Assembly (NCBI RefSeq): GCF_937129525.1
Contig: NZ_CAKZNK010000051.1
Span: forward strand, 1 to 64,000
DNA from: an uncultured Chloroflexus sp.
GTDB taxonomy: Bacteria; Chloroflexota; Chloroflexia; Chloroflexales; Chloroflexaceae
Direction: 5' to 3'
DNA: 64,000 bases
Shown here: in pieces, positions 1-64,000 of the stretch
Position numbering within the stretch: position 1 is the first letter of the stretch
How the letters are laid out: every line of letters begins with the position of its first letter
Notes under the pieces: generated by a model
Seen by the model: only the letters and a program-made list of their open reading frames with translations
Told to the model about the DNA's origin: nothing
Databases searched by the model: none
Position numbers and translations under genes: made by a program

Positions 1-2
1 TC

Positions 3-2558
3 GAAGGGGTGACGGTGACGTTGAGCGGCACGACCGGCGCGGGGGTGACGGTCAATCAGACCACGACGACCGATGCGAACGGCTTCTACCGGTTTGATAA
101 CCTCGCGCCGGGCACATACCAGATTCGCTTCAGTGACCTTCCGTCTGGCCTGACCTTCAGTCCGGCAGATAGCGGTAGCGATGATGATCGCGACAGCGAC
201 GTGGTCAATGCTGCTGGCGAGACGGCAAGCTTTGTTCTCAGCAGCAATCAGACCGATCTGAGTCGCGATGCCGGTCTCTATCCCTTACTCAGCCTGGGCA
301 ACCTGGTATGGGTAGATGCGAACAACAATGGCATTGTTGACAGCGGAGAAGAGGGCGCAAGCGGTATTCAAGTTCGTCTCTACCGCGATAGCAATGCCAA
401 CGGATTGTGGGATACGACCGATCACCTGGTAGCGACGACCTTGACCGATAGTGATGGCCGCTATCGCTTCTCTAACCTGCCGCAAGGTGACTACTTTGTA
501 GTCTTGCCTGGCCGACAGTTCGAAGCCGACTCACCGTGGAACGGTTATCGCAGCAGCTCTGGCGGTCTGGCTTTGGGCAGCGGGCCATACGAGCCGGGTG
601 TTGCCGCCAATAGCGATCAGGATAACGACGACAATGGCAGTCGTCAGTCTGGTACCGAATCAGACTTCAACATCGTGAGCAGTCTGGTTACCTTACGGCC
701 CGATACCGAGCCAGATATGGCGGTTGACGGTGACGGTCGCCATAGCAACCTGACGATCGATTTCGGTATCTTCCATCCGGCTGTGCTTGGCGATCTGGTC
801 TGGAATGACCAGAATGGCAACGGCATCCAGGAGACGGAAGAGCCAGGCGTGGCCGATGTGACAGTTACGCTCTACCACGTTGGAACGGACGGAATTGCCG
901 GCACCGCTGACGATGCGCTCATCGCGACCCGGGAGACCGATGGTAATGGCTTCTACGAGTTTGCTGAACTAACGCCGGGTGATTACTACCTTGTCTTCAG
1001 CAATCTGCCGACGGGTGGGCGATTCACCGCAAACGATCAGGGCAGCGACGATGCGCTTGACTCAGATGTCGATCCGTTGAATGGAACCACTGCTGCCTTT
1101 ACGCTGGTCAACGGCGCGCTTGATCAGGATTGGGATGCCGGTCTCGTGCTGCCATCCAGTGTGGGTAATCTGATCTGGCTTGATGTCAATGGTAATGGCG
1201 TCCAGGATGCCAGTGAGCCGGGAATCGAAGGCGTAGTGGTGCGGATTGTCGGCACTGACATCGATGGAAACAGCGTCAATCGCAGCGAAACCACCGCTGA
1301 TGATGGGCGTTATCGCTTCGATGGTTTGCAACCGGGAACCTATCAGGTAACAATCGAGGTGCCGACAGGTTATCGGGTCACAGCAGCCAATCGAGGTGGG
1401 AATGACAGTGCCGACTCAGACAGTGATCTGAATGGCGCAATGACAACGTTCTTCTTACCCGGCGGCGCAAGCGACCTGACGTGGGATGCCGGCCTCTACC
1501 AACCGGCCAGTGTCGGCGATCGAGTCTGGCTGGATCTGAACGGAAATGGCGCGCAAGACGACGGCGAGTCGGGCATTGCAGGAGTGACCGTAACCCTGGT
1601 TGGTAGCACCGGTGCGGGCGAGACGGTCAACCTGACGACTACCACTGACAGTAACGGGCGCTATCGGTTTGAGAACCTCGTGCCGGGCACGTACCAGATT
1701 ACGCTGGATGTGCCGGGCGGTTATGCGGTCACAGGCAGGGATCGTGGGAGCGATAATGCCATCGATTCAGACTTTGATCCGCTCAGCGGGTCAACGACGA
1801 CCTTCACGCTGACCAGCGGCGCGAGCGACCTGACGTGGGACGCCGGCCTCTACCAACCGGCCAGCATTGGCAATCGGGTCTGGAATGACCTCAACGCCAA
1901 CGGTATTGCCGAGAGTGGTGAAGAGGGGGTCAGTGGTGTAATCGTCAATCTCTACCGGGAAGATGGGACATTGGTTGGCACTGACGTGACTGACAGCAGT
2001 GGCTCCTACCTCTTCACTGACCTGCCACCGGGGAGCTACTACCTGGAGTTCATATTGCCAGGCGGCTGGCTCTTCAGTGCGCCGGCGCAAGGTAACGATG
2101 ACAATCGTGACAGCAATGTTGATCCGAATACCAGCCGCACATCGGTCTTTACAATTGACAGTGGCGAGAGCGATATGAGCTGGTGGGCGGGCATTCATCA
2201 GCCGGCGCCGCCGACGGCGATCACGTTGCTCAGCTTTACTGCTGAGCGGCAGGGCAACGGTGTTGTGTTGCGCTGGGTAACCGGTAGCGAGCGCGATACG
2301 GTTGGTTTCCTGATCCTGCGTGGCGTCAGTAACGATCGCGCTGAAGCAACGCCGCTCTTCACGCTGCCAATACCGGCACAGGGCAGCGCAGGAAGCGGAG
2401 CGAGTTATCAGTGGTTTGACCGAACAGCGCAGTCGGCAACGACCTACTACTACTGGTTGGTCGAACTGGAAAGCGATGGCGATCGCAACGAGTTTATGCT
2501 GCACAGTCCAGCAGTGCAATTTACTCATCGCGTGCTGGTGCCGATCATTCTGCGCTAG
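3..2558 (+). CDS. SdrD-B-like repeat surface protein (5' end outside window)
   Basis: The reading frame is already open at base 3 and carries repeat sequence, so the true start lies upstream. The visible 851 codons hold about five and a half Cna-B/SdrD-B-like units with the pattern VGNLVW-D-N-NG--D-GE-G, then an F--L-PG-Y core and a closing DAGLY. Acidic DSD and GSDD clusters are of the calcium-binding kind known in SdrD-B domains. After the last unit (about residue 735) comes a beta-rich domain containing TGSERDTVGF, and the protein ends in the hydrophobic tail VLVPIILR. SdrD-B domains act as stalks in bacterial surface proteins, so an extracellular or cell-surface role is likely. Adjacent repeats are also close at the DNA level, pointing to recent internal duplication. 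No LPxTG signal is present. Confidence 0.85.
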   Translation, partial: EGVTVTLSGTTGAGVTVNQTTTTDANGFYRFDNLAPGTYQIRFSDLPSGLTFSPADSGSDDDRDSDVVNAAGETASFVLSSNQTDLSRDAGLYPLLSLGNLVWVDANNNGIVDSGEEGASGIQVRLYRDSNANGLWDTTDHLVATTLTDSDGRYRFSNLPQGDYFVVLPGRQFEADSPWNGYRSSSGGLALGSGPYEPGVAANSDQDNDDNGSRQSGTESDFNIVSSLVTLRPDTEPDMAVDGDGRHSNLTIDFGIFHPAVLGDLVWNDQNGNGIQETEEPGVADVTVTLYHVGTDGIAGTADDALIATRETDGNGFYEFAELTPGDYYLVFSNLPTGGRFTANDQGSDDALDSDVDPLNGTTAAFTLVNGALDQDWDAGLVLPSSVGNLIWLDVNGNGVQDASEPGIEGVVVRIVGTDIDGNSVNRSETTADDGRYRFDGLQPGTYQVTIEVPTGYRVTAANRGGNDSADSDSDLNGAMTTFFLPGGASDLTWDAGLYQPASVGDRVWLDLNGNGAQDDGESGIAGVTVTLVGSTGAGETVNLTTTTDSNGRYRFENLVPGTYQITLDVPGGYAVTGRDRGSDNAIDSDFDPLSGSTTTFTLTSGASDLTWDAGLYQPASIGNRVWNDLNANGIAESGEEGVSGVIVNLYREDGTLVGTDVTDSSGSYLFTDLPPGSYYLEFILPGGWLFSAPAQGNDDNRDSNVDPNTSRTSVFTIDSGESDMSWWAGIHQPAPPTAITLLSFTAERQGNGVVLRWVTGSERDTVGFLILRGVSNDRAEATPLFTLPIPAQGSAGSGASYQWFDRTAQSATTYYYWLVELESDGDRNEFMLHSPAVQFTHRVLVPIILR
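1471..1864 (+). repeat. intragenic near-identical repeat segment
   Basis: Bases 1471-1510 and 1825-1864 match over 40 positions with one difference (T/C within the WDAGLYQPAS coding stretch). They mark the junctions of consecutive SdrD-B units. The unit at bases 9-130 is likewise close to the one at 1580-1700. This suggests unequal crossing over or conversion inside the gene. Confidence 0.75.
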
Positions 2559-2588
2559 CAAAGCGCGATGAAACTGCCCGGTCAGCAA

Positions 2589-2634
2589 TGATCGCCGCTC
2601 CTCACAATTGCATGAGGAGCGGCGATCAGATTTT
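2589..2634 (+). terminator. intrinsic terminator after the SdrD-B-like gene
   Basis: A perfect 16-bp stem (2589-2604 with 2613-2628) closes an 8-base loop and is followed by GATTTTAAA. It starts 31 bases after the stop codon and fits a Rho-independent terminator. Confidence 0.85.
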
Positions 2635-2776
2635 AAAGAGTATCAAGCCGGAAGCAAGTGGTGATTGAAGGGGTTGGCGATAGCGCAGGTGTTGTCCTGG
2701 CAGACTGGTATTTCCGACTGGCGAAACCAGCGAGAGCGTTTTTCAGACAATTTTTTGACTTCTATGCAAAAAATGC

Positions 2777-2805
2777 ATGCTAAAAGCGTCACAGTATGGT
2801 ATAAT
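2777..2805 (+). promoter_or_regulatory. candidate sigma-70 promoter
   Basis: A perfect TATAAT lies at 2800-2805 in an AT-rich stretch downstream of the preceding terminator. The -35 position 17 bases upstream (ATGCTA) matches poorly. It would transcribe the structured leader and the small gene that starts at 3011, giving an untranslated leader of about 200 bases. The intergenic region 2559-3010 contains the terminator, this promoter and the leader structure, and no other gene that I can support. Confidence 0.5.
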
Positions 2806-2891
2806 AGGCAAACAAGAATAAAAATAGCCATTTACAGTTAAACAGGTTAGAAGCAGCTAGCCGGAAGACTCTGGTTGCAACTTGTCTGACA

Positions 2892-2953
2892 AGGGTCAGT
2901 ACACTGGTGAAACGATAAGAGAGGGTCTCTGCACCACTGCCTGTTCTGACCCT
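2892..2953 (+). promoter_or_regulatory. nested stem structure in the leader of the 3011 gene
   Basis: Three nested inverted repeats fall in order: AGGGTCAG (2892-2899) with CTGACCCT (2946-2953), TGGTG (2905-2909) with CACCA (2932-2936), and AGAGA (2918-2922) with TCTCT (2926-2930). Together they would fold as one elongated RNA hairpin. As DNA they form an imperfect palindrome that could be a protein-binding site. It matches no riboswitch family I recognise. Confidence 0.5.
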
Positions 2954-3010
2954 GGTTTCGCTGCAAACACCTGACACGAGATCGGACAATGAGTGCGAGG
3001 AGCCAGCGTT

Positions 3011-3436
3011 ATGTACATTCGCTGGGTAGTACGGCGGCACAAAAATGCCGAGATAGCCAATACCAACTTCTATGATGCTTATCTGGTCGAAAGTTATCGT
3101 GATGAGCGCGGCCAACCGCGCCAGCGCACAATTGCCTATCTCGGTAATATCCGGCAGATCGGGGGGGAATTTCCGACGATTGAACGAGAGTTGTTTTTAC
3201 TCCGCGCCGATCGCATTCTAGACTCATTGCCTGACCTTACTGAGCAAGACCGGCAAGATGCGCGCGCAGCATTGCGGCGCAAAGTGCCGCCATTGAATCG
3301 CGATGAGGTCATTCGCGGCTTTACCGCCAACCTGAGCTGGTATCGTCGCTGGTGGGAACAGAATGGCAATCCACTGAGCGATGAAGAAGTTTTGAGTATT
3401 GTGCGGTCGACGCGAGGAGATATTGGGCCAATTTAG
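3011..3436 (+). CDS. small protein resembling the N-terminal domain of IS1634/IS4-type transposases
   Basis: The 141-residue protein starts at ATG 3011, where GAGGAG sits 8 bases upstream; the earlier GTG at 2993 has no such site. Its first 45 residues, with YLVESYRDERGQPRQRTIAY followed by LG, resemble the short domain at the N-terminus of IS1634-like DDE transposases. The rest is charged and helical, with a WYRRWWEQNG motif near residue 117. No DDE catalytic domain follows and I see no terminal inverted repeats, so this is either a domesticated DNA-binding fragment or an independent small family. It is followed 67 bases later by a receiver-kinase gene on the same strand. The function is unknown. 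Confidence 0.7.
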   Translation: MYIRWVVRRHKNAEIANTNFYDAYLVESYRDERGQPRQRTIAYLGNIRQIGGEFPTIERELFLLRADRILDSLPDLTEQDRQDARAALRRKVPPLNRDEVIRGFTANLSWYRRWWEQNGNPLSDEEVLSIVRSTRGDIGPI

Positions 3437-3503
3437 ACATGGCAAGCGATCGAATCAATCATTTTTTATACCAATGGTAACCGCTCCGTGGTAGGATATA
3501 ACC

Positions 3504-5006
3504 ATGGAGCAAAACATTGTCCTTATCGTCGATGATGATGAGCAGATGCGATTGCTGCTCATTGAAATTATGGCCCATCTGAATCTCCGCCTGCTCGCTG
3601 CGCAACGCGGTGATCAGGCCTTGCAATTGGCGCGCCAGTACCAGCCCGATCTCATCCTGCTCGATGTGATGATGCCGGATATGGATGGGTTTGAAGTTTG
3701 TCGGTTGTTGCGCGACGATCCCAAACTGGCGCAGATCCCGGTTGTTATGATCACCGGTTTGCATGATCGCGAAGCCAAGTTGCGTGGTTTTGAGGCCGGC
3801 GCTGATGAGTTCATTACCAAACCGTTTGATCCTGGTGAGTTACAGGCGCGCATCAACACGGTATTGCGGCTCAACCGCTATCGACGACTCCTCAATGAGC
3901 AGGCGCGGGTTAATGCTGAACGGGCGCGATTTGAGTGGGTAGTAGAGAAATCTGACAATGCCTATCTGATCATCAATCGCAACGATCAGATTGTCTACGC
4001 CAATCCCCGCGCGCGCATCTATCTTGGTCTAGGGGCTGATGAACCGCTGGCTCAGCCGTTTCGCGCGCTGGCCGCGCATCGTTATCGACTGGCGCCGCCG
4101 GAGGCATGGGAGAACTGGCCAGATTCAACCGATCTTCAACGTTTTCTTGTGCATCCCGAAACCTTGCGCAGCGCCGAACAGTGGCTTAGTGTTGAGACCG
4201 CCGTCGTTCATCCAGTCGATGATCAAATTGTCGTGACGATCCGTGATGTCACGGCGCAAATTACCGCGCAACGTGATATGTGGACGTTTCACACCGTGAT
4301 TTCGCATAAACTCCGCACGCCGCTGGTGAGTATTATTGGCGGATTAAACATCTTACACGACAATATGGATCAGATCGATCGCGCGATTGCCCGCAATATT
4401 GCCTCAATCGCGTTAAGTGGCGCGCATCGCTTGCAACATGCGATTGATGATATTTTGCATTATGTGCGTAGTCCTGGTGATGCCCATCACATGGATACCT
4501 GTACAGTGTTTGATTTACCCACGTTGCTGTCATCGCTCAGCCAGGATTTAGGTATGCAGACGGTCAGCGTCTATCTTGATCCAGCGCTTGATACACGACG
4601 TTTACGCATTTCGCGTCGCAGTCTGGAAGTAGTATTGCGGGAATTGTGCGAAAATGCTATCAAGTTTCACCCAAATCATTCGCCAGGTGTAACGGTGCGG
4701 GTCGATGCCGATCTCGCGCGCGATCAGGTGCGTTTGATCTTCTGTGACGATGGCATCCATTTGCCGCCCGATCAATTACGGAAGGTCTGGCAACCTTATT
4801 ATCAGGCCGAGCGCAGTTTCACCGGACAGGTCGAAGGCATGGGGTTGGGTCTAGCGCAGGTGGCGCGGGTTATTCTGGCAGTTGGCGGTAGCTATCAAAT
4901 GCGCAATCGGCCCGACCGACCGGGCATTTGCGTTGAGCTGCGCATCCCCTTCGCTGAGGAGCAAGCGCAAGGCTCAGTGATTGGCTTGACGGAGCTGTCA
5001 AGTTGA
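3504..5006 (+). CDS. response regulator receiver-PAS-histidine kinase
   Basis: This 500-residue cytoplasmic signalling protein begins with a complete receiver domain (about 5-120): acidic pocket VDDD, phosphoacceptor Asp54 in LLDVMMPDMDG, Thr84 and Lys106. A PAS-like domain covers about 140-250. The H-box has His268 in ISHKLRTPL, and an HATPase_c domain follows with N-box LRELCENAIKFHP and G2 box GMGLGLA. The G1 box reads DDGIHLP, so the second glycine of the usual DxGxG is a histidine. There are no membrane segments. The receiver-first layout suggests it takes phosphate from another kinase and tunes its own kinase activity. GGAT lies 7 bases before the ATG. The partner regulator is not identifiable here. 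Confidence 0.88.
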   Translation: MEQNIVLIVDDDEQMRLLLIEIMAHLNLRLLAAQRGDQALQLARQYQPDLILLDVMMPDMDGFEVCRLLRDDPKLAQIPVVMITGLHDREAKLRGFEAGADEFITKPFDPGELQARINTVLRLNRYRRLLNEQARVNAERARFEWVVEKSDNAYLIINRNDQIVYANPRARIYLGLGADEPLAQPFRALAAHRYRLAPPEAWENWPDSTDLQRFLVHPETLRSAEQWLSVETAVVHPVDDQIVVTIRDVTAQITAQRDMWTFHTVISHKLRTPLVSIIGGLNILHDNMDQIDRAIARNIASIALSGAHRLQHAIDDILHYVRSPGDAHHMDTCTVFDLPTLLSSLSQDLGMQTVSVYLDPALDTRRLRISRRSLEVVLRELCENAIKFHPNHSPGVTVRVDADLARDQVRLIFCDDGIHLPPDQLRKVWQPYYQAERSFTGQVEGMGLGLAQVARVILAVGGSYQMRNRPDRPGICVELRIPFAEEQAQGSVIGLTELSS

Positions 5007-5066
5007 CGCTGATCGGCTCTTCTGCTACTCTGTAAAGCCGGTTCATTGCAGCGAAGGAGCCGATAC

Positions 5067-5921
5067 GTGCGAATTGCCATTACCGGAGCAAATGGGCAAT
5101 TGGGCCGCGCCCTGATTGCGGCGCTGGCCGATCATCACGAGATTGTGGCCTTGAGTCACGACCAGCTTGAATTGGCCGAACCGGCAACCGCCGATCAGAT
5201 TGCTGCCACTGGCGCTGATGTAGTGATCCACGCTGCTGCTTATACGAACGTCGATGGATGCGCGCGCGATCCCTTGCTGGCATACCGGGTCAATGGCCTG
5301 GGAACTCGCTATGTTGCGCTTGGCTGCCGTCGAATTGACGCGGCGCTGGTTTATATCAGCACCAATGAAGTGTTTGCCGGTGATGCGCAGCGGCCATACC
5401 TGGAAGACGATCTGCCTCGTCCGATTAATCCTTATGGTCAGAGCAAACTGGCCGGCGAGCAGGCAGTGCGCGCGTTGTGGCCACGCCACTTTATCGTGCG
5501 GGTAGCCTGGCTGTTTGGCGGCGAGCGCAATTTTGTCCGCACAGTGCTGCGATTGGCGACTAACCCGCCTGCCGATGGATTGCGAGTGGTAGCTGATGAA
5601 ATTGGGAGTCCGACGTATACCGTTGATGTGGCAGAGGGGTTGTCGCGCTTGATTACGACCGACTATTACGGCACGTATCATTTTGTCAACGATGGCATCT
5701 GTTCGCGCTACGATTTTGCCGCCGAGATTGCGCGGCAAGCCGGAATAGAGGTGTCGATGCGTCCGATCCGGTTGCGCGATTTTCAGCGTGACAGCACGCC
5801 GCCGCCTTACACGCCGCTGGCCAATGTCGCCGGAGCGGCGCTCGGTATCACGTTCCGGTCGTGGCAGGCTGCGCTCGATGATTATCTTTCTCGTTTGCGA
5901 CGCGAGTCTGCATTGCTATGA
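5067..5921 (+). CDS. rmlD: dTDP-4-dehydrorhamnose reductase family (RmlD-like)
   Basis: This is an NAD(P)H-dependent short-chain reductase of the RmlD substrate-binding family, which makes dTDP-L-rhamnose in the last step of that pathway. The N-terminal Rossmann motif ITGANGQLG and the catalytic NPYGQSK (YxxxK) are both present, and the length of 284 residues is normal. GTG 5067 was chosen because AAGGAG lies 7 bases upstream and it places the Rossmann strand at the N-terminus; the upstream TTG at 5046 adds seven non-conserved residues. The gene overlaps the next glycosyltransferase by 4 bases. No rmlA, rmlB or rmlC is present in this window, so the exact sugar product is inferred. Confidence 0.85.
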   Translation: MRIAITGANGQLGRALIAALADHHEIVALSHDQLELAEPATADQIAATGADVVIHAAAYTNVDGCARDPLLAYRVNGLGTRYVALGCRRIDAALVYISTNEVFAGDAQRPYLEDDLPRPINPYGQSKLAGEQAVRALWPRHFIVRVAWLFGGERNFVRTVLRLATNPPADGLRVVADEIGSPTYTVDVAEGLSRLITTDYYGTYHFVNDGICSRYDFAAEIARQAGIEVSMRPIRLRDFQRDSTPPPYTPLANVAGAALGITFRSWQAALDDYLSRLRRESALL

Positions 5922-6874
5922 TCGATGTTATTGTGCCCAACTACAACGGCAGCGCATTGCTGCCAACCTGTCTCGACTCATTGCGGGCGCAGACGCGGCG
6001 CGATTTTGTCGTAACGGTGGTTGACGATGCCAGCACGGACGATTCGGTTACGTTGCTGAGGTCACGTTACCCTGAAGCGCAGGTGCTGGTAATGCCGCAT
6101 AATCGTGGCTTTGCCGCCGCAGTCAATGCAGCGCTGGCGGCAACGCAGCGACCATTTGTGGCTTTGCTCAACAACGATACCGAGGCCGATCCGCGCTGGC
6201 TGGAAGCGTTGATCGGGGCGCTCGAACGCTGGCCGCAATTCGCTTTTGCTGCCTCGAAATTGCGGTTATTCGACCGACGTGATGTGTTGCATTCTGCTGG
6301 GGATTTCTATCGAATCAACGGTGAACCGGGCAACCGTGGCGTTTGGGAGTTTGATCGCGGCCAGTACGATGCCTACGTGGAAGTGTTTGGTCCGTGTGCC
6401 GGCGCTGCCGCTTACCGGCGGAACGCGCTCGATCTGCTGGCGGAAGATGGCAACGTATTCGACGAAGAACTGGTTATGTATTGTGAGGATGTTGATCTCA
6501 ATCTACGCGCGCGACGTAAGGGTTTGCGGACCATCTTTGTTCCGACTGCTGTGGTCTACCATCGCCTGAGTGCCAGCGGGGGTGGGGTGTTAGCCAGTTA
6601 CTATTGTGGGCGTAATTTTCCGCTGGTCTGGGCCAAGAATATGCCGGCGCCGCTGGCGCGCCGACACTGGCCGGATTTGCTCGTTTCCCAGGCACGCTTT
6701 GCAATGCATAGTTTACTCCACATTCGTGAGCCGGCAGCCCGCGCTCGTCTGCGCGGTCAGCTTGCCGGTTTGCGCGCATTGCCCCGCTTCCTGGCTCGTC
6801 GTTCGGCAGAGCCGGAAGAGTCAGCAATGGTTACGGCAGCCCTGGCACTTGGCCAGCCGCCAGTACAGAGATAG
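5918..6874 (+). CDS. family 2 glycosyltransferase
   Basis: A 318-residue GT-A fold glycosyltransferase. It opens with VIVPNYNGSALLPTCLDSL, has the nucleotide-binding VVDDASTDDS, and a metal-site region LLNNDTEAD. Its C-terminal half (EDVDLNLRARRKG, then YHRLSASGG) resembles bacterial rhamnosyltransferase-type enzymes. It starts inside the rmlD stop (ATGA overlap), so it probably uses the sugar made by that pathway to build a cell-surface glycan. No membrane segment is evident, so it should act at the cytoplasmic face. The acceptor is unknown. Confidence 0.85.
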   Translation: MIDVIVPNYNGSALLPTCLDSLRAQTRRDFVVTVVDDASTDDSVTLLRSRYPEAQVLVMPHNRGFAAAVNAALAATQRPFVALLNNDTEADPRWLEALIGALERWPQFAFAASKLRLFDRRDVLHSAGDFYRINGEPGNRGVWEFDRGQYDAYVEVFGPCAGAAAYRRNALDLLAEDGNVFDEELVMYCEDVDLNLRARRKGLRTIFVPTAVVYHRLSASGGGVLASYYCGRNFPLVWAKNMPAPLARRHWPDLLVSQARFAMHSLLHIREPAARARLRGQLAGLRALPRFLARRSAEPEESAMVTAALALGQPPVQR

Positions 6875-6876
6875 CC

Positions 6877-7665
6877 ATGACAAACAACAGCGAACCATTC
6901 CTCTCGATTGTGATCCCAGCATACAACGAAGAGCGGCGGCTGCCGGCTACGCTCGCGGCAATTATCGCGTTTTTAGCCACAGAACCATACGGCAGTGAGG
7001 TGATAGTTGTTGATGATGGCAGCGATGATCGCACAAGCGAGGTTGCCCAATCTTTCCCTGGCGTGACAGTGTTGCGTTGCGATCATCGCGGTAAAGGCTT
7101 TGCAGTGCGAGCCGGCGCGCTGGCGGCCCGGGGCGACATTATCTTGCTTTGCGATGCCGATCTGGCCGTGCCGATTGAAGAATGGCCGCGCCTGCGCGCT
7201 GCTATTGAAGCCGGTTATCCAATTGCCATTGGGTCGCGGGAAGGCGTAGGGGCGTCGCGAGAAGGCGAGCCTTGGTACCGTCATGTGATGGGGCGCGTCT
7301 TCAACTGGATCATCTGGCTGGTTGCTTTGCGCGGTATCAATGATACTCAATGCGGTTTTAAGGCGTTGCGCCGCGAGGTGGCGCGCGATCTGTTTCGCCG
7401 GATGCGCATCTATGGCGATGATGCGCCGATCGTGCGCGGCGCTGCCGTCACTGCTTACGATGTCGAATTACTCTTTCTGGCTCAACGCCGTGGCTACCCA
7501 ATAGCTGAAATTCCGGTGACCTGGCGCTACGGCGTCGAAACAAAAGTTAATCCGTTCCGCGACTCGTGGCGCAATCTGCGCGATGTGTTGCGAGTTCGTT
7601 TCAATGATCTCTGTGGTCGCTACGATGTTACATCCGCTCCGATTGAGGAGGTTGCGCCGCGATGA
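6877..7665 (+). CDS. family 2 glycosyltransferase, polyprenyl-phosphate sugar transferase type
   Basis: This 262-residue protein matches the DPM1/ALG5 class, which loads a sugar onto a polyprenyl phosphate carrier. Visible marks are VIPAYNEERRLPATLAAI, VVDDGSDDRTS, the metal-binding LLCDADLAVP, and the class-typical NDTQCGFKALRR. It lacks the membrane domain of GtrB-type relatives. It starts 2 bases after the preceding glycosyltransferase stop and overlaps yhbY by 4 bases, so the four genes form one operon. A lipid-linked sugar for surface polymer assembly is the likely product. Confidence 0.82.
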   Translation: MTNNSEPFLSIVIPAYNEERRLPATLAAIIAFLATEPYGSEVIVVDDGSDDRTSEVAQSFPGVTVLRCDHRGKGFAVRAGALAARGDIILLCDADLAVPIEEWPRLRAAIEAGYPIAIGSREGVGASREGEPWYRHVMGRVFNWIIWLVALRGINDTQCGFKALRREVARDLFRRMRIYGDDAPIVRGAAVTAYDVELLFLAQRRGYPIAEIPVTWRYGVETKVNPFRDSWRNLRDVLRVRFNDLCGRYDVTSAPIEEVAPR

Positions 7666-7949
7666 CCCCTGCTCAACGCGCTTATCTGCGTCGGTTAGCC
7701 CATTCGTTGCCGGTCACAGTGATGATCGGCAAGCACGGCCTTACCGAGAATATTCTGTCGAAGGTCGAACAAGAGCTTGATGCGCATGAGCTGATCAAGC
7801 TACGTTTTATCGACTATAAAGATGAAAAAGCCGATCTGCTTGAAACAATAGTGTCGGTAACCGGCGCCGACCTGGTTGCGATCATCGGCCATACTGCCAT
7901 TTTCTATCGACAACACACCGATCCAACCCGGCGCCGGATTCATCTCTAG
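7662..7949 (+). CDS. yhbY: YhbY-family CRM-domain RNA-binding protein
   Basis: A 95-residue single CRM domain. The signature GKHGLTENILSKV (GxxG loop) and the final strand LVAIIGHTAIFYRQH are clear. Members of the family associate with pre-50S ribosomes in bacteria. It is translationally coupled to the upstream glycosyltransferase through a 4-base overlap, although the functions are not obviously connected. Confidence 0.88.
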   Translation: MTPAQRAYLRRLAHSLPVTVMIGKHGLTENILSKVEQELDAHELIKLRFIDYKDEKADLLETIVSVTGADLVAIIGHTAIFYRQHTDPTRRRIHL

Positions 7950-8073
7950 ACACTGCTCAGCAGGTGTGGAAGCTTCGCCTTGCCTGGATCGAGGGCAAAT
8001 GCTGCCAATGATTGGCGGTCGCCTTGCCCGATCTCTGAGGTTGCTGTCGGGTCTATCGTATGGAAAGCCTGCT

Positions 8074-8454
8074 ATGAATACGAAAGCTTTGCAACGTGGG
8101 TTCTGGATCTCGTTTTGGTCGGTAGTCACAATAATGACTGTGCGGGGAGCGGTCATTGCGGCGCGTTTGCGCAATCCGCGTGTGACCAGTCTGAGCGGGA
8201 TCGGGCCGGTCTATGCCAATCTGAGCTGGGGATACAGCGCTGGCGCTCGGCCCGTTAATGTTGTCTTTGATGTGCAGTTTGCCGGCGGCGCAACCGGGAG
8301 TGTTACCGTTGACGGCGAGGCGCTCGAGGCTGAGGTACCGTTAATCAGAACGGCTCGGGTCGGTGAAACCTACACCATCACGGCGACTCTGGTCTACCGC
8401 CGGTTAGGCTGGACAATTACCCGCCAGATGCAGGTGTCGGGTCAGGTTGGGTAG
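8074..8454 (+). CDS. small membrane-anchored protein, beta-rich domain
   Basis: The 126-residue product starts at ATG 8074, preceded by GGAAAG. A single hydrophobic segment (about residues 10-28) anchors a short beta-rich domain with regularly spaced strands (VTSLSGIGPVYANLSW, then VTVDGEALEAEV), reminiscent of fibronectin III or Ig-like folds. It probably sits on the outer face of the membrane. I do not recognise the family. Its 3' end overlaps the end of a convergent gene by 38 bases. Confidence 0.6.
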   Translation: MNTKALQRGFWISFWSVVTIMTVRGAVIAARLRNPRVTSLSGIGPVYANLSWGYSAGARPVNVVFDVQFAGGATGSVTVDGEALEAEVPLIRTARVGETYTITATLVYRRLGWTITRQMQVSGQVG

Positions 8455-8872
8455 TCTGCGCCTCGAGTTCGGCGATACGGGCGCGTACCTGAGCCGCCAG
8501 GCGTTGCAACTCGCGGTTGACTACGTACTGCCACTCAGCAGCCTCGTGATCTTCAAGCGCGCCACCGCCATACTTTAGCTCCATTGCCAGATGCCAGCCT
8601 CTGCGCTCGGCAAATTTTTCCAGTTCTGCGCATCGGCTGGGTGACCAGCGCCGCCGGATAAACTGACGGAATGCGCGCTCCATCCGTCCTGAGCCATCGG
8701 GGTTGAGCGCTGGAAGCGGGAAGAAGGGCTCCTGATCGCGTGGATCGGGGGCGGCGGCTTTGCTAAAGTAGAGTGTGCGTTGGGTGATCGAGTAACGCCA
8801 CTCGCCATCGCCGTGGTAGTTGCCGGGATTGTTGGCGATAGCGCCGGTGAGCATGCGATCAGTGATGGTCAT
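8417..8872 (-). CDS. conserved-looking hypothetical protein
   Basis: This is a 151-residue soluble protein with no signal peptide. It has an aromatic N-terminal part (GDGEWRYSITQRTLYFSK), a basic middle (RQFIRRRWSPSRCAELEKFA), and a C-terminal amphipathic helix (about 118-140) that could form a coiled coil. A promoter-like sequence lies upstream at 8925-8953 and coding bias looks normal, so I treat it as real. I do not recognise a family. Confidence 0.6.
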   Translation of the reverse strand: MTITDRMLTGAIANNPGNYHGDGEWRYSITQRTLYFSKAAAPDPRDQEPFFPLPALNPDGSGRMERAFRQFIRRRWSPSRCAELEKFAERRGWHLAMELKYGGGALEDHEAAEWQYVVNRELQRLAAQVRARIAELEAQTTQPDPTPASGG

Positions 8873-8924
8873 CGTTGCACCTGTTCCTCAAAAACCGATC
8901 TGACGATAGCAGCCTGTTCTATAC

Positions 8925-8953
8925 AGCATAGCACAGAGATGGCGTCGCGACAA
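8925..8953 (-). promoter_or_regulatory. candidate promoter for the 8872 gene
   Basis: On the minus strand TTGTCG (8953-8948) is followed after 17 bases by TATGCT (8930-8925). This lies about 50 bases ahead of the ATG at 8872, a suitable place for a sigma-70-type promoter. Confidence 0.45.
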
Positions 8954-9003
8954 CCGTTTCGCATATTGTGGATAAAGAGATGACCGGTTGTTGCCTTGCC
9001 TGA

Positions 9004-9031
9004 TTGAGCCGAATCGGCATATACTTATAAA
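9004..9031 (+). promoter_or_regulatory. candidate promoter for the 9065 flavin reductase gene
   Basis: TTGAGC (9004-9009), a 16-base spacer and TATAAA (9026-9031) lie 34 bases before the start codon. The preceding minus-strand gene starts at 8872, so this is a divergent intergenic region. Confidence 0.5.
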
Positions 9032-9064
9032 AGGATAATGTTTTGAAATTAATTGAGCTGTTAC

Positions 9065-9553
9065 ATGGCTATCGATCCACGAGAATACCGCGCCACGATG
9101 GGCCTCTTTGCCACCGGTGTCACCGTTATTACCGCCGGTGACGGCGACCAGATTCGGGGCATGACGGCCAATTCGCTCACATCTGTATCACTCGATCCGT
9201 TGCTCTTGCTGGTGTGTGTTGACCGCCGCGCCCGCATGGCACCGGTTATCAGCACAGCAACCCATTTCGCAGTCAATATTCTTCGTTCTGACCAGGAAGC
9301 AATTGCGCGCCATTTTGCCGGCCAACCGCACCCTGAGGTTGTCATTCCGCTGACCGAAATGGCGGGAGCGCCAGTGTTGAGCGATAGTCTCGCCACGCTT
9401 GTCTGTCAGCGCGATCAGATCCTCGATGGCGGCGATCACCTGATCGTGTTGGGGCGCGTGATTGCGCTACGCCGCGCCGCCGATGGCGATCCATTGCTCT
9501 ATTTTGGCGGCGCTTATCGCCATCTGGCCGAGCTTTCATCTTCGCTGGTGTAA
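9065..9553 (+). CDS. flavin reductase domain protein
   Basis: A 162-residue FMN-binding split-barrel protein of the flavin reductase (HpaC/RutF-like) family, which uses NAD(P)H to reduce free flavin or to serve a monooxygenase partner. Typical features are FATGVTVITAG near the N-terminus, MTANSLTSVSLDPLLLLVCV, the FAVNIL strand and GGDHLIVLGRV. ATG 9065 is preferred over the TTG at 9053 because the family begins close to this point. No monooxygenase lies alongside. A second paralog of about 155 residues sits at 45175-45642. Confidence 0.85.
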   Translation: MAIDPREYRATMGLFATGVTVITAGDGDQIRGMTANSLTSVSLDPLLLLVCVDRRARMAPVISTATHFAVNILRSDQEAIARHFAGQPHPEVVIPLTEMAGAPVLSDSLATLVCQRDQILDGGDHLIVLGRVIALRRAADGDPLLYFGGAYRHLAELSSSLV

Positions 9554-9570
9554 ACTGCTTCTCCGACTTC

Positions 9571-9596
9571 TGCCGGCGCGCTACGACGCGCCGGCA
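9571..9596 (+). terminator. hairpin after the flavin reductase gene
   Basis: A perfect 10-bp stem TGCCGGCGCG/CGCGCCGGCA closes a 6-base loop 17 bases after the stop. No T-run follows, so it may be a transcript-end stabiliser rather than a classical terminator. Confidence 0.5.
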
Positions 9597-9779
9597 TCGA
9601 CATTGGCTACCGCCGGGCCAATTTCACCGGGTACGCCTCACAACGATGCGCTAGCCTGTCACCAGCGCTGATTGCCATAGCGCGCGCTCATCTGCGCTAG
9701 CGCGAATCTGGTCAGCGTGCTACGATAGTAGGTGTGGGCATGCGGTTGCGTGCTGGTGTGACGATTGGAGTTGGCGGCG

Positions 9780-12700
9780 ATGACCCATTTTCGCCGACGC
9801 GCCCTGATTGGCCTTGGCTTTATATACGCCATTCTGATCTGGGCAGGCGCTCAGCCGATCCTGGTGACGCGCGGCTTGCCGCTCGTCTGGTTCGCGGCAG
9901 GAGTTGCGGCAGGAAGTGCGCTATTGTTTGGGCGTCGGGTGTTACCGGTCATTTTCGGTGGCGCTCTGGCAGGATATAGCGCTGTCTTCTGGCAATTGGG
10001 CGTCAATGACCAACGCCTTCTGATAATTGGCCTGATCTTTGCCGTTAGCGCAACCGGGCAGGCGTGGCTTATTGATCTGCTGGTGCGTCGATTTGGTGGT
10101 TTATTCCCGCCGACAGACGTGCCCGGCGTCTTGCGCGTGAGTGGTTTGTTGACGCTGGCCGTATTGCCGGCGCCTTTCGTTGGCGCCGCGACGATGGCAA
10201 TAGCTGGCGTGCAATTGGCGTTTGTCTGGCCGCTGGCGGCGCTTCAGTGGTGGCTCAATTTTGTTGCCGGAACCTTGTTACTCGCGCCGTGGATTGTGTT
10301 TGGGTTTTACTACTGGCAAAAACGCGCCGTTTCTGATCTATGGCTGTGGCCGATCAGCAGTCTGTTACTCGCACTGCTGCTGCTCAGTCTCCAACTCATC
10401 TGGCGTGATGCTGAGCAACGATACACCGTTGCATTGCAAATCGATGCCCGTGAGGTTGCCAGCCTGGTCAATGATCGCTTGATTCGCTATGAGCAAGCAA
10501 TACAGAGTGTTCGCGCGTTCATTGCCGCCTCGCAGCGGGTCGAACAGCACGAATTCACGACCTTTACGCGCGCCCTGTTCGACCAGTTGCCGGCGTTGCA
10601 GTCAGTCGGTTGGGCGCCACGAGTAACGCGAGCAGAACGGTTAGCCTTTGAGCGCCAGATTCAAGAGACGGGCATACCTGACTTTGCCATTCGCGAGCCT
10701 GGAGCGTATGGGCCGGTCGCAGCAGATCGTGACGAATACTACCCGCTCACCTACGCTGAGCCGTTTGCCGATCGGCGTCCCGTATTGGGAATGGACATGG
10801 CGGTTGAGCCGATCCGTCGCGAGGCGTTAGCGCAGGCTCGTGATAGTGGTCGGACAGTGATGACTCAGGCTATCCGACCGTATACCGGTAATGTTGTTTC
10901 ACCGTCAGTATTGTTGATCACGCCGGTCTATACGTCGGGACCGTTACCGCAATCGGTCAGCGAGCGTCGCGAACGGATTCGCGGTGTGGTCTTGCTCCTG
11001 GTGTCTCCGGAGGAGCTGGTGGCGCAGGCGCTTGGCCCGATTCAGGCGCCTGATCTTGAGATCATGCTGCTCGATCAGACTGAAACACCACCGCGCCTGC
11101 TCGCTTTTCTGGCGCCGGCGGCGCCGACATTGCCGGTTCCACCTGATCCAACTGCATTTCTGGCTGATTCCAGCGCGCGAATTGAGCTGGCAAGTTACCA
11201 ACGCTCATGGTTGCTGGCAATGCGACCGGGAGCGACGTATCCGAGGTTCTGGTTTAATTGGGATGTGATCACGCGCTCAGTGGTCGCCGTTGCCAGCGTC
11301 GTTGTTTTCTTCATCTTCTACAATGAGCGCCAGCGCCATGAAGCGCGCCAGCGCCGACTTACCCGCACATACATGCTATTGAGCGCAATCAATCAGGTTA
11401 TCATTCGCGAACGCGATCCGGCCCGAATCTTGCAGGCAGCCTGCCAGATTGCAGTGAAAGAGGGCGAGTTTCGGCTGGCGTGGGCCGGGGTCAGACAAAG
11501 CTATGCAGATGGTGATTATCTGGAACCGGTAGCGATCGATGGCGCAGGGCAAGACTGTGCTGGCGCGTTGCGCGCGCGCATGACCGAAGATAGTTCTTGT
11601 CCAATGGTTCAAACGTGGCTGACCCGGCAATCGTGCATCATCGACGATGTTGCCACCGATCCGCGAGCCGTGCGCTGGCGGGAATGGGCGTTGCGTTGTG
11701 GCTTTCGCTCGCTGGCCAGCTTTCCGCTGATTGTGGAGGGCAAGGTATATGCCACGCTGGGTTTATATGCCGATCAACCAGATTTTTTCACCTCAGAAGA
11801 GCTGCGCTTACTTGATGAGCTGGCCCAGGATATTGCTTTTGGAATTACCGTTTGTCGGCAAGAGGAGCAGTTGCGGGCCAGTGAGCAGCGCAACCATATG
11901 ATTGTCAGCGCGCTGCCTGACATTGTTTTCCGGTTAACCCGAACAGGCTTGATTATCGATGTGGAGTCGCCGGCGGGTGTGAAGCTGCTGAGCGAACCGG
12001 AAACGTTTCTGAACCGACCATTGGAAGTTGCGCTGGACGAAAAGCTTAGCCGGCAGGTGCGCGCGGCGCTGGATGCGGCCTTCACCAGTGGTGAATTGCA
12101 GGCTTTTTCTTATCAACTGACAATCGATGGTCAAGAGCGCTATTTCGAAGCGCGGATTAAGGCCATTCCGGTTGGCGATGAAGCGATTGCGATTGTGCGC
12201 GATGTAACGGCGTGGCGCGTGGCCGAATTGCAACTACAGGCTGAGCGCGATCTGTTGAGCCGGCGGGTAGCCGAACGCACTGCCGAGCTGAGTCGGGCCA
12301 ATGCCGAATTGGGGCGCGCGGCGCGGGCTAAGGATGAATTTCTGGCCAATATGAGTCATGAATTGCGCACACCACTCAATGCCATTCTGGCCTTGAGCGA
12401 GAGTATGCTGGAAGAGTTGCGCGGCCCGCTGAATGAACGGCAGCGCGCCGCGATTCAGACGATTGAAACGAGCGGTCGCCATTTGCTGACCTTGATCAAC
12501 GACGTGCTCGATCTGGCTAAAATCGAAGCCGGTCGCATGGATATTATCAAAGAAGTGGTAGCGCTCAGTGATATTTGCGAAGCGAGCATGACTCTCGTGA
12601 GAGAGCAGGCCAGGAAGAAACAGATCCGGCTCACGCTCCAGCTTGCCGAGCCGCAGGCGCGTTTTCTGGCCGATCCTCGCCGTCTCAAACAGATTTTGGT

Positions 12701-13826
12701 CAATCTACTCAGCAATGCAGTCAAGTTTACCCCTGCAGGCGGTTCAGTGACGCTGCGAGTTGACACTGATGTGGCGCAGGGTACGATTACCTTTACCGTG
12801 AGTGATACCGGGATTGGTATCGCCCCCGACCGGTTACAGCAACTGTTTCAACCCTTCGTTCAGCTCGACAGTGGTTTGAGTCGTCATCACGAAGGCACCG
12901 GATTGGGGCTGGCGCTGGTTCGACGGCTCGTCGATCTGCATGGTGGGAGTGTCGCAGTTGTCAGCGAAGTGAATAAAGGCAGCGTGTTTACGGTTACGTT
13001 GCCATATCAGGCAATTACGTCAGGACTGGTCGTATCGCCGATGGAGAGTCAGCTTCCACCGCTCCGACTGGCGCTAGTGATTGCAGCATCGGCAACGACA
13101 GCCGATCAACTGGCGCGTTATCTGGAAGAGCAGCAGACTCAACCGGTGATCTGCTCTTCCGGGCAAAGCGCAGTTGCGCAGGTGGCGGCGCTCCATCCCG
13201 ATCTGGTTATCCTCGAGCTGCAATTGCCTGATCGGTCGGGATGGGAGATTATGGCCGATCTTCGACACGATCCCGAATTGCAGCACATTCCGGTCATCCT
13301 GGTCGCAGAGACGGATGAGGTAGAGCGCGGTCTGTCAACCGGCGCGGTAGCATGTCTGGTAAAACCAATCGATCGGATGGAGGTACAGCAAGCATTGCGT
13401 CAGATCACAACGGCGCGACCGTCAGCAACGGGTGACATTCATCTCGGAGCGCGCGTGCTGTTGGCCGAAGATAACGAACTCAACCTGATGACGATGAGCG
13501 AATACCTCCAGGCGCGTGGGTATGAGGTGCGGGTAGCGCGCAATGGACGTGAAGCCATCCAGATGGCTGTCGAATGGATACCTAACCTGATCATCATGGA
13601 TATCCAGATGCCTGAAATGGATGGTCTGGAGGCCATCCGGCAGTTGCGCGCCTATGAGCAGTTTGCGACCACGCCGATCATTGCCGTGACTGCGCTGGCC
13701 ATGCCTGGCGACCGTGAACGATGTTTGCTGGCCGGCGCGACCGACTATCTGGCCAAACCGGTGCGGCTGCGCAATCTGGTTGAGCGGATCGAGCGATTCC
13801 TCAAACAACGGCAACATGCAATATAA
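9780..13826 (+). CDS. MASE1-CHASE-GAF-PAS hybrid histidine kinase with two receivers
   Basis: This 1,348-residue sensor begins at ATG 9780 (GGAG 9 bases upstream). In order it shows a multi-span MASE1-like membrane domain (about 1-210), a CHASE-like extracellular domain (about 220-480), a further membrane segment near 500, a GAF domain (about 540-685), a PAS domain (about 700-810) and a coiled-coil linker. The kinase core has His860 in NMSHELRTPL, N-box NLLSNAVKFTP and GTGLGLAL. Two receivers follow. The second is intact (AED, Asp1274 in MDIQMPEMDG, KP). The first has Glu1146 where the phosphoacceptor Asp belongs (VILELQLPDRSG) and no acidic pocket. It likely senses an external small molecule and passes phosphate to an unidentified regulator. 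Confidence 0.88.
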   Translation: MTHFRRRALIGLGFIYAILIWAGAQPILVTRGLPLVWFAAGVAAGSALLFGRRVLPVIFGGALAGYSAVFWQLGVNDQRLLIIGLIFAVSATGQAWLIDLLVRRFGGLFPPTDVPGVLRVSGLLTLAVLPAPFVGAATMAIAGVQLAFVWPLAALQWWLNFVAGTLLLAPWIVFGFYYWQKRAVSDLWLWPISSLLLALLLLSLQLIWRDAEQRYTVALQIDAREVASLVNDRLIRYEQAIQSVRAFIAASQRVEQHEFTTFTRALFDQLPALQSVGWAPRVTRAERLAFERQIQETGIPDFAIREPGAYGPVAADRDEYYPLTYAEPFADRRPVLGMDMAVEPIRREALAQARDSGRTVMTQAIRPYTGNVVSPSVLLITPVYTSGPLPQSVSERRERIRGVVLLLVSPEELVAQALGPIQAPDLEIMLLDQTETPPRLLAFLAPAAPTLPVPPDPTAFLADSSARIELASYQRSWLLAMRPGATYPRFWFNWDVITRSVVAVASVVVFFIFYNERQRHEARQRRLTRTYMLLSAINQVIIRERDPARILQAACQIAVKEGEFRLAWAGVRQSYADGDYLEPVAIDGAGQDCAGALRARMTEDSSCPMVQTWLTRQSCIIDDVATDPRAVRWREWALRCGFRSLASFPLIVEGKVYATLGLYADQPDFFTSEELRLLDELAQDIAFGITVCRQEEQLRASEQRNHMIVSALPDIVFRLTRTGLIIDVESPAGVKLLSEPETFLNRPLEVALDEKLSRQVRAALDAAFTSGELQAFSYQLTIDGQERYFEARIKAIPVGDEAIAIVRDVTAWRVAELQLQAERDLLSRRVAERTAELSRANAELGRAARAKDEFLANMSHELRTPLNAILALSESMLEELRGPLNERQRAAIQTIETSGRHLLTLINDVLDLAKIEAGRMDIIKEVVALSDICEASMTLVREQARKKQIRLTLQLAEPQARFLADPRRLKQILVNLLSNAVKFTPAGGSVTLRVDTDVAQGTITFTVSDTGIGIAPDRLQQLFQPFVQLDSGLSRHHEGTGLGLALVRRLVDLHGGSVAVVSEVNKGSVFTVTLPYQAITSGLVVSPMESQLPPLRLALVIAASATTADQLARYLEEQQTQPVICSSGQSAVAQVAALHPDLVILELQLPDRSGWEIMADLRHDPELQHIPVILVAETDEVERGLSTGAVACLVKPIDRMEVQQALRQITTARPSATGDIHLGARVLLAEDNELNLMTMSEYLQARGYEVRVARNGREAIQMAVEWIPNLIIMDIQMPEMDGLEAIRQLRAYEQFATTPIIAVTALAMPGDRERCLLAGATDYLAKPVRLRNLVERIERFLKQRQHAI

Positions 13827-14141
13827 TTCCACGGATATTGGTATGAGGCATGTGCTACAATCAGACATAAGGTAAAAGCCGGTCTGGCCATTTCGGCGCT
13901 ACCGTCACAGCCCTCGCGTAACACCAGGCAATGATCCTTGTTCACCGGCTACCACGCTTTCGCTACGAGTGAGTGCAGCGATTGCTGTAACGTTCGTCAC
14001 CGGCGTCACTACGCAGACGTATCAGCCCCACAACCAGCTTTGTTGCGAGGGACGCGCCATTTTACCCAACCTGAGCATTCAGCCACTCCCTCGAGCGATT
14101 CAGACAACACCTGCAACCACAACCCTGAGAGAGGAGCCGCT
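13827..14141. other. intergenic region, 315 bases
   Basis: The stretch separates the hybrid kinase from the next gene. A weak -10-like TACAAT occurs near 13855 without a good -35. The frame of the following gene stays open upstream of 14142, but the residues there look non-coding (Cys/His/Ser-rich, no conservation visible). I see no RNA gene or other feature. Confidence 0.4.
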
Positions 14142-14747
14142 ATGCTAGCCCGAATAGCGCTCAGTTTACTGCTTGGCTTCATCTGTGGCACAACCGGTCT
14201 CGTCTTTATGCCAGATCTGGCTCGTGTCATCGGCCCGTTTATCTGTGTAGGCGAATTGCAACCGGTGCGCAATGAGGGAACTCTCCACTTTCGTTGTCGC
14301 ACAATTAATGGTGAGGAGCAACGACTTGATCTCAAGCAGATGCTGCCATACGCGATTCTCAGCACTTCACTGCTGTTGATACCGCCGGTACATACTGCTA
14401 TACGTCGTTTCGAGCGACGCTACACAGCGATTCGGCAAGCGATGGAGCGCGACCTATCGACATCGGTACCGGTGCGGGCCGAACTGTTAAAGGTTGAGAT
14501 GGTTGGTTCGTACAAACGAGCGATTCTGATGCGCGCCGTGGAGGTTGAGTTAACGCTATGGGTATACCCGCCGGGGAACCGCCCTTACGAAGCGCGGGTG
14601 GTGTGGCTGGTTGAAGAAGCCGGTTTGCCGAAATTGCGACGTGGCGCATTGCTGGCATCCCGGATCAATCCACTACGACCACAGCGGGTCTATCCAGCGG
14701 AGGAGTGGGCAACATATCTGTGGAACGAAGCGACGCCAGCCGGATAA
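14142..14747 (+). CDS. two-span membrane protein of unknown function
   Basis: A 201-residue product from ATG 14142, which has GAGAGAGG upstream. One hydrophobic segment covers about 4-24 and a second about 65-82 (MLPYAILSTSLLLIPPV). Between them is a short loop of about 40 residues with two cysteines (FICVGELQ and FRCRTING), and the C-terminal 115 residues are a soluble, probably cytoplasmic, domain with strands (VEVELTLWVYPPG, YEARVVWLVEEAG). I do not recognise the family. It is convergent with the sigma-factor partner gene and the two share a hairpin. Confidence 0.65.
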   Translation: MLARIALSLLLGFICGTTGLVFMPDLARVIGPFICVGELQPVRNEGTLHFRCRTINGEEQRLDLKQMLPYAILSTSLLLIPPVHTAIRRFERRYTAIRQAMERDLSTSVPVRAELLKVEMVGSYKRAILMRAVEVELTLWVYPPGNRPYEARVVWLVEEAGLPKLRRGALLASRINPLRPQRVYPAEEWATYLWNEATPAG

Positions 14748-14757
14748 AACGAGGATC

Positions 14758-14788
14758 AGCATGCGGGTAGTGTAACGACCCGCATGCT
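14758..14788. terminator. shared terminator hairpin between convergent genes
   Basis: An 11-bp perfect stem AGCATGCGGGT (14758-14768) pairs with ACCCGCATGCT (14778-14788). It sits 10 bases after one stop and 6 bases from the other, so it could end transcription from both sides. Confidence 0.65.
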
Positions 14789-14793
14789 TGCTG

Positions 14794-15261
14794 TTATGAT
14801 TGCCCATTGTGGGCGAGGCGTCCTTCTGACTGCCGCTGATCAAGGAGGATCCAGAGTATCAGTGCCAGCAATAACCAGTGCAACTGATCACGAATCAATG
14901 CAATGACACCAATGAGTTCACGCGCGAAAGGCATCGTGTCGTAGACCATCTGCAACAGGCGCGCAGGCAATGCTTCGAGTTGGGCCAGCAGATAATCAGC
15001 TCCGAGCTGGAACCAGACAAGCTGGTACAGGTAGCTGGCGCCGATAATCGATACCAGCGCGGTCACTACAATAAGCACTACGGCCAGGTAAAAGCGCCAG
15101 CGCGGCAGCGGCGCTGGATCGGGCGCTGTGATTGAGGTGCCGGGCACCAGTTGGAGCAGGCGACTCGTCAGCTCAGGTGGCGCTTCCCAGCGCAACTCGT
15201 GGCGCAGGGCTGCATCGAGCAGCTCGTCGGGTGGTGGTGTTGACAATGGAGCGCTCATCAT
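14794..15261 (-). CDS. membrane partner of the adjacent ECF sigma factor (putative anti-sigma)
   Basis: This 155-residue protein has a soluble N-terminus (about 1-50) and two membrane segments (about 56-80 and 130-145). The gene follows the ECF sigma gene directly, with AAGGAGGTGA overlapping the sigma stop codon, so the two are translated together. That arrangement is the usual one for a sigma/anti-sigma pair. No zinc-binding HxxxCxxC motif is visible in the N-terminus, so if it is an anti-sigma factor it is of a non-ZAS type. The role is inferred from context. Confidence 0.6.
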   Translation of the reverse strand: MMSAPLSTPPPDELLDAALRHELRWEAPPELTSRLLQLVPGTSITAPDPAPLPRWRFYLAVVLIVVTALVSIIGASYLYQLVWFQLGADYLLAQLEALPARLLQMVYDTMPFARELIGVIALIRDQLHWLLLALILWILLDQRQSEGRLAHNGQS

Positions 15262-15972
15262 TCACCTCCTTCCCCACTCCGGCAATAAACGCAATGGAGT
15301 AATTTGCAACAGCCGGTCATCGGCAGGCTTGCGCGGCGACTGATTGACGGCGCGAGTTGCCGGTGGTTCATGCGGTTGCAACAATTGCGCCAATCGTTCT
15401 TTACCGCGCCGGATGTGACTTTTCACCGTATTGAGGGGCAGGTCAAGGATCTCGGCAATATCGGTATACTTGAGATCTTCAAAATAGTACAACGTCAAGA
15501 CAAGGCGATAGTGTGGTTCAAGTTGTTCGAGCGCGCGCCGCACTTCGAGGCGGAGCTGGTTTAGATCGAGAGATTGCGCCGGATCGACCAGGCGGTCGGG
15601 ATCGGCGACGGTATGGAGTGCATCAAGTTCTTCATCGTCGGATGCAGGCGGCACGAGCGGCGCCTGACGGCCCCGTCGGCGCAATTCATCGCGGCACAGA
15701 TTGACCACCAGTCGATACAGCCAGGTTGTAAAGCGGCTCTCGCCGTTGTATTGTGGCAAGGCGCGAAAGAGGCGGATAAATGCCTCTTGGGTCAGATCGG
15801 CAGCATCGTCAGCGTTTTTTAGCACGCTCATCGCGATGCTATAGACATAATGTTGCTGACTGATAATCAGATCAGTCAATGCCTGTTGATCGCCCTGTTG
15901 GGCGCGCACAATCGTCTCGCGAGATGGTTCAGCCACCGATGTATAACTCCCGGCGCTGATGATCAGCGCCAT
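15262..15972 (-). CDS. ECF-family RNA polymerase sigma factor
   Basis: A 236-residue sigma-70-like factor with only regions 2 and 4. Region 2 includes DAADLTQEAFIRLFRAL and the -10 recognition helix area FTTWLYRLVVNLCRDELRRR. Region 4 includes LEPHYRLVLTLYYFEDLKY and the helix-turn-helix NTVKSHIRRGKERLAQLL. ATG 15972 is taken as the start, but no strong ribosome site marks it and the TTG at 15996 or a GTG near 15909 are possible. A C-terminal tail of about 40 residues follows region 4. The downstream membrane protein is its likely regulator. Confidence 0.88.
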   Translation of the reverse strand: MALIISAGSYTSVAEPSRETIVRAQQGDQQALTDLIISQQHYVYSIAMSVLKNADDAADLTQEAFIRLFRALPQYNGESRFTTWLYRLVVNLCRDELRRRGRQAPLVPPASDDEELDALHTVADPDRLVDPAQSLDLNQLRLEVRRALEQLEPHYRLVLTLYYFEDLKYTDIAEILDLPLNTVKSHIRRGKERLAQLLQPHEPPATRAVNQSPRKPADDRLLQITPLRLLPEWGRR

Positions 15973-16050
15973 ACGTTTACTGCGGTCATGCAGCAAACAA
16001 CCGGCTGATAAATAGACGAAGGCGCGGAGAATAAAGTTGCAGGCAACACG

Positions 16051-16089
16051 AAAGTCTGAGCGCCATATGGTGAATGGCGCTCAGACTTT
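16051..16089 (-). terminator. terminator after yidD
   Basis: A 16-bp perfect stem (16051-16066 with 16074-16089) with a 7-base loop lies directly after the yidD stop on the minus strand. A/T runs flank both sides. Confidence 0.7.
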
Positions 16090-16091
16090 TA

Positions 16092-16304
16092 TCAAGGTAC
16101 CGGATCGTAGCCGCCGCGAGCGAAGGGATGGCAGCGCGCAATCCGTTTGATCGTCATCCAGCCACCGCGTAGCGCGCCGTATTTCTTAATCGCTTCGTAG
16201 CCGTAGTGCGAGCAAGTGGGAGTATAAATGCAGCTCGGTGGTGTCCACGGCGAAATAGCGACCTGATAGAAGCGAATAAGCTTAAGCAGCAACCAGCGGA
16301 TCAT
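16092..16304 (-). CDS. yidD: membrane protein insertion efficiency factor YidD
   Basis: The 70-residue product matches YidD over its full length: an amphipathic N-terminal helix [19 protein letters not shown], the cysteine-containing [19 protein letters not shown], then [22 protein letters not shown]. The family helps YidC-dependent membrane insertion. The start at ATG 16304 matches the family; the longer frame adds 33 unrelated residues. It follows the V4R gene by 4 bases on the minus strand, while in many bacteria yidD sits between rnpA and yidC. Confidence 0.9.
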
Positions 16305-16308
16305 CGGC

Positions 16309-16947
16309 TTACTCCAGGGGATCCTTGCCGATCGCGAAGGCGCACGACGAGCAATTACCTTGCCCCATGCATGATATCTGCTCGACCGAGAAGCGGCGAC
16401 CACCGCTCACCCAGGCGGTTGCCTCTTCGAGAATACCGCGAGCGATATAGAAGACGGGACCTGGCTCAGGGCGCGTGATACAGTTCGAGCAACGAGTAAT
16501 GTGATAGACGAACCGTCCGCGCTCTTCTTCGACATGGCTCGACTGGTCTGAGAAGCGATCAAATGTCTGGGCAGTGGCATTGAGCACGATCTTGAGCTTC
16601 ATGGTGATCGGCATCAGTTTCAGTGCCAGATCAGCCATTCCAAGCAGCGGACCGAACTCTTTCAGACCAAGCGAGAAGGCAACACGTCCGGCGCGCAACT
16701 CAAGACCGCGCGCTCCACGCGGCCCGTACATCGTGCCGAGCGCCACCGAGTATTTCGAGATGGCCTCAAAGGGGAACTCACGCTTGAGGTCATTCGGTGG
16801 GTAAGCGTCGATGTACTGTTGCAGATCGGCAAGCCGGAGGAGGGCCTTCACGCCGTTCTGACCCATGACTTCCTCCAGCGACAGGAAGCAGAGTCGGCCG
16901 ATCTTGTTAGGATAGTACAGGCCGCGGAAGGCTTCTACTGACGTCAT
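16309..16947 (-). CDS. V4R-domain protein, BchJ-like
   Basis: A 212-residue soluble protein. Its C-terminal half is a V4R (4-vinyl reductase) domain with a cysteine set that is usual for it: RCSNCITR near 153 and [15 protein letters not shown] near 193. V4R domains bind small hydrophobic ligands and occur in BchJ, linked to bacteriochlorophyll synthesis, and in regulators. Without a fused regulatory domain and in a likely phototroph, a BchJ-type role in bacteriochlorophyll metabolism is reasonable but unproven. AAGGAG lies 13 bases before the ATG, a rather long spacing. It is cotranscribed with yidD. Confidence 0.75.
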
Positions 16948-17026
16948 GGGTTCTCTGGCTCCTTCTCACAGCTACGAAGAGAACGGTTTCTTGCAACAAC
17001 GCTCATACTATAACAGAAAATAGCGA

Positions 17027-17536
17027 TCAGCGCACAGTCTCCCATACTAGATGCGCCAATTCGGGCAAGATGAGACGGTCAAGACCAAGCTGTACCGCGT
17101 TCGGCGAACCGGGCAGGCAGAAGATTAGGGTCCCACCGAATACGCCAGCAGTTGCGCGTGAGAGCATCGCTGCCGGCCCTATTTCAGCAAAAGAGAGCAT
17201 ACGAAACAGCTCGCCAAAACCGGGCAACCGCTTTTCGAGTAAGGCGTCAATGGCTTCAAAGGTGCTATCTCGCCGGGATATACCGGTACCGCCATTCGTA
17301 ATGATAACTTTGCACCCTTCAGCAGCAAAACGACGCACCATCTCAACGATTTGCGCCGGTTCATCTCGCACCACGGCATATTGTACCACATTGTGGCCGT
17401 TTTGCGTCAACGATGTGCAAATGTAGCGACCACTGTCGTCGGTGGCCTCAGTGCGACTGTCGCTAATGGTGAGAACGGCGCAGGGGATGGACGCCGTTTG
17501 CTCTGCTGCCAACTGGCGATGTTTTTGATGCCCCAT
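17027..17536 (-). CDS. moaB: molybdenum cofactor biosynthesis protein MoaB
   Basis: This 169-residue protein has the MoCF-binding fold used by MoaB/MogA for adenylating molybdopterin. Key features are VLTISDSRTEATDDSG, the nucleotide-binding ITNGGTGISRRDSTFEAI and the closing FCLPGSPNAVQLGLDRLI. The length fits MoaB. No other molybdenum cofactor genes are nearby, so it stands alone here. Confidence 0.9.
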   Translation of the reverse strand: MGHQKHRQLAAEQTASIPCAVLTISDSRTEATDDSGRYICTSLTQNGHNVVQYAVVRDEPAQIVEMVRRFAAEGCKVIITNGGTGISRRDSTFEAIDALLEKRLPGFGELFRMLSFAEIGPAAMLSRATAGVFGGTLIFCLPGSPNAVQLGLDRLILPELAHLVWETVR

Positions 17537-17783
17537 AATACGGTTCCCTACCGTTGGTTCACTTGCTGTATCCTACCACAATTTGGGGGTTTGTGTCCAA
17601 TCAAGATTGATGTCTGCTTCCATGGATACGAGAGTTTCTGGGTGCGGGTAGCAGCGATACATCTGTCACTCTATTGCTTCGCCTTTCCGATTATGGCATT
17701 CGGTGCCTGGGCCGTAACGAGGTTTGCTTTCCAGGCCGGGTATGCCGATTGGTTAAGATTTTGCGCCGTTACCTCGCAAAGTC

Positions 17784-17812
17784 TTGTATTCACAAACGAT
17801 ATTTGATATATT
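17784..17812 (+). promoter_or_regulatory. candidate promoter of the DUF59-amidohydrolase operon
   Basis: TTGTAT (17784-17789), a 17-base spacer and TATATT (17807-17812) lie 123 bases before the start at 17935. The intergenic stretch 17537-17934 holds this promoter and the leader hairpins and no gene that I can support. Confidence 0.55.
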
Positions 17813-17844
17813 TATGCCAGATCTTATCTGCTCAAACCGGTATT

Positions 17845-17909
17845 GATGCGGCGTAGCATCGTTATCATTCATCACGCTCCGGCATCGCCGCGAGCGTGCT
17901 GTTGTTTTC
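17845..17909 (+). promoter_or_regulatory. two-hairpin leader with attenuator-like second stem
   Basis: The first stem pairs GATGC (17845-17849) with GCATC (17856-17860). The second pairs CACGCTC plus CGGC (17873-17883) with GCCG, one bulged C, then GAGCGTG (17887-17898). It is followed by CTGTTGTTTTCG, a T-rich run that could make it an intrinsic terminator inside the leader. No known riboswitch core is visible. Confidence 0.45.
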
Positions 17910-17934
17910 GAGCGTTGCTGCCAGGGAGGTGTTA

Positions 17935-18327
17935 ATGGCAACCACCACAACGGTCAGGATCAATCACGACGAAGTGATGGCCGCGCTGCGACGGTGCTAC
18001 GATCCGTGCTGCAAAGAGCGGCAGGTGAGCGTGGTCGATATGGGGCTGGTGGAGCAAGTTCGGGTGGAGGACGCCAGGGTCGATATTGACATCATTTTGA
18101 CGACCGGATGGTGTCCATTTGCGCTGCATCTCTTGCAGATGATGGAAGCGGAGGTGAAAACGCTGCCTGGAGTAGAACAGGTGCAGGTCAATATTACGTG
18201 GGATACGCCCTGGTCGCCTGATCGGATGTCGCCGTTAGCCCGTGAGCGGTTGCGGTTGCCGCTTGAGCAGTTGTTGCCGTTGCGCGAAGCGCGATTGCGT
18301 CGCGCGCAGCAGGAGGGTGCGCCATGA
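17935..18327 (+). CDS. DUF59/MIP18-family protein
   Basis: The 130-residue protein starts at ATG 17935 with AGGGAGGTG upstream. It shows the MIP18/DUF59 pattern: a start YDPCCKERQVSVVDMGLVEQV, strand VDIDIILTTGWCPFA with the conserved cysteine, and VQVNITWDTPWSPDRMSP. Relatives are iron-sulfur cluster assembly factors (SufT, PaaD). It overlaps the amidohydrolase gene by 4 bases. From memory, similar DUF59/amidohydrolase pairs accompany binuclear-iron propane and phenol monooxygenase genes (prm/mim clusters) in actinobacteria, but no monooxygenase is present here. Confidence 0.82.
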   Translation: MATTTTVRINHDEVMAALRRCYDPCCKERQVSVVDMGLVEQVRVEDARVDIDIILTTGWCPFALHLLQMMEAEVKTLPGVEQVQVNITWDTPWSPDRMSPLARERLRLPLEQLLPLREARLRRAQQEGAP

Positions 18328-19328
18328 TCGAGGATACTTTTGTGTTCGATGGGGTGTGCCACGTCTTCAATTTTGACAAGGCGAACGCTTTTGGCAAGCC
18401 GGGTGAGATGTTTATCGAACACCTCTACGCCTTTCATCAGGTGCTGAACGCGCCCGGTGAGAAGACGCTCAGCCGCGAAGAGTATATGCGTGAGTGGCAC
18501 GCTGATGAGATTGCGCGGATGGTGTTTGATGAAAGCCCCACCGATATGATCATCGCTCAACCGTTGCCGCTGACCGACCTGTTTAAAGATGGTCTGTCAA
18601 GTTGGGAACGCTGCGCTGATATGGCGCGTCGCTATCCTGACCGAACGATCTTCTGGGGGTCGGTTAACCCGCTAGAAGGGAAAAAGGCGCTCGATCTGAT
18701 GGAGATTCAGGTTAAGGAATATGGCGCGCGTGGCTTCAAGCTCTACAATGTGCGCTATGACTATGGTCAGCCCTTCCCCTGGCGCATGGACGATCCACGG
18801 GTGGCGTTCCCTGTTTTTGAGAAGGCGCTGGAGCTGGGTGTCAACATCATCGGCGTGCATAAAGGGGTGCCGCTCGGCCCGCAACCGGTTGAGCACACTC
18901 AGGCCTGGGATATGGATGGCGCAGCGGCCAATTTCCCTGAGATCAACTTTATCATCTTTCACGTGGGTCTGCCGTTTATCGATGAAATCTGCTGGCAACT
19001 GGTGCGCTATCCCAACCTCTACGCCTCGATTGCCGCAACGGTGAACTTTGTGGTGCGGTCACCGCGGGTATTTGCCGAGACAATGGCCAAACTGCTCTTC
19101 TGGTGCGGTGAAGATAAAATTATCTATGGCGGCGAAACACCGATCTGGCATCCTCGCGGAGCGTTGAAGGCGTTCTGGGAGTTTGAGCTGCCTGAGGATA
19201 TTGTGCAGGGGTATGGCTGCGGCCAGTTGACGAAGGAGGCGAAGAAGAAGATCCTTGGGCTGAATCTGGCCCGTCTGCACGGGATCGATGTCGAGGCGAA
19301 GAAGCGTAGCCTGGGGTTGGTTGCATAA
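18324..19328 (+). CDS. amidohydrolase-2 family protein
   Basis: A 334-residue TIM-barrel protein of the amidohydrolase_2 (ACMSD-like) family. Near the N-terminus VCHVFNFDK stands where the family HxH metal motif would be, so the second His is replaced. Later candidate metal ligands are IGVHKG and FHVGLPF, followed by YGGETPIWHP. The family hydrolyses or decarboxylates small substrates; the substrate here is unknown. Translation is coupled to the DUF59 gene by ATGA, and a terminator follows at 19340, so the two genes form a closed operon. Confidence 0.8.
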   Translation: MIEDTFVFDGVCHVFNFDKANAFGKPGEMFIEHLYAFHQVLNAPGEKTLSREEYMREWHADEIARMVFDESPTDMIIAQPLPLTDLFKDGLSSWERCADMARRYPDRTIFWGSVNPLEGKKALDLMEIQVKEYGARGFKLYNVRYDYGQPFPWRMDDPRVAFPVFEKALELGVNIIGVHKGVPLGPQPVEHTQAWDMDGAAANFPEINFIIFHVGLPFIDEICWQLVRYPNLYASIAATVNFVVRSPRVFAETMAKLLFWCGEDKIIYGGETPIWHPRGALKAFWEFELPEDIVQGYGCGQLTKEAKKKILGLNLARLHGIDVEAKKRSLGLVA

Positions 19329-19339
19329 GGTGAGATTGG

Positions 19340-19377
19340 GGCGCCGATGGTGCTAGAGCGCATTGTCGGCGCCTTTT
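19340..19377 (+). terminator. terminator after the amidohydrolase gene
   Basis: GGCGCCGA (19340-19347) pairs with TCGGCGCC (19366-19373), followed by TTTT. The 18-base loop contains a further short stem. It sits 11 bases after the stop codon. Confidence 0.7.
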
Positions 19378-19384
19378 CGCCGGT

Positions 19385-19828
19385 TTAGACCGTTTCGTAT
19401 TCGGCCAGTAACCATTCTAGCGCCAGCAGATAGCCACGCCAGCCCAGGCCGGTGATCTGGCCGCGCGCAATTGGCGCGATGACCGATGTGTGGCGGAACG
19501 CTTCGCGCTGGTAGACATTCGACAGGTGGACTTCGATGATCGGCGCTGACAGCATCGCTAATGCGTCGCGCAATGACAGTCCGTAATGGGTAAGCGCACC
19601 CGGATTGATAATAATTCCCATTGCCTCCCAGCCGCGTGTTTGAATGGCATCAACCAGTTCCCCTTCGTGATTTGATTGTATGCATTGCACTTCGATCCCG
19701 GCAGCCGCGCCGCGCTGTTTGAGCGCTTCATTAATTGCATCGAGTGTCATGGCGCCGTAGATGTGCGGTTCGCGACGGCCCAGCATATTCAGGTTGGGGC
19801 CATGGATGACCAGAACTGTCTTGCTCAT
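19385..19828 (-). CDS. aroQ: type II 3-dehydroquinate dehydratase
   Basis: This 147-residue enzyme makes 3-dehydroshikimate from 3-dehydroquinate in the shikimate pathway. The family motifs are present: GPNLNMLGRREPHIYG with the catalytic Tyr, QSNHEGELVDAI, INPGALTHYGLSLRDAL and EVHLSNVYQREAFRH. It lies 24 bases downstream of the giant CSLREA gene on the same strand with AAGGGG upstream, so it may be read from the same transcript, an unexpected neighbour for a metabolic gene. Confidence 0.93.
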   Translation of the reverse strand: MSKTVLVIHGPNLNMLGRREPHIYGAMTLDAINEALKQRGAAAGIEVQCIQSNHEGELVDAIQTRGWEAMGIIINPGALTHYGLSLRDALAMLSAPIIEVHLSNVYQREAFRHTSVIAPIARGQITGLGWRGYLLALEWLLAEYETV

Positions 19829-19852
19829 GTGGCAATATCCCCTTGCGGACTC

Positions 19853-22800
19853 CTAGCGACTGACGACGGGAATGAAAATCGGGTCACCAAAGATTGACTG
19901 ACGTGTCAGATAAATGAGCGAGAGTCGAACACTGCTGCGCTGATCGGGATCGCGCCGTGAAGTGGCAGTGAGAATGAGATCGTTGCGCAGCGCAACCGGC
20001 TGAATTGGCGGCAGATTGACGGTAACCCGCAGACCATAGTCAATGGCACCGCCGTTGAGAGTGACACTGTCCGGGACGACGATGACCCCGAATTTGCTGT
20101 CAATTCCGCTGACCGTCAAATCAAAGGTATCGGTGTCATTTCCTAGATTCTCTAACGTCAAACCGGTGAAGGTGATGCTGGAGATACCGTCGGGAATTCC
20201 GCGAAGCTGCGGGCTATTGAGCGCTACGCCGGTTACCAGACCCACGCGCACCCGGTCAAAGATAGTAGCGCTGACACTGCTATCGCTCTGCGAGACGACG
20301 GTGACCCGAATACTGCTCAGGGTCGCGTTAGCCGGCAGTCCCGGTGGCAAGGTGAGAAGCACGGCGATGTCGCGACTCTCGCCTGGCCCAAGACTGATCA
20401 AATTGGGTGTGGCAATTGCGCTTAGTCCATCACCCTGCACTGCGCTGATCGTGTAGGTGTCGCTGCTGAAACCGAGGTTGCGCACCGTATGGGTAATTAC
20501 TGTTGTTTGATCGGGGAGGGCGACTACCTCACGCTCCGGTTCGATCTCTACATCACGGAGCGCGCCAACCTGAACGGTATTAGTTGCGCTGGCGAGCGCG
20601 GCGCTGGCGCCGCTGGCGCGAGCCACTACTGTGATGGAGTTGCTCGTGCCGACAGGCGCTGTGGTTGGTATGCTTACTGTGACAGTGATGACTGTACTGC
20701 TCCCTGGCGCCAGGACGGAGCTGGTGGCCGGCGTGACGACTGGCAATGGCCAGGTTGAGTCTGCGCTGCTGGCGCTCAGATCGTAGACGATACTGGATGA
20801 GCCGGTGTTGCGCAAGGTATGCGTAAAGACGATGGTTGCGCCAGGGACGCTGTTGCGCGTCACGCCGGATGAGAGTTCGGCGCTATCGACACTGTTGACC
20901 GTTACACTGTCAATGACTTCGGCGCTGACCAGTGGATCGCCGCGCGAGATGGCCCGCGTAGTCGCGGTGGCGGTTGTTCCAGCCGGAATACTGGTTGGAA
21001 CGGTGATTTGCACGGTTACGGTCAGGCTGGCATTGCGCGCTAAGACCACGGTTGCGATGGGATTGACCGTTGCCGTCCAGCCTGGCGGTAGCCCCTGTAC
21101 GCTCAGATCGAAGATGTCAGGAGCGTTGCCGGTATTGGTAAGGGTATGGGTAAAGGTGACAACTGCGCCCGGATCGCCACCTGCATTCAATGGCGTTGGT
21201 TCAAAGCTAAGTCCTCGCAGCGTGGCAACGGTGACCGTTGCGGTGGTGGTGCGCTCGGTGTCGGGTGCAGGAGGGGTAAGACCACCGTTGCGCGCGATAG
21301 CCCGGATCGTCACCGTAGCATCACCACCATCAGCCGTAGCCGGGACGTTGAGCTGGATGGTGTACGCGCAGGTGAACGTACCGGTTGGCACAGGAGAAGG
21401 GCAGGTATTGTTTGCGCCAGCCAGACTCCAGCCGACAGGCAGGGTCTGGGTAAAATCGAATGGCACGGCAGCGTTGCCACTATTGCGCACAGTGACGGTG
21501 ACGGTGGCGGTGGCGCCAGGCAAGACCGGGTTGGGGGTAACGGCTGGCGCGCCAACGAACGTCGGGGTGCCGCCGCCAAGAACCTGCACGGTACCGCTCG
21601 CGGTGCGGTTTGGTGGTGGATTGGCGCCACCGCTGGCAGCAGCCGCTATAGTGAAATCATAACTGCCGACCGGTTCGGCAGGAGTGGCCGTGACCGTGAG
21701 CGTGATGGGGCGGGACTGACCGGCGGCCAGCGTGAAGGTACCGGTGGGAACACTGGCGAAGGTAAGTCCTGAAGCAGGTGTGGTTGTGGTAGGCGGCGTG
21801 ATGATGAAGGTGTCGGTGAAATTACCGGTATTGGTTAATGTGTAGGTAAAATCAACCGCGCCACCGGGAGTGACCTGGCGACTGGTTGGAGCAACTGCGC
21901 TAAATTCAAAATTGCGAACGATGGGTACCCGAACCGTATCGACTGTTGCCGGATCGCTCTGTTCGGTAAAGGTTTGGGTTCCTTGTTGGCTAACAGCGCG
22001 CACTCGGAAGGCGAACGAATAATCACCGGCGAGCAACAGTCCACTATCCGGGGTATTGGCAACAATGGTCAGTGTGGTTGTTGCGCCAGGAGCCAGGATG
22101 GAAGTCGCAAATGTTGCCGACGCGATACTCCATCCCGTCGGCGGCGTTCCGTTGAAAATGGGTAGGCCGCTGCTCCCATCAGGACGGATGACACTCAGAT
22201 TGCCGGTAAGCTGACCGGTGTTGGTTACGGTGTGCGTGAAGGTGACGGTATTTCCCGTCCGTTCGACGATCTGGCCAGGAGAGACAACCGGTTGCGCAGG
22301 GATAATGGTTACCGCCTGAGCAGTCGTAGTCAGTGTAACGCTATTCGAGACCGTCTGATCGCTGCGCGCCGTGACAGTTGTCGTATCGATGTCGCCTGGG
22401 TTGGCGGTCAGCGGCACTGCTGCGCCGATGATGATCTGCGCACTGCCGGTAGGGGGCACTTCAACCAGAGCCGGCCCGCTTGTCCAGCCGCGATTGCTCT
22501 CCAGGGTCAGGTTATAGGTGCGCGTCACAGATGCTGTATGCGAAAGCGTGAGCGTATAGGTAGTTGAGCTACCTAGACTAACGGCGCGGTTGCTACCACC
22601 GGTGACAGTGAGGGTGGCTGTTGGAGTGCTACAGGCATCGGTAGCAAGGACATCAAGAGCGTTCGAGAAGGGTGAACTGTTGCCAGTCGCAGGGTTGTGG
22701 ACGGACGCAGTAATATACCCCAGACAACCGGTAATATTGGCGCTAAAACTACCATCGGCGGCAGTGACTGTACTGGTTAGGAAGACCGGCCCTTCGCGGT

Positions 22801-25018
22801 TGCGATCTGTGATACTGGCGCTGCTGGTGAAGATCTCAACCACGCAGTTAGCGCCGCAGCCGGTACTGCCGCTGATGATCGGCGATCCGGCAGTGATCGG
22901 GTTGAACGCCGGCGCAGCGAGATTGCCATTGGCGCCGCTACCAAGACTGATTCCATCGCCAGCATTGTCCTGCGTGGTATTGCGCGACATGAGCACGCCG
23001 ACAACGCCATCAGCCACGAAGATGCCGTGACCGAAGCCAAGCCGACCATTCCGCACCAGCCGATTCTGCACGAGCTGGTTGTTACTGCTACTGACACTGA
23101 TCCCGTGGGTAGCGTTAAATGCGGAAGTATTGCCCTGACCGCTAAACGCTATCAGATTGCCCTCAATCCGGTTATTATTTCCGCTCCCGATCAAGATCCC
23201 CTCTTTGCGCGTGGTGGTACCGCTGCCGGGTGTGTCACTGCTAGAAGCGCGCACGCCGATCCGATTGTTGATAATCTGATTATTGCTGGCATTGTTGCGC
23301 AGATTGATCCCTCGATCGACACCACCGATCAGATTGTTGCGCACCGTGGTGTTGCCGACAGTCGAGAGGCGGATCCCTTCACTATCGGACGCAATGCTGC
23401 TGGCCAGAATGCCGTTGCCGTCTGCCCTGACACCAAGGTAGTTGCCCTGAATCGTGTTGCCGTTAGCGACGCATCCCGATCCACAGGGTTCAATCAGCAC
23501 TGCTGCGCCTGATCCGGTATAAGCGAAATTGCCTGCTGCGATCACATTGCGGTCAGCGGGGTTGGGGCCACCGATCAGCGTATTGCTGCCATTTTCAATG
23601 TAGATGCTGGCATCGCCGGTGCCATAGCCAACCGCAGGAGCGTTAATTGTGGTAGTGGTTGTTTGAGCGCCGGTCGGATCAACTCCGACATAGTTACCGC
23701 GCACAACCGTATTACTTGCCCGGATTCGAATTCCGTTGGTGCGCGCGCCGGCAATGACATTACCCGGCCCGATAGTCGTTGTGATCGAGTTGTCGTTACG
23801 ACCAACGAAGATGCCCTCGCCGCCAGCGGTCTGGTTAATCGTGCCGTTTCCGACCGGAAAGGGATTGCCACTGCTGTTAAGCGCTACCCCGATATAGTTA
23901 CCGGCAATCACGGTAGGACCGGTCGCAAAATTGGTGTCGGCAATGACAATTCCGCCGTTCGTATTGCCGCTGATGTAGTTGCGGCCTGCAACGGGATTAT
24001 TCGGATCGCCGATTTCTGTATTAATTGCGCCATACGTGGCGCCACCGGCCAGCAAAATGCCAATCCGATTGGCAATCACGGCACCGGTGGGATTGACCCC
24101 GATCCAATTGCCGGTGATACGAGTGTTACGCGGAATGCTGGCCGATCCGCTGCTGGTAGAATTGCTAAACAAAACGATACCGGCAGCGTTAGCGCCGGTG
24201 TAGCCGCCGATCAGGTTGCCGCTAATTAACGTGTCGCGGGCATAGTTCTCGACTGAAATCCCGCCAAGGTTACCTGCTGCGGGGGTGGTCACCAGCGCCG
24301 CAGTTCCTGCTACGTTCGTGCCAATGTAGTTACCCAGGATTTGATTTCCGCTCAAGAAGGACGTGCTCAAGTTGTTATTCAGGCCGATGTCAGCCGTTGC
24401 ATTGCCACTGATGACGTTGCGGTCAGTCGGATTGCCGGTTCCAATCTGGTTATTGCTGGCGCCGCCATCGATGAGAATGCCGTAGCCGGCATTGGGTTCG
24501 GGCTGGCCATTCAGGTGACCGATCCAGTTGCCGACAATGAGATTGTTTTGGGCATTGCTGCGTAGATAAATGCCAGATCCACCGTTGACGAAACCGGCGC
24601 TGCGATTGAAGCGCACGATGACCAGCCCGCGAATGACATTGTTGTTTGACGCAATGACGAGTCCGTGCGCCGGGATAGGTATATCGTCATTGGTGCGCAG
24701 TTGTTCGCCACTCAGAATAACGGAATGGTCGCTCCCCGCATCAATCGTTGTCCCTCCCTCACTTAGCGCCGGCAATCCTTCGTTGCGCACATAGATCGTG
24801 CCACTGACGCTAAACGTAATCGTATCGGGCACGCCATTGCTGTTTGCCGCCAGAATCGCCTCGCGGAGCGTGCAACCTCCCGGTGTGACAGTGCAGGCGC
24901 CATCGTTGGTATCGGCCAGTGAATTGACAGTGAATGTGGCAGCCAGGACCGGCGGCGCTGCCGGCAACAGGCTAAGCAGGAAGATCACCAGGATGGCAAA
25001 GCGATAGTGTCGGTGCAT
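19853..25018 (-). CDS. giant secreted CSLREA / beta-helix / NEW3-like repeat protein
   Basis: This 1,721-residue protein starts with a signal peptide (about 1-26, ending PPVLA). A CSLREA-type domain follows (TFTVNSLADTNDGACT, then GGCTLREAILAAN). From about 90 to 740 there are parallel beta-helix coils of the kind NNVIRGNLIGVDPTG. From about 780 to the end there are roughly eight beta-sandwich repeats with VTFTHTLTNTGN, resembling NEW3/CARDB domains. The protein closes with PIFIPVVSR. It should be exported and act at or outside the cell surface, perhaps in adhesion, gliding or polysaccharide contact; no catalytic residues can be named. A ribosome site overlaps the stop of the upstream paralog (TAGGAG), so the two are coupled. 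Confidence 0.85.
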   Translation of the reverse strand: MHRHYRFAILVIFLLSLLPAAPPVLAATFTVNSLADTNDGACTVTPGGCTLREAILAANSNGVPDTITFSVSGTIYVRNEGLPALSEGGTTIDAGSDHSVILSGEQLRTNDDIPIPAHGLVIASNNNVIRGLVIVRFNRSAGFVNGGSGIYLRSNAQNNLIVGNWIGHLNGQPEPNAGYGILIDGGASNNQIGTGNPTDRNVISGNATADIGLNNNLSTSFLSGNQILGNYIGTNVAGTAALVTTPAAGNLGGISVENYARDTLISGNLIGGYTGANAAGIVLFSNSTSSGSASIPRNTRITGNWIGVNPTGAVIANRIGILLAGGATYGAINTEIGDPNNPVAGRNYISGNTNGGIVIADTNFATGPTVIAGNYIGVALNSSGNPFPVGNGTINQTAGGEGIFVGRNDNSITTTIGPGNVIAGARTNGIRIRASNTVVRGNYVGVDPTGAQTTTTTINAPAVGYGTGDASIYIENGSNTLIGGPNPADRNVIAAGNFAYTGSGAAVLIEPCGSGCVANGNTIQGNYLGVRADGNGILASSIASDSEGIRLSTVGNTTVRNNLIGGVDRGINLRNNASNNQIINNRIGVRASSSDTPGSGTTTRKEGILIGSGNNNRIEGNLIAFSGQGNTSAFNATHGISVSSSNNQLVQNRLVRNGRLGFGHGIFVADGVVGVLMSRNTTQDNAGDGISLGSGANGNLAAPAFNPITAGSPIISGSTGCGANCVVEIFTSSASITDRNREGPVFLTSTVTAADGSFSANITGCLGYITASVHNPATGNSSPFSNALDVLATDACSTPTATLTVTGGSNRAVSLGSSTTYTLTLSHTASVTRTYNLTLESNRGWTSGPALVEVPPTGSAQIIIGAAVPLTANPGDIDTTTVTARSDQTVSNSVTLTTTAQAVTIIPAQPVVSPGQIVERTGNTVTFTHTVTNTGQLTGNLSVIRPDGSSGLPIFNGTPPTGWSIASATFATSILAPGATTTLTIVANTPDSGLLLAGDYSFAFRVRAVSQQGTQTFTEQSDPATVDTVRVPIVRNFEFSAVAPTSRQVTPGGAVDFTYTLTNTGNFTDTFIITPPTTTTPASGLTFASVPTGTFTLAAGQSRPITLTVTATPAEPVGSYDFTIAAAASGGANPPPNRTASGTVQVLGGGTPTFVGAPAVTPNPVLPGATATVTVTVRNSGNAAVPFDFTQTLPVGWSLAGANNTCPSPVPTGTFTCAYTIQLNVPATADGGDATVTIRAIARNGGLTPPAPDTERTTTATVTVATLRGLSFEPTPLNAGGDPGAVVTFTHTLTNTGNAPDIFDLSVQGLPPGWTATVNPIATVVLARNASLTVTVQITVPTSIPAGTTATATTRAISRGDPLVSAEVIDSVTVNSVDSAELSSGVTRNSVPGATIVFTHTLRNTGSSSIVYDLSASSADSTWPLPVVTPATSSVLAPGSSTVITVTVSIPTTAPVGTSNSITVVARASGASAALASATNTVQVGALRDVEIEPEREVVALPDQTTVITHTVRNLGFSSDTYTISAVQGDGLSAIATPNLISLGPGESRDIAVLLTLPPGLPANATLSSIRVTVVSQSDSSVSATIFDRVRVGLVTGVALNSPQLRGIPDGISSITFTGLTLENLGNDTDTFDLTVSGIDSKFGVIVVPDSVTLNGGAIDYGLRVTVNLPPIQPVALRNDLILTATSRRDPDQRSSVRLSLIYLTRQSIFGDPIFIPVVSR

Positions 25019-25030
25019 AGCGCGCCGCTC

Positions 25031-28000
25031 CTACTGCAAGATGAGGGGAATCCAGACCGCCGGTATCAACAACCCTGAGGGATCACGCACAATGGCGACA
25101 TCCTGCACTTCCGCGCCGCTCAGCGCCTCATCTGAACCGGGAACCGAGACCCAGATCCGCAATGTCTCACGGGTATCGGGCAGGATGGTCTCGCTGATCC
25201 GCACGCGCACACGCAGGGTGATCTGATTGATCCGGCCACTCCCGGCAATGTTGTCGAGGGTAACGGTATTACTGCTAATCGTGACCCCACTGGTTCCCGA
25301 CTCGAAGGCGATCAGGGTGCTGCCGCGGCTAGCGGCAAAGTTGAGCTGGAACGTTGCCCGGCCATTGCCAGTATTGCGCAACGTATGGAGGAAGACAACT
25401 TCGCGCCCAGCCTGCACATCTTGTTCGTAGCTGCTGCGCAATTCGGCGGCGTAGCGCAAACCGGTTGTTGTCACGTCGGTCATGGTGATGGCCTGGCCGC
25501 TGAAGCCGCGCGGTGTGGCAGTGATAACGGTAGTTGCGCGCACCGGATTCCCACTGGCATCGGTCGTCTGTGAACTAAGCGGCACGGTGATAGCGACCGC
25601 GATTTCTGCACTGGCACCCGGCGCCAGCGTCACGGTGGGGGTCAGCACAGTCGTGTTGTAGGTGTCGAGACCAATCAGATCGCTGGTGGTAGCGTTGACA
25701 TCAATTGTGGTCGTGACGTTGCCGTTGTTGGTAAGCTGATGACGGTAAATATGGGTGACTCCAGGAAGCACGATAGCGCTACCGCTAGCAGGAGATGCGA
25801 CGATTACCGGCAGCGCTTGCACGGATGTGCGAAGTGTCTGCGTGACCGGATTGAACGCAGGCGCGGTAAGCGTCAATGTGGTAGTGTCGGTGATCGGCAC
25901 CTGTACCGAAGGATGGGTTCCGGTTGGAAGAGACAACGTTACCGTCACCAACTGACTGGCGCCGGGCAAGATATTGAATCTATCAGCAGGTTGGGCAGTC
26001 ACTGTCCAGCCGGATAACGTACCTGACGTTGAGAGACGCAACCGGTTAAGCCCAAGCGTGCCATGATTTTCCAGTCGCAGGCGATACGTGATGCTGCTGC
26101 CTGGCGCGGCGCTCTGCTCGACGGCATCGATGGGTACCAGGCGCAGATCGATGGTTGGCGTGAAGACGCTAAACTCGGAAGTATTGCCAAATCGGTCGGT
26201 CGCAGTCAAAGCGATCTGGCGATGGTTACCGGGTGGTTCGGTCAAGATGGCGCTAAACTCGCCGAGGCTATTAACCTGGTGAATATCCTGGCGCGGGATG
26301 CCGTTGACAAGCACTTCGAGCAGTTGCCACCCCTGACCATCAGGAGATGGCAGGGCTGGATCGGTGCTGTAGACGTGGATCACGCAGCCGGCGCAGGCTG
26401 AAACCGGATCGAGGCTCGCTTCGCTTTCGGCGTTACTGGCAAAGACTTGCCCAACAAGTTGACCGTCCTGGGTGAGCTGAAGGTTGAACGGAGGGTCAAT
26501 ACTGTGGTTGGGCCGGTTGAGACTCTGATCGGGATCAGGTGGAGTGCCGTTGTAGCGAGTAGCGTTTTGAAGTTGAATGCCACCGGCGCTATTAGCGGCG
26601 ATCTGGTTTTGGGTAATACGCACCCGGCGCGCATTATCGGCAACCAGCACGGCATAACTGTTGTTAGCGCGCAGGCGATTCCCGCTGATCGCAACCCCGA
26701 GACTTCCGCCACCAACCTGAATGCCATTGCCGCCATTTTGTTCGATGACATTGGTGTTGGTAATGGTCACGCTGGTTGTATCGGTCAGACGGATTCCATC
26801 AGCGACATTGAGTCGGATAAGGTTTCCGCTCACTGTCGCTGTGGTAACTCCCGTCATATCGATTCCGACTCCGGCAGGACGGGCCAGAAATGTGTTACTG
26901 TCGTCAGGATCGACAATCCAACCGATCTGGTTTTGCTGGATGGTGGCTGATTGCGTTGCGGCGAGGCTAATCCCGGCGGCGCTACCGTTACCGCCAATCA
27001 CATTGTTAGCGATAGTAATATTGCTGGCGCCATTGACCTGTATCGCCGGGCCAGTATTGGGTGCAGCGATGTTGAGCGCATCGCCAGACGTATCGCGCCG
27101 CAAACCAAGGATGTTGGCGCGCGCTGTAATGTTAGTGCCGCCGTTGATGGCAATTGCCGGGCCACTGGCAGCCGCGATCACGTTGCCACTGGTGTCGGTA
27201 CCGATGGTGACATCAGTGCTATTGGTCACTGCAATCCCGGCAGCGAAGCTGCCGGGCGCGCTGCGTCGGTCAACACTCAACCCTATCGTGTTGCCCGCAA
27301 TGGTGACGGCGCTGGCATTCTCGATCCGAACATCGTAGGCAGTGTTGGCGGTGATAGTTGAGGCGGTCATTGTGATTTGTGATGTGTTTGCAATCAACAC
27401 ACCGCCATTGTTTGGGATGCTTCCGGTTACGTTGTCGAAGACACCGATCTGCGTATTGGTTACCGTAACCCCGCTGCTGGTAATCGTCAGGCCGGGTCCG
27501 TTATTACCGCCAATCCGAACGATGGTATTGGCGCTACCGATGGTAGTCGTGCCGGCGCTTTCGCTAACGATGATACCGCCAAGCGTGTTTGGGCGGGCAC
27601 TCGAACCGCTTCGGCTCAGACCGATAGCGGCAAAGCCCCGGATCGTCGTATTGATCGGCGCATCGCCATTGGCCCGCAAGCGAATACCGAAACCGGTATT
27701 CCCACTGATGATGAGCGGTTGGGTTGCGCTGGCGCTCCCGATGATCGTGCTCTGCGCACCGTCTTCGATGATGATGCCATCACCGTCATTACCAATAGCT
27801 GGATCTGCATCGAGATTGAAACCGATCAAATTACTGGCAATGGTGGTGGTAATGGTGCGAGCGCCACTTACAAGAATTCCACCTGCTTCATTTGCAGCGA
27901 TGATGTTGCGTTCAAGGTTTGCAGCGCCACCAATGGTGTTCAGTTCGGATCGGCCATTGGGATCGCTGATCAGATCACTGATGACCTGTATGCCATACCC

Positions 28001-28765
28001 ACCGTTGGGCCGCGCGAGTGTGGTGGTCGTTAGCAGCACGCCAATTCGATTCGTTCGAATGGTGTTTTGGGAAGCATTGTTGATCCAGACCCCATTTGCC
28101 ACATTGCCGGCAATCGTATTGGGATTGCCAGGAACGCCGATCTGGTTGTTGGTAGCCGCGCTGCCATTGATCACGATGCCGTTGCGATTGGGAACGGACG
28201 GCACATTTCCATCTAAATCCAGGCCGATCAAACAGTTGCGCACTTCATTACTGGCGCTTCCGATAAAGATCCCGCTGCCGCGGTAGATGCTATCAGCGTT
28301 ACTGGCGCCGTAGATAGCCAATCCGGACACGATCGCACTGCCGCCATTGAGGGCCAGCCCAACATCGTTACCATTGGCATTGATCGCAACCTGGGGTAGG
28401 CTCCCGGCGAGATCGGCGAGTAGCCTGACGTGGGAGCGGGTGATTGGGGGCAGTCGCCCGTTTGTGAGCGTGATGATATACGGGGGTGCGCTAACCTGCC
28501 CCTCGGTAATCAGCTCAAAACTCACGATAATAGGATTCGTTTCCGCTGTTTTATTGGCTTTCGTGAGTGCCTGGCGCAGGCTACAATTCGCGTTAGCAAG
28601 ATTGTCTGTGCAATGGCTAGAGAGATCGGTGACCGGATTATCAGCCAGGGTATCAACATAAAAGATCGTTTCACTATCCTGACCGTAACCATTGTTTGGC
28701 CAGGTCAGCATACTGCTTAGCAAAAGCAGCGCTACCAGCCACCACCAATACCTGCGGGCACGCAT
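25031..28765 (-). CDS. giant secreted CSLREA / beta-helix protein, paralog
   Basis: The 1,244-residue product starts at ATG 28765 (GGAG 7 bases upstream), which gives a proper signal peptide MRARRYWWWLVALLLLSSML; the longer frame runs into the upstream gene. The CSLREA-like box reads CSLRQALTKAN. Beta-helix coils with NNxIGxxxxG patterns follow to about residue 850, then about four beta-sandwich repeats of the type found in the neighbouring gene. The C-terminus is AVWIPLILQ. It lies 12 bases before the next giant gene, and the shared layout marks the two as products of a tandem duplication followed by divergence. Confidence 0.83.
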   Translation of the reverse strand: MRARRYWWWLVALLLLSSMLTWPNNGYGQDSETIFYVDTLADNPVTDLSSHCTDNLANANCSLRQALTKANKTAETNPIIVSFELITEGQVSAPPYIITLTNGRLPPITRSHVRLLADLAGSLPQVAINANGNDVGLALNGGSAIVSGLAIYGASNADSIYRGSGIFIGSASNEVRNCLIGLDLDGNVPSVPNRNGIVINGSAATNNQIGVPGNPNTIAGNVANGVWINNASQNTIRTNRIGVLLTTTTLARPNGGYGIQVISDLISDPNGRSELNTIGGAANLERNIIAANEAGGILVSGARTITTTIASNLIGFNLDADPAIGNDGDGIIIEDGAQSTIIGSASATQPLIISGNTGFGIRLRANGDAPINTTIRGFAAIGLSRSGSSARPNTLGGIIVSESAGTTTIGSANTIVRIGGNNGPGLTITSSGVTVTNTQIGVFDNVTGSIPNNGGVLIANTSQITMTASTITANTAYDVRIENASAVTIAGNTIGLSVDRRSAPGSFAAGIAVTNSTDVTIGTDTSGNVIAAASGPAIAINGGTNITARANILGLRRDTSGDALNIAAPNTGPAIQVNGASNITIANNVIGGNGSAAGISLAATQSATIQQNQIGWIVDPDDSNTFLARPAGVGIDMTGVTTATVSGNLIRLNVADGIRLTDTTSVTITNTNVIEQNGGNGIQVGGGSLGVAISGNRLRANNSYAVLVADNARRVRITQNQIAANSAGGIQLQNATRYNGTPPDPDQSLNRPNHSIDPPFNLQLTQDGQLVGQVFASNAESEASLDPVSACAGCVIHVYSTDPALPSPDGQGWQLLEVLVNGIPRQDIHQVNSLGEFSAILTEPPGNHRQIALTATDRFGNTSEFSVFTPTIDLRLVPIDAVEQSAAPGSSITYRLRLENHGTLGLNRLRLSTSGTLSGWTVTAQPADRFNILPGASQLVTVTLSLPTGTHPSVQVPITDTTTLTLTAPAFNPVTQTLRTSVQALPVIVASPASGSAIVLPGVTHIYRHQLTNNGNVTTTIDVNATTSDLIGLDTYNTTVLTPTVTLAPGASAEIAVAITVPLSSQTTDASGNPVRATTVITATPRGFSGQAITMTDVTTTGLRYAAELRSSYEQDVQAGREVVFLHTLRNTGNGRATFQLNFAASRGSTLIAFESGTSGVTISSNTVTLDNIAGSGRINQITLRVRVRISETILPDTRETLRIWVSVPGSDEALSGAEVQDVAIVRDPSGLLIPAVWIPLILQ

Positions 28766-28896
28766 GAGAAAACTCCTTAAACAACGTTCATAGATTGCGC
28801 GCAGTGGAAACAGATAACCTTTGCAGGTTACTCCGATTGTATCACGCGCTGATGGAAAGTTGGGCGAGGCGGGAAACAGGAATTTAGTCCTGATTT

Positions 28897-29898
28897 TTAC
28901 AGTCGCGGCAGGATACCAATCGCGCGGAGGTACGCGAGAGAAGCAGCATACTGTTGATCTTCGTACAGGCTGATCTGCTCCTCGCCCGCCCCGCGTTCCC
29001 AGGGGGTGCGCCAATCGTCATCGCGCAGGCGCATCGTTTGAGCAAACAGGCGCAAGACCGGTAATACCTCGCGCACATCGCATGGAGGATAACCCTGCCA
29101 CCAATCATCATCGAGGATGCGCACATGACGAGCGCTATGGCTGACCAGCTCGATCTGGCAGGTGATCTCTGGCGCAGATTGCTCGATAATACCAAGGAGG
29201 CGGCGAATATCCAGATCGCCCTCCCCGAGAGCGCAGCGCACCAGGCGCCAGCCCTGCGATGTGGGGTAGGTTTCGTAATCGGCGAGGTGAACATTACGAA
29301 TGAGGGGGCCAAGCCGTTCGGCGGCGGCATACGGCGTTTCGCCAACAACCAGACAGTTCACCGCGTCGAAGCAGACCCCGATGGCCGGACTATCCACCGC
29401 TGCGCACAGTTCGGCCAGGTCGGCGCTCGTCGCATCTTGATGATTCTCGACGGCCAGTACCACATTGTGTTCGCTGGCCAGTTCGGTGACTGCGCGTAAC
29501 CGTTCGGCTATGTCGGCCAGGTGAGCGGGCCAGTTATCGGTAAACGGTCGGCGATAACCTTCCAGCACCGGACTGATCAGAACACGCAATACCCGCGCGC
29601 CGAGCATTGCTGCTGCAGGAATGTGCGCGCGCAGTAGTTGAACGTCAACGATATCGCTATCGACTACCGGCATCAATCCGCTCAAGCTCAACCGATCACG
29701 CAAAGCATGCAATCGGTCGGGAGAGAGATCGGGCAACAGACTCAATGGGAATTCAACACTCTGCAAACCGGCGCGAGTAGCGAGGGTAATGATATCCTCG
29801 ACATCGAGCGGGTGGCTGACTACGCGGAAGGTGCCGCGCCCAATCAACCCGCAACGATAACTAAAACTCAAAGCGGAAAGACCGATCAACACGGCCAA
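28897..29898 (-). CDS. sugar phosphate isomerase/epimerase-like TIM-barrel protein
   Basis: A 333-residue protein of the xylose isomerase-like TIM-barrel superfamily (AP_endonuc_2). Visible marks are LSALSFSYRCGLIG at the start, LAVENHQDATSADLAELC (metal-site Glu/His) and VCFDAVNCL, IRNVHLADYETY and the late IELVSHS. Members bind a divalent metal and isomerise or epimerise sugars and inositols. The substrate cannot be named. A perfect extended -10 box lies 27 bases upstream. Confidence 0.78.
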   Translation of the reverse strand: MAVLIGLSALSFSYRCGLIGRGTFRVVSHPLDVEDIITLATRAGLQSVEFPLSLLPDLSPDRLHALRDRLSLSGLMPVVDSDIVDVQLLRAHIPAAAMLGARVLRVLISPVLEGYRRPFTDNWPAHLADIAERLRAVTELASEHNVVLAVENHQDATSADLAELCAAVDSPAIGVCFDAVNCLVVGETPYAAAERLGPLIRNVHLADYETYPTSQGWRLVRCALGEGDLDIRRLLGIIEQSAPEITCQIELVSHSARHVRILDDDWWQGYPPCDVREVLPVLRLFAQTMRLRDDDWRTPWERGAGEEQISLYEDQQYAASLAYLRAIGILPRL

Positions 29899-29924
29899 AC
29901 CTCATCACAATCTAGTAGGCATAC

Positions 29925-29933
29925 ATTATATCA
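29925..29933 (-). promoter_or_regulatory. extended -10 promoter of the isomerase-like gene
   Basis: On the minus strand TGATATAAT is a perfect extended -10 element (TGnTATAAT). The -35 region is poor, as is normal for extended -10 promoters. Confidence 0.55.
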
Positions 29934-30084
29934 CGCCTCTCGACGGCTATTTTCATCGTTGCTCAGGCATTTGGTGATAGTATCTTTGCATCAACAGGTT
30001 CTCGACCAGCAGGGATTCGCTTCGCGTGCATGAACACTGCTCGGAATCCGCTATCGCTACGCGAACTGGTTTCGGTGGCAATAA

Positions 30085-31005
30085 TTACCCGACTGCCTGT
30101 TGGCTCGCGCTGGCCGGCGCGCGTTGTTCAGCAATCGAAGCAATTGCAATACCGCCGAGCAGGAGCACGATCCCGCCAAATTGCAGAGGCGCCAGTGTTT
30201 CGCCAAAGAGCAGAAAAGCGAGCAATGTGGAGCCGATCGGTTCTCCCAGAATAGCCACTGCAACATAGGTTGCCGAGAGGCTGCTTAGCGCGTAGTTGAA
30301 AGCGGTATGGCCGAGCAATTGGGGGCCGATTGCCAGGCCAAGCACGAAGAGATAGACATACGGTGGGAAGCCGAAAAATTGCTGTCCGGCGACCAGTGCC
30401 CAGATCACCAGGACGACTGCTGCGCTGGTGTAGACCAGCCAGATGTAGGCGAGCACAGATAGGCGGCGCCGAAGGTCGCGCCCAATCAGGAGATAAGCGC
30501 TGGCCGTCGCTGCTCCGACCAGCGCCAGCGTATTACCGAGCAAGGGATTACTCTGGGTGGAATTGGAGCTATCGCTGATCCCGATGGTAATGGTGCCGAT
30601 CAGCGTGAGCGCAATTCCCAGGAGCGTTGTCCAGTGCAATCGTTCACGGAAGAAGAAGAGTGAGGCTAACCCGACCCATAGCGGGTTGGTAGAAACGAGA
30701 GCGGCGCTGCTAGCGACCGAGGTGTATTCGAGCGAGCTGATCCAGCTTGCGAAGTGAACAGCCAGAAAAGCGCCCGATCCGATGCCAAACAGGATGTCAC
30801 GCCGACGCAGGCGGCGAATCTCACTACCGGCGCGACCAAGCGCCAGCGGTGTCAAGATCAGCGCGGCCAGGCCAAGGCGTCCGGCGGCAATACTCAGTGA
30901 AGACATACCGGCGCTCTGCGCATAGCGGATCATGATGGATGCTGTTGAGGCGATCATGACGCCGGCAAACAGAACGGTGTAGAGCCACAGGCGATGTCGG
31001 TTCAT
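30085..31005 (-). CDS. EamA/DMT-family transporter
   Basis: A 306-residue integral membrane protein with about ten hydrophobic segments in two repeated EamA halves. Family traits are the first-half YTSVASSAALVSTNPLWVGL and the second-half ALSSLSATYVAVAILGEPIG. Such proteins export metabolites or amino acids; the substrate is unknown. The gene overlaps the Memo-like gene by 4 bases and is last in the pheS-led set. Confidence 0.88.
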   Translation of the reverse strand: MNRHRLWLYTVLFAGVMIASTASIMIRYAQSAGMSSLSIAAGRLGLAALILTPLALGRAGSEIRRLRRRDILFGIGSGAFLAVHFASWISSLEYTSVASSAALVSTNPLWVGLASLFFFRERLHWTTLLGIALTLIGTITIGISDSSNSTQSNPLLGNTLALVGAATASAYLLIGRDLRRRLSVLAYIWLVYTSAAVVLVIWALVAGQQFFGFPPYVYLFVLGLAIGPQLLGHTAFNYALSSLSATYVAVAILGEPIGSTLLAFLLFGETLAPLQFGGIVLLLGGIAIASIAEQRAPASASQQAVG

Positions 31006-31874
31006 GCGGTTGCTTTCGTCCAGCGCACCAGCGGCGCAGCCACCCAGGTAGGCGGTGGCGTCTGGTAGAGTTGAGTCGCGTCACTTGCGACCAGATCGAT
31101 AATCTGACCTTGCAGAGGTCCTCGTAAAAAGCGGAAGACCTGACCGGCATCGCGCGCATCGCTTTTTGCGCGCACACAATGCTGGTTATACCCCCAGTAG
31201 TCACCGGCAGCCAGCAATGCTATGCCCTCTTCGATGGTGCGACGGGCCAGTTCGAGTCCGCCAGCGTCGGGCGCAAACGACTGTTCCGGGGGATCGCCAT
31301 AACCGATGCCGTGGTGAAAGGGATCGGCTGTTGAAACAATCACTGCATTACGCGCCAGCTCAACCAGTTCGTCGATACCGGGCAGCAATTCGGGATGTCC
31401 ACCGGCCAGATAGGGATAACGCTCAATGACCTGTGGCCCACGAATACCGCGGCGACGGGTTTCGAGTTCCCAGAAGAAACGAAAACTGTAGAGAGCGTGG
31501 TCGAGCTGCCACTCTTCACCGCGATTGAGACCCGGCCCCTGAATACCCCAATAACGCTCTGCGGCGGGCGATCCGCCGGCAGCCACGCGCCGGCGCGCCT
31601 GTTCCATTTCATCGTTCCAGGCGTGCAGCACACTGATCACCAGAACCTGATCGGCGCCACTATCGAGGCAGGCATGCACAGCAGCCGCAATCTGATGCCC
31701 ACAATCAGCGACACCAGCGTGTGGGAAGACAATCACCCCTCCAGCCGCCAGATCGGGGGCTAAATTCCACTGCCGCGCTCGTTCGAGCAACTCATAGCCA
31801 CCACGTTCGCCGAGCGCTTCGTGTTCAGAACGGTACAGATCGTGAATAGCCTTGTTTAGTTCTGCGCGGCGCAT
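31002..31874 (-). CDS. Memo-like protein (class III extradiol dioxygenase fold, tentative)
   Basis: This 290-residue soluble protein has a spaced histidine pattern like the Memo/AmmeMemoRadiSam-B family: VIVFPHAGVADCG, VISVLHAWNDE, QLDHALYSF and VSTADPFHHGIG. Those positions correspond to the metal-site residues in the extradiol dioxygenase fold, but overall similarity cannot be judged by eye. It begins 3 bases after pheS and overlaps the EamA transporter, so the three are cotranscribed. The function is unknown. Confidence 0.55.
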   Translation of the reverse strand: MRRAELNKAIHDLYRSEHEALGERGGYELLERARQWNLAPDLAAGGVIVFPHAGVADCGHQIAAAVHACLDSGADQVLVISVLHAWNDEMEQARRRVAAGGSPAAERYWGIQGPGLNRGEEWQLDHALYSFRFFWELETRRRGIRGPQVIERYPYLAGGHPELLPGIDELVELARNAVIVSTADPFHHGIGYGDPPEQSFAPDAGGLELARRTIEEGIALLAAGDYWGYNQHCVRAKSDARDAGQVFRFLRGPLQGQIIDLVASDATQLYQTPPPTWVAAPLVRWTKATA

Positions 31875-31877
31875 CGC

Positions 31878-32927
31878 TCACCCAAACTGCTCAACGAAGC
31901 GTTGATCCCCACTATAGAACCAGCGAATATCGTCGATGCCATACTTGAGCATTGCCACTCGTTCGGGGCCGAATCCGCCAGCGAAACCGCTAAATTCAGC
32001 CGGATCGTAACCACCGTTGCGAAGGACATTGGGGTGTACCATCCCGCAACCACCAATTTCAAGCCAGCCGGCATACTTACAAATCCGGCAACCGTTACCG
32101 CCGCAAAGGAAGCAGGTAACATCCATCTCAGCGCTTGGTTCGGTAAAGGGGAAGAAGCTCGGGCGCAGCCGCACCTGTGTGCCCGGGCCAAACATTCGTT
32201 CGGCAAAGAAACTGAGCGTGCCTTTGAGATCAGCCATCGTCACATGGCGCCCAACCGCCAGAAACTCAAACTGATGGAACATCATCTCGCTGCGCACCGT
32301 GACCTGCTCGTTGCGGTAAACCTTGCCGGGGATCAGCACCCGCAGCGGGTTAGGTGCATTACGCCGCATCGCATGGATCTGGCCAGGAGAAGTATGGGTA
32401 CGCAAGAGCACTGATGGCGCGCCCGCCGGCATTTCGATATAAAACGTATCCTGCATATCGCGCGCCGGATGGTCGTCGGGGAAATTGAGCAAGCTGAAAT
32501 TGAAGGCATCGTACTCTACTTCAGGACTCTCCCAAACTTGAAAGCCCATTTCGGCAAAGATCTGCTGGACCTGACGCAAAATCTGGTTGGTGAGATGCAC
32601 ATATCCAACCGCAGGTCGGCGACCGGGCATCGTCACGTCGATCCGTTCAGCGGCCAGTTCAGCGGCAACAGCCTGAGCTTCGAGCCGTTCTCTGGCGGCG
32701 GCGAAAGCTGTCTCGAGCTGTTCGCGCAGCGCATTCACTCGTTGGCCGACCAGTGGCCGTTCCTCGGCAGGCAACGAACCCAGGCCGCGACTCAGGCGCG
32801 ACAGACGGCCTTGCTTGCCGATATAGCGACTCTTCCATTCGGTGAGTGCCGACAGGTCGGCAACCGACTCGAGCGCAACGAGTGCTTCCTGTTCAAGTGC
32901 GGTCAATTCGTCGAGCAGTGTGGTCAT
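31878..32927 (-). CDS. pheS: phenylalanine-tRNA ligase alpha subunit
   Basis: A 349-residue class II synthetase alpha chain that charges tRNA-Phe together with PheT. The start at ATG 32927 (MTTLLDELTALEQEAL) is the family N-terminus; the open frame upstream is unrelated. The coiled-coil N-domain spans 1-90. Catalytic motifs include HPARDMQDTFYIE, LLRTHTSPGQIHAMR, VYRNEQVTVRSEMMFHQFE and the C-terminal GGFGPERVAMLKYGIDDIR. A zinc-ribbon-like CFLCGGNGCRIC is present near 290. The pheT gene does not follow; two unrelated genes do, so pheT must be elsewhere. Confidence 0.93.
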   Translation of the reverse strand: MTTLLDELTALEQEALVALESVADLSALTEWKSRYIGKQGRLSRLSRGLGSLPAEERPLVGQRVNALREQLETAFAAARERLEAQAVAAELAAERIDVTMPGRRPAVGYVHLTNQILRQVQQIFAEMGFQVWESPEVEYDAFNFSLLNFPDDHPARDMQDTFYIEMPAGAPSVLLRTHTSPGQIHAMRRNAPNPLRVLIPGKVYRNEQVTVRSEMMFHQFEFLAVGRHVTMADLKGTLSFFAERMFGPGTQVRLRPSFFPFTEPSAEMDVTCFLCGGNGCRICKYAGWLEIGGCGMVHPNVLRNGGYDPAEFSGFAGGFGPERVAMLKYGIDDIRWFYSGDQRFVEQFG

Positions 32928-33067
32928 GCGGCACCATCTTGTTCCAGTTGCGAATGGCAATTGCGTTGCTATTATACATTGTAACGACGGAAGCAAGAGC
33001 GTGAAGGCGCAAACACGAGGAGAAAAGGCAAGCCAACTGAGATGTGGTCTTGCCATCGTCTCACCGG

Positions 33068-33847
33068 TCAGCTTTGACCGACCGTCCGCTGACGTAACGC
33101 CTCGAACAGGATGATACTGCCGGCAACGCCAGCATTCAACGACTCGATAGAGCCGATCATTGGAATGGCGATGAGCCGATGGGCTAACGCGCGAGCGGCG
33201 GCGCCGAGACCGTGGGCTTCGTTGCCGATGATCAACGCTGCCGGTTGCCGCCAATCGACAGCATAGTACGGCTGTTGGCCTGCGCTATCGGCGGCATAGA
33301 CGGTATAATCGGCCAGTTCTACAGCGATCTCCTCCCATCCCATCAGGCGCAGCGGCAGCAAAAAATGAGCACCCATTGCTGCGCGTGCCACTTTTGGACT
33401 GAAGGGATCAGCAGTGCCGGGGGCGCAAATCACGCAACCCACACCTGCCGCTGCTGCCGAACGAAGCAAGGTACCGACATTGCCAGGGTCTTGAATTTCA
33501 TCAAGCACGAGGCGCAAGCCGGGGCGAGGCGGCAACATTGGCCAGGTTACGGCAGCAATGATGCCCTGTGGTTGTTCGGTATCGGCGGCGGCAGCAATCG
33601 CAGCCGGAGTAGCCGGAAAGCAGTGTGGTAGCGAGCGCAGCCGGTCAAGCAAGGCAACGCCGGCCTCAGTCGTCGCAAGCTGATCGGGCGCGTAGAGCGC
33701 CAGGCGCAGTTCGGCGCCGGCAGCGAGTGCGTCAGTGACAAGGCGCACCCCTTCCAGCACAAAACTACGTTCGCGTCGCCGGTGGCGCGATGACTCGACC
33801 AGAGCGCGAAGCCATTTCACATGCTGATTGGCAGTGCTGGTGATCAT
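33068..33847 (-). CDS. SpoU/TrmH-family RNA 2'-O-methyltransferase
   Basis: The 259-residue protein has the N-terminal RNA-binding substrate domain (RERSFVLEGVRLVTDAL) and a C-terminal knotted SPOUT domain with its three motifs: DEIQDPGNVGTLLRSAAAAG, LIIGNEAHGL and IPMIGSIESLNAGVAGSI. Such enzymes methylate ribose in 23S rRNA or tRNA using S-adenosylmethionine. It lies between rplT and pheS, which suits a ribosome role. The exact target nucleotide cannot be assigned. Confidence 0.88.
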   Translation of the reverse strand: MITSTANQHVKWLRALVESSRHRRRERSFVLEGVRLVTDALAAGAELRLALYAPDQLATTEAGVALLDRLRSLPHCFPATPAAIAAAADTEQPQGIIAAVTWPMLPPRPGLRLVLDEIQDPGNVGTLLRSAAAAGVGCVICAPGTADPFSPKVARAAMGAHFLLPLRLMGWEEIAVELADYTVYAADSAGQQPYYAVDWRQPAALIIGNEAHGLGAAARALAHRLIAIPMIGSIESLNAGVAGSIILFEALRQRTVGQS

Positions 33848-33905
33848 GATAACATCTGCTAAAACCGGCTTCCATCACAGGAGTGCATACCATAAAAATA
33901 TGTGA

Positions 33906-33934
33906 CCGGCAGCGAATTCACCCCGCGCTGCCGG
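33906..33934 (-). terminator. hairpin after rplT
   Basis: CCGGCAGCG (33906-33914) pairs with CGCTGCCGG (33926-33934). On the minus strand it follows the rplT stop by about 33 bases and precedes ATATTTTTATGG. It probably ends the infC-rpmI-rplT transcript before the methyltransferase gene. Confidence 0.6.
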
Positions 33935-33967
33935 CCAACAAAATATCAGAAAAAGCGAGCTACAACG

Positions 33968-34327
33968 CTATGCCGTCACCGCAGCCTGAGCCTGAGCAAC
34001 GATGCGGGCAAACGCTTGCGGATCGCGCACTGCCAGATCGGCCAGCATCTTACGGTCGATCACGATATTAGCCTGCTTGAGGCTATTGATCAGGCGGCTA
34101 TACGTTGTGCCGTGCAGCCGGGCAGCAGCGTTAATGCGCATAATCCACAAACGGCGGAAATCGCGCTTGCGGCGGCGGCGGTCGCGATAGGCATCGGCGA
34201 GCGCGTGCATCACTGCTTCATGCGCAACCTTATAGTGGCGGCTGCGCGCGCCGCGATAGCCTTTGGCCTGAGCTAACAGTTTCTTGTGGCGCTTGCGCAC
34301 CATCATGCCACGCTTAACACGAGCCAT
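33968..34327 (-). CDS. rplT: 50S ribosomal protein L20
   Basis: The 119-residue sequence starts [19 protein letters not shown] and has [18 protein letters not shown] and [15 protein letters not shown], all standard for L20. L20 binds 23S rRNA early in assembly and in some bacteria represses this operon. AAAGGAG precedes the ATG. It is the third gene of the conserved infC-rpmI-rplT order. Confidence 0.96.
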
Positions 34328-34430
34328 GCGTTTTCTCCTTTGGCGGATCGGTCAGGAGGTGGCAAACCGAACCCTGAACTTCATCCGCAGTAAAACATTA
34401 ACACACAACAACCGATCAGGCTTACAAAGA

Positions 34431-34449
34431 CCCTACGCGCAGCGTAGGG
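34431..34449 (-). promoter_or_regulatory. compact hairpin between rpmI and rplT
   Basis: CCCTACGC and GCGTAGGG pair over 8 bp around a 3-base loop in the 165-base gap. L20 and L35 genes are often regulated by RNA structures in this operon, so this may be a control element, though it does not obviously mimic the L20 rRNA site. Confidence 0.35.
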
Positions 34450-34492
34450 CCATCAGCGGTAACGGGAAGCCCATAACCCGTTCGGCAAGGAA

Positions 34493-34699
34493 TTAATCTA
34501 ATCCGTAGGGCAATGCAACCTGCAACATACGGCGGTTAGCGGGCGAAGTCGGTTGCCCCTTACCCCAGGCGCGCTGCGAGCGGCTAGGGCGGTTGCGCTT
34601 GTTGCCGCGCACACCCCTCTGTTGGAGGAACTTGCCAGACGCGGTCACTTTAAAGCGCTTTTTCGCGCCCTTGTGCGTCTTCATCTTCAGCTTAGACAT
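34493..34699 (-). CDS. rpmI: 50S ribosomal protein L35
   Basis: The 68-residue basic protein begins MSKLKMKTHKGAKKRFKVT, the signature L35 start, and continues with a GKFLQQRGVRGNKRNRP segment. GGAG lies ahead of the ATG with suitable spacing. It lies between infC and rplT as in most bacteria. Confidence 0.96.
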   Translation of the reverse strand: MSKLKMKTHKGAKKRFKVTASGKFLQQRGVRGNKRNRPSRSQRAWGKGQPTSPANRRMLQVALPYGLD

Positions 34700-34755
34700 C
34701 GAAAGTCTCCTTTAAGCCCAGGCAGATCGTGACTGGCTGCGCATTCATTCAACGA

Positions 34756-35508
34756 TCAGCGTCGCCGACGATCTCGCTTATCATCGTCATCAAACTCTTC
34801 GTCGTCTTCCTCTTCATCAAAATCCTCATCGATGAGATCTTCGTCTTCCTCTTCATCAACATCGTCGCTCTCATCGATAAGCTCTTCTTCTTCCTCAGCA
34901 GTTTCAGCGTCTGTCTCAAGCGCCGGTGTCGGGGCAGGGCTGGCCGCAGCCTGGCGCTGAGCGGCAGCTTTCTGCGCTTGCTGCGCTGCCTTCAGTACCT
35001 TTGCGGTTGGCGCCAGCAACATCGAAAGTACCCGCCCTTCCATCAACGGTTTTTGCTCGATGACGGCGATGTCACTCAACTGCTCGGCAATCTCATCGAG
35101 CATCTTTCGCCCAATCTCAGGGTGGGCCATTTCGCGGCCACGGAAGCGCAGGTTAAATTTCACCTTGTCGCCGGCCAGCAAAAAGCGCCGCGCCTGATTT
35201 GCTTTCACGGCGATGTCGTGGTCATCGGTTCTCGGCATCAGCCGGATCTGTTTCAACTCCGACTGTTTCTGATTACGGCGCGCTTCACGCTCCTTCTTGC
35301 TCTGTTCGTAGCGGAATTTGCCGTAATCAAGCAAGCGACACACTGGCGGAACCGCATTAGGCGCGACTTCCACGAGGTCATACCCTCGCTCTTCAGCCAT
35401 TGCCAGAGCTTCGCGCAAGGAAACGATGCCGACCTGCGTACCGTTTTCGTCGATCAGGCGCACTTCACGGGCGCGAATGCGATTGTTAATGCGAAACCGG
35501 TCTCTGAT
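34756..35508 (-). CDS. infC: translation initiation factor IF-3, probable ATC start, long acidic tail
   Basis: IF-3 binds the 30S subunit and proofreads start codon choice. The family N-terminus IN-RIRAREVRLIDENG is encoded from 35508 downward, but no ATG, GTG or TTG precedes it; the first standard codon is an internal GTG at 35463, which would cut off the conserved INNRIRARE. AAGGAG at 35521-35516 sits 7 bases before ATC 35508, so ATC is the best start, giving 250 residues. The N-domain, linker and C-domain (to about 180) are normal. The last 65 or so residues form an acidic tail, very rich in Glu and Asp and ending KRDRRRR, which most IF-3 proteins lack. Confidence 0.9.
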   Translation of the reverse strand: MRDRFRINNRIRAREVRLIDENGTQVGIVSLREALAMAEERGYDLVEVAPNAVPPVCRLLDYGKFRYEQSKKEREARRNQKQSELKQIRLMPRTDDHDIAVKANQARRFLLAGDKVKFNLRFRGREMAHPEIGRKMLDEIAEQLSDIAVIEQKPLMEGRVLSMLLAPTAKVLKAAQQAQKAAAQRQAAASPAPTPALETDAETAEEEEELIDESDDVDEEEDEDLIDEDFDEEEDDEEFDDDDKRDRRRR

Positions 35509-35521
35509 AGCGCGACTCCTT
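35506..35521 (-). promoter_or_regulatory. ribosome binding site and ATC start codon of infC
   Basis: AAGGAG (35521-35516), a 7-base spacer and ATC (35508-35506) decide the start. Rare AUU or AUC starts are known for infC in other bacteria, where they let IF-3 limit its own translation. Confidence 0.75.
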
Positions 35522-35627
35522 CGTCTTTCGAGCAGTGATAGCTGTGGATAGATTGCATTATCTTGACCAGCCCATCACCTTTAGACAACAATCAACTGCT
35601 GTGAAGCTTCGCTCACATCAAGCGTGC

Positions 35628-35656
35628 ATTATACCAGTCTCGCCGGGGAGAGTCAA
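35628..35656 (-). promoter_or_regulatory. strong sigma-70-type promoter of the infC operon
   Basis: On the minus strand TTGACT (35656-35651), a 17-base spacer and TATAAT (35633-35628) form a near-consensus promoter. Transcription would begin about 110 bases before the ATC start. Confidence 0.8.
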
Positions 35657-35741
35657 ACAGTTGAAGCAACGTTATGCCATATGTCCGAGAATGAGGTGCG
35701 CAATCTCACTCGCCAAAGCTGTGGCCGTTTGCTGGTCTGGA

Positions 35742-35770
35742 TTGCGTTTCACCGCTTACCATGGTAACAT
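35742..35770 (+). promoter_or_regulatory. candidate promoter of the thi operon
   Basis: TTGCGT (35742-35747), 17 bases, TAACAT (35765-35770). The expected start of transcription near 35777 is just ahead of the riboswitch. Confidence 0.5.
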
Positions 35771-35785
35771 ACAAGAAATTCCATC

Positions 35786-35886
35786 CAGGGGAGCCTGGGC
35801 GAACCGGGCTGAGAGGGCGTTTCTGGCCAGTGCCACCGACGCCGACCCTTAGAACCTGATCTGGGTTATGCCAGCGGAGGGAGGAG
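35786..35886 (+). promoter_or_regulatory. TPP riboswitch (THI element)
   Basis: The aptamer core is clear: GGGGAGCC near 35789, GGGCTGAGAGGG near 35807, GACCCTTAGAACCTGATCTG near 35844 followed by GGTTATGCCAGCGGAGGGA. It binds thiamin pyrophosphate in the mRNA. A terminator follows, and the first downstream gene is thiM. Confidence 0.95.
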
Positions 35887-35917
35887 CAGAACGCAGTCCA
35901 CTTTCGGATCTGCGTCA

Positions 35918-35961
35918 ACGGTGTAAGCTATCACCGTCCTGCCGCGGCAGGACGGTTTTTT
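35918..35961 (+). terminator. riboswitch-controlled terminator with competing stem
   Basis: A perfect self-complementary stem at 35933-35956 runs into six T (35956-35961). Upstream ACGGTG (35918-35923) can instead pair with CACCGT (35932-35937), which takes away part of the terminator stem and would act as antiterminator. Ligand binding is expected to favour termination. Confidence 0.85.
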
Positions 35962-36011
35962 GTCTGCATCGCCATCTCGTCTCCTTCGTCGTTGGCCGAC
36001 GGGAGGTTGCA

Positions 36012-36809
36012 ATGACGCTGGTTGAACGGATTGCTGAGCTGCGCGAACGGGTGCGACAACAACGGCCTTTGCTCCATCACATTACGAACTTTGTGGTGAT
36101 GAACGATACGGCAAACGTCACTCTCCACATCGGTGGTTTGCCGGTGATGGCGCATTCGCGCGAAGAGGTGGCCGAGATGGTGGCTGCCGCCGGCGCGCTG
36201 GTGCTCAACCCCGGTACGCTAGAGTGGCTCGATGCGATGTTGCTGGCCGGCAACCGGGCCAATGAACTGGGCATTCCGATTGTGCTCGATCCGGTGGGGG
36301 CAGGCGCGACAAGGCCACGCACGGCGACGATGCTGCGATTGCTGGAAGAGTTGCAGATTGCCGTAGTGCGGGGTAATGGCGGTGAAATCGGGGCGTTGTC
36401 CGGCATGGGTGGTGAGGTCAAGGGCGTTGAGGCAGTGGCCGAGCCGGAACATCCACTGCTGGCAGCCCAAGAGCTGGCTCGTCGTTATGGAACAGTTGTT
36501 GCTTCGACAGGCCGCCAAGACATTGTGACTGATGGTACCCGCGTTATGCTGGTCGATAACGGTCACGAGTGGTTGCGTACCTTGACCGGTACCGGTTGTG
36601 CGGCGACGACCGTCGTGGCCGCGTTTGCTGCCGTTGAGCGGGATTATGTCCTGGCGACAGCCGCGGCACTCGCCTGTTTCGGTCTGGCTGCCGAACTGGC
36701 TGCGCCACAGGCACAGGGGCCAGCCAGTTTCAAAGTGGCGTTCTACGATGCAATCTACCACCTGTCTGCCGATCAGATTCGGGCCGGCGCGCGGGTATCG
36801 GTGGATTGA
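36012..36809 (+). CDS. thiM: hydroxyethylthiazole kinase, first copy
   Basis: The 265-residue enzyme phosphorylates 4-methyl-5-(2-hydroxyethyl)thiazole with ATP in thiamin salvage. ATG 36012 has GGGAGG upstream. Family marks are LLHHITNFVVMNDTAN, GLPVMAHSREEV, VLDPVGAGAT and the active-site LTGTGCAATT with Cys196. It is about two residues shorter than its neighbour at the NPGTLEW turn, lacking the Ser-Pro found there. It is the first gene under TPP riboswitch control and is followed 76 bases later by a second thiM. Confidence 0.93.
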   Translation: MTLVERIAELRERVRQQRPLLHHITNFVVMNDTANVTLHIGGLPVMAHSREEVAEMVAAAGALVLNPGTLEWLDAMLLAGNRANELGIPIVLDPVGAGATRPRTATMLRLLEELQIAVVRGNGGEIGALSGMGGEVKGVEAVAEPEHPLLAAQELARRYGTVVASTGRQDIVTDGTRVMLVDNGHEWLRTLTGTGCAATTVVAAFAAVERDYVLATAAALACFGLAAELAAPQAQGPASFKVAFYDAIYHLSADQIRAGARVSVD

Positions 36810-37079
36810 GCATCGCGCCTGACGTTCTCTTTCCCCACTGTAGGGTAGTACGATGAGCCTGTGAGACGTTGTACGGAGGTGACTAATGAATCTTAACGAG
36901 CAGATTGCCGCATTGCGCGAACGGGTGCGCCAACAACGCCCCCTGCTTCACCACATCACGAACTTTGTGGTGATGAATGATACGGCAAATGTTACTCTGC
37001 ACATCGGTGGTTTGCCGGTGATGGCGCATTCGCGCGAAGAGGTGGCCGAGATGGTGGCTGCCGCCGGCGCGCTGGTGCT
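36126..37079 (+). repeat. 80-base identical block shared by the two thiM copies
   Basis: Bases 36126-36205 and 37000-37079 are identical over 80 positions, including third codon positions. Other parts of the genes differ at many silent sites. More near-identical blocks occur at the 3' ends (about 36612-36720 and 37497-37600, and the last 60 bases). Confidence 0.85.
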
Positions 37080-37695
37080 TAATCCGGGCACGTTGTCGCC
37101 GGAGTGGGTCGAGTCGATGTTAGTCGCCGGTAAGCGCGCTAATGAATTGGGTATCCCGATTGTGCTTGATCCGGTTGGTGCCGGCGCTACAACGTTGCGC
37201 ACTACGAGCAATCGACGTTTGCTGGAAGAGTTACAGATTGCGATTGTGCGTGGCAATTCGGGTGAGATCGGGGCGCTGGCCGGAATGGGTGGCGTGGTCA
37301 AGGGAGTCGAAGCGGTGGTCGAGGCTGATGATCCGGTGGCCGCAGCGCAAGAGCTGGCCCGTCGCTATGGCGTGGTAGCGGCAGTAACTGGCCGACGCGA
37401 TATTGTGACCGATGGGAAGCGGGTGATGATGGTGGATAACGGTCACGAGTGGCTGAAGACGCTGACCGGTACCGGTTGCTCGGCAACCACTGTTGTCGCC
37501 GCGTTTGCTGCCGTTGAGCAGGATTATGTCCTGGCGACAGCCGCGGCGCTGGCCTGTTTCGGTCTGGCTGCCGAACTGGCTGCGCCACAGGCGCGGGGTC
37601 CGGCCAGCTTCAAAGTGGCGTTCTACGATGCAATCTATCACCTGTCCACCGATCAGATTCGGGCCGGCGCGAAGGTGACGGAAGCACAGATGTAG
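36886..37695 (+). CDS. thiM: hydroxyethylthiazole kinase, second copy
   Basis: A 269-residue paralog of the preceding gene with the same motifs (HHITNFVVMND, VMAHSREEV, DPVGAGAT, LTGTGCSATT with Cys near 198). GGAGGTG precedes ATG 36886. The sequence keeps every catalytic feature, so both copies should be active. Differences from copy one cluster in the middle (about 100-190), the region around the substrate pocket and the AAQELARRYG helix. The redundancy could give a second substrate, a hetero-oligomer or simply dosage. Confidence 0.93.
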   Translation: MNLNEQIAALRERVRQQRPLLHHITNFVVMNDTANVTLHIGGLPVMAHSREEVAEMVAAAGALVLNPGTLSPEWVESMLVAGKRANELGIPIVLDPVGAGATTLRTTSNRRLLEELQIAIVRGNSGEIGALAGMGGVVKGVEAVVEADDPVAAAQELARRYGVVAAVTGRRDIVTDGKRVMMVDNGHEWLKTLTGTGCSATTVVAAFAAVEQDYVLATAAALACFGLAAELAAPQARGPASFKVAFYDAIYHLSTDQIRAGAKVTEAQM

Positions 37696-37838
37696 CGTTG
37701 CGCTGATGAAATGGGTTTGTCTGGCGGGTGCAGCGTAGACTGCTGTGATGTGGCGTAGCGCAAGACGACAGAAAGGGAGTGGACTGTTTGCGACTTCAGA
37801 GCTGTCGCCGCGCGTCACACAACGGAAGGATGAAGTCT

Positions 37839-38510
37839 ATGGCATGGCAAGGCGCAATAACCTGGGATCTCTACGTCATCACCGACGCTGGTCTAGCGCG
37901 CGGTCGCTCACATCAAGCGGTACTCGAAGCCGCAATTGCTGGCGGGGCAACGGTGGTTCAGTATCGGGAGAAAGCTGCCTCAACCCGCCAGATGGTGCAG
38001 GAAGCGGGTGAGTTGTGTGCCCTGGCCCGGCAAGCCAGTGTGCCGCTAATCGTGAATGATCGGATTGACGTGGCCCTGGCTGTTGATGCTGACGGAGTGC
38101 ATATCGGTCAGGACGATATGCCTGCTCAACTGGCTCGTCGGTTGATCGGGCCGGACAAGATCCTTGGCGTATCGGTCTCGACGCTGGATGAAGCTTTACA
38201 GGCAGTTCAGGATGGTGCCGATTATCTCGGTGTAGGCCCTATCTTTGCGACTCCGACCAAACCTGATGCGGCGCCACCGATTGGAATGGAGGGATTGCGG
38301 CTGATCTGCCAGCAGGTCTCTATCCCGATTGTCGCGATTGGCAGTATCAATGCAACTAACGCGGCAGACGCTATCGCCGCCGGGGCTGATGGAGTGGCGG
38401 TGGTATCGGCAGTTGTAGCCGCAGATGATGTTGCCGTAGCAGCCCGCCAATTACGGGCTATTGTCGTTGACGCGCGCAGTCGCCACGCTGAGCAGAGAGG
38501 AAAACGATGA
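37839..38510 (+). CDS. thiE: thiamin phosphate synthase
   Basis: The 223-residue TIM-barrel enzyme joins HMP pyrophosphate with thiazole phosphate to make thiamin phosphate. Motifs: WDLYVITDAGLARGR, VVQYREKAASTRQMV, VPLIVNDRIDVALAVDADGV, HIGQDDMP and YLGVGPIFATPTKPD. ATG 37839 has GGAAGG 9 bases upstream; the ATG at 37830 abuts that site and is less likely. It overlaps thiD by 4 bases (ATGA). The 143 bases between thiM and thiE show no further signal. Confidence 0.94.
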   Translation: MAWQGAITWDLYVITDAGLARGRSHQAVLEAAIAGGATVVQYREKAASTRQMVQEAGELCALARQASVPLIVNDRIDVALAVDADGVHIGQDDMPAQLARRLIGPDKILGVSVSTLDEALQAVQDGADYLGVGPIFATPTKPDAAPPIGMEGLRLICQQVSIPIVAIGSINATNAADAIAAGADGVAVVSAVVAADDVAVAARQLRAIVVDARSRHAEQRGKR

Positions 38511-39313
38511 CTCTACCCCGTTGTTTGACGATTGCCGGTTCCGATTCGGGAGGTGGGGCCGGCATCCAAGCCGATCTCAAGACGTTTTCCGCCCTCGGTG
38601 GGTATGGGATGAGTGTTCTGACCGCTATCACGGCCCAGAATACGGTGGGCGTACAGGCCGTCTTTGAGCTGCCGGCAACGCTGGTAGCGCAGCAGATCGA
38701 TTCGGTGGTGACCGACATCGGTGTTGATGCGGTCAAGACTGGAATGCTGGCAAATGCCGAGATTATTGCTGTTGTCGCGGAAAAAGCGCGCCTGTACCGG
38801 TGGCCACACCTGGTCGTTGACCCGGTGATGGTAGCCAAGAGTGGCGATCCGTTGCTCCGCTCAGACGCACGCGCGGCCCTGATCTCGTTGCTCTTTCCAC
38901 TCGCTACGGTGGTGACCCCAAATCTGCCTGAAGCGCGCGCGCTGACCGGTTTGGAGATTACCACGATCGGCGAGATGGAGCAGGCAGCCAGAGCGATTCA
39001 CGCTATGGGGCCGCGCTGGATCGTGGTGAAAGGCGGTCATCTGGAAGGCGATAGCGTTGATGTGCTCTTCGACGGCGAACGGTTTTCTTACTTCTCTTCT
39101 CCCCGGATCGAGACGCGCCATACTCATGGCACCGGCTGCACCTTCGCTTCGGCTATCGCCGTCGGGCTGGCGAGGGGTTTGTCAGTGCCTGAAGCAGTGC
39201 AACAGGCGAAAGAGTACATCACAACGGCGCTACGTCATGCTCCCGGTCTGGGGCAGGGGCACGGCCCGGTGCATCATTTTGCTTCGTGGTATCAGGCGCA
39301 TTCCAATCAGTGA
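38507..39313 (+). CDS. thiD: hydroxymethylpyrimidine / phosphomethylpyrimidine kinase
   Basis: The 268-residue ribokinase-fold enzyme phosphorylates HMP twice to give HMP pyrophosphate, the other substrate of ThiE. Marks: LTIAGSDSGGGAGIQADLKT, VDPVMVAKSGDPLL, VTPNLPEARALTG and the catalytic THGTGCTFASAIAVGLARG. Coupled to thiE by a 4-base overlap, it completes the operon thiM-thiM-thiE-thiD, and a terminator follows. There is no thiC or thiG here, so this operon serves salvage rather than de novo synthesis. Confidence 0.95.
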   Translation: MTLPRCLTIAGSDSGGGAGIQADLKTFSALGGYGMSVLTAITAQNTVGVQAVFELPATLVAQQIDSVVTDIGVDAVKTGMLANAEIIAVVAEKARLYRWPHLVVDPVMVAKSGDPLLRSDARAALISLLFPLATVVTPNLPEARALTGLEITTIGEMEQAARAIHAMGPRWIVVKGGHLEGDSVDVLFDGERFSYFSSPRIETRHTHGTGCTFASAIAVGLARGLSVPEAVQQAKEYITTALRHAPGLGQGHGPVHHFASWYQAHSNQ

Positions 39314-39329
39314 CTTGTTCGTTAATGGG

Positions 39330-39360
39330 AGAGAGGCGGACAATCGGCCCGCCTCTCTTT
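39330..39360 (+). terminator. terminator of the thi operon
   Basis: AGAGAGGCGG (39330-39339) pairs with CCGCCTCTCT (39349-39358), then TT. It lies 16 bases after the thiD stop. Confidence 0.75.
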
Positions 39361-39516
39361 CCTGCGCATGCTCTGTTAGCTTATGGTTGATTGTTTTGTC
39401 AATTATGGACAGAGCGACCAATTGACGAAAGTGCCATCAACTGCGTATAGTATCCTCATCGGGCATGCCGGCGTGCAGCGTGTTTGCGTGTCGGGTTCAT
39501 GATGAGGAGTAACGTC

Positions 39517-40329
39517 ATGCGGGCACAAAACAAAGTGATTGTGGTTACCGGCGGTGGTAGCGGAATTGGGCGGGCTCTGGTCTTGCACTTGTTACGCAAG
39601 GGAGCCCGGGTTGCGGCGGTTGATTTAAATTCGACGGCACTCGCAGAGACGGCGCAGCTTGCTGGCGCGGGATCGAGCCGGCTATCTACCCACGTGGTCA
39701 ATGTTGCCGATCGGGCGGCGGTAGCGGCGCTTCCTGCGCAGGTGATAGCCGCGCACGGGGTGGTTGATGGTGTCATCAACAATGCGGGTATCATCCAGCC
39801 TTTTGTCCGGGTGAAAGACCTCGACGAAGCGACCATCGATCGGGTCATGAACGTCAATTTTTACGGCACGGTCTTCGTGACCAAAGCCTTTCTGCCCACG
39901 TTGCTGACCAGACCAGAAGCGCATATTGTCAATATTTCAAGCATGGGCGGATTCTTGCCCGTTCCCGGACAGACGATCTACGGCGCGGCGAAAGCTGCGG
40001 TGAAGTTGTTTACTGAGGGCCTGTACGCTGAACTGCTTGAAACCAACGTGCGGGTGACTGTTGTCTTTCCCGGAGCAGTCAGTACGAATATCGTCTCCAA
40101 TTCCGGGTTACAGACGGCGCCGATGGCTGAGGGTAATCAAGCGCGCTCGCTCAAGCCATTATCTGCCGAGCAGGCAGCGTCGATCATCATTGATGGAATG
40201 GAACGAAACCTGTACCGGGTTCTGGTCGGCAAAGATGCCCGGATGATGGATCGGCTGTATCGTTTGAATCCACGTTTTGCCGTGAATCTAATCTTGCGCC
40301 AGATGAAATCGTTGCTGGCCCGGTCATGA
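39517..40329 (+). CDS. short-chain dehydrogenase/reductase
   Basis: A 270-residue classical SDR with NAD(P)-binding VVTGGGSGIGRAL, the INNAG strand, catalytic Ser in VNISSMGG and YGAAK. ATG 39517 is chosen for the TGAGGAG 8 bases upstream; the frame extends to earlier start codons at 39484 and 39502 without a better site. Substrate unknown. The gene stands alone after the thi operon terminator, and the 265 bases that follow it, up to a convergent lipoprotein gene, hold only a weak hairpin near 40528. Confidence 0.88.
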   Translation: MRAQNKVIVVTGGGSGIGRALVLHLLRKGARVAAVDLNSTALAETAQLAGAGSSRLSTHVVNVADRAAVAALPAQVIAAHGVVDGVINNAGIIQPFVRVKDLDEATIDRVMNVNFYGTVFVTKAFLPTLLTRPEAHIVNISSMGGFLPVPGQTIYGAAKAAVKLFTEGLYAELLETNVRVTVVFPGAVSTNIVSNSGLQTAPMAEGNQARSLKPLSAEQAASIIIDGMERNLYRVLVGKDARMMDRLYRLNPRFAVNLILRQMKSLLARS

Positions 40330-40594
40330 TCATTGGGTGCTGTAAGCCGGGATCGCTGCTGTGTTCTGGATGCCCGCTGAGCAAGGGGGAGCCTCCCACG
40401 AGTTGTTGGCATGCTTTCCAGAGATGACCAGTCAATTCTCGCATTGAGTGTTCTTCACTGCGGCAGCGAGTATGGTCTGGCGGTGATTGATGGAAAAGGA
40501 GGGTGATAACCGATAACCGCACTCTATCCGACCCAGGGGAGTCGGATCGCGCGATTGAATCGCTATGTGCTGCCTCTTGCGATCTCGATCTAAA

Positions 40595-41638
40595 CTAACT
40601 GCGCATGATCAGCGGCAGATATGCCCGCGGGACGAGTGGGCTGCCGCCGGTGGTGAAAGGTGTATCGTTTGACCAGTGCTGATCGGCGCCGCCTGGGCGC
40701 GGTTTGAGTTCGCCGGGACTTTGCCCACCGGTAGCGCTGTCGCCGATAGTTGTCCCGCTCCCTTCGTCAAACCGATAGAGTGCCAGTGTGTCAGCATCTG
40801 CTTGATGTGGTGTGTCTGGACGAGTGAAAGGCGCCGAATAACGCGCGATCCGCGACAGGCGCACATCATCGAGCCAGCCGTTAAAGTAACGACTACCTGG
40901 ATAATCATGCTTTTCCGCGCCGAGTACCAGGTAGGGATCGCTGTTGGGATAGGATGTTGTCCGGTTCAAGCGGTAATCGATCCGTCCATCTGGCCCATTC
41001 ATCGCGCCGTCGAGTTGACCATCAACAAATAAGCGCACTTGTCCGCTACTGGCCCGGGTGACGGCAATGTGATGCCATGCTCCGTCGGTAACTGTCATGG
41101 TGCCTTTCAGCAAGCGATCATCACTGCCCACACTCACGCCGACAACCAGCTTCCCATCGCAAATCGCGATGCCGTAATCGCCATAATCGCCTTCACCGAA
41201 AATGTCGCGGTCGATGACAATGTTGCCGTAGTACCATCCATCGCAATCAGGCGCGGTATTGTCGGCTGCATTTGCCTTCATCCAGAACTCAATTGTCATG
41301 TCGCCGCCAGCATTGACCGGGCGTGAGCTGGTCAAGCGTCCGGCGCTGTCAATCGTCCCCAGCGGAATTTTAATCCGATCCTGATCGTTTGTGCTGCTGC
41401 CAAAGAGTCTGATCGAAAAACCGGTGGTGGCAGGCCGGGCAATAGCCGGTTGTGTTGGCGCCGTTTCAGTTGCAATTGATGCTGGTGAGGATGGTTGTGC
41501 GACCGTTGGCAGAGCACTTGTCGGTATGGTTTGTGCGTGTGTTGGTGTTGGTGCGGGTGAAACACTGCTGGCGCTACACGCAATTAACACCCAGCAGAGC
41601 CAGCCTGCCAGGAGATAGATCAATCGGTACTGGCGCAT
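40595..41638 (-). CDS. LamG-domain lipoprotein
   Basis: The 347-residue exported protein has a lipoprotein signal peptide with lipobox LIAC (Cys21), a Pro/Thr/Ser-rich linker (about 22-70) and a LamG/concanavalin-like domain (about 90-305) with MTIEFWMKAN, DGAWHHIAVTRASSGQVRLF, DGQLDGAMNG and GWLDDVRLSRIARYS. Such domains bind sugars or surface glycans. The C-terminus PRAYLPLIMRS matches the tails of three other exported proteins in this window. It probably sits at the outer face of the membrane. Confidence 0.85.
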   Translation of the reverse strand: MRQYRLIYLLAGWLCWVLIACSASSVSPAPTPTHAQTIPTSALPTVAQPSSPASIATETAPTQPAIARPATTGFSIRLFGSSTNDQDRIKIPLGTIDSAGRLTSSRPVNAGGDMTIEFWMKANAADNTAPDCDGWYYGNIVIDRDIFGEGDYGDYGIAICDGKLVVGVSVGSDDRLLKGTMTVTDGAWHHIAVTRASSGQVRLFVDGQLDGAMNGPDGRIDYRLNRTTSYPNSDPYLVLGAEKHDYPGSRYFNGWLDDVRLSRIARYSAPFTRPDTPHQADADTLALYRFDEGSGTTIGDSATGGQSPGELKPRPGGADQHWSNDTPFTTGGSPLVPRAYLPLIMRS

Positions 41639-41704
41639 GATTACCCCCTCCCGTTGCCCAAACGGTAATGATGTCTTCGTTGTAGCATAAACGCGACGGG
41701 GGTG

Positions 41705-43021
41705 TTAATAGCCAGAAGGTACCGGTTGAGCATAACGAGCATGTTCGTGGATGATCTGAGCGGCGCGCCGTCCTAATTCGACAGCATAATTCGTGCCGCG
41801 ATCCCACGGGTAAACCTGACTCATGCTGGCCCAGTAGAGACCGGTGAGCGGGGTAGGAATTGGCGGAATATTTCGGCTATGGTTTACCGGTACGATTGGT
41901 TGCGCGTAGGTTTCTCGATGTAACCAGTAGCCGCGCACCCATTCTCGCCGGAAAGCCGGGTTGATCTGATGGAGTGCCGGCATGAATCGTTCGAGCAGTT
42001 CGGCTGGTGTGAGACGAAAATATTCGTGATCGGGGTCAAGATAGTCGCCGCAGTAAATCAGATGGTCGCCGCCGTAGTGTTGCGACTCGATAAAGTTGGT
42101 GTGCTCAACTAACGCCAGAAACGGGAATTCGGCTTTGGGTAGATTGAGCCAATAGATCCCGTTGGTCAGCGGTTGACGCAGGGCAATGGTAAGTGCCACG
42201 GCCCCCATCGAGCGCAACGTTCGCAACTGACCGAGATAGCCGGTGGGGAGTTGTGGAACCAGGCGAGCCAGCAATCCCGGTGCTCCGGTAACCAGGAGCG
42301 CATCGTAATCGGTTGGTGGGTGGTTACCAGCCAGCACCTGCCAGCCGGTTTCAGTTTGAGCGACCGTCTTTACCGGCGTTTGCCGCCATACTTGCGCGCC
42401 ACGTCGCGCGCACGCTGCGCACAGTTCATCAGCGAAGGCCTGAAAGCCACCCTCGAAGTAACCGAGCTTGAAGCTACGCGCTCGCAACCGTGCCCATAGC
42501 CATGCCATGTTGACTTCATCGGCGTGTGGGCCAAATTTCCCTTCCAGCAACGGACGCCAGATCACGCGCGCCACATTTCGCCCTGAATACCGTTCAGTCC
42601 ACTCAGTTGCTGTCACTCGCTCAAGTTTCTGCCAGTTGTTAGTAATAAACTTCAGGTAGAAGGCGCTGATCCCAAAGCGTAGCCGGTCGAGCGGTGGCAA
42701 GCCGGGGAATCGCAACACCGGCAGCACACCATCGAGGGCATACCCGCGACCATTCCACCATTGCGCAGTGACCGGCGCGCGGAAGAAGAGCCGGTCGCGC
42801 ATCCCGATCTCGCTGGTGAGCTTGATGATGGCATGGTCGGTCGTGAAGATGTGGTGGTAGAACCGTTCGAGCGGCCACTCCCAGGCCGGATCGCGAAAAC
42901 CACTGGCCAGACCACCGACCTGCTCGCCAGCCTCATAGACCGTCACAGCGTGGCCTTGTCCGGCCAGATCGTAGGCGGCGCTCAGGCCGGCGATACCGGC
43001 GCCGATAATCGCAATCCTCAT
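41705..43021 (-). CDS. FAD-dependent oxidoreductase, amine oxidase / protoporphyrinogen oxidase-like
   Basis: A 438-residue flavoprotein starting with the dinucleotide-binding RIAIIGAGIAGLSAAYDLAG and the FAD-ribose Glu in VTVYEAGEQVGGLA. Its C-terminal GLYWASMSQVYPWDRGTNYA supplies the usual flavin-contact region. The family includes amine oxidases, phytoene desaturase-like enzymes and UDP-galactopyranose mutase-like proteins. It overlaps the upstream flippase-like gene by 4 bases, so a role in lipid or lipid-linked sugar metabolism is possible. Substrate unknown. Confidence 0.82.
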   Translation of the reverse strand: MRIAIIGAGIAGLSAAYDLAGQGHAVTVYEAGEQVGGLASGFRDPAWEWPLERFYHHIFTTDHAIIKLTSEIGMRDRLFFRAPVTAQWWNGRGYALDGVLPVLRFPGLPPLDRLRFGISAFYLKFITNNWQKLERVTATEWTERYSGRNVARVIWRPLLEGKFGPHADEVNMAWLWARLRARSFKLGYFEGGFQAFADELCAACARRGAQVWRQTPVKTVAQTETGWQVLAGNHPPTDYDALLVTGAPGLLARLVPQLPTGYLGQLRTLRSMGAVALTIALRQPLTNGIYWLNLPKAEFPFLALVEHTNFIESQHYGGDHLIYCGDYLDPDHEYFRLTPAELLERFMPALHQINPAFRREWVRGYWLHRETYAQPIVPVNHSRNIPPIPTPLTGLYWASMSQVYPWDRGTNYAVELGRRAAQIIHEHARYAQPVPSGY

Positions 43022-44058
43022 GGCAGCACCTGTTGGGTGGTCGGAGTGTCTTCAGGAGTGGCAGGAGCTGTCTGTTCACGAAGGGCTGCCGCCCGTTCCA
43101 TATCGCGCCAGGACAGGCTCTGACGCAGCATGTACCAGCCACCGAGCAAGGTTACCGGCAGCCAGAGGGCAACGTGCAGCACCAGCGTATAGCCGGCGGC
43201 GAGCGCATGGGGAACGCCGAACTGGGTCAGAATGGCGATACCGGGCGCATCGAACGTGCCGATATAGCCGGGAGTGGAGGGAATGGTGGTAAAAAGATTG
43301 ACAATGGCGGTCATCAGCATCAAGACCAGGAACGAGACTTCAAAGGGAAAGGCGTGCATGACAAACCAGTATTTGAGCGTTTCGCCCAGCCAAATCAGGG
43401 TTGAAGTCGCCAGAATAATCATCATTTCGCGTGGACTGCGCAATGATTGTAAGCCTATGATGAAGCGGTCGAAGAGGCCGTGGATGTGTGGGCGCAGCAC
43501 GGCAGGCGCAAAGCGATCGACCGCAACGGTGTAGAGGCGACTCATCCGTTGGGGGTGGGTGGCCAGCGCAATGAAACCGATCATTGCCAGGATGAACAAG
43601 GCACTAAATCCAAGCACCAGGGCGCGGAAGGTGTCTGGTAGGGGGGCGAAAGGTAATGTTATTGCGACAAAGAGCAGCATCACCAGGCCGTCAAACAGTC
43701 GTTCGAGCACGACGGTAGCCAGTGAGGCGCTCATAGCAATACCACAGTTGCGGCGCAACACATAACTGCGCAATACCTCGCCGGCGCGGGCCGGGTAGAC
43801 ATTATTGCCCATATAGCCGATTACAACAATTGGGAAGAGCACGCGGAGCGGTACCGGCGCGATATGATTGAGCATCGACTGCCAGCGCCAGGCGCGTGCC
43901 CAGACTGTCGCAAAGTAGATGGCGATGCCTGGAATCAACCACCAGTAATTGGCCTCGCGCAGCGACTCCCAGAAATGAGCCAGATCGAGACCGTAGAGCG
44001 CGATGCCGAGGAAGAGCGCACTAATAATCAGGCCAAGCCATAGTTTCCAATGTCGCAC
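43018..44058 (-). CDS. flippase-like membrane protein (lysylphosphatidylglycerol synthase transmembrane-type, UPF0104)
   Basis: This 346-residue protein has about seven to eight membrane segments of the AglD/MprF-TM domain. Telltale regions are YFATVWARAWRWQSML, VIGYMGNNVYPARAGEVLRS and TTIPSTPGYIGTFDAPGIAI. GTG 44058 has AAGGAA 6 bases upstream. Relatives move or modify lipid-linked molecules across membranes. It precedes and overlaps the FAD oxidoreductase gene, and the pair probably act on the same lipid or glycolipid. Confidence 0.82.
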   Translation of the reverse strand: MRHWKLWLGLIISALFLGIALYGLDLAHFWESLREANYWWLIPGIAIYFATVWARAWRWQSMLNHIAPVPLRVLFPIVVIGYMGNNVYPARAGEVLRSYVLRRNCGIAMSASLATVVLERLFDGLVMLLFVAITLPFAPLPDTFRALVLGFSALFILAMIGFIALATHPQRMSRLYTVAVDRFAPAVLRPHIHGLFDRFIIGLQSLRSPREMMIILATSTLIWLGETLKYWFVMHAFPFEVSFLVLMLMTAIVNLFTTIPSTPGYIGTFDAPGIAILTQFGVPHALAAGYTLVLHVALWLPVTLLGGWYMLRQSLSWRDMERAAALREQTAPATPEDTPTTQQVLP

Positions 44059-44193
44059 TGAAGTTCCTTTGGCTGTGACGTTCGTTTAGTATGGGTAATA
44101 GTGTATCGCATGCCGTTCTGTCAGGATGACAGGCTGCGTCACCGGCAAACGGTTTGCCTTTTCTTTGCATCTTAACCCGCCTGTAGCGGCCTG

Positions 44194-45075
44194 TCAAAGC
44201 GGAAGCACGAGTAAGGCAAATGGAAGCGGGACAAGTGAGTCGATAAGCCTTCCCGTCTGTTCGCCCGGCGTGATCAAACCGGTTGACGACCCGCCATCAA
44301 GGTTCATGGCAATGGCAATATCGAGATCGGCAGCAGCAAGAAACTGTGACCATTCGGCAAGGCTAAAGCTGGCCGCAGGGGCAACGATGAACAATACCCT
44401 GCCAGACCGATCGAGCGCAATGGCACTGCGACGGGCGCGCTGAGGATCTTCTCCGGTATAGGCGGCTTCTCCGTTGGTTCGCACTAGCAATGGCCACCCT
44501 TGCACGGCCTGCGCGAACGGTGAGCCGTCATACGGTCGCTCTGACAGCGCCCAAAGATAGGGAGTGCCACTTTCATCAACGGCAAACATACCGCCTTGAC
44601 CGACATAACTCGCGCCAATGGCGCGTTGATCGCTGATCAAGAGCGCGACCGGTTCGCCCTGCTGGTCGAAAAAGCCGCCGTTGATTGCTGCCAGCGCGCT
44701 GTATTGGGCAGCCCATGCGCTCAACATGCGCGGCGCGCCCGGATCGTAGCCTACCACAAAGCGGACTTTGGAGGGATCGATTCGCGCAACCTGCACCGGT
44801 AACACCGGCGCCTCCAACTGACGTAGTTCAATTCCATCAGCAATCGTATGCCAGACTTCCGTGGGCGCCGGCATTGGCCCGGTTGTTGTAGGCATCAACG
44901 TCGGCACGATGTTTGGCGTACTGATCGGTGGTGGAGTTGCCGCACACGCGGAGAGGACGAGCAGCCAGCACAGTCCAATCGACAAGATGAGACTATATCG
45001 ACGACGCAGCCAGCCAGAATGCTGTCGTGGAGCGCAAGGTCTGCCTGAGGGAGGTTTGTCTGCGCGCTGGTTCAT
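44194..45075 (-). CDS. phosphodiester glycosidase (NAGPA)-domain lipoprotein
   Basis: The 293-residue protein has a long basic N-terminus, a hydrophobic segment and a lipobox LSAC (about Cys44), then a Pro/Thr-rich linker. The domain after about residue 75 is of the NAGPA type: AAINGGFFDQQGEPV, then ARRSAIALDRSGRVLFIV and the closing MNLDGGSSTGL. Members cleave phosphodiester-linked sugars in cell-surface polymers. Start ATG 45075 is chosen over ATG 45084 without a decisive ribosome site. The C-terminal PLPFALLVLPL is hydrophobic but does not fit the PL-I-type tail of the other exported proteins. Confidence 0.8.
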   Translation of the reverse strand: MNQRADKPPSGRPCAPRQHSGWLRRRYSLILSIGLCWLLVLSACAATPPPISTPNIVPTLMPTTTGPMPAPTEVWHTIADGIELRQLEAPVLPVQVARIDPSKVRFVVGYDPGAPRMLSAWAAQYSALAAINGGFFDQQGEPVALLISDQRAIGASYVGQGGMFAVDESGTPYLWALSERPYDGSPFAQAVQGWPLLVRTNGEAAYTGEDPQRARRSAIALDRSGRVLFIVAPAASFSLAEWSQFLAAADLDIAIAMNLDGGSSTGLITPGEQTGRLIDSLVPLPFALLVLPL

Positions 45076-45174
45076 CGCAAGCATCTTTGCATAGAATATG
45101 AATGGCGTAGATCTGCCAGTACCGCTAGTCGGCTTGTGGTTCTATCGCCAGCACAAGTCTACCCGGCGTCGATC

Positions 45175-45642
45175 CTACCCCAACTGATGATAGCCTGACC
45201 GATAATACAATAGTGGCCGACCACCGAAAACGCGCGCGTCAACGATCTCACCGACGAAGATGGTATGATCGCCGCCGGGCAACGCGCTGTGCAATCGGCA
45301 CTCGATGTGGGCGAGCACGCCGTTGAGGAGCGGAAGACCACGGGGTGATAGCGTATAACTATGCGGGGCAAACTTCTCGCCATCGTGCATTGCAAAGCGA
45401 CGTGAGAGATATTCTTGATCTTCGGCCAGAATATTGACGGCGAATTGTCCGGCTTCTGCGATCACATCGTGACTGGCGGCAGTGTGGTCAATACAGATCA
45501 ACACCAGTGGCGGATGCAACGATAGCGATGCAAAAGAGCTAACGGTCAAGCCGGCCAGCCGTCCCTTGTGGGCAGTGGTAACCACGGTTACGCCCGAAGC
45601 GAAGTGGCTCATCGTCTGGCGAAAGAGTGATTCGTCAATCAT
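45175..45642 (-). CDS. flavin reductase domain protein
   Basis: A 155-residue split-barrel FMN protein with FASGVTVVTTAHKGRLAGLT, SSFASLSLHPPLVLICID, QFAVNIL and GGDHTIFVGEIVDARVF. It is a paralog of the protein at 9065-9553, shorter by seven residues. It overlaps the thioesterase gene by 4 bases, so the two are translated together. No oxygenase partner is next to it. Confidence 0.85.
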   Translation of the reverse strand: MIDESLFRQTMSHFASGVTVVTTAHKGRLAGLTVSSFASLSLHPPLVLICIDHTAASHDVIAEAGQFAVNILAEDQEYLSRRFAMHDGEKFAPHSYTLSPRGLPLLNGVLAHIECRLHSALPGGDHTIFVGEIVDARVFGGRPLLYYRSGYHQLG

Positions 45643-46136
45643 CGTCTTCCTGCGTTGCGGCGGGCAGCAATTGCGGCGTGAATCTCGGCGCCGATAGCGT
45701 GTTCAGCGCGCGCTTCGTCGTCGAGCAAGAGCAGTTGCGGCACGGTAGGCGAAGGACCACCTTCGCGATTGATCGCCACCATACTGAAATAGCCGGTGGT
45801 GCAAAGGCGGCGGTCGCCGATAAGCGGATGTTCAGCAAAAAGATGGACGCGCACAACCATTGAGCTGCGTCCCACATAGATAACCCGCGAGAAGGCTTCA
45901 ACAATCTCGCCCTGCCCAATCGGGGTGCGAAAATCGATCCGCTCGGTAGAGGCGGTCACGACGGGCAAACGGCAGAAGCGCAGCGCAGCGATTGCAGCGG
46001 CCTTGTCCATCAAGGCCATCACATCACCGCCAAACATAGTACCATAGCCGTTCGTCTGATGAGGCAGAATAATCTCAGCCATTCGTTCTTCGGCAGTCGG
46101 CTTTGCCGGTCGATTTTGGATGGTCATATTGTCCAT
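45639..46136 (-). CDS. hotdog-fold acyl-CoA thioesterase
   Basis: The 165-residue protein belongs to the BACH/YciA hotdog thioesterases, which hydrolyse acyl-CoA. Marks: MAEIILPHQTNGYGTMFGGDVMALMDKAA (with the GGDVMALMD helix) and RIDFRTPIGQGEIVEAF, followed by GRSSMVVRVHLFAE. Start ATG 46136 or 46127 cannot be told apart, as no ribosome site is clear. It follows a terminator-like hairpin, so it starts a new unit with the flavin reductase gene. Confidence 0.85.
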   Translation of the reverse strand: MDNMTIQNRPAKPTAEERMAEIILPHQTNGYGTMFGGDVMALMDKAAAIAALRFCRLPVVTASTERIDFRTPIGQGEIVEAFSRVIYVGRSSMVVRVHLFAEHPLIGDRRLCTTGYFSMVAINREGGPSPTVPQLLLLDDEARAEHAIGAEIHAAIAARRNAGRR

Positions 46137-46155
46137 AGGCAACCGTAAGGTAAAC

Positions 46156-46179
46156 GACGGCGCTCGCGTGAGCGCCGTC
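46156..46179 (-). terminator. terminator between the nucleoside transport operon and the thioesterase gene
   Basis: GACGGCGCTC pairs with GAGCGCCGTC around a 4-base loop, and GTTTACCTT follows on the minus strand. It lies after the permease stop at 46235. Confidence 0.7.
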
Positions 46180-46234
46180 TTCGGCGGTAGTCAGAGTGAC
46201 GGGTATGGAACAGGTGCCTGCCAATGCTATTGGG

Positions 46235-47374
46235 TCATCCACCCCATCCCTTTGAGAGTTGGGTCTCTTCGCCGGGCTTGCGTTTAGGCAAGCGATAAAT
46301 AAAGCGCACGATCTGATCGGCGGCGACAAACATGATGATCAATGCCTGCACGATCTTGATCACATCAATTGACAAACTGGCGCGCACCTGCATCAACCGC
46401 GCGCCGGTGAGCAAGCCGCCCCAGAGCAAACCGGAAAAAATGATACCAACCGGGTTCGCGCGCGCCAGGAGCGCCACGGCAATTGCATCAAAGCCGAGGC
46501 CCGAGAAGAAGTCGGCACTGAGCGAACCGCGCACGCCGGTCACTTCGATGGCGCCGGCCACGCCGGCCAGGGCGCCGGCGAATGCCATCGCCAGCACAAT
46601 CGTGCGTGGCACGCTAATCCCGGCGTAACGGGCAGCATTCGGATTAACGCCGGCAGTGCGCATCTCAAAGCCGATGGTAGTGCGATATAGCAGCCATGCG
46701 ATGACGAAGACCAGCACAAGCGCCAGTGGAATACCCAGATGCAGGATGGTTGAACTGCCTACCTGAATGCCAGGTAAACGAGCTGTTTCAGCAATCAGGC
46801 GTGAGCGAGCGCCGGTCGTGTCTTCGGGATCGCCCAGGATATAAGGAGTTTTACTGCGGATCAGCCAGTCGGTCATGCGCAAGGCAATATAGTTGAGCAT
46901 GATCGTATTGATCACTTCATGCGCGCCGGTGCGGGCTTTGAGAAAACCGGCAATCGCGGCCCAGGCCGCGCCGCCGAGGGCGCCGGCAATCAACGTCGCC
47001 GGGATGTGGAAAATAGCCGGCATTTGCAACGTTGTGCCGATCACAACCGAGGCGACTGCCCCGGCGTACAGTTGCCCTTCGGCGCCAATGTTAAACAGGC
47101 CGGCTTTAAAGGCCAGTGCCACGCATAGACCGCAAATGATAAATGGGGTGGAACGGACAACCGTATCAGCGAGCGCTCGCGGCGAGCCAAAAGCGCCTTC
47201 CCAAAGACCGATATATGCCGCTCGCCAGTCAGCGCCGGTGATACCGATGATAAAAGCGCCAACAACCAGTGCGCTAAACACTGCCAGGATTGGAACCAAG
47301 ATACCCGACCAGCGATCCCAAAATTGGCGGATCACCGAGGAGCGAATCGCCGTTTCGGTGGCTACCTGCGCCAT
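46235..47374 (-). CDS. nucleoside-type ABC transporter permease
   Basis: A 379-residue permease of the branched-chain/nucleoside class (BPD_transp_2, NupP/YufP-like) with about ten membrane segments. Family regions include FNIGAEGQLYAGAVA, ARTGAHEVINTIMLNYIALR and SGLGFDAIAVALLARANPVG. It follows the ATPase gene by 36 bases. Such importers normally need a second permease and a BMP-type binding lipoprotein, and neither is in this window. Confidence 0.88.
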   Translation of the reverse strand: MAQVATETAIRSSVIRQFWDRWSGILVPILAVFSALVVGAFIIGITGADWRAAYIGLWEGAFGSPRALADTVVRSTPFIICGLCVALAFKAGLFNIGAEGQLYAGAVASVVIGTTLQMPAIFHIPATLIAGALGGAAWAAIAGFLKARTGAHEVINTIMLNYIALRMTDWLIRSKTPYILGDPEDTTGARSRLIAETARLPGIQVGSSTILHLGIPLALVLVFVIAWLLYRTTIGFEMRTAGVNPNAARYAGISVPRTIVLAMAFAGALAGVAGAIEVTGVRGSLSADFFSGLGFDAIAVALLARANPVGIIFSGLLWGGLLTGARLMQVRASLSIDVIKIVQALIIMFVAADQIVRFIYRLPKRKPGEETQLSKGWGG

Positions 47375-47410
47375 GACATTCTCCCCAACTGCGTGAAGAT
47401 GATCGCTATG

Positions 47411-48964
47411 CTATGCCTCAACCGGTACGGAACGATCAAGAGTAGCGCCGGCCATTAATAGCCCTAACTCTTCGCGGGAAAGTTCGCCATTTTTGACGGT
47501 GGCGACAATCTGGCCGTGGTACATCACCGCAATCCGGTCGGCCAGAGACAGGATTTCATCGAGTTCGGCTGAGATCAGGAGCACGGCGACGCCTTCATCA
47601 CGCTTTTTGACAATCTGGTTATGGATAAACTCAATGGAGCCAACGTCAATCCCACGAGTGGGTTGTGATGCGATCAAGAGTTTGAGCGAGCGCGTAAACT
47701 CGCGGGCAACGATCAGCTTTTGCTGGTTGCCACCGCTGAGTGAGCTGGCTGGCACGTGAATGCTCGGTGTGCGCACATCGAATTCTTCAACCAGGCGCGC
47801 GCAATGCTGATTGATCGCCTGATCGTTGCGCACAACACCGCGGGCGAACGGCGGTAAATAATACAACTCCAGCACAGAGTTGTCGGTCAGCGGGTACGAG
47901 GTGACCAGCCCATCACGTTGACGATCTTCGGGAATGTGGGCTACCCCCAATTCGCTAATCTGGCGTGGGGTGGCGTTAGTCACATCAACGCCAGCGATTC
48001 GGACTGTGCCGGCTTCGCTGGGTCGCAGACCGGTTAATGCCGCCACCAATTCAGTCTGGCCATTGCCTTGCACGCCGGCGATACCGAGAATTTCGCCGGC
48101 ACGCACTTCGAGATCAACGCCTTTGACGGCCAGCAGGCGACGATCGTCGCGCACCTGCAAGCCGCGCACTTCGAGCACAGGCGCTCCCGGTCGAGCCGGT
48201 TGCTTCTCAACCTTCAGAATCACCTCGCGCCCCACCATCATTGCCGCCAGGCTCGCTTCGGTCGCTTCTGCCGGCGTGGTCTCGCCAACCACCTTGCCGC
48301 CGCGCAGCACAATGATCCGGTCGGCTACTTCAAGCACCTCGCGGAGTTTGTGGGTGATAAAGATGATTGATGCGCCTTGCGCCGTCAGCGTGCGCATCAC
48401 CCGCACCAGATCATCAGCCTCTTGTGGGGTCAGAACAGCAGTTGGCTCATCGAGGATCAGAATATCGGCGTTGCGGTACAGAGCTTTGATGATCTCAACT
48501 CGTTGTTGCACACCAACATCGAGATCGGCAACAAGAGCGTCGGGATCGACGGCAAGACCGTATTGCTCAGAGATAGCGCGGATACGCTCAGCAGCTTTTT
48601 TACGATCAAGAAAGGGGCCATTGGTCACTTCATTCCCGAGAATAATGTTCTCGGTCACAGTCATTACCGGCACGAGCTGGAAGTGCTGATGCACCATGCC
48701 GATCCCGCGAGCAATCGATTCGTGGGGGCTGGTGATGCGAATTGGCTCGCCTTTGACGAAGATTTCTCCTTGATCTTGATGGTACAACCCGTAAAGAATG
48801 TTCATTAAGGTTGACTTTCCGGCGCCATTTTCACCGAGTAGGGCGAGCACTTCACCTTTATGAAGTTTCAATGATACGTTATCATTGGCAACGACACCGG
48901 GAAAGCGTTTGGTTATGCCGCGGGCTTCAAGCACAACCGGACGTTCTTGGCCATTCTGCGTCAC
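47411..48964 (-). CDS. nucleoside-type ABC transporter ATPase, two fused ATP-binding domains
   Basis: The 517-residue protein has two ABC domains in tandem, as in NupO/RbsA-type importers. Domain 1 has Walker A GENGAGKST, Q-loop MVHQHFQLVP and Walker B ILILDEPTAVLT. Domain 2 has the degenerate Walker A GVQGNGQTELV usual in this family, SLSGGNQQK and LLIASQPTRGIDVG. GTG 48964 has GAGG 6 bases upstream and gives a normal length; the frame runs 65 residues further without similarity. It should drive uptake of purine nucleosides, given the neighbouring adenosine deaminase. Confidence 0.9.
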   Translation of the reverse strand: MTQNGQERPVVLEARGITKRFPGVVANDNVSLKLHKGEVLALLGENGAGKSTLMNILYGLYHQDQGEIFVKGEPIRITSPHESIARGIGMVHQHFQLVPVMTVTENIILGNEVTNGPFLDRKKAAERIRAISEQYGLAVDPDALVADLDVGVQQRVEIIKALYRNADILILDEPTAVLTPQEADDLVRVMRTLTAQGASIIFITHKLREVLEVADRIIVLRGGKVVGETTPAEATEASLAAMMVGREVILKVEKQPARPGAPVLEVRGLQVRDDRRLLAVKGVDLEVRAGEILGIAGVQGNGQTELVAALTGLRPSEAGTVRIAGVDVTNATPRQISELGVAHIPEDRQRDGLVTSYPLTDNSVLELYYLPPFARGVVRNDQAINQHCARLVEEFDVRTPSIHVPASSLSGGNQQKLIVAREFTRSLKLLIASQPTRGIDVGSIEFIHNQIVKKRDEGVAVLLISAELDEILSLADRIAVMYHGQIVATVKNGELSREELGLLMAGATLDRSVPVEA

Positions 48965-49115
48965 AGGCGACCTCGTTACGGGCGTATCATACGGATGAGC
49001 AAGCGCGACAGTCTTATCGCTCTGCCGGAAACATGGAGTATTGTAGCATATTCTGACGGTTCTTTCGGCAACGGTTTGACAGCCTGCGTTTGCGCGTTGT
49101 ATGCCAGTTGTTGGG

Positions 49116-50156
49116 TTAAATGCCCAGCTCGGCGCGCAGGCTGGATTGCGCTTGTTCAATCGTCTTCACCAGCATCATTTGCGCTTCTGGTGGGAGAAAG
49201 GTTGCGCGGGCGGCAGTGCGCGTCATGGCGCAGAAGTCGTCGGCGGTGAAGTTGAGATATTGCGCCGCGCGGCGAAACTCTTCGGTGATGGTAGTCTCGA
49301 AGAACGTGGGATCATCGGAATTGATGGTCACCGGCACACCGGCTTCGTACAGTTGACGGAGGGGATGGCTGGGCCATCCCGCAACGGCTCTGGTGCGGAT
49401 GTTACTGCTCGGGCAAACATCGAGCACAATGCCGCGCGCAGCCAGTGTTGTAACCAGTTCTGGATCATCGATACTGCGAATGCCGTGACCGATCCGACTG
49501 ACTTCCAGCACATCAATGGCGCCCCAGACACTGGCCGGCCCGACCACTTCGCCAGCATGCGCCATCACTCCCAATCCGGCGTTGCGCGCTGTGGTGAAGA
49601 GAGCCGCAAATTCTTCGGGTGGATGCCCGATTTCATTCCCGCCAATCGACCAGCCGACCACACCAAGCGAACGGCAGGCAATTGCTGTTTCAAGGATTGG
49701 CCAGGCCGCTTCTGCTCCATACTGACGACCATAATCGAGCACAATCCCGACGCGCGGGCCGTTGTAACGGGCAGCGCGGGCGAATCCAGCCGCAGCGCCA
49801 GCCAGTACTTCGCGCAAATCCAGGCCACGCCGCACATGTTGCATCGGTGAAATCATAACCTCGGCGTACACAACATTTTGGGCTGCGAGGCTCAGTCCAA
49901 GTTCGTAAGCCAGCAGTTCAAAATCTTCGCCATGGATGACGGTGGCAGCCAGCGCCATAAACGTATCGAGGAAGGCATGAAAATCGTCGTAATGGAAGAG
50001 AGCCTGCAATTCCTGTTCGGTGCTGGCCGGAATCGGGATGCCATTGCGCCTGCTCAAGGTCAGAAAGGTTTGCGGCGCAACTGATCCTTCGAGGTGCAGA
50101 TGCAATTCGACTTTGGGCATCCGGGCAATAAAGCTCTCAAGCGTTGGCGATACCAT
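49116..50156 (-). CDS. add: adenosine deaminase
   Basis: A 346-residue enzyme that converts adenosine to inosine. Metal and catalytic signatures are all visible: VELHLHLEGS, SIGGNEIGHPPEEF, VMAHAGEVVGP, RIGHGIRSIDDPEL and INSDDPTFF. AGGAG lies 6 bases before ATG. It is upstream of the nucleoside ABC genes on the same strand, separated by 151 bases, so import and deamination of adenosine are linked. Confidence 0.93.
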   Translation of the reverse strand: MVSPTLESFIARMPKVELHLHLEGSVAPQTFLTLSRRNGIPIPASTEQELQALFHYDDFHAFLDTFMALAATVIHGEDFELLAYELGLSLAAQNVVYAEVMISPMQHVRRGLDLREVLAGAAAGFARAARYNGPRVGIVLDYGRQYGAEAAWPILETAIACRSLGVVGWSIGGNEIGHPPEEFAALFTTARNAGLGVMAHAGEVVGPASVWGAIDVLEVSRIGHGIRSIDDPELVTTLAARGIVLDVCPSSNIRTRAVAGWPSHPLRQLYEAGVPVTINSDDPTFFETTITEEFRRAAQYLNFTADDFCAMTRTAARATFLPPEAQMMLVKTIEQAQSSLRAELGI

Positions 50157-50429
50157 GCTGCGCTCCTTGTACGGAGAGCGGATTTACGCCATATTTTACC
50201 GGATGTAGGAGAGGAAAATGGCGCAATCGGCGCAAAAGCGCTTGATATTTGTGTCGCGCGCGGAAGCAACAGGTTGCGCGGGCGCAGAGCGTATGTGGCA
50301 GCTCCTTTACCCGGCAAACTGCGGCTTGAGCGATGAAGGTATATCTGGCAGCATTTTGCCGGATGACAGGCATCATCCGCAGCGCCGGTGAGATAGCCTG
50401 GGATGGGCAAAGATCACAAAGAACATCGA

Positions 50430-51515
50430 TCAGTTATTGCTAATCCCGCTTGCGCGCAGCCGTTCGGCATTATCGTAGACGATCAGCGCCTCGATAATCT
50501 TATCCAGCTCCCCATCAAGCACTGCCGGCAGGTTCGAGAAGTTCTGACCAATGCGGTGGTCGGTGATGCGGTCTTGCGGAAAATTGTAGGTGCGAATCTT
50601 TTCGGCGCGTTCACCGGTGCCAACCTGTGCCAGCCGCGAGGCGCCAATTTCGCGTTGCCGCTTCTCTTGTTCGCGAGCGTAGAGCCGGGCACGCAGCACA
50701 GTCATTGCCCGTTCGCGGTTCTGGATCTGCGAGCGGCCATCCTGGCAGGTAACAACAATCTCTTCAGGAGTGCCTGGCTTGTAGACAATGCGTACTGCCG
50801 AGTCGGTTGTGTTGACCCCTTGCCCGCCGTGGCCGGCGCTGCGGAACACATCGATACGCAGATCTTCTGGCTTGATCTCGATCTCGGCTTCTTCGACTTC
50901 GGGTAGCACGGCGACGGTTGCAGTCGAGGTATGGATGCGACCCCGCGCTTCGGTGGCCGGCACGCGCTGCACCCGATGCACGCCACCTTCGTATTTCAAC
51001 TGGCTGTATGCGCCTTCGCCGTGGATCTGGAAGATCACCTCTTTGATGCCGCCGATTCCGTTTTCGGTTAAGCTGTCAACTTCTACCTTCCAGCCGCGCG
51101 ACTCGGCGAAACGGGTGTACATACGGAAGAGGTCGGCGGCAAACAGGGCCGCTTCATCGCCACCTTCGCCCTGCCGAATCTCCATAATCACGTCTTTCGA
51201 GTCATTAGGATCGCGCGGTAGCAGCAACAGTTTCAGTTGTTCTTCCAGCGCAGCGAGTCGTTTGCGCTGCGTCTCCAGCTCTTCTTGAGCCAGCGCGCGC
51301 AATTCAGGATCACTCTCGCCTAGCATCGATTCTGCCTCGGCAATTGCGCGCTCGGTGGCCTGATATTCACGATACGTGGCAACAATGTCTTCTAATTCAC
51401 GCTGTTCGCGCGCGTATTGTTGCAGAAGGGTGACATTGGTTGCCACTTCTGGTTGGGCCATTAATTCAGTTAATTCATCGTAGCGCGCAGCAACCGCAGC
51501 CAGTTTGTCAAACAT
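50430..51515 (-). CDS. prfA: peptide chain release factor 1
   Basis: The 361-residue factor ends translation at UAA and UAG. The GGQ loop reads [17 protein letters not shown], and the [15 protein letters not shown] stretch carries the PAT stop-codon motif of RF-1 (RF-2 has SPF). The closing [16 protein letters not shown] also fits RF-1. A TATAAT lies on the minus strand at 51566-51561, about 46 bases upstream. The 273 bases after the gene, up to adenosine deaminase, hold no clear feature. Confidence 0.95.
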
Positions 51516-51560
51516 AATTGTCTATTCCACTGCCCGAATCGAAATATTTGATCAAGGCTG

Positions 51561-51566
51561 ATTATA
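51561..51566 (-). promoter_or_regulatory. -10 box upstream of prfA
   Basis: A perfect TATAAT on the minus strand, 46 bases ahead of the start. The -35 region (CACTTT at 17 bases) is weak. Confidence 0.45.
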
Positions 51567-51722
51567 GTACCTGTTCGTCTCGTAAAGTGTGTAGACTGAT
51601 GGCAATCAGCGCTAGTCGTCTTGCAGACTATGGCTCGCATCGCGCCAGCAGTTCTAACAGATAGCCAATGGCACAATGCGCAAATCACAACAGAACGCAT
51701 CGTGCCATCGGGAGGACGGTCA

Positions 51723-51926
51723 TTACAATCCCATAGCGGCGGCTTTGGCCAGCTTCTTGCGGCGATTTCGCTCGGCGCGGCGGCGCTTCTCTTTGCGCTG
51801 CTCGCTCTTCGAGATAAAGTGCATCTTCTCGCGATAGGTCTTGGTGATCCGCTCGGCGACGACACCCTTATTAAAGCGGCGAATCAGTTGCTCAACGGTT
51901 TCGCCTTCACGACGCTCAACTCGCAT
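51723..51926 (-). CDS. rpsU: 30S ribosomal protein S21
   Basis: The 67-residue basic protein starts MRVERREGETVEQLIRRFNK, the S21 signature, and ends in a lysine/arginine-rich helix (EQRKEKRRRAERNRRKKLAK). S21 joins the 30S subunit near the mRNA binding cleft. No ribosome site lies directly before ATG 51926; a short upstream reading frame overlaps its start by 11 bases, and a near-consensus promoter lies at 52101-52129. Confidence 0.92.
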   Translation of the reverse strand: MRVERREGETVEQLIRRFNKGVVAERITKTYREKMHFISKSEQRKEKRRRAERNRRKKLAKAAAMGL

Positions 51927-52005
51927 AGCGCTGCTGGATCGGCGGCACGGCGACCGGTACACGGCACGGAACCACTCGCTGGCGTGGGGCAACGCCCGGT
52001 TCCAT
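51916..52005 (-). CDS. possible 29-residue leader peptide overlapping rpsU
   Basis: An ATG at 52005 opens a 29-codon frame, rich in Val, Pro, Arg and Gln, whose TGA (51918-51916) falls inside the first codons of rpsU. It lies in the long leader of rpsU. Since rpsU lacks its own ribosome site, the frame could couple translation. A strong AAGGAGGTG at 52039-52031 is 26 bases upstream of its ATG, which is too far for normal use. It may be fortuitous. Confidence 0.3.
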   Translation of the reverse strand: MEPGVAPRQRVVPCRVPVAVPPIQQRYAS

Positions 52006-52100
52006 GGTCGTATCCGCGATCCTCTGCTATCACCTCCTTCGCTGTAGATTTGGTGCGCCCCTCATTACGACAAAATCATCGTTCCTGACACCAATATGAC

Positions 52101-52129
52101 AGTATAACGGAAGGTACGTAGATGCGCAA
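52101..52129 (-). promoter_or_regulatory. promoter of rpsU
   Basis: On the minus strand TTGCGC (52129-52124), a 17-base spacer and TATACT (52106-52101). The transcript would have a leader of about 170 bases before rpsU. Confidence 0.65.
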
Positions 52130-52411
52130 CTGGTCTGGCAGAATAATGGTTTCTACCGGCTCGATGCTGCCTGAACCCGACGCGGCTGTTCATATGCCGG
52201 CGAACTGACGCTAGCGCTCCGGTTTCGACTTGAGGCGAATATGCGATCGATTCCAGCGCAGGATTGAGCTACATTTATTCTCTGTGATCCATCAAATTGC
52301 TCTACATCACCGGCGCATGACCTTTTGCTGACCTCTTTGCCCCGCGAGAAGTTGTTCATCAGCAACAAAACTTCTGCGCAGAGTCAGTAGTGAGGAAAGA
52401 AACAGGGCAGA
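52130..52411. other. intergenic remainder upstream of rpsU
   Basis: Beyond the rpsU promoter and up to the stop of the ArsR-like gene I see no gene, RNA or repeat. The open frames here have no recognisable protein character. Confidence 0.4.
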
Positions 52412-52951
52412 TTACGTCTCGGTTGGTTCCGTTAGCAGCGGATGCGACATCACAAACATGCGGCGCTTCACCCGACCCTCGCCGGGTGAGTTTGCTTCCA
52501 GTGAGCGCAAGATGGCATAAATGGTCTCACGCGCCTCAAGAAACTCCTCTTCTGTAGCGTAAAAGAAGTGATCGCGCGCGGCAATATTGTTTACAGCCGG
52601 TTTGCCTGCTTCCAGCGCATATTCCGCCAGCGCTTGCGCCACGCCGGAACCGTACAGCCGCACGTGATCGGCAAATTGTTGCAGACCTTCCGGTGTGTCA
52701 AGACTGGCCGGATCGATTAACCCGGAAACTGCCATGTAAAAGCGCTCTTCGATGCCGTGAACGTAACGAACCCGCGTTACCTGGACAATGCCGGCGTCGA
52801 GCATCAGGCGAATATGCCGGTATAGCGAAGGTTTGGGTACATCGGCCAGGTGTTGGGCCAACTGGTTGATGGACATTTCTGTGTGATTGAGCGTTTGAAA
52901 GATCCGCATTCGCACCGGATGATTGATAATCGCAAAGTTCCTGAGAGTCAT
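52412..52951 (-). CDS. ArsR-like winged-helix transcriptional regulator
   Basis: The 179-residue protein starts at ATG 52951 behind AAGGAGGCAC, a strong ribosome site; the longer frame upstream is not coding. The N-terminal winged helix has a recognition segment PKPSLYRHIRLMLDAGIVQ, typical of ArsR-like regulators. A C-terminal domain (about 85-179) of helices follows, possibly for effector binding or dimerisation. No metal-binding cysteine cluster is present. It is the last gene of the sugar-transport cluster, with an AT-rich palindrome directly upstream. Confidence 0.8.
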   Translation of the reverse strand: MTLRNFAIINHPVRMRIFQTLNHTEMSINQLAQHLADVPKPSLYRHIRLMLDAGIVQVTRVRYVHGIEERFYMAVSGLIDPASLDTPEGLQQFADHVRLYGSGVAQALAEYALEAGKPAVNNIAARDHFFYATEEEFLEARETIYAILRSLEANSPGEGRVKRRMFVMSHPLLTEPTET

Positions 52952-52974
52952 GTGCCTCCTTGCAACAATATGTC

Positions 52975-53006
52975 GATCATTATCAAAAATAATAACAAAG
53001 ATGATC
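52975..53006. promoter_or_regulatory. candidate operator of the ArsR-like gene
   Basis: GATCAT (52975-52980) and ATGATC (53001-53006) form an outer inverted repeat, and ATTAT (52979-52983) with ATAAT (52989-52993) an inner one. It lies 24 bases upstream of the start codon, a fitting place for autoregulation. Confidence 0.5.
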
Positions 53007-53258
53007 CCCCTGGTCAAGCAGGCGGCAGAAGTTGCTATTTCCTTTCGGCGATCAGCGGCGCAGCGGTTCTGTGCCAGCGCTGTCTGCCGGATATTGTGGC
53101 GGGGCGATCTGGTCTGATCCGCGCTCACCGGTTTGCTTTGTCGCTGGTCCAGGATTGTTTCGTATCTTCGGCAAGGTATCCGCCACGCGGCGCCAGAGGT
53201 GAAGTTGAAGAGGTGTGTGTACATCCAGCCTGCGCATCTGTCTGCCAGATCGCAGATT

Positions 53259-53296
53259 GCGCTGCGACCTGTGTTAAACCAGGTCGCAGCGCTTTT
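53259..53296. terminator. strong hairpin with T-run on the plus strand
   Basis: GCGCTGCGACCT (53259-53270) pairs perfectly with AGGTCGCAGCGC (53281-53292), and TTTT follows on the plus strand. No plus-strand gene lies upstream, so its role is unclear; it could stop antisense transcripts or act as a transcript-stabilising structure on the minus strand. With the operator it fills most of the 465-base gap 52952-53416. Confidence 0.6.
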
Positions 53297-53371
53297 CATG
53301 TTCCGATAGTTTAGTGGTTATCCTACCAGCGCGCCGGGTTTTTAATTTGTCATGCGCGCATGGTAGACACC

Positions 53372-53405
53372 TTCCCGGCAGGCAATCAAAAATGGCCTGC
53401 GGGAA
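53372..53405 (-). terminator. hairpin after the GH13 gene
   Basis: TTCCCG, one bulged G and CAGGC pair with GCCTG and CGGGAA around an 11-base loop, 11 bases beyond the GH13 stop. The minus strand lacks a T-run, so it is a weak terminator. Confidence 0.4.
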
Positions 53406-53416
53406 AGGGCAGCCGA

Positions 53417-55324
53417 TCAGCTCAGTTTGCGCAGCAATGCCCCGCCGAACGCTGGTAACGTTACCCAACCACGATCAGCCTCGGCGGTTTGGGTGGTCAG
53501 CATCACTTCCCAGCGTCCGGTGGGCAGTGGGATTGTTCCGGTATGTGGCGCGTTGTTGAGCGCGACCAGCCAGGTTTCGCCGTTGGCGGCGCAGGTGTAG
53601 GCCAGTTGTCCGCGTTGATCATCGAGGTGTGTAAACGCTCGTTGACCGCGCCAGATCGAGGTGGTAGCGCGGCGGAGCGCGCCTAGTTGGCGGTAAAAGC
53701 GCAGCAGGTCACGGTCTTGATCGTCGCCCCATAGCATCGGCAGGCGTGATTCTTCGGGATGGCCGCTGCCGTCGGCGTGCCGCACATCGAGACGCTGGCT
53801 CAGCCCGACCTCAGTGCCGTAATAGAGCACCGGCGGATGCGGAAGCGTATACTGGCAAAGTGCAGCCAGTCGCAACCGACGGGTATCGCCGCGCGTTATC
53901 CAGAGAAAACGGTTCATGTCGTGATTGTCGAGAAAGCTCGGCAGCGCGAATCCCGACGGAAAGTAGGCCAGGTGTCGGTTGAGAAAGACGGCGAAGCTGC
54001 TGGCGCTTGTCTCATCAAAGGCGAAAAAGCGTCGTATTGCCTGCAAGAGCAGGAAATCGAGACACCCGTCCAATCGGCCTGTATACGACCGCAACACTTC
54101 AGCAGTATCGACCGCTTCTCCCAGCAAGACGCAATCGGGTTTGACAGCGCGCATCGCCGCTCGAAAGGCTGTCCAGAAGTCGTGTGAAGGACCGATGGTG
54201 TAATCGAGCCGGTAACCGTCAACCCCCTGTTCGAGCCAGAAGCGCGCAGCGTCGATCATAAAGTGGCGCGCAGGTGGGTGATCGAGGTCGAGTTGCGGGA
54301 GCTCGGCTACTCCGAAGAATGAGACATACCGGTCTGGATACCGGGTAAAGATGAACCAGTCTCGTTCCGGGCTGGTCGGGTCATTGATGGCACGCTGAAA
54401 GATCGGGTGCCGATTCGAGAAGTGGTTGGCTGTGTAGTCGAAGATCACTCGCATGCCGCGATCGTGGGCCGCAGCGATCAGGGCTTGCAAATCGGAAAGG
54501 GAACCCAGTCGCGGTTCAACGCTGTAGTAGTCGGTGGCATCGTAGCCGTGGTGCGAGGGTGATGGAAAGAGCGGTGAGAGCCAGATCGCGGTTGCGCCAA
54601 GGCTGGCGATGTAGTCAAGGTTGGCGGTAATGCCGGCCAGGGTACCGCCATAAATGCCCATCGGGGTTGGCGGGTTGGCAAACTGTCGTCCTGGGCCGGG
54701 ATGGAACCGGTCAATGAAGACATGGTAAATGAGCGCCTCATCAAGCCATGTTGGCGCGCCTTCATCGCCAACCCGGTAGGCGCAGGTGCGGGGCCGGCGA
54801 TAGAAAGTGAGGTTGAACTCGGTTCCTATCTCGCGCAGATAGTGGTCGCCGGGGCCAGGTTGACCGACAACACTCCCGTCGCCTTCGGTAGCACCGATAA
54901 CTTCGCTGTACCAGATCGATCCTTCACCTTCGCTCAGCCAGGCCTCGATGCGATAGCGCACAACCGTGCCTGCCGGTTGCGGTGGCAGCTCTGCCACCCA
55001 CTCTTCCGCATACCCCCAGAGCAGCGTATCCCATTGGCTGGCAAGCCGTTGCCCGGCTACCACTGCGCTTCCCGGCGCCGGAATGCCGCGTTGACCGGAT
55101 GGTTCGCTCCCATCAGTGGTGTAGTAGACACTGACGCGATCGACGGTAATCGTCGGGCCAAGCGTCACAAACAGGCGTACCGCATCGCCGGCCTGCGGCG
55201 CAGCCGGTTCCATGCGATAGCGGTGGGAAATACCGGCCATTTCGGCTCGCACATAACCGAGACGGCGGCTATCGGTCGCCATTGTCCCGAAGATGAAGTC
55301 GGCAGAGACGTGAATCTGTTCCAC
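53417..55324 (-). CDS. cytoplasmic alpha-amylase family enzyme (GH13, neopullulanase/cyclomaltodextrinase-like)
   Basis: The 635-residue enzyme has an N-terminal beta domain (VSVYYTTDGSEPSGQRG), a (beta/alpha)8 barrel from about 190 and a C-terminal beta domain. The GH13 regions are complete: FDYTANHF (about 296-302), GVDGYRLDY with nucleophile Asp374, LLGEAVD with acid/base Glu403 and FLDNHDMNRF with Asp469. There is no signal peptide, so it works in the cytoplasm on sugars brought in by the adjacent MalEFG importer. GTG 55324 is the start; a weak AGGAAC lies upstream. Confidence 0.9.
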   Translation of the reverse strand: MEQIHVSADFIFGTMATDSRRLGYVRAEMAGISHRYRMEPAAPQAGDAVRLFVTLGPTITVDRVSVYYTTDGSEPSGQRGIPAPGSAVVAGQRLASQWDTLLWGYAEEWVAELPPQPAGTVVRYRIEAWLSEGEGSIWYSEVIGATEGDGSVVGQPGPGDHYLREIGTEFNLTFYRRPRTCAYRVGDEGAPTWLDEALIYHVFIDRFHPGPGRQFANPPTPMGIYGGTLAGITANLDYIASLGATAIWLSPLFPSPSHHGYDATDYYSVEPRLGSLSDLQALIAAAHDRGMRVIFDYTANHFSNRHPIFQRAINDPTSPERDWFIFTRYPDRYVSFFGVAELPQLDLDHPPARHFMIDAARFWLEQGVDGYRLDYTIGPSHDFWTAFRAAMRAVKPDCVLLGEAVDTAEVLRSYTGRLDGCLDFLLLQAIRRFFAFDETSASSFAVFLNRHLAYFPSGFALPSFLDNHDMNRFLWITRGDTRRLRLAALCQYTLPHPPVLYYGTEVGLSQRLDVRHADGSGHPEESRLPMLWGDDQDRDLLRFYRQLGALRRATTSIWRGQRAFTHLDDQRGQLAYTCAANGETWLVALNNAPHTGTIPLPTGRWEVMLTTQTAEADRGWVTLPAFGGALLRKLS

Positions 55325-55434
55325 AGTGAATGGTTCCTTGTCTGGTTACTGAACGATTGATGCTGATGCAACGATACATCACGCCGGTCTGAAACTTTGA
55401 GGTCGGCAACTACACAGGCTGTCAGAGACGCCGA

Positions 55435-56535
55435 TCACCCCTTCACGCCACCCAGGGTCAGGCCACCGATGATATACCGTTGCAGCAACAGATAGACAAT
55501 TGCTACCGGTAGTGAGAGCAAGATTGAGAAAGCGGCGAACCGCGACCAGGGGATTTGCCCGGCGTACTGACCGGTCATATTGTAGAGCGACATCGCCAGG
55601 GTAAAGTCTTTCGGATCGGTCAGAAACTGCCAGGACAGAAAGAATTCCGTCCAGCCGCCGGTAAAACCGAGGAAACCGGTCACAGCCAGCGCCGGTGTTG
55701 ATAGCGGCAATACAATCTGGAAAAAGACCTGACTGGGAGAAGCGCCGTCGATGATTGCAGCCTCTTCTAGTTCTTTGGGAATGGTATCGAGATACCCTTT
55801 CAGGTTCCAGATTGCGAAGGGTAACGCGCCGGAGACCATCGCAATCCCGACGCCGAGCAACGAGTTTCGCAAGATGAACACATCGCTGCGTGCCGGCGAT
55901 AAGCCGCTATAGATTAATCCAAGACTGATCGCCAGGCCGACGGCGCCAAAGAAATAGTTACCCGGCCCGGCGGAACCGAGGCGGATGGCCGGCGCAACGG
56001 CGAAGATGGTCAGCCCAAGCAGCATCAATCCGGCCAGCGTCAAGACAATGCTCATAATTGCGCTACTGATGCGAATGCTATTGAGCAGCGCAAAGAGCGG
56101 AGCGATTGTCGCCACGCTGGGCAAGACGGTAATTGCCAGCACTGCAATCATCATAAACTGCCGGCCCGGAAACTTAAACCGCGAGAAGGCATACGCGGCA
56201 CTAACGCCGATCAGCAATGAAAAAGCTGAAACGCCGCCGGCCAGGCGCAGGCTGTTGAAGGCCAGTTCGGTAAAGGTCACCGGATTAGCGGTAGGTCGGT
56301 CGAGTACCTGCAAGTAGGCCTGCAACGATGCGCCGGGAGGAATCAGGTTCAGCTCGGTTGGACGCGAGATGTTGCGTGGATCGAGCGACATGCTGACAAT
56401 CCAGAGCACCGGGAAGAGGACGGTGGCCGCGATAAACAGGCAGATCGCCTGCAATACCAACTGCTGCCACCACTTTAAGCGGCGTCCGGCGGCGGTGCTG
56501 CCTGCGCGGCGGGAAGGAGCGGTGACACTAGACAT
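55435..56535 (-). CDS. malG: maltose-type ABC transporter permease (MalG-like) with extra segment
   Basis: The 366-residue permease has the usual EAA loop (PKELEEAAIIDGAS) and a MalG-type end (YIIGGLTLGGVKG). It is about 80 residues longer than usual. The excess lies at about 155-222, between the segment ending PLFALLNSIR and the one before GALPFAIWNLKGYL, and contains two added hydrophobic stretches (MSIVLTLAGLMLLGLTIFAV and YFFGAVGLAISLGLIYSGL). Start overlaps malF by 8 bases. It imports maltodextrin-like sugars with MalF and MalE. Confidence 0.88.
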   Translation of the reverse strand: MSSVTAPSRRAGSTAAGRRLKWWQQLVLQAICLFIAATVLFPVLWIVSMSLDPRNISRPTELNLIPPGASLQAYLQVLDRPTANPVTFTELAFNSLRLAGGVSAFSLLIGVSAAYAFSRFKFPGRQFMMIAVLAITVLPSVATIAPLFALLNSIRISSAIMSIVLTLAGLMLLGLTIFAVAPAIRLGSAGPGNYFFGAVGLAISLGLIYSGLSPARSDVFILRNSLLGVGIAMVSGALPFAIWNLKGYLDTIPKELEEAAIIDGASPSQVFFQIVLPLSTPALAVTGFLGFTGGWTEFFLSWQFLTDPKDFTLAMSLYNMTGQYAGQIPWSRFAAFSILLSLPVAIVYLLLQRYIIGGLTLGGVKG

Positions 56536-57607
56536 CGTAGCTCTCCGTAGCGCGTGAAATCTTATTGGTAATCAAGAAGATTGGGATCAAAACGAGCGCA
56601 ATGATGACCGAGAACGCAGCCGCTACTCCGTAAAGCTGGTTCACATTGATTAGCTTAAAGGCCTGCGTCACCATAATCTCAGTGCGACCGAGCGGCCCGC
56701 CACCACTCATAAAGTAGATGACGTGGAAAAGGTTGAACGTAGTGACAATCCCAACCATTGCAGCCGGCACCATTGCCGGGCGCAGCAAGGGGAGCGTAAT
56801 CCGCCAGAATTGCTGCATACCGGTGGCGCCATCGATACTGGCCGCCTCGTACATCTCTTTCGGGATGGATTGCAGCGCGCCGGTGGCCACAATTGTCATA
56901 AAAGGCCACCCTAGCCAGATATTGGCGATCAGCATTGCGTAGTAGCTAAGCGGCAACCCAATGCCGGGGATCGGATCCTGAATCTGATTGAACCAGCGGA
57001 TCTGGACTGGATCGAAACCAAACGGTGTAATAAAGAGATTGATTAACTGATTAATCGAGCCATACTGATCGTCAAACATGTTGCGCCAGACGGTTGCCAC
57101 GACGATATTGGGCAAGACCATGGGAAGAATATAGATAGCGCGGTAGATTTTTCGTCCCCATAATCCTTCAACGTTCAGCAAAACAGCAATAATAATTCCC
57201 AGCGCAACGTGAAAACCGACATTTGAGAACGTCCACCACAAGTTGAAGGTAAGCAGGCGCCAAAAGTCGAAATTACCGCCAAGGCGAGCCACGAATTGCG
57301 GATTGTTGGTAATGATGTCAAGATAATTTTTGAACCCGACAAATTGAGCCGGTCGATAGTTGGGTGGGGTTGTTCCTCCCGGCCCAAAGGGATTGAGCGT
57401 CTGCTTGCCCTCCTCCTTGATCACTCCATAGTCGGTAAACGACATCCAGACCTGAAAAGCCAGCGGGTAGAAGGTAACGATCATCATAATCACCAGCGCC
57501 GGCAGCAGGTAAACAAGCGGGGTGCGAAGCTGTTTCCACCCCTCGCGCAGAGCTGAGCGCGGCGCGCGCGCGACCGGTGACACCAGCTCTGGATTCGTGG
57601 TTGCCAT
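56528..57607 (-). CDS. malF: maltose-type ABC transporter permease (MalF-like)
   Basis: A 359-residue permease with six or more membrane segments and the EAA loop PKEMYEAASIDGATGMQQF. The N-terminal MVTFYPLAFQVWMSFTDYG is typical of MalF/UgpA proteins. It overlaps malG by 8 bases and follows malE after 98 bases containing a stable hairpin. The ATPase (MalK) is not in the cluster, so a shared ATPase elsewhere is expected. Confidence 0.9.
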   Translation of the reverse strand: MATTNPELVSPVARAPRSALREGWKQLRTPLVYLLPALVIMMIVTFYPLAFQVWMSFTDYGVIKEEGKQTLNPFGPGGTTPPNYRPAQFVGFKNYLDIITNNPQFVARLGGNFDFWRLLTFNLWWTFSNVGFHVALGIIIAVLLNVEGLWGRKIYRAIYILPMVLPNIVVATVWRNMFDDQYGSINQLINLFITPFGFDPVQIRWFNQIQDPIPGIGLPLSYYAMLIANIWLGWPFMTIVATGALQSIPKEMYEAASIDGATGMQQFWRITLPLLRPAMVPAAMVGIVTTFNLFHVIYFMSGGGPLGRTEIMVTQAFKLINVNQLYGVAAAFSVIIALVLIPIFLITNKISRATESYDV

Positions 57608-57659
57608 GCGGCTTCCTCCCTGCGGTTCGATAATTCTTTCGGTGGTGTGTATGATAACA

Positions 57660-57692
57660 CTGCCAGACCCTCGCTGAAAGAGGGCCTGGCAG
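57660..57692 (-). promoter_or_regulatory. stem-loop between malE and malF
   Basis: CTGCCAG and CCCTC pair with GAGGG and CTGGCAG around a 7-base loop, with one mismatch. There is no T-run. In mal operons such a structure protects the binding-protein message, letting it exceed the permeases. Confidence 0.6.
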
Positions 57693-57705
57693 GAATATGA
57701 TGATC

Positions 57706-58941
57706 TTACTTGCCGTTAGCGGTGTTCATCAGCGCGCAGGCTTCGGCCACTGCCGCTGCCGGATCGGCGCCGCCGTCAAGTACCTTCGTCATGGCGTCGC
57801 CAAACGGCCCCCAGTAGTTGTCAAGTTCGGGGATCTGCGGTCGGGGCACGCCGGTAGCCGAGGCCTGGGCAAAGGCTTCGACTAGCGGATCGCTGATCGA
57901 CACCTTCGTGCTTACCGGCACGTGACCGGCTTCATCAACATACACCTTCATCGACTCGGGGCTGGTTAAAAACATCGCCAATGCAACCGCTCCCGCTACG
58001 TTTTGGCTGTTGATGCTGACGTAGAAGCCATCGACGCCGGTCAGCGGGCCAGCCGGGCGAGTCGCCCCTGGCATTGGGGCAACCCCAAGATTGTCACCCA
58101 GCACAGCTCGATAGTCACCCAACACCCATGGGCCGTTGATGATCATATCGGCCTTGCCGTCCTTGAAGAGTGAGTCAGCCTGCCCGCCGTCGGTCGAGAA
58201 CGTGACAGTGGGCACTTCCTTCAGCGCCTTGAGGTACGCAAACCACTCGGCGCCACCAGCCTGATCGGCAATGCACTTGCCGTTGGCATCCATCAGTTGA
58301 CCGCCAAAGGCCTGCAACCAGCCAAAGTTGTGATAAGCGTTCTGGTTGAGCACCAGCGTATTGCCACCCTTGACCAGCGCCAGCAGCTCGTCAGTGGTTG
58401 CCGGTGGATTAGCCACTTTGCTCTTGTTGTAGTACAGGGCAACTGCCTTAAACGACTCAGGGATTCCGTACAGTTTGCCGTTGAGCGACATACCGGCTAC
58501 GCCGGTAGGCGCAACATCGGTCAACATACTCTGATATTCGCTCAAATCGGCTAATACACCGGCCCGAATCTGGCTACCCAGGCTGTCGTTGGGCGCAATA
58601 AACATATCGGGGCCGCCACCGGAAGAAACTTCATTGTTGAACTTGTTGAAGATCTGGTCAAAGGGGATCTGCAGGACATTGATCGTTGCTTGCGGATAGG
58701 CAGCGCGCGCGCGGTCGATCAAGACGTTAATAGCTTTTTCTTCGGCGCTGCCCGTGCCATAGGCATGCCAGAGAGTCACTGTGCCGGTAATGGCCATCCC
58801 GCCGGCAGCAGGTTCGGCAGGAGCTGCTGTTGGTTGGGCAGGAGCAGCGGTTGGTTGAACAGCGGGGGTAGTTCCACAGGCGGCAAGAAACGTGGCGAAC
58901 AAAGCCAGCAGTGCGATCAGCGAAAACGAGAGGCGCTTCAC
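57706..58941 (-). CDS. malE: maltose/maltodextrin-type sugar-binding lipoprotein
   Basis: The 411-residue protein begins with a signal peptide ending in lipobox LAAC (Cys22), followed by an Ala/Pro/Thr-rich linker. The body is the extracellular binding-protein family 1 fold: TGTVTLWHAYGTGSAEE, INVLQIPFDQIFNKF and GPDMFIAPNDSLG. Membrane anchoring through lipid suits a cell without a periplasm of the classical kind. It captures an oligosaccharide and delivers it to MalFG. The sugar itself is inferred from the GH13 neighbour. Confidence 0.9.
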   Translation of the reverse strand: MKRLSFSLIALLALFATFLAACGTTPAVQPTAAPAQPTAAPAEPAAGGMAITGTVTLWHAYGTGSAEEKAINVLIDRARAAYPQATINVLQIPFDQIFNKFNNEVSSGGGPDMFIAPNDSLGSQIRAGVLADLSEYQSMLTDVAPTGVAGMSLNGKLYGIPESFKAVALYYNKSKVANPPATTDELLALVKGGNTLVLNQNAYHNFGWLQAFGGQLMDANGKCIADQAGGAEWFAYLKALKEVPTVTFSTDGGQADSLFKDGKADMIINGPWVLGDYRAVLGDNLGVAPMPGATRPAGPLTGVDGFYVSINSQNVAGAVALAMFLTSPESMKVYVDEAGHVPVSTKVSISDPLVEAFAQASATGVPRPQIPELDNYWGPFGDAMTKVLDGGADPAAAVAEACALMNTANGK

Positions 58942-59008
58942 GATTGCTCTCCTTTGATAGAGGCAACAATGCCTGATGTCACAAAGCCTACACTACAGCC
59001 AGTTGAGT

Positions 59009-59482
59009 CTACTGATCATCTGTCAGTGATCGATCACCTCCTTCTGTACCGTGCTGCAAAATCGTTAATTCACGACGGAGTTTCAGCAGTAATCGAGTAA
59101 GCAGTTCGCGTTCTGCATTGTCGAGTACTGCCCAGCGTCGTGCCAGCGATTCATTGTGTGCCGCCTGTACCGTATTCAGGTGAGCGCGGCCCTGCGGCGT
59201 CAACATAATTCGTTGCACTCGCCGGTCACTCGGGTCGGCCACCCGCTCAACCAGGCCAAGGGCAGTGAGACGGTCAATCAGACGGGTCGTACTGCTCTTG
59301 TCAATCAACAGATGCTCGCTCAAATCCGATAGCCGCGCGCCATAGTGTTCGGCCAGCAGAAGCAGCGCCGCATACTGAGTCGGATTGAGCTGGAATTGGC
59401 GCAAGACACGACGATCGCCATCATCCAGCAAAACATAAACTTCCTGGATCATACGGTGCTGCCTGGTGCCAGATGGCGTCAT
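59009..59482 (-). CDS. MarR-family transcriptional regulator
   Basis: A 157-residue winged-helix protein with LSDLSEHLLIDKSSTTRLID as the recognition helix area and the wing VERVADPSDRRVQRIMLTPQG. It is 67 bases upstream of malE on the same strand, so it may lead the transport operon and regulate it. Repeats TTGTCAAGAG and an AATAA/TTATT palindrome lie upstream in the divergent region shared with the PucR gene. The inducer is unknown. Confidence 0.88.
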   Translation of the reverse strand: MTPSGTRQHRMIQEVYVLLDDGDRRVLRQFQLNPTQYAALLLLAEHYGARLSDLSEHLLIDKSSTTRLIDRLTALGLVERVADPSDRRVQRIMLTPQGRAHLNTVQAAHNESLARRWAVLDNAERELLTRLLLKLRRELTILQHGTEGGDRSLTDDQ

Positions 59483-59500
59483 AGGTTTGACGAGATTTTG

Positions 59501-59574
59501 TTGTCAAGAGAATAGTTGTAATAAGAATTATTGTGTATGGGATTATATCAGAAGGTATTGAAGCTTGTCAAGAG
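59501..59574. promoter_or_regulatory. divergent control region with direct repeats and palindrome
   Basis: TTGTCAAGAG occurs at 59501-59510 and again at 59565-59574. Between them AATAA (59520-59524) and TTATT (59528-59532) form a palindrome. MarR regulators bind palindromes of this size. A TATAAT at 59606-59611 with a poor -35 could be the PucR promoter. Confidence 0.5.
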
Positions 59575-59651
59575 GGATGCTGCGCTGCTAAACGTAAGAA
59601 CAATGTATAATACCGATAGTCTTCGGTGATAACGGTTTTTGATGCATCACT

Positions 59652-61208
59652 ATGATAACTATCACCGTGCGCGATGTTGTGCGGCTGGCATTGCCGGAAG
59701 GTACGGCAGTGGTGGCCGGCGCTGCTGGATTAGGGCGTCAGGTCAGTTGGATTGCGACACTCCGGGCTACATTGCCAGCTTTCGCCGAGCTGCGCGGTGG
59801 TGAACTCGCCTTGCTATCGGTTGAAGCAGCGCGCGCGCTCGATTCTCGCCTGACCCTGGCCGTACTGGTGCGCCGTCTGGCGCAAGCGCCGGTGCCGATC
59901 GCCGGTGTTGCCGCTCTGGGTGATATTACGCCTGAAGATCAGCAGGCCGCAGAAGAGGCGCGCCTGCCGCTGTTGCGCTTGCCTGATGGGGCCGATCTGC
60001 GCGAGGTTGAACGCGAGATCACGCGCCTGATCACCGATTACGAAGCCCAGTTCGAACGGCGAGCTGCCCAACTCTACGATCTGCTTACCCAGTGTTCGCT
60101 TCAGGGTGGCGGGATTGGTGGCTTGCTTGACATTCTCTACGAACGTACCGGTCAGAGTGTTGCCTGCTACACTCCGAATGGCGTCATTCGCGCCCAGCGT
60201 GGTCGCGGTCAAGCGCGCCTGGCTTTGCAGGCGCTGCGTCCAACCAGTCGTGGTGAAACCAGCTTGCTCAATCAGCAGATTTGGGTCGAGCCGATCGGCA
60301 ATACCAGCCTGCCGGCTGGCTATGTAGCGATTGCCGGCGCAACGCTCGATCCCTGGGATCGCACGGCGGTGCAGCGTGGTGCGCTGGCCCTGGCGCTCGA
60401 GCTGGCTAAAGAACAGGCGGTACAGGCAGCCGAGGAACGACTGCGCGGCGATTTTATTGCCAGCATTCTGGCCGGCCCGCCCGGCGATCTGTCCGCCGCG
60501 ATTCAGCGTGGTCAGGAACTAGGGTATACGCTCAATCTACCGCATGCGGCCTTGCTGGTGCATATCGATGATGCCAGCGCAGCTATGTTGGGCCGGGCAG
60601 CCGCAAATGTGCAAAATGAATTGAAGCGGCTGAAGATCAATGCGCCGATTTCCCGGCGCGAGAGCAATGTGCTCTGTATGTTGCCGGCGCTCAATGTTGG
60701 CCGTCTGCGTGAGCTGGCTGAGCACTTGCGTGAAAGTCTGCTGGCCGATCATCCCGATGTCGTGATTGCCATTGGTACCCCGGCAACTCATCTCACTGAA
60801 TGGCGGCGCACACTGGAAGAGGCTGAGCAGGCGCTTCATCTCGGTCGCCAGATTTTTGGGAATGATCGGGTGTTGGCGTTCAGTGATTTAGGCGTCTACC
60901 GATTACTCGTTCGGCTCCGTGAGACGCCTGAGTTATGGTCGTTTTACCGCGAGACCCTGGCCAGCCTCGCCGAATATGATAAACGTCAACACGCCGATCT
61001 GATCAAGACTCTGGAAGCCTATTTCAACCATCTGGGCAATCTGCGCGCAACCTCCGAGGCGCTCCATGTGCATCGCAATACGCTGCTTTACCGTCTGGAG
61101 CGGATTAAAGAGATTAGCGGCATGGATCTCGATAATGCCGAAGAGCATTTTGCGCTGTGGTTAGCAATTCGGATCCATCGCATTCTCTCGACGCTCGAAG
61201 AGGGATAA
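59652..61208 (+). CDS. PucR-family transcriptional regulator
   Basis: The 518-residue protein has an N-terminal PucR sensor-like domain (about 5-125, ITVRDVVRLALPEGTAVVAG), a central GGDEF-like or CdaR-type region and the C-terminal PucR HTH_30 (NLRATSEALHVHRNTLLYRL). Such regulators control purine or sugar-acid catabolism. It is divergent from the MarR gene and separate from the nucleoside genes, so its target cannot be fixed. It ends 131 bases before the convergent LCP gene. Confidence 0.88.
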   Translation: MITITVRDVVRLALPEGTAVVAGAAGLGRQVSWIATLRATLPAFAELRGGELALLSVEAARALDSRLTLAVLVRRLAQAPVPIAGVAALGDITPEDQQAAEEARLPLLRLPDGADLREVEREITRLITDYEAQFERRAAQLYDLLTQCSLQGGGIGGLLDILYERTGQSVACYTPNGVIRAQRGRGQARLALQALRPTSRGETSLLNQQIWVEPIGNTSLPAGYVAIAGATLDPWDRTAVQRGALALALELAKEQAVQAAEERLRGDFIASILAGPPGDLSAAIQRGQELGYTLNLPHAALLVHIDDASAAMLGRAAANVQNELKRLKINAPISRRESNVLCMLPALNVGRLRELAEHLRESLLADHPDVVIAIGTPATHLTEWRRTLEEAEQALHLGRQIFGNDRVLAFSDLGVYRLLVRLRETPELWSFYRETLASLAEYDKRQHADLIKTLEAYFNHLGNLRATSEALHVHRNTLLYRLERIKEISGMDLDNAEEHFALWLAIRIHRILSTLEEG

Positions 61209-61338
61209 GTTTCCAATACCGCAACAGCCACGTATGAAACGCTGCGGGCAACGAACGCATACCGTTGTCGTGGTTGAAGTTTCTGTCGGGCGTAACCCGG
61301 CTTGTCCACTCATCTTCCCGGTCGATATTGCAACGACT

Positions 61339-62733
61339 TTACGGTTGGCGATCATTTCCCAGTATGACGACAATCTCAGTTTGCGCGCTAACGCCTGGCG
61401 GGTTACCGACAACCAGCTCAGCGCCGAGCAGTTGCGCAAGCCGGCGGGCCGTGAAGGGGGTGTCTCCCACCTGATAGACGATTGTGCGCGGATACTCACC
61501 CGGTGGCGCATCCGCCGGGGTAATCACCCTAAAGCCGGCAGTGGTCAGCTCATCACTGGTACGCCGGGCCAATCCAACGATGTCAGTGCCGTTGAGCACC
61601 TGCACTTGCGCCTGTTCACTCGCTTCTCCCGGCGGTGTCAACCAGCGGTTTACCAGTGCCGCTACGTCATCGGCGTTCCAGATCAGATTCGAACCGTTTT
61701 CCTGCACCCTCACGCTGCCCGGCTCGATTCGGTAGCGTCCCAGTAATGCCGGATCGAGATTGGCAGCCAGCCGTCCCATTGCCAGCAACGTGTCAAGGTT
61801 ACTCAGCGGGAGCGTTGTCAGCACGGCTGGAGTTTCGCCGGGTGGGGCAACCGCATCGAGCATTCGCGGCAGCAACAACACCCGCTCAAGCCAGTTGCGC
61901 TGCCGGATCTCGTTCATAATGGCCTGTACTACCTGCTGTTGCCGTTCGGTGCGCCCAAAGTCGCTGTCAGCATGGCGAGTGCGCGCATAGATCAGGGCGC
62001 GTTCCCCATCCATGCGTTGCAGGCCCGGTTCAAATTCGACGCGCATGACGCCGTAGTCGGGAGTGGGGTATGCCTCATCGATAATTCGCCTTGGCACGTC
62101 GATGGTAATACCGCCGAGCGCATCGATCAGTGCGGCGAAACCGTCGAAATCAATTTGCACGACATAATCAACCCGCATACCGCGTCGTTCAAAATTGAGG
62201 AAGCGACCAACCGTATCAGCAGCGTAGGCCATCCCACCCTGCTCGGCGCTAATATCGGCGCCGTAGAGTTCATTCGCATGCAGGTAGCCGTAGGCGTAGG
62301 CAGCGTTGATCTTGCGCGGGCCGAGTTCGGGTATATCAACTTGCGTATCGCGGGGAATTGAGAGCAGGTTTGCCCACCCGCCCATGCCATCAATCCGCAC
62401 CAGCATCAGCGTGTCGCTACGAACTCCTTCATCCGGTCGATCGCGTCGAATGTCAACGCCGACGATCAAAATGTTGGCTCCCAGCAGTGGCGAGCTGAAT
62501 GTTGGGCCACGCGGATCGGCCACCACGATTCGTTGCGCAAGCTGGTGCAGATACCAGTAGCCGAATCCCAGGGTCAGGGCAGCCACAATCAGGATGCCCA
62601 GCAGCAGACGGCCAATTGGCCAGCGTGATCGCTTTGGTTGCGGGCTAGCAGCCAGACGACGCTGTGCCTCCGGTCGGCGCATCACCAGTGTTTTGCCGGT
62701 GTAGGGTGGTTGATTTGTTGGATGATTTGACAT
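61339..62733 (-). CDS. LytR-CpsA-Psr (LCP) family protein with LytR_C domain
   Basis: The 464-residue protein has one membrane segment near 42-62 (LLLGILIVAALTLGFGYWYL), an extracellular LCP domain (about 85-300) with NILIVGVDIRRD, RSDTLMLVRIDG, LLSIPRDTQVDIP and ALIYARTRHADSDFGRTERQ, and a C-terminal LytR_C domain (about 370-464, VQVLNGTDIVGLARRTSDEL). LCP enzymes attach polymers to peptidoglycan. Start ATG 62733 and GTG 62754 are both possible. Its polymer partner is not in the window. Confidence 0.9.
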   Translation of the reverse strand: MSNHPTNQPPYTGKTLVMRRPEAQRRLAASPQPKRSRWPIGRLLLGILIVAALTLGFGYWYLHQLAQRIVVADPRGPTFSSPLLGANILIVGVDIRRDRPDEGVRSDTLMLVRIDGMGGWANLLSIPRDTQVDIPELGPRKINAAYAYGYLHANELYGADISAEQGGMAYAADTVGRFLNFERRGMRVDYVVQIDFDGFAALIDALGGITIDVPRRIIDEAYPTPDYGVMRVEFEPGLQRMDGERALIYARTRHADSDFGRTERQQQVVQAIMNEIRQRNWLERVLLLPRMLDAVAPPGETPAVLTTLPLSNLDTLLAMGRLAANLDPALLGRYRIEPGSVRVQENGSNLIWNADDVAALVNRWLTPPGEASEQAQVQVLNGTDIVGLARRTSDELTTAGFRVITPADAPPGEYPRTIVYQVGDTPFTARRLAQLLGAELVVGNPPGVSAQTEIVVILGNDRQP

Positions 62734-62867
62734 AAAAATAAAACTCGTCTGCACACCTTATTGGTTGGCGACACATCACGCGCTTTTCCCTGACAGTGCT
62801 GCGCTATTCGGGCTTGCGCAACGGCATCGGCGCGCCGAAATGTGCCGCTGTCGCCTTTAGACCGGAG

Positions 62868-62873
62868 TATAAT
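62868..62873 (+). promoter_or_regulatory. -10 box upstream of gnd
   Basis: A perfect TATAAT 55 bases before the gnd start. The -35 region is weak (CCGCTG at a 17-base spacing). Confidence 0.45.
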
Positions 62874-62927
62874 GCGAATGCATGGATTGTCAATCGCCTT
62901 GCGATGAGCGAGATTAAGGAGCGCATC

Positions 62928-63830
62928 ATGGAAGTTGGTCTGATCGGGCTTGGCCGGATGGGCGCCAATATGGCAATCAGGCTGCGTCGAGGTAGCCATC
63001 GGGTGATCGTGTATAACCGCACCGTTGCCAGGGCGCGTGAACTGGCCGCTGAGCACGATCTGATTGCCGCGGAGGAGTTGTCAGATCTGGTTGCAATGCT
63101 GACGCCGCCGCGGGTGGTCTGGTTGATGTTGCCGGCTGGCGCGGCTACCGACGAGCATCTGGCGGCGCTGACACCGTTGTTAGCGCCGGGTGATATTGTG
63201 ATCGATGGCGCAAACAATAACTACAAGGCCAGTATCGCACACGCCGAGCAACTCAGTGCGAAAGGTCTGCGCTTTCTCGATATCGGCGTCAGTGGGGGCA
63301 TCTGGGGCTTGCAAATCGGCTACTGTCTCATGGTTGGCGGCGACGAGGAGACGTTCCGCCATGTTGAGCCACTCTTGCAGACACTGGCGCCGCCAGATGG
63401 GTATCTGCTTTGTGGGCCGCATGGCGCCGGTCATTTCGTCAAGATGATCCACAACGGGATCGAATATGGGATGATGCAGGCTTATGCCGAAGGTTTTGAG
63501 ATCCTGCGTCAGTCGCGCTACGATTTCGATCTGGCGAAGATCAGCCATCTCTGGAATCAGGGTAGTGTGGTGCGGTCGTGGCTGCTAGAGTTGGCCGAGC
63601 GCGCTTTTGAGTCTGATGCCGATCTGAGCAGCATCCGCGGCTATGTCGAAGATAGCGGCGAAGGACGCTGGACGGTGCAGGAGAGTATCGACCTCGATGT
63701 GCCTGCCCCGGTGATCACGCTCTCGTTGCAGATGCGTTTCCGATCACGTCAGGACGATAGCTTCAGCGCCAAAGTGTTGGCGGCTCTACGTCAGCAGTTC
63801 GGTGGCCATGCCGTTAAAAAAGCGGAATGA
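62928..63830 (+). CDS. gnd: 6-phosphogluconate dehydrogenase, short NAD-type
   Basis: The 300-residue enzyme oxidatively decarboxylates 6-phosphogluconate. The start ATG 62928 has AAGGAG 7 bases upstream and opens with the dinucleotide fold MEVGLIGLGRMGANMAIRL. Other marks are IDGANNNYKA, DIGVSGGIWGLQIGYCLMVG and the catalytic GAGHFVKMIHNGIEYGMMQAY with its Lys. At 300 residues it is the shorter type, not the 470-residue Gnd. It is followed by zwf, which makes its substrate. Confidence 0.93.
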   Translation: MEVGLIGLGRMGANMAIRLRRGSHRVIVYNRTVARARELAAEHDLIAAEELSDLVAMLTPPRVVWLMLPAGAATDEHLAALTPLLAPGDIVIDGANNNYKASIAHAEQLSAKGLRFLDIGVSGGIWGLQIGYCLMVGGDEETFRHVEPLLQTLAPPDGYLLCGPHGAGHFVKMIHNGIEYGMMQAYAEGFEILRQSRYDFDLAKISHLWNQGSVVRSWLLELAERAFESDADLSSIRGYVEDSGEGRWTVQESIDLDVPAPVITLSLQMRFRSRQDDSFSAKVLAALRQQFGGHAVKKAE

Positions 63831-63920
63831 GCTGATTCTTCCGCCGCTCTCTGCAAGAGCGTGGCGTGATGCCGCGCTTCGCATACGCTGCGCTCTCGTG
63901 ATCCAAAGGACGCAATAGTT

Positions 63921-64000
63921 GTGGCTACATCTGCCTTCAATAATCCGCTCCGCGCCGGCTTGCGTATTGGCCGCACTCCTGAACCATGCACGATGGTCAT
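63921..64000 (+). CDS. zwf: glucose-6-phosphate dehydrogenase, 5' fragment
   Basis: The first 26 codons of a gene cut by the window end. GTG 63921 follows AAAGGA by about 10 bases, and the product begins VATSAFNNPLRAGLRIGRTP and continues EPCTMV, a start I recognise from Chloroflexus-type glucose-6-phosphate dehydrogenases, in which the NADP-binding IFGATGDL follows. It sits 90 bases after gnd, so both oxidative pentose phosphate genes are together. The assignment rests on a short stretch. Confidence 0.7.
   Translation, partial: MATSAFNNPLRAGLRIGRTPEPCTMV

Follow-up and report, generated by a model that had tools for sequence, protein, structure and literature searches.

The window, the whole stretch of 64,000 nucleotides from an uncultured Chloroflexus sp. 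that was analysed here, carries on its forward strand a gene for a conserved protein of 141 amino acids (3011..3436), recognised from the list of open reading frames, an alignment of 29 sequences and a profile match to IS1634 transposases. The protein and its gene are called TnpN and tnpN, names coined in the present analysis. On the same strand the gene is preceded by the 21-bp box GTTTTTCAGACAATTTTTTGA (2738..2758), which lies upstream of the promoter and was identified by a search of same-genus genomes, by an extended -10 element, TGGTATAAT (2797..2805), and by a leader (2812..3010) in which four inverted repeats are nested. An intact receiver/histidine-kinase gene (3504..5006, same strand) begins 67 bp after tnpN and was assigned from NCBIfam response-regulator and kinase matches, none of them over its cut-off among the matches listed. 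A long repetitive surface-type protein is encoded upstream, at 3-2558, and presumably resembles SdrD/Cna-B repeats; its homologue was found upstream of tnpN in 10 of 55 genomes, those in which tnpN is parted from pucC. Elsewhere in the window a TPP riboswitch aptamer was found at 35777-35899 (RF00059, 70.1 bits).

The open reading frame in question is present and ends at 3436. ATG 3011, not GTG 2993, is its start; ATG 3011 is the aligned start in all 29 orthologues and the sequence AGGAG is present upstream of it at 2998-3002, and the length of 141 amino acids follows from these two observations. The alignment of the 29 orthologues is nearly gap-free, with a single internal gap of three columns (L060) and ragged ends, and 34 of its 141 columns are invariant. 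Arginine, lysine or histidine account for 10 of the 34 invariant residues. Residues 1-50 have a mean net charge of about +4, the rest of the protein one of about -5. Values of dN/dS were 0.03-0.06 with dS of about 1 or above, computable in three of six pairs by NG86 and in four by YN00; the calculation failed or was saturated in the other three and two pairs, respectively. The gene is thus under purifying selection. A single copy of tnpN is present in its own genome, and each of 63 matching genomes of the class has it at one place (in G023 as two overlapping pieces at the same place). The window protein matched no NCBIfam family at E 1. Searches of the 29 members against Pfam, NCBIfam, PHROGs and PDB profiles revealed only scattered unrelated families, each matched by at most four of the 29 members; the strongest matches, to two NCBIfam families (E about 0.0009, two members each), were taken as chance.

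The initial annotation saw in this product only the N-terminal domain of IS1634/IS4-like transposases. Comparison of TnpN with a profile of 12 IS1634 N-termini confirmed the resemblance (hhalign 97.7 per cent) and confined it to residues 24-52, 29 gapless columns that make up one hairpin; the pairwise comparison gave an E of 1.5e-12. In the hairpin stretch the window protein reads LVESYRDERGQPRQRTIAYLG and a Cupriavidus transposase reads LVESYRDDNGQPKQRTVATLG. The hairpin is not universal in IS1634: L090, L091, L092 and L114, found in Chloroflexota, begin differently and were left out of the profile for their differing N-termini. A tblastn search with a single TnpN against plasmids returned three records, with E values of 3e-3, 0.02 and 0.4, all annotated as IS1634. 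On these alignments the similarity between TnpN and IS1634 is real but short, one hairpin only. IS1634 transposases with the hairpin N-terminus (Cupriavidus WP_116323554.1 and ISAzo6 of Aromatoleum) are like TnpN in residues 24-52; unlike them, TnpN is without a catalytic body and occurs as a single copy, and its C-terminal helical part is unmatched. An assignment of TnpN to the IS1634 transposases was rejected, with no match to a catalytic-body model, one copy per genome and a likeness to the hairpin N-terminus of one subgroup only.

At E 0.001 the NF033559 model found no IS1634 in the window's own genome. No decayed transposase body was found next to tnpN either, the gene 67 bp downstream being the intact receiver/histidine-kinase gene. 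The intact downstream gene and the lack of an IS1634 match in the genome together uphold the initial description of tnpN as a stand-alone copy. A decaying IS1634 fragment would account for the hairpin similarity, and this explanation has a negligible probability, already refuted by conservation: the gene is single-copy in a genome without a detected IS1634, is under purifying selection and has kept its length and synteny. A transposase remnant was rejected on the same grounds. An origin of TnpN from phages or plasmids was likewise rejected, with no phage match at E 1 and with the three short IS1634 records as the only plasmid matches. One distant stand-alone relative, of 126 amino acids, was found in G497 (L133, 1221-1598; hhalign 95.6 per cent over 104 columns). 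It is like TnpN in having no transposase body in the same open reading frame, and unlike TnpN in that its host genome (completeness 86 per cent, contamination 7 per cent) has neither bchL nor bchX over the cut-off. This protein had no match among plasmids and phages, and no relatives of it or of the 29 orthologues were found on viral contigs. The hairpin would have passed from a transposase to a host protein, not the reverse.

Analysis of the upstream region revealed a conserved block in seven Chloroflexus genomes that runs from 2738 to just beyond the -10 element. The box GTTTTTCAGACAATTTTTTGA precedes tnpN in seven of eight same-genus genomes with 0-1 mismatch; the eighth genome (G002, 82 per cent complete) is without tnpN and without the box. 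Elsewhere in the eight genomes the box was represented by two sites with three mismatches, and a reversed control pattern also gave two sites. The extended -10 element is conserved across the seven genomes, and transcription of tnpN would start at about 2812. A -10-like match of at least 8.7 of 10.4 was found in 48 of 52 distinct tnpN upstream sequences, in a scan that took the best match within 330 nt without a shuffle control. The promoter of its own that the initial annotation gave to the gene is supported by the conservation of both elements within the genus.

The nested inverted repeats described for the leader are present, and four were found. The outermost arms are TTGCA/TGCAA (2875-2879/2962-2966) and the longest are AGGGTCAG/CTGACCCT (2892-2899/2946-2953), followed inwards by TGGTG/CACCA (2905/2932) and AGAGA/TCTCT (2918/2926). 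Counted by a measure that was picked after the sequence had been viewed, the leader has 23 exact nested pairs, against a mean of 13.6 and a maximum of 22 in 300 dinucleotide shuffles, none of which (0/300) equalled it; a repeat search at default settings did not list these repeats. A perfect palindrome, CTTGTC-T-GACAAG, is present within the leader at 2881-2893, and no copy of it was found in 12 loci of the bch region with one mismatch allowed.

The initial annotation proposed that the nested repeats of the leader might form a structured RNA or be a DNA site of the protein itself. The excess of nested repeats over the 300 shuffles speaks for this proposal; however, the remaining evidence is against it, and we consider it very improbable. 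The predicted stability of the leader RNA is ordinary: its fold had a z of -1.0, with 23 of 200 shuffles as good, and a second run gave a z of -0.34, with 61 of 200. Among the leaders of six species that were folded (G005 was not folded) the structures differ, and G004 alone stands out (z -2.04, 4/200). A BLASTN-type search with 2800-3020 in 61 genomes matched the window itself only, with no match in 60 relatives; TnpN is present in 43 of 61 genomes, window included, the same number of genomes as in the leader search. In the alignment of the seven Chloroflexus genomes the leader beyond the -10 element aligns poorly. Rfam searches at two thresholds found in the leader no family at the gathering threshold and one chance match (E 2.1). 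An RNA family or conserved structure was rejected on the combined results of Rfam, the folding of both strands, the six-species folds and the 61-genome DNA search. Since relatives do not share the leader, neither a structured leader nor a DNA site for the protein itself is supported. The block through the -10 element is conserved and the leader after it is not, so the promoter and the protein look selected and the leader does not. Promoter and protein are what is conserved at the tnpN locus.

A total of 158 genomes of the class were analysed for TnpN and for phototrophy markers. A TnpN profile match was found in 63 genomes, BchL over the cut-off in 51 and BchX in 61. The gene is present in 61 of 66 genomes with bchL or bchX over the cut-off, against 2 of 92 without (Fisher p 4e-35, a value that ignores shared ancestry). 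The five marker genomes without tnpN are G002, G014 and G433, which are 72-82 per cent complete, and G058 (92 per cent) and G445 (94 per cent). The two matches without markers are in G438, a damaged piece close to a contig end whose adjoining genes are syntenic with those of relatives, and in G497. Comparison within families revealed both tnpN and markers in only one (G040) of six genomes of family f2, neither in all nine genomes of f3, and in f8 both in G315, markers only in G445 and neither in G442-G444. G315, which is probably the type-I-reaction-centre organism Candidatus Chlorohelix allophototropha, has its BchL above the cut-off and its BchX, at 314 bits, just below. We read TnpN as a host protein of phototrophic Chloroflexia, present in single copy and passed on vertically. 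Seven BchX-positive genomes of another Chloroflexota family, f29, were absent among the TnpN matches of a phylum search, whose sample, judging from their handles, apparently included them, and no tnpN was found in the bch loci, 16 kb each, of five f29 genomes. Phototrophy elsewhere in the phylum thus does without TnpN. Among the 11 genomes of genus g21 (G039, G058, G433-G441), BchX is over the cut-off in 10 and BchL in none; these phototroph-like genomes apparently lack the usual protochlorophyllide reductase. That enzyme is likewise reported missing from phototrophic Chloroflexi outside the class Chloroflexia (PMC5826079).

The survey of gene neighbourhoods covered 55 of the 63 class genomes with a match (G424, G434-G438, G440 and G497 were left out). 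Representative neighbours were assigned by model, with BchF, BchX and BchH over the cut-off, BchC just below (284.1 against 291.25) and PucC as PF03209; the remaining neighbours were assigned by tblastn to representative proteins, and PUCC matches below 35 per cent identity were ignored, with the exception of L084. In 43 of the 55 genomes pucC, bchF or bchH is present within 2 kb of tnpN, in four arrangements: pucC upstream and divergent (30 genomes), bchH downstream and convergent (10), bchH upstream on the same strand (two), and bchF followed by pucC downstream on the same strand (one, G315). Such linkage is missing in 12 genomes: seven of Chloroflexus, three of g6 (G012, G034 and G276), and G024 and G431, in which only 309 and 1645 bases are available upstream of tnpN. 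The linkage is lost in Chloroflexus. The genes tnpN and bchL are on one contig, 7-13 kb apart, in G040 and G425, and tnpN is about 23 kb from bchX in G003, which we take to be C. aurantiacus J-10-fl. The C. aurantiacus genome report places bchF, bchC and bchX at Caur_0415-0417 and does not recognise any cluster of bacteriochlorophyll genes (PMC3150298). For C. aggregans, a metatranscriptome from a hot spring assigns bchF, bchX and bchC to one transcription-pattern group (PMC8004040).

In a rival reading TnpN would work with the downstream two-component protein and with sugar genes (rmlD, glycosyltransferases), its nearness to bch genes being an inherited chromosome order. Of 55 genomes, 22 have a two-component homologue downstream of tnpN on its strand and 19 have rmlD near it, and all seven Chloroflexus genomes inspected keep the order of the two, with rmlD beyond 2 kb in G006 as the exception. 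However, such neighbours are absent in f4, G040 and G315, where bch genes adjoin tnpN instead, and the distribution of tnpN tracks the phototrophy markers. We regard this role as improbable. The two-component gene may still be part of a TnpN pathway where it is adjacent.

Upstream sequences of pucC were collected from matches of at least 55 per cent identity, and 28 of the 31 sequences gave a -10 match. In these 28 of 31 sequences the Chloroflexaceae pucC promoter shows a strongly conserved module, TTGCAC..TTTTGCAAATATTGC at a fixed distance from TATGCTATACT (for example L137, near 4800-4860), which looks like the operator of an unknown regulator. Many pucC 5' leaders also show a short inverted repeat, TGTAGT...ACTACA, shortly before the start (for example L047, about 5760-5800), a by-eye reading with apparent variation on both sides. 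Local alignment of the conserved promoter blocks of tnpN and pucC in six species revealed nothing shared beyond shuffles, the scores being equalled by 111, 126, 155, 428, 232 and 283 of 500 shuffles, and an operator common to tnpN and pucC was rejected on these scores. With the pucC box model, neither the window nor 17 of the 18 loci examined gave a site; the remaining locus, L137, contains a training site.

The predicted model of TnpN (mean pLDDT 89.6) has a three-stranded sheet in residues 2-50 (strands 2-9, 18-30 and 36-50), followed by helices. Strands 2 and 3 of this model form the hairpin that TnpN has in common with some IS1634 N-termini. Foldseek comparison of the model with PDB and viral structures gave no match at E 0.001; the viral set included one AP2/ERF entry at E 0.07, and the best hit of a VIA search was CO dehydrogenase (Z 5.0, rmsd 3.8 over 75). 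These comparisons yielded no confident structural relative, and a fold missing from their lists does not count as evidence against it. The N-termini of IS4-type transposases bind transposon ends. Nucleic-acid binding is the simplest guess for TnpN, given the invariant arginine, lysine and histidine residues, the positive residues 1-50 and the relation to transposases. We put first the reading that TnpN is a DNA-binding accessory regulator of antenna and bacteriochlorophyll genes, with a probability of roughly 0.4. It is favoured by the co-occurrence with markers, the nearness to pucC, bchF or bchH, the purifying selection and the hairpin shared with transposases. Against it stand the lack of a found operator and of a DNA-binding structural match at E 0.001, an association confounded by shared ancestry, the missing linkage in Chloroflexus and three g6 genomes, the genomes of f29, G058 and G445 without tnpN, and the G497 relative without markers. 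As for the domesticated regulator of the initial annotation, the first word is plausible and the second is something we only infer.

Placed second is a role at the protein level, in which TnpN, as an accessory factor, would assist pigment or antenna assembly together with PucC, BchF or Mg-chelatase and use the hairpin as a general binding module. The genes beside tnpN code for enzymes and for a membrane protein of the PucC family, no operator is common to tnpN and pucC and no DNA-binding fold was recognised, all of which would suit such a factor; the basic, highly conserved residues 1-50 and the transposase hairpin point instead to nucleic acid, and we hold this role to be rather unlikely though worth keeping in mind. 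As a regulator, TnpN would adjust pucC-bchF-bchC-bchX or bchH, with DNA binding, targets and direction of control presumed, in some genera perhaps in concert with the two-component protein encoded next to it.

The link of tnpN to phototrophy is new here and goes beyond the initial annotation. A limited search of the literature revealed no named regulator of bacteriochlorophyll genes in Chloroflexota and no description of TnpN. A transposase-related domain in a host protein is known, and the tie to photosynthesis appears to be the new element. It is a tentative and somewhat doubtful suggestion that such an N-terminal domain was recruited early in phototrophic Chloroflexia (Chloroflexales and the Chlorohelix-like G315) as a dedicated bacteriochlorophyll and antenna regulator of a kind not described elsewhere. 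The single-copy tnpN, which tracks phototrophy markers within the class and usually stands beside pucC-bchF-bchC-bchX or bchH, constitutes a concrete candidate regulator and, if the reading is true, would provide an example from bacteria of a domain related to transposases that serves in photosynthesis.
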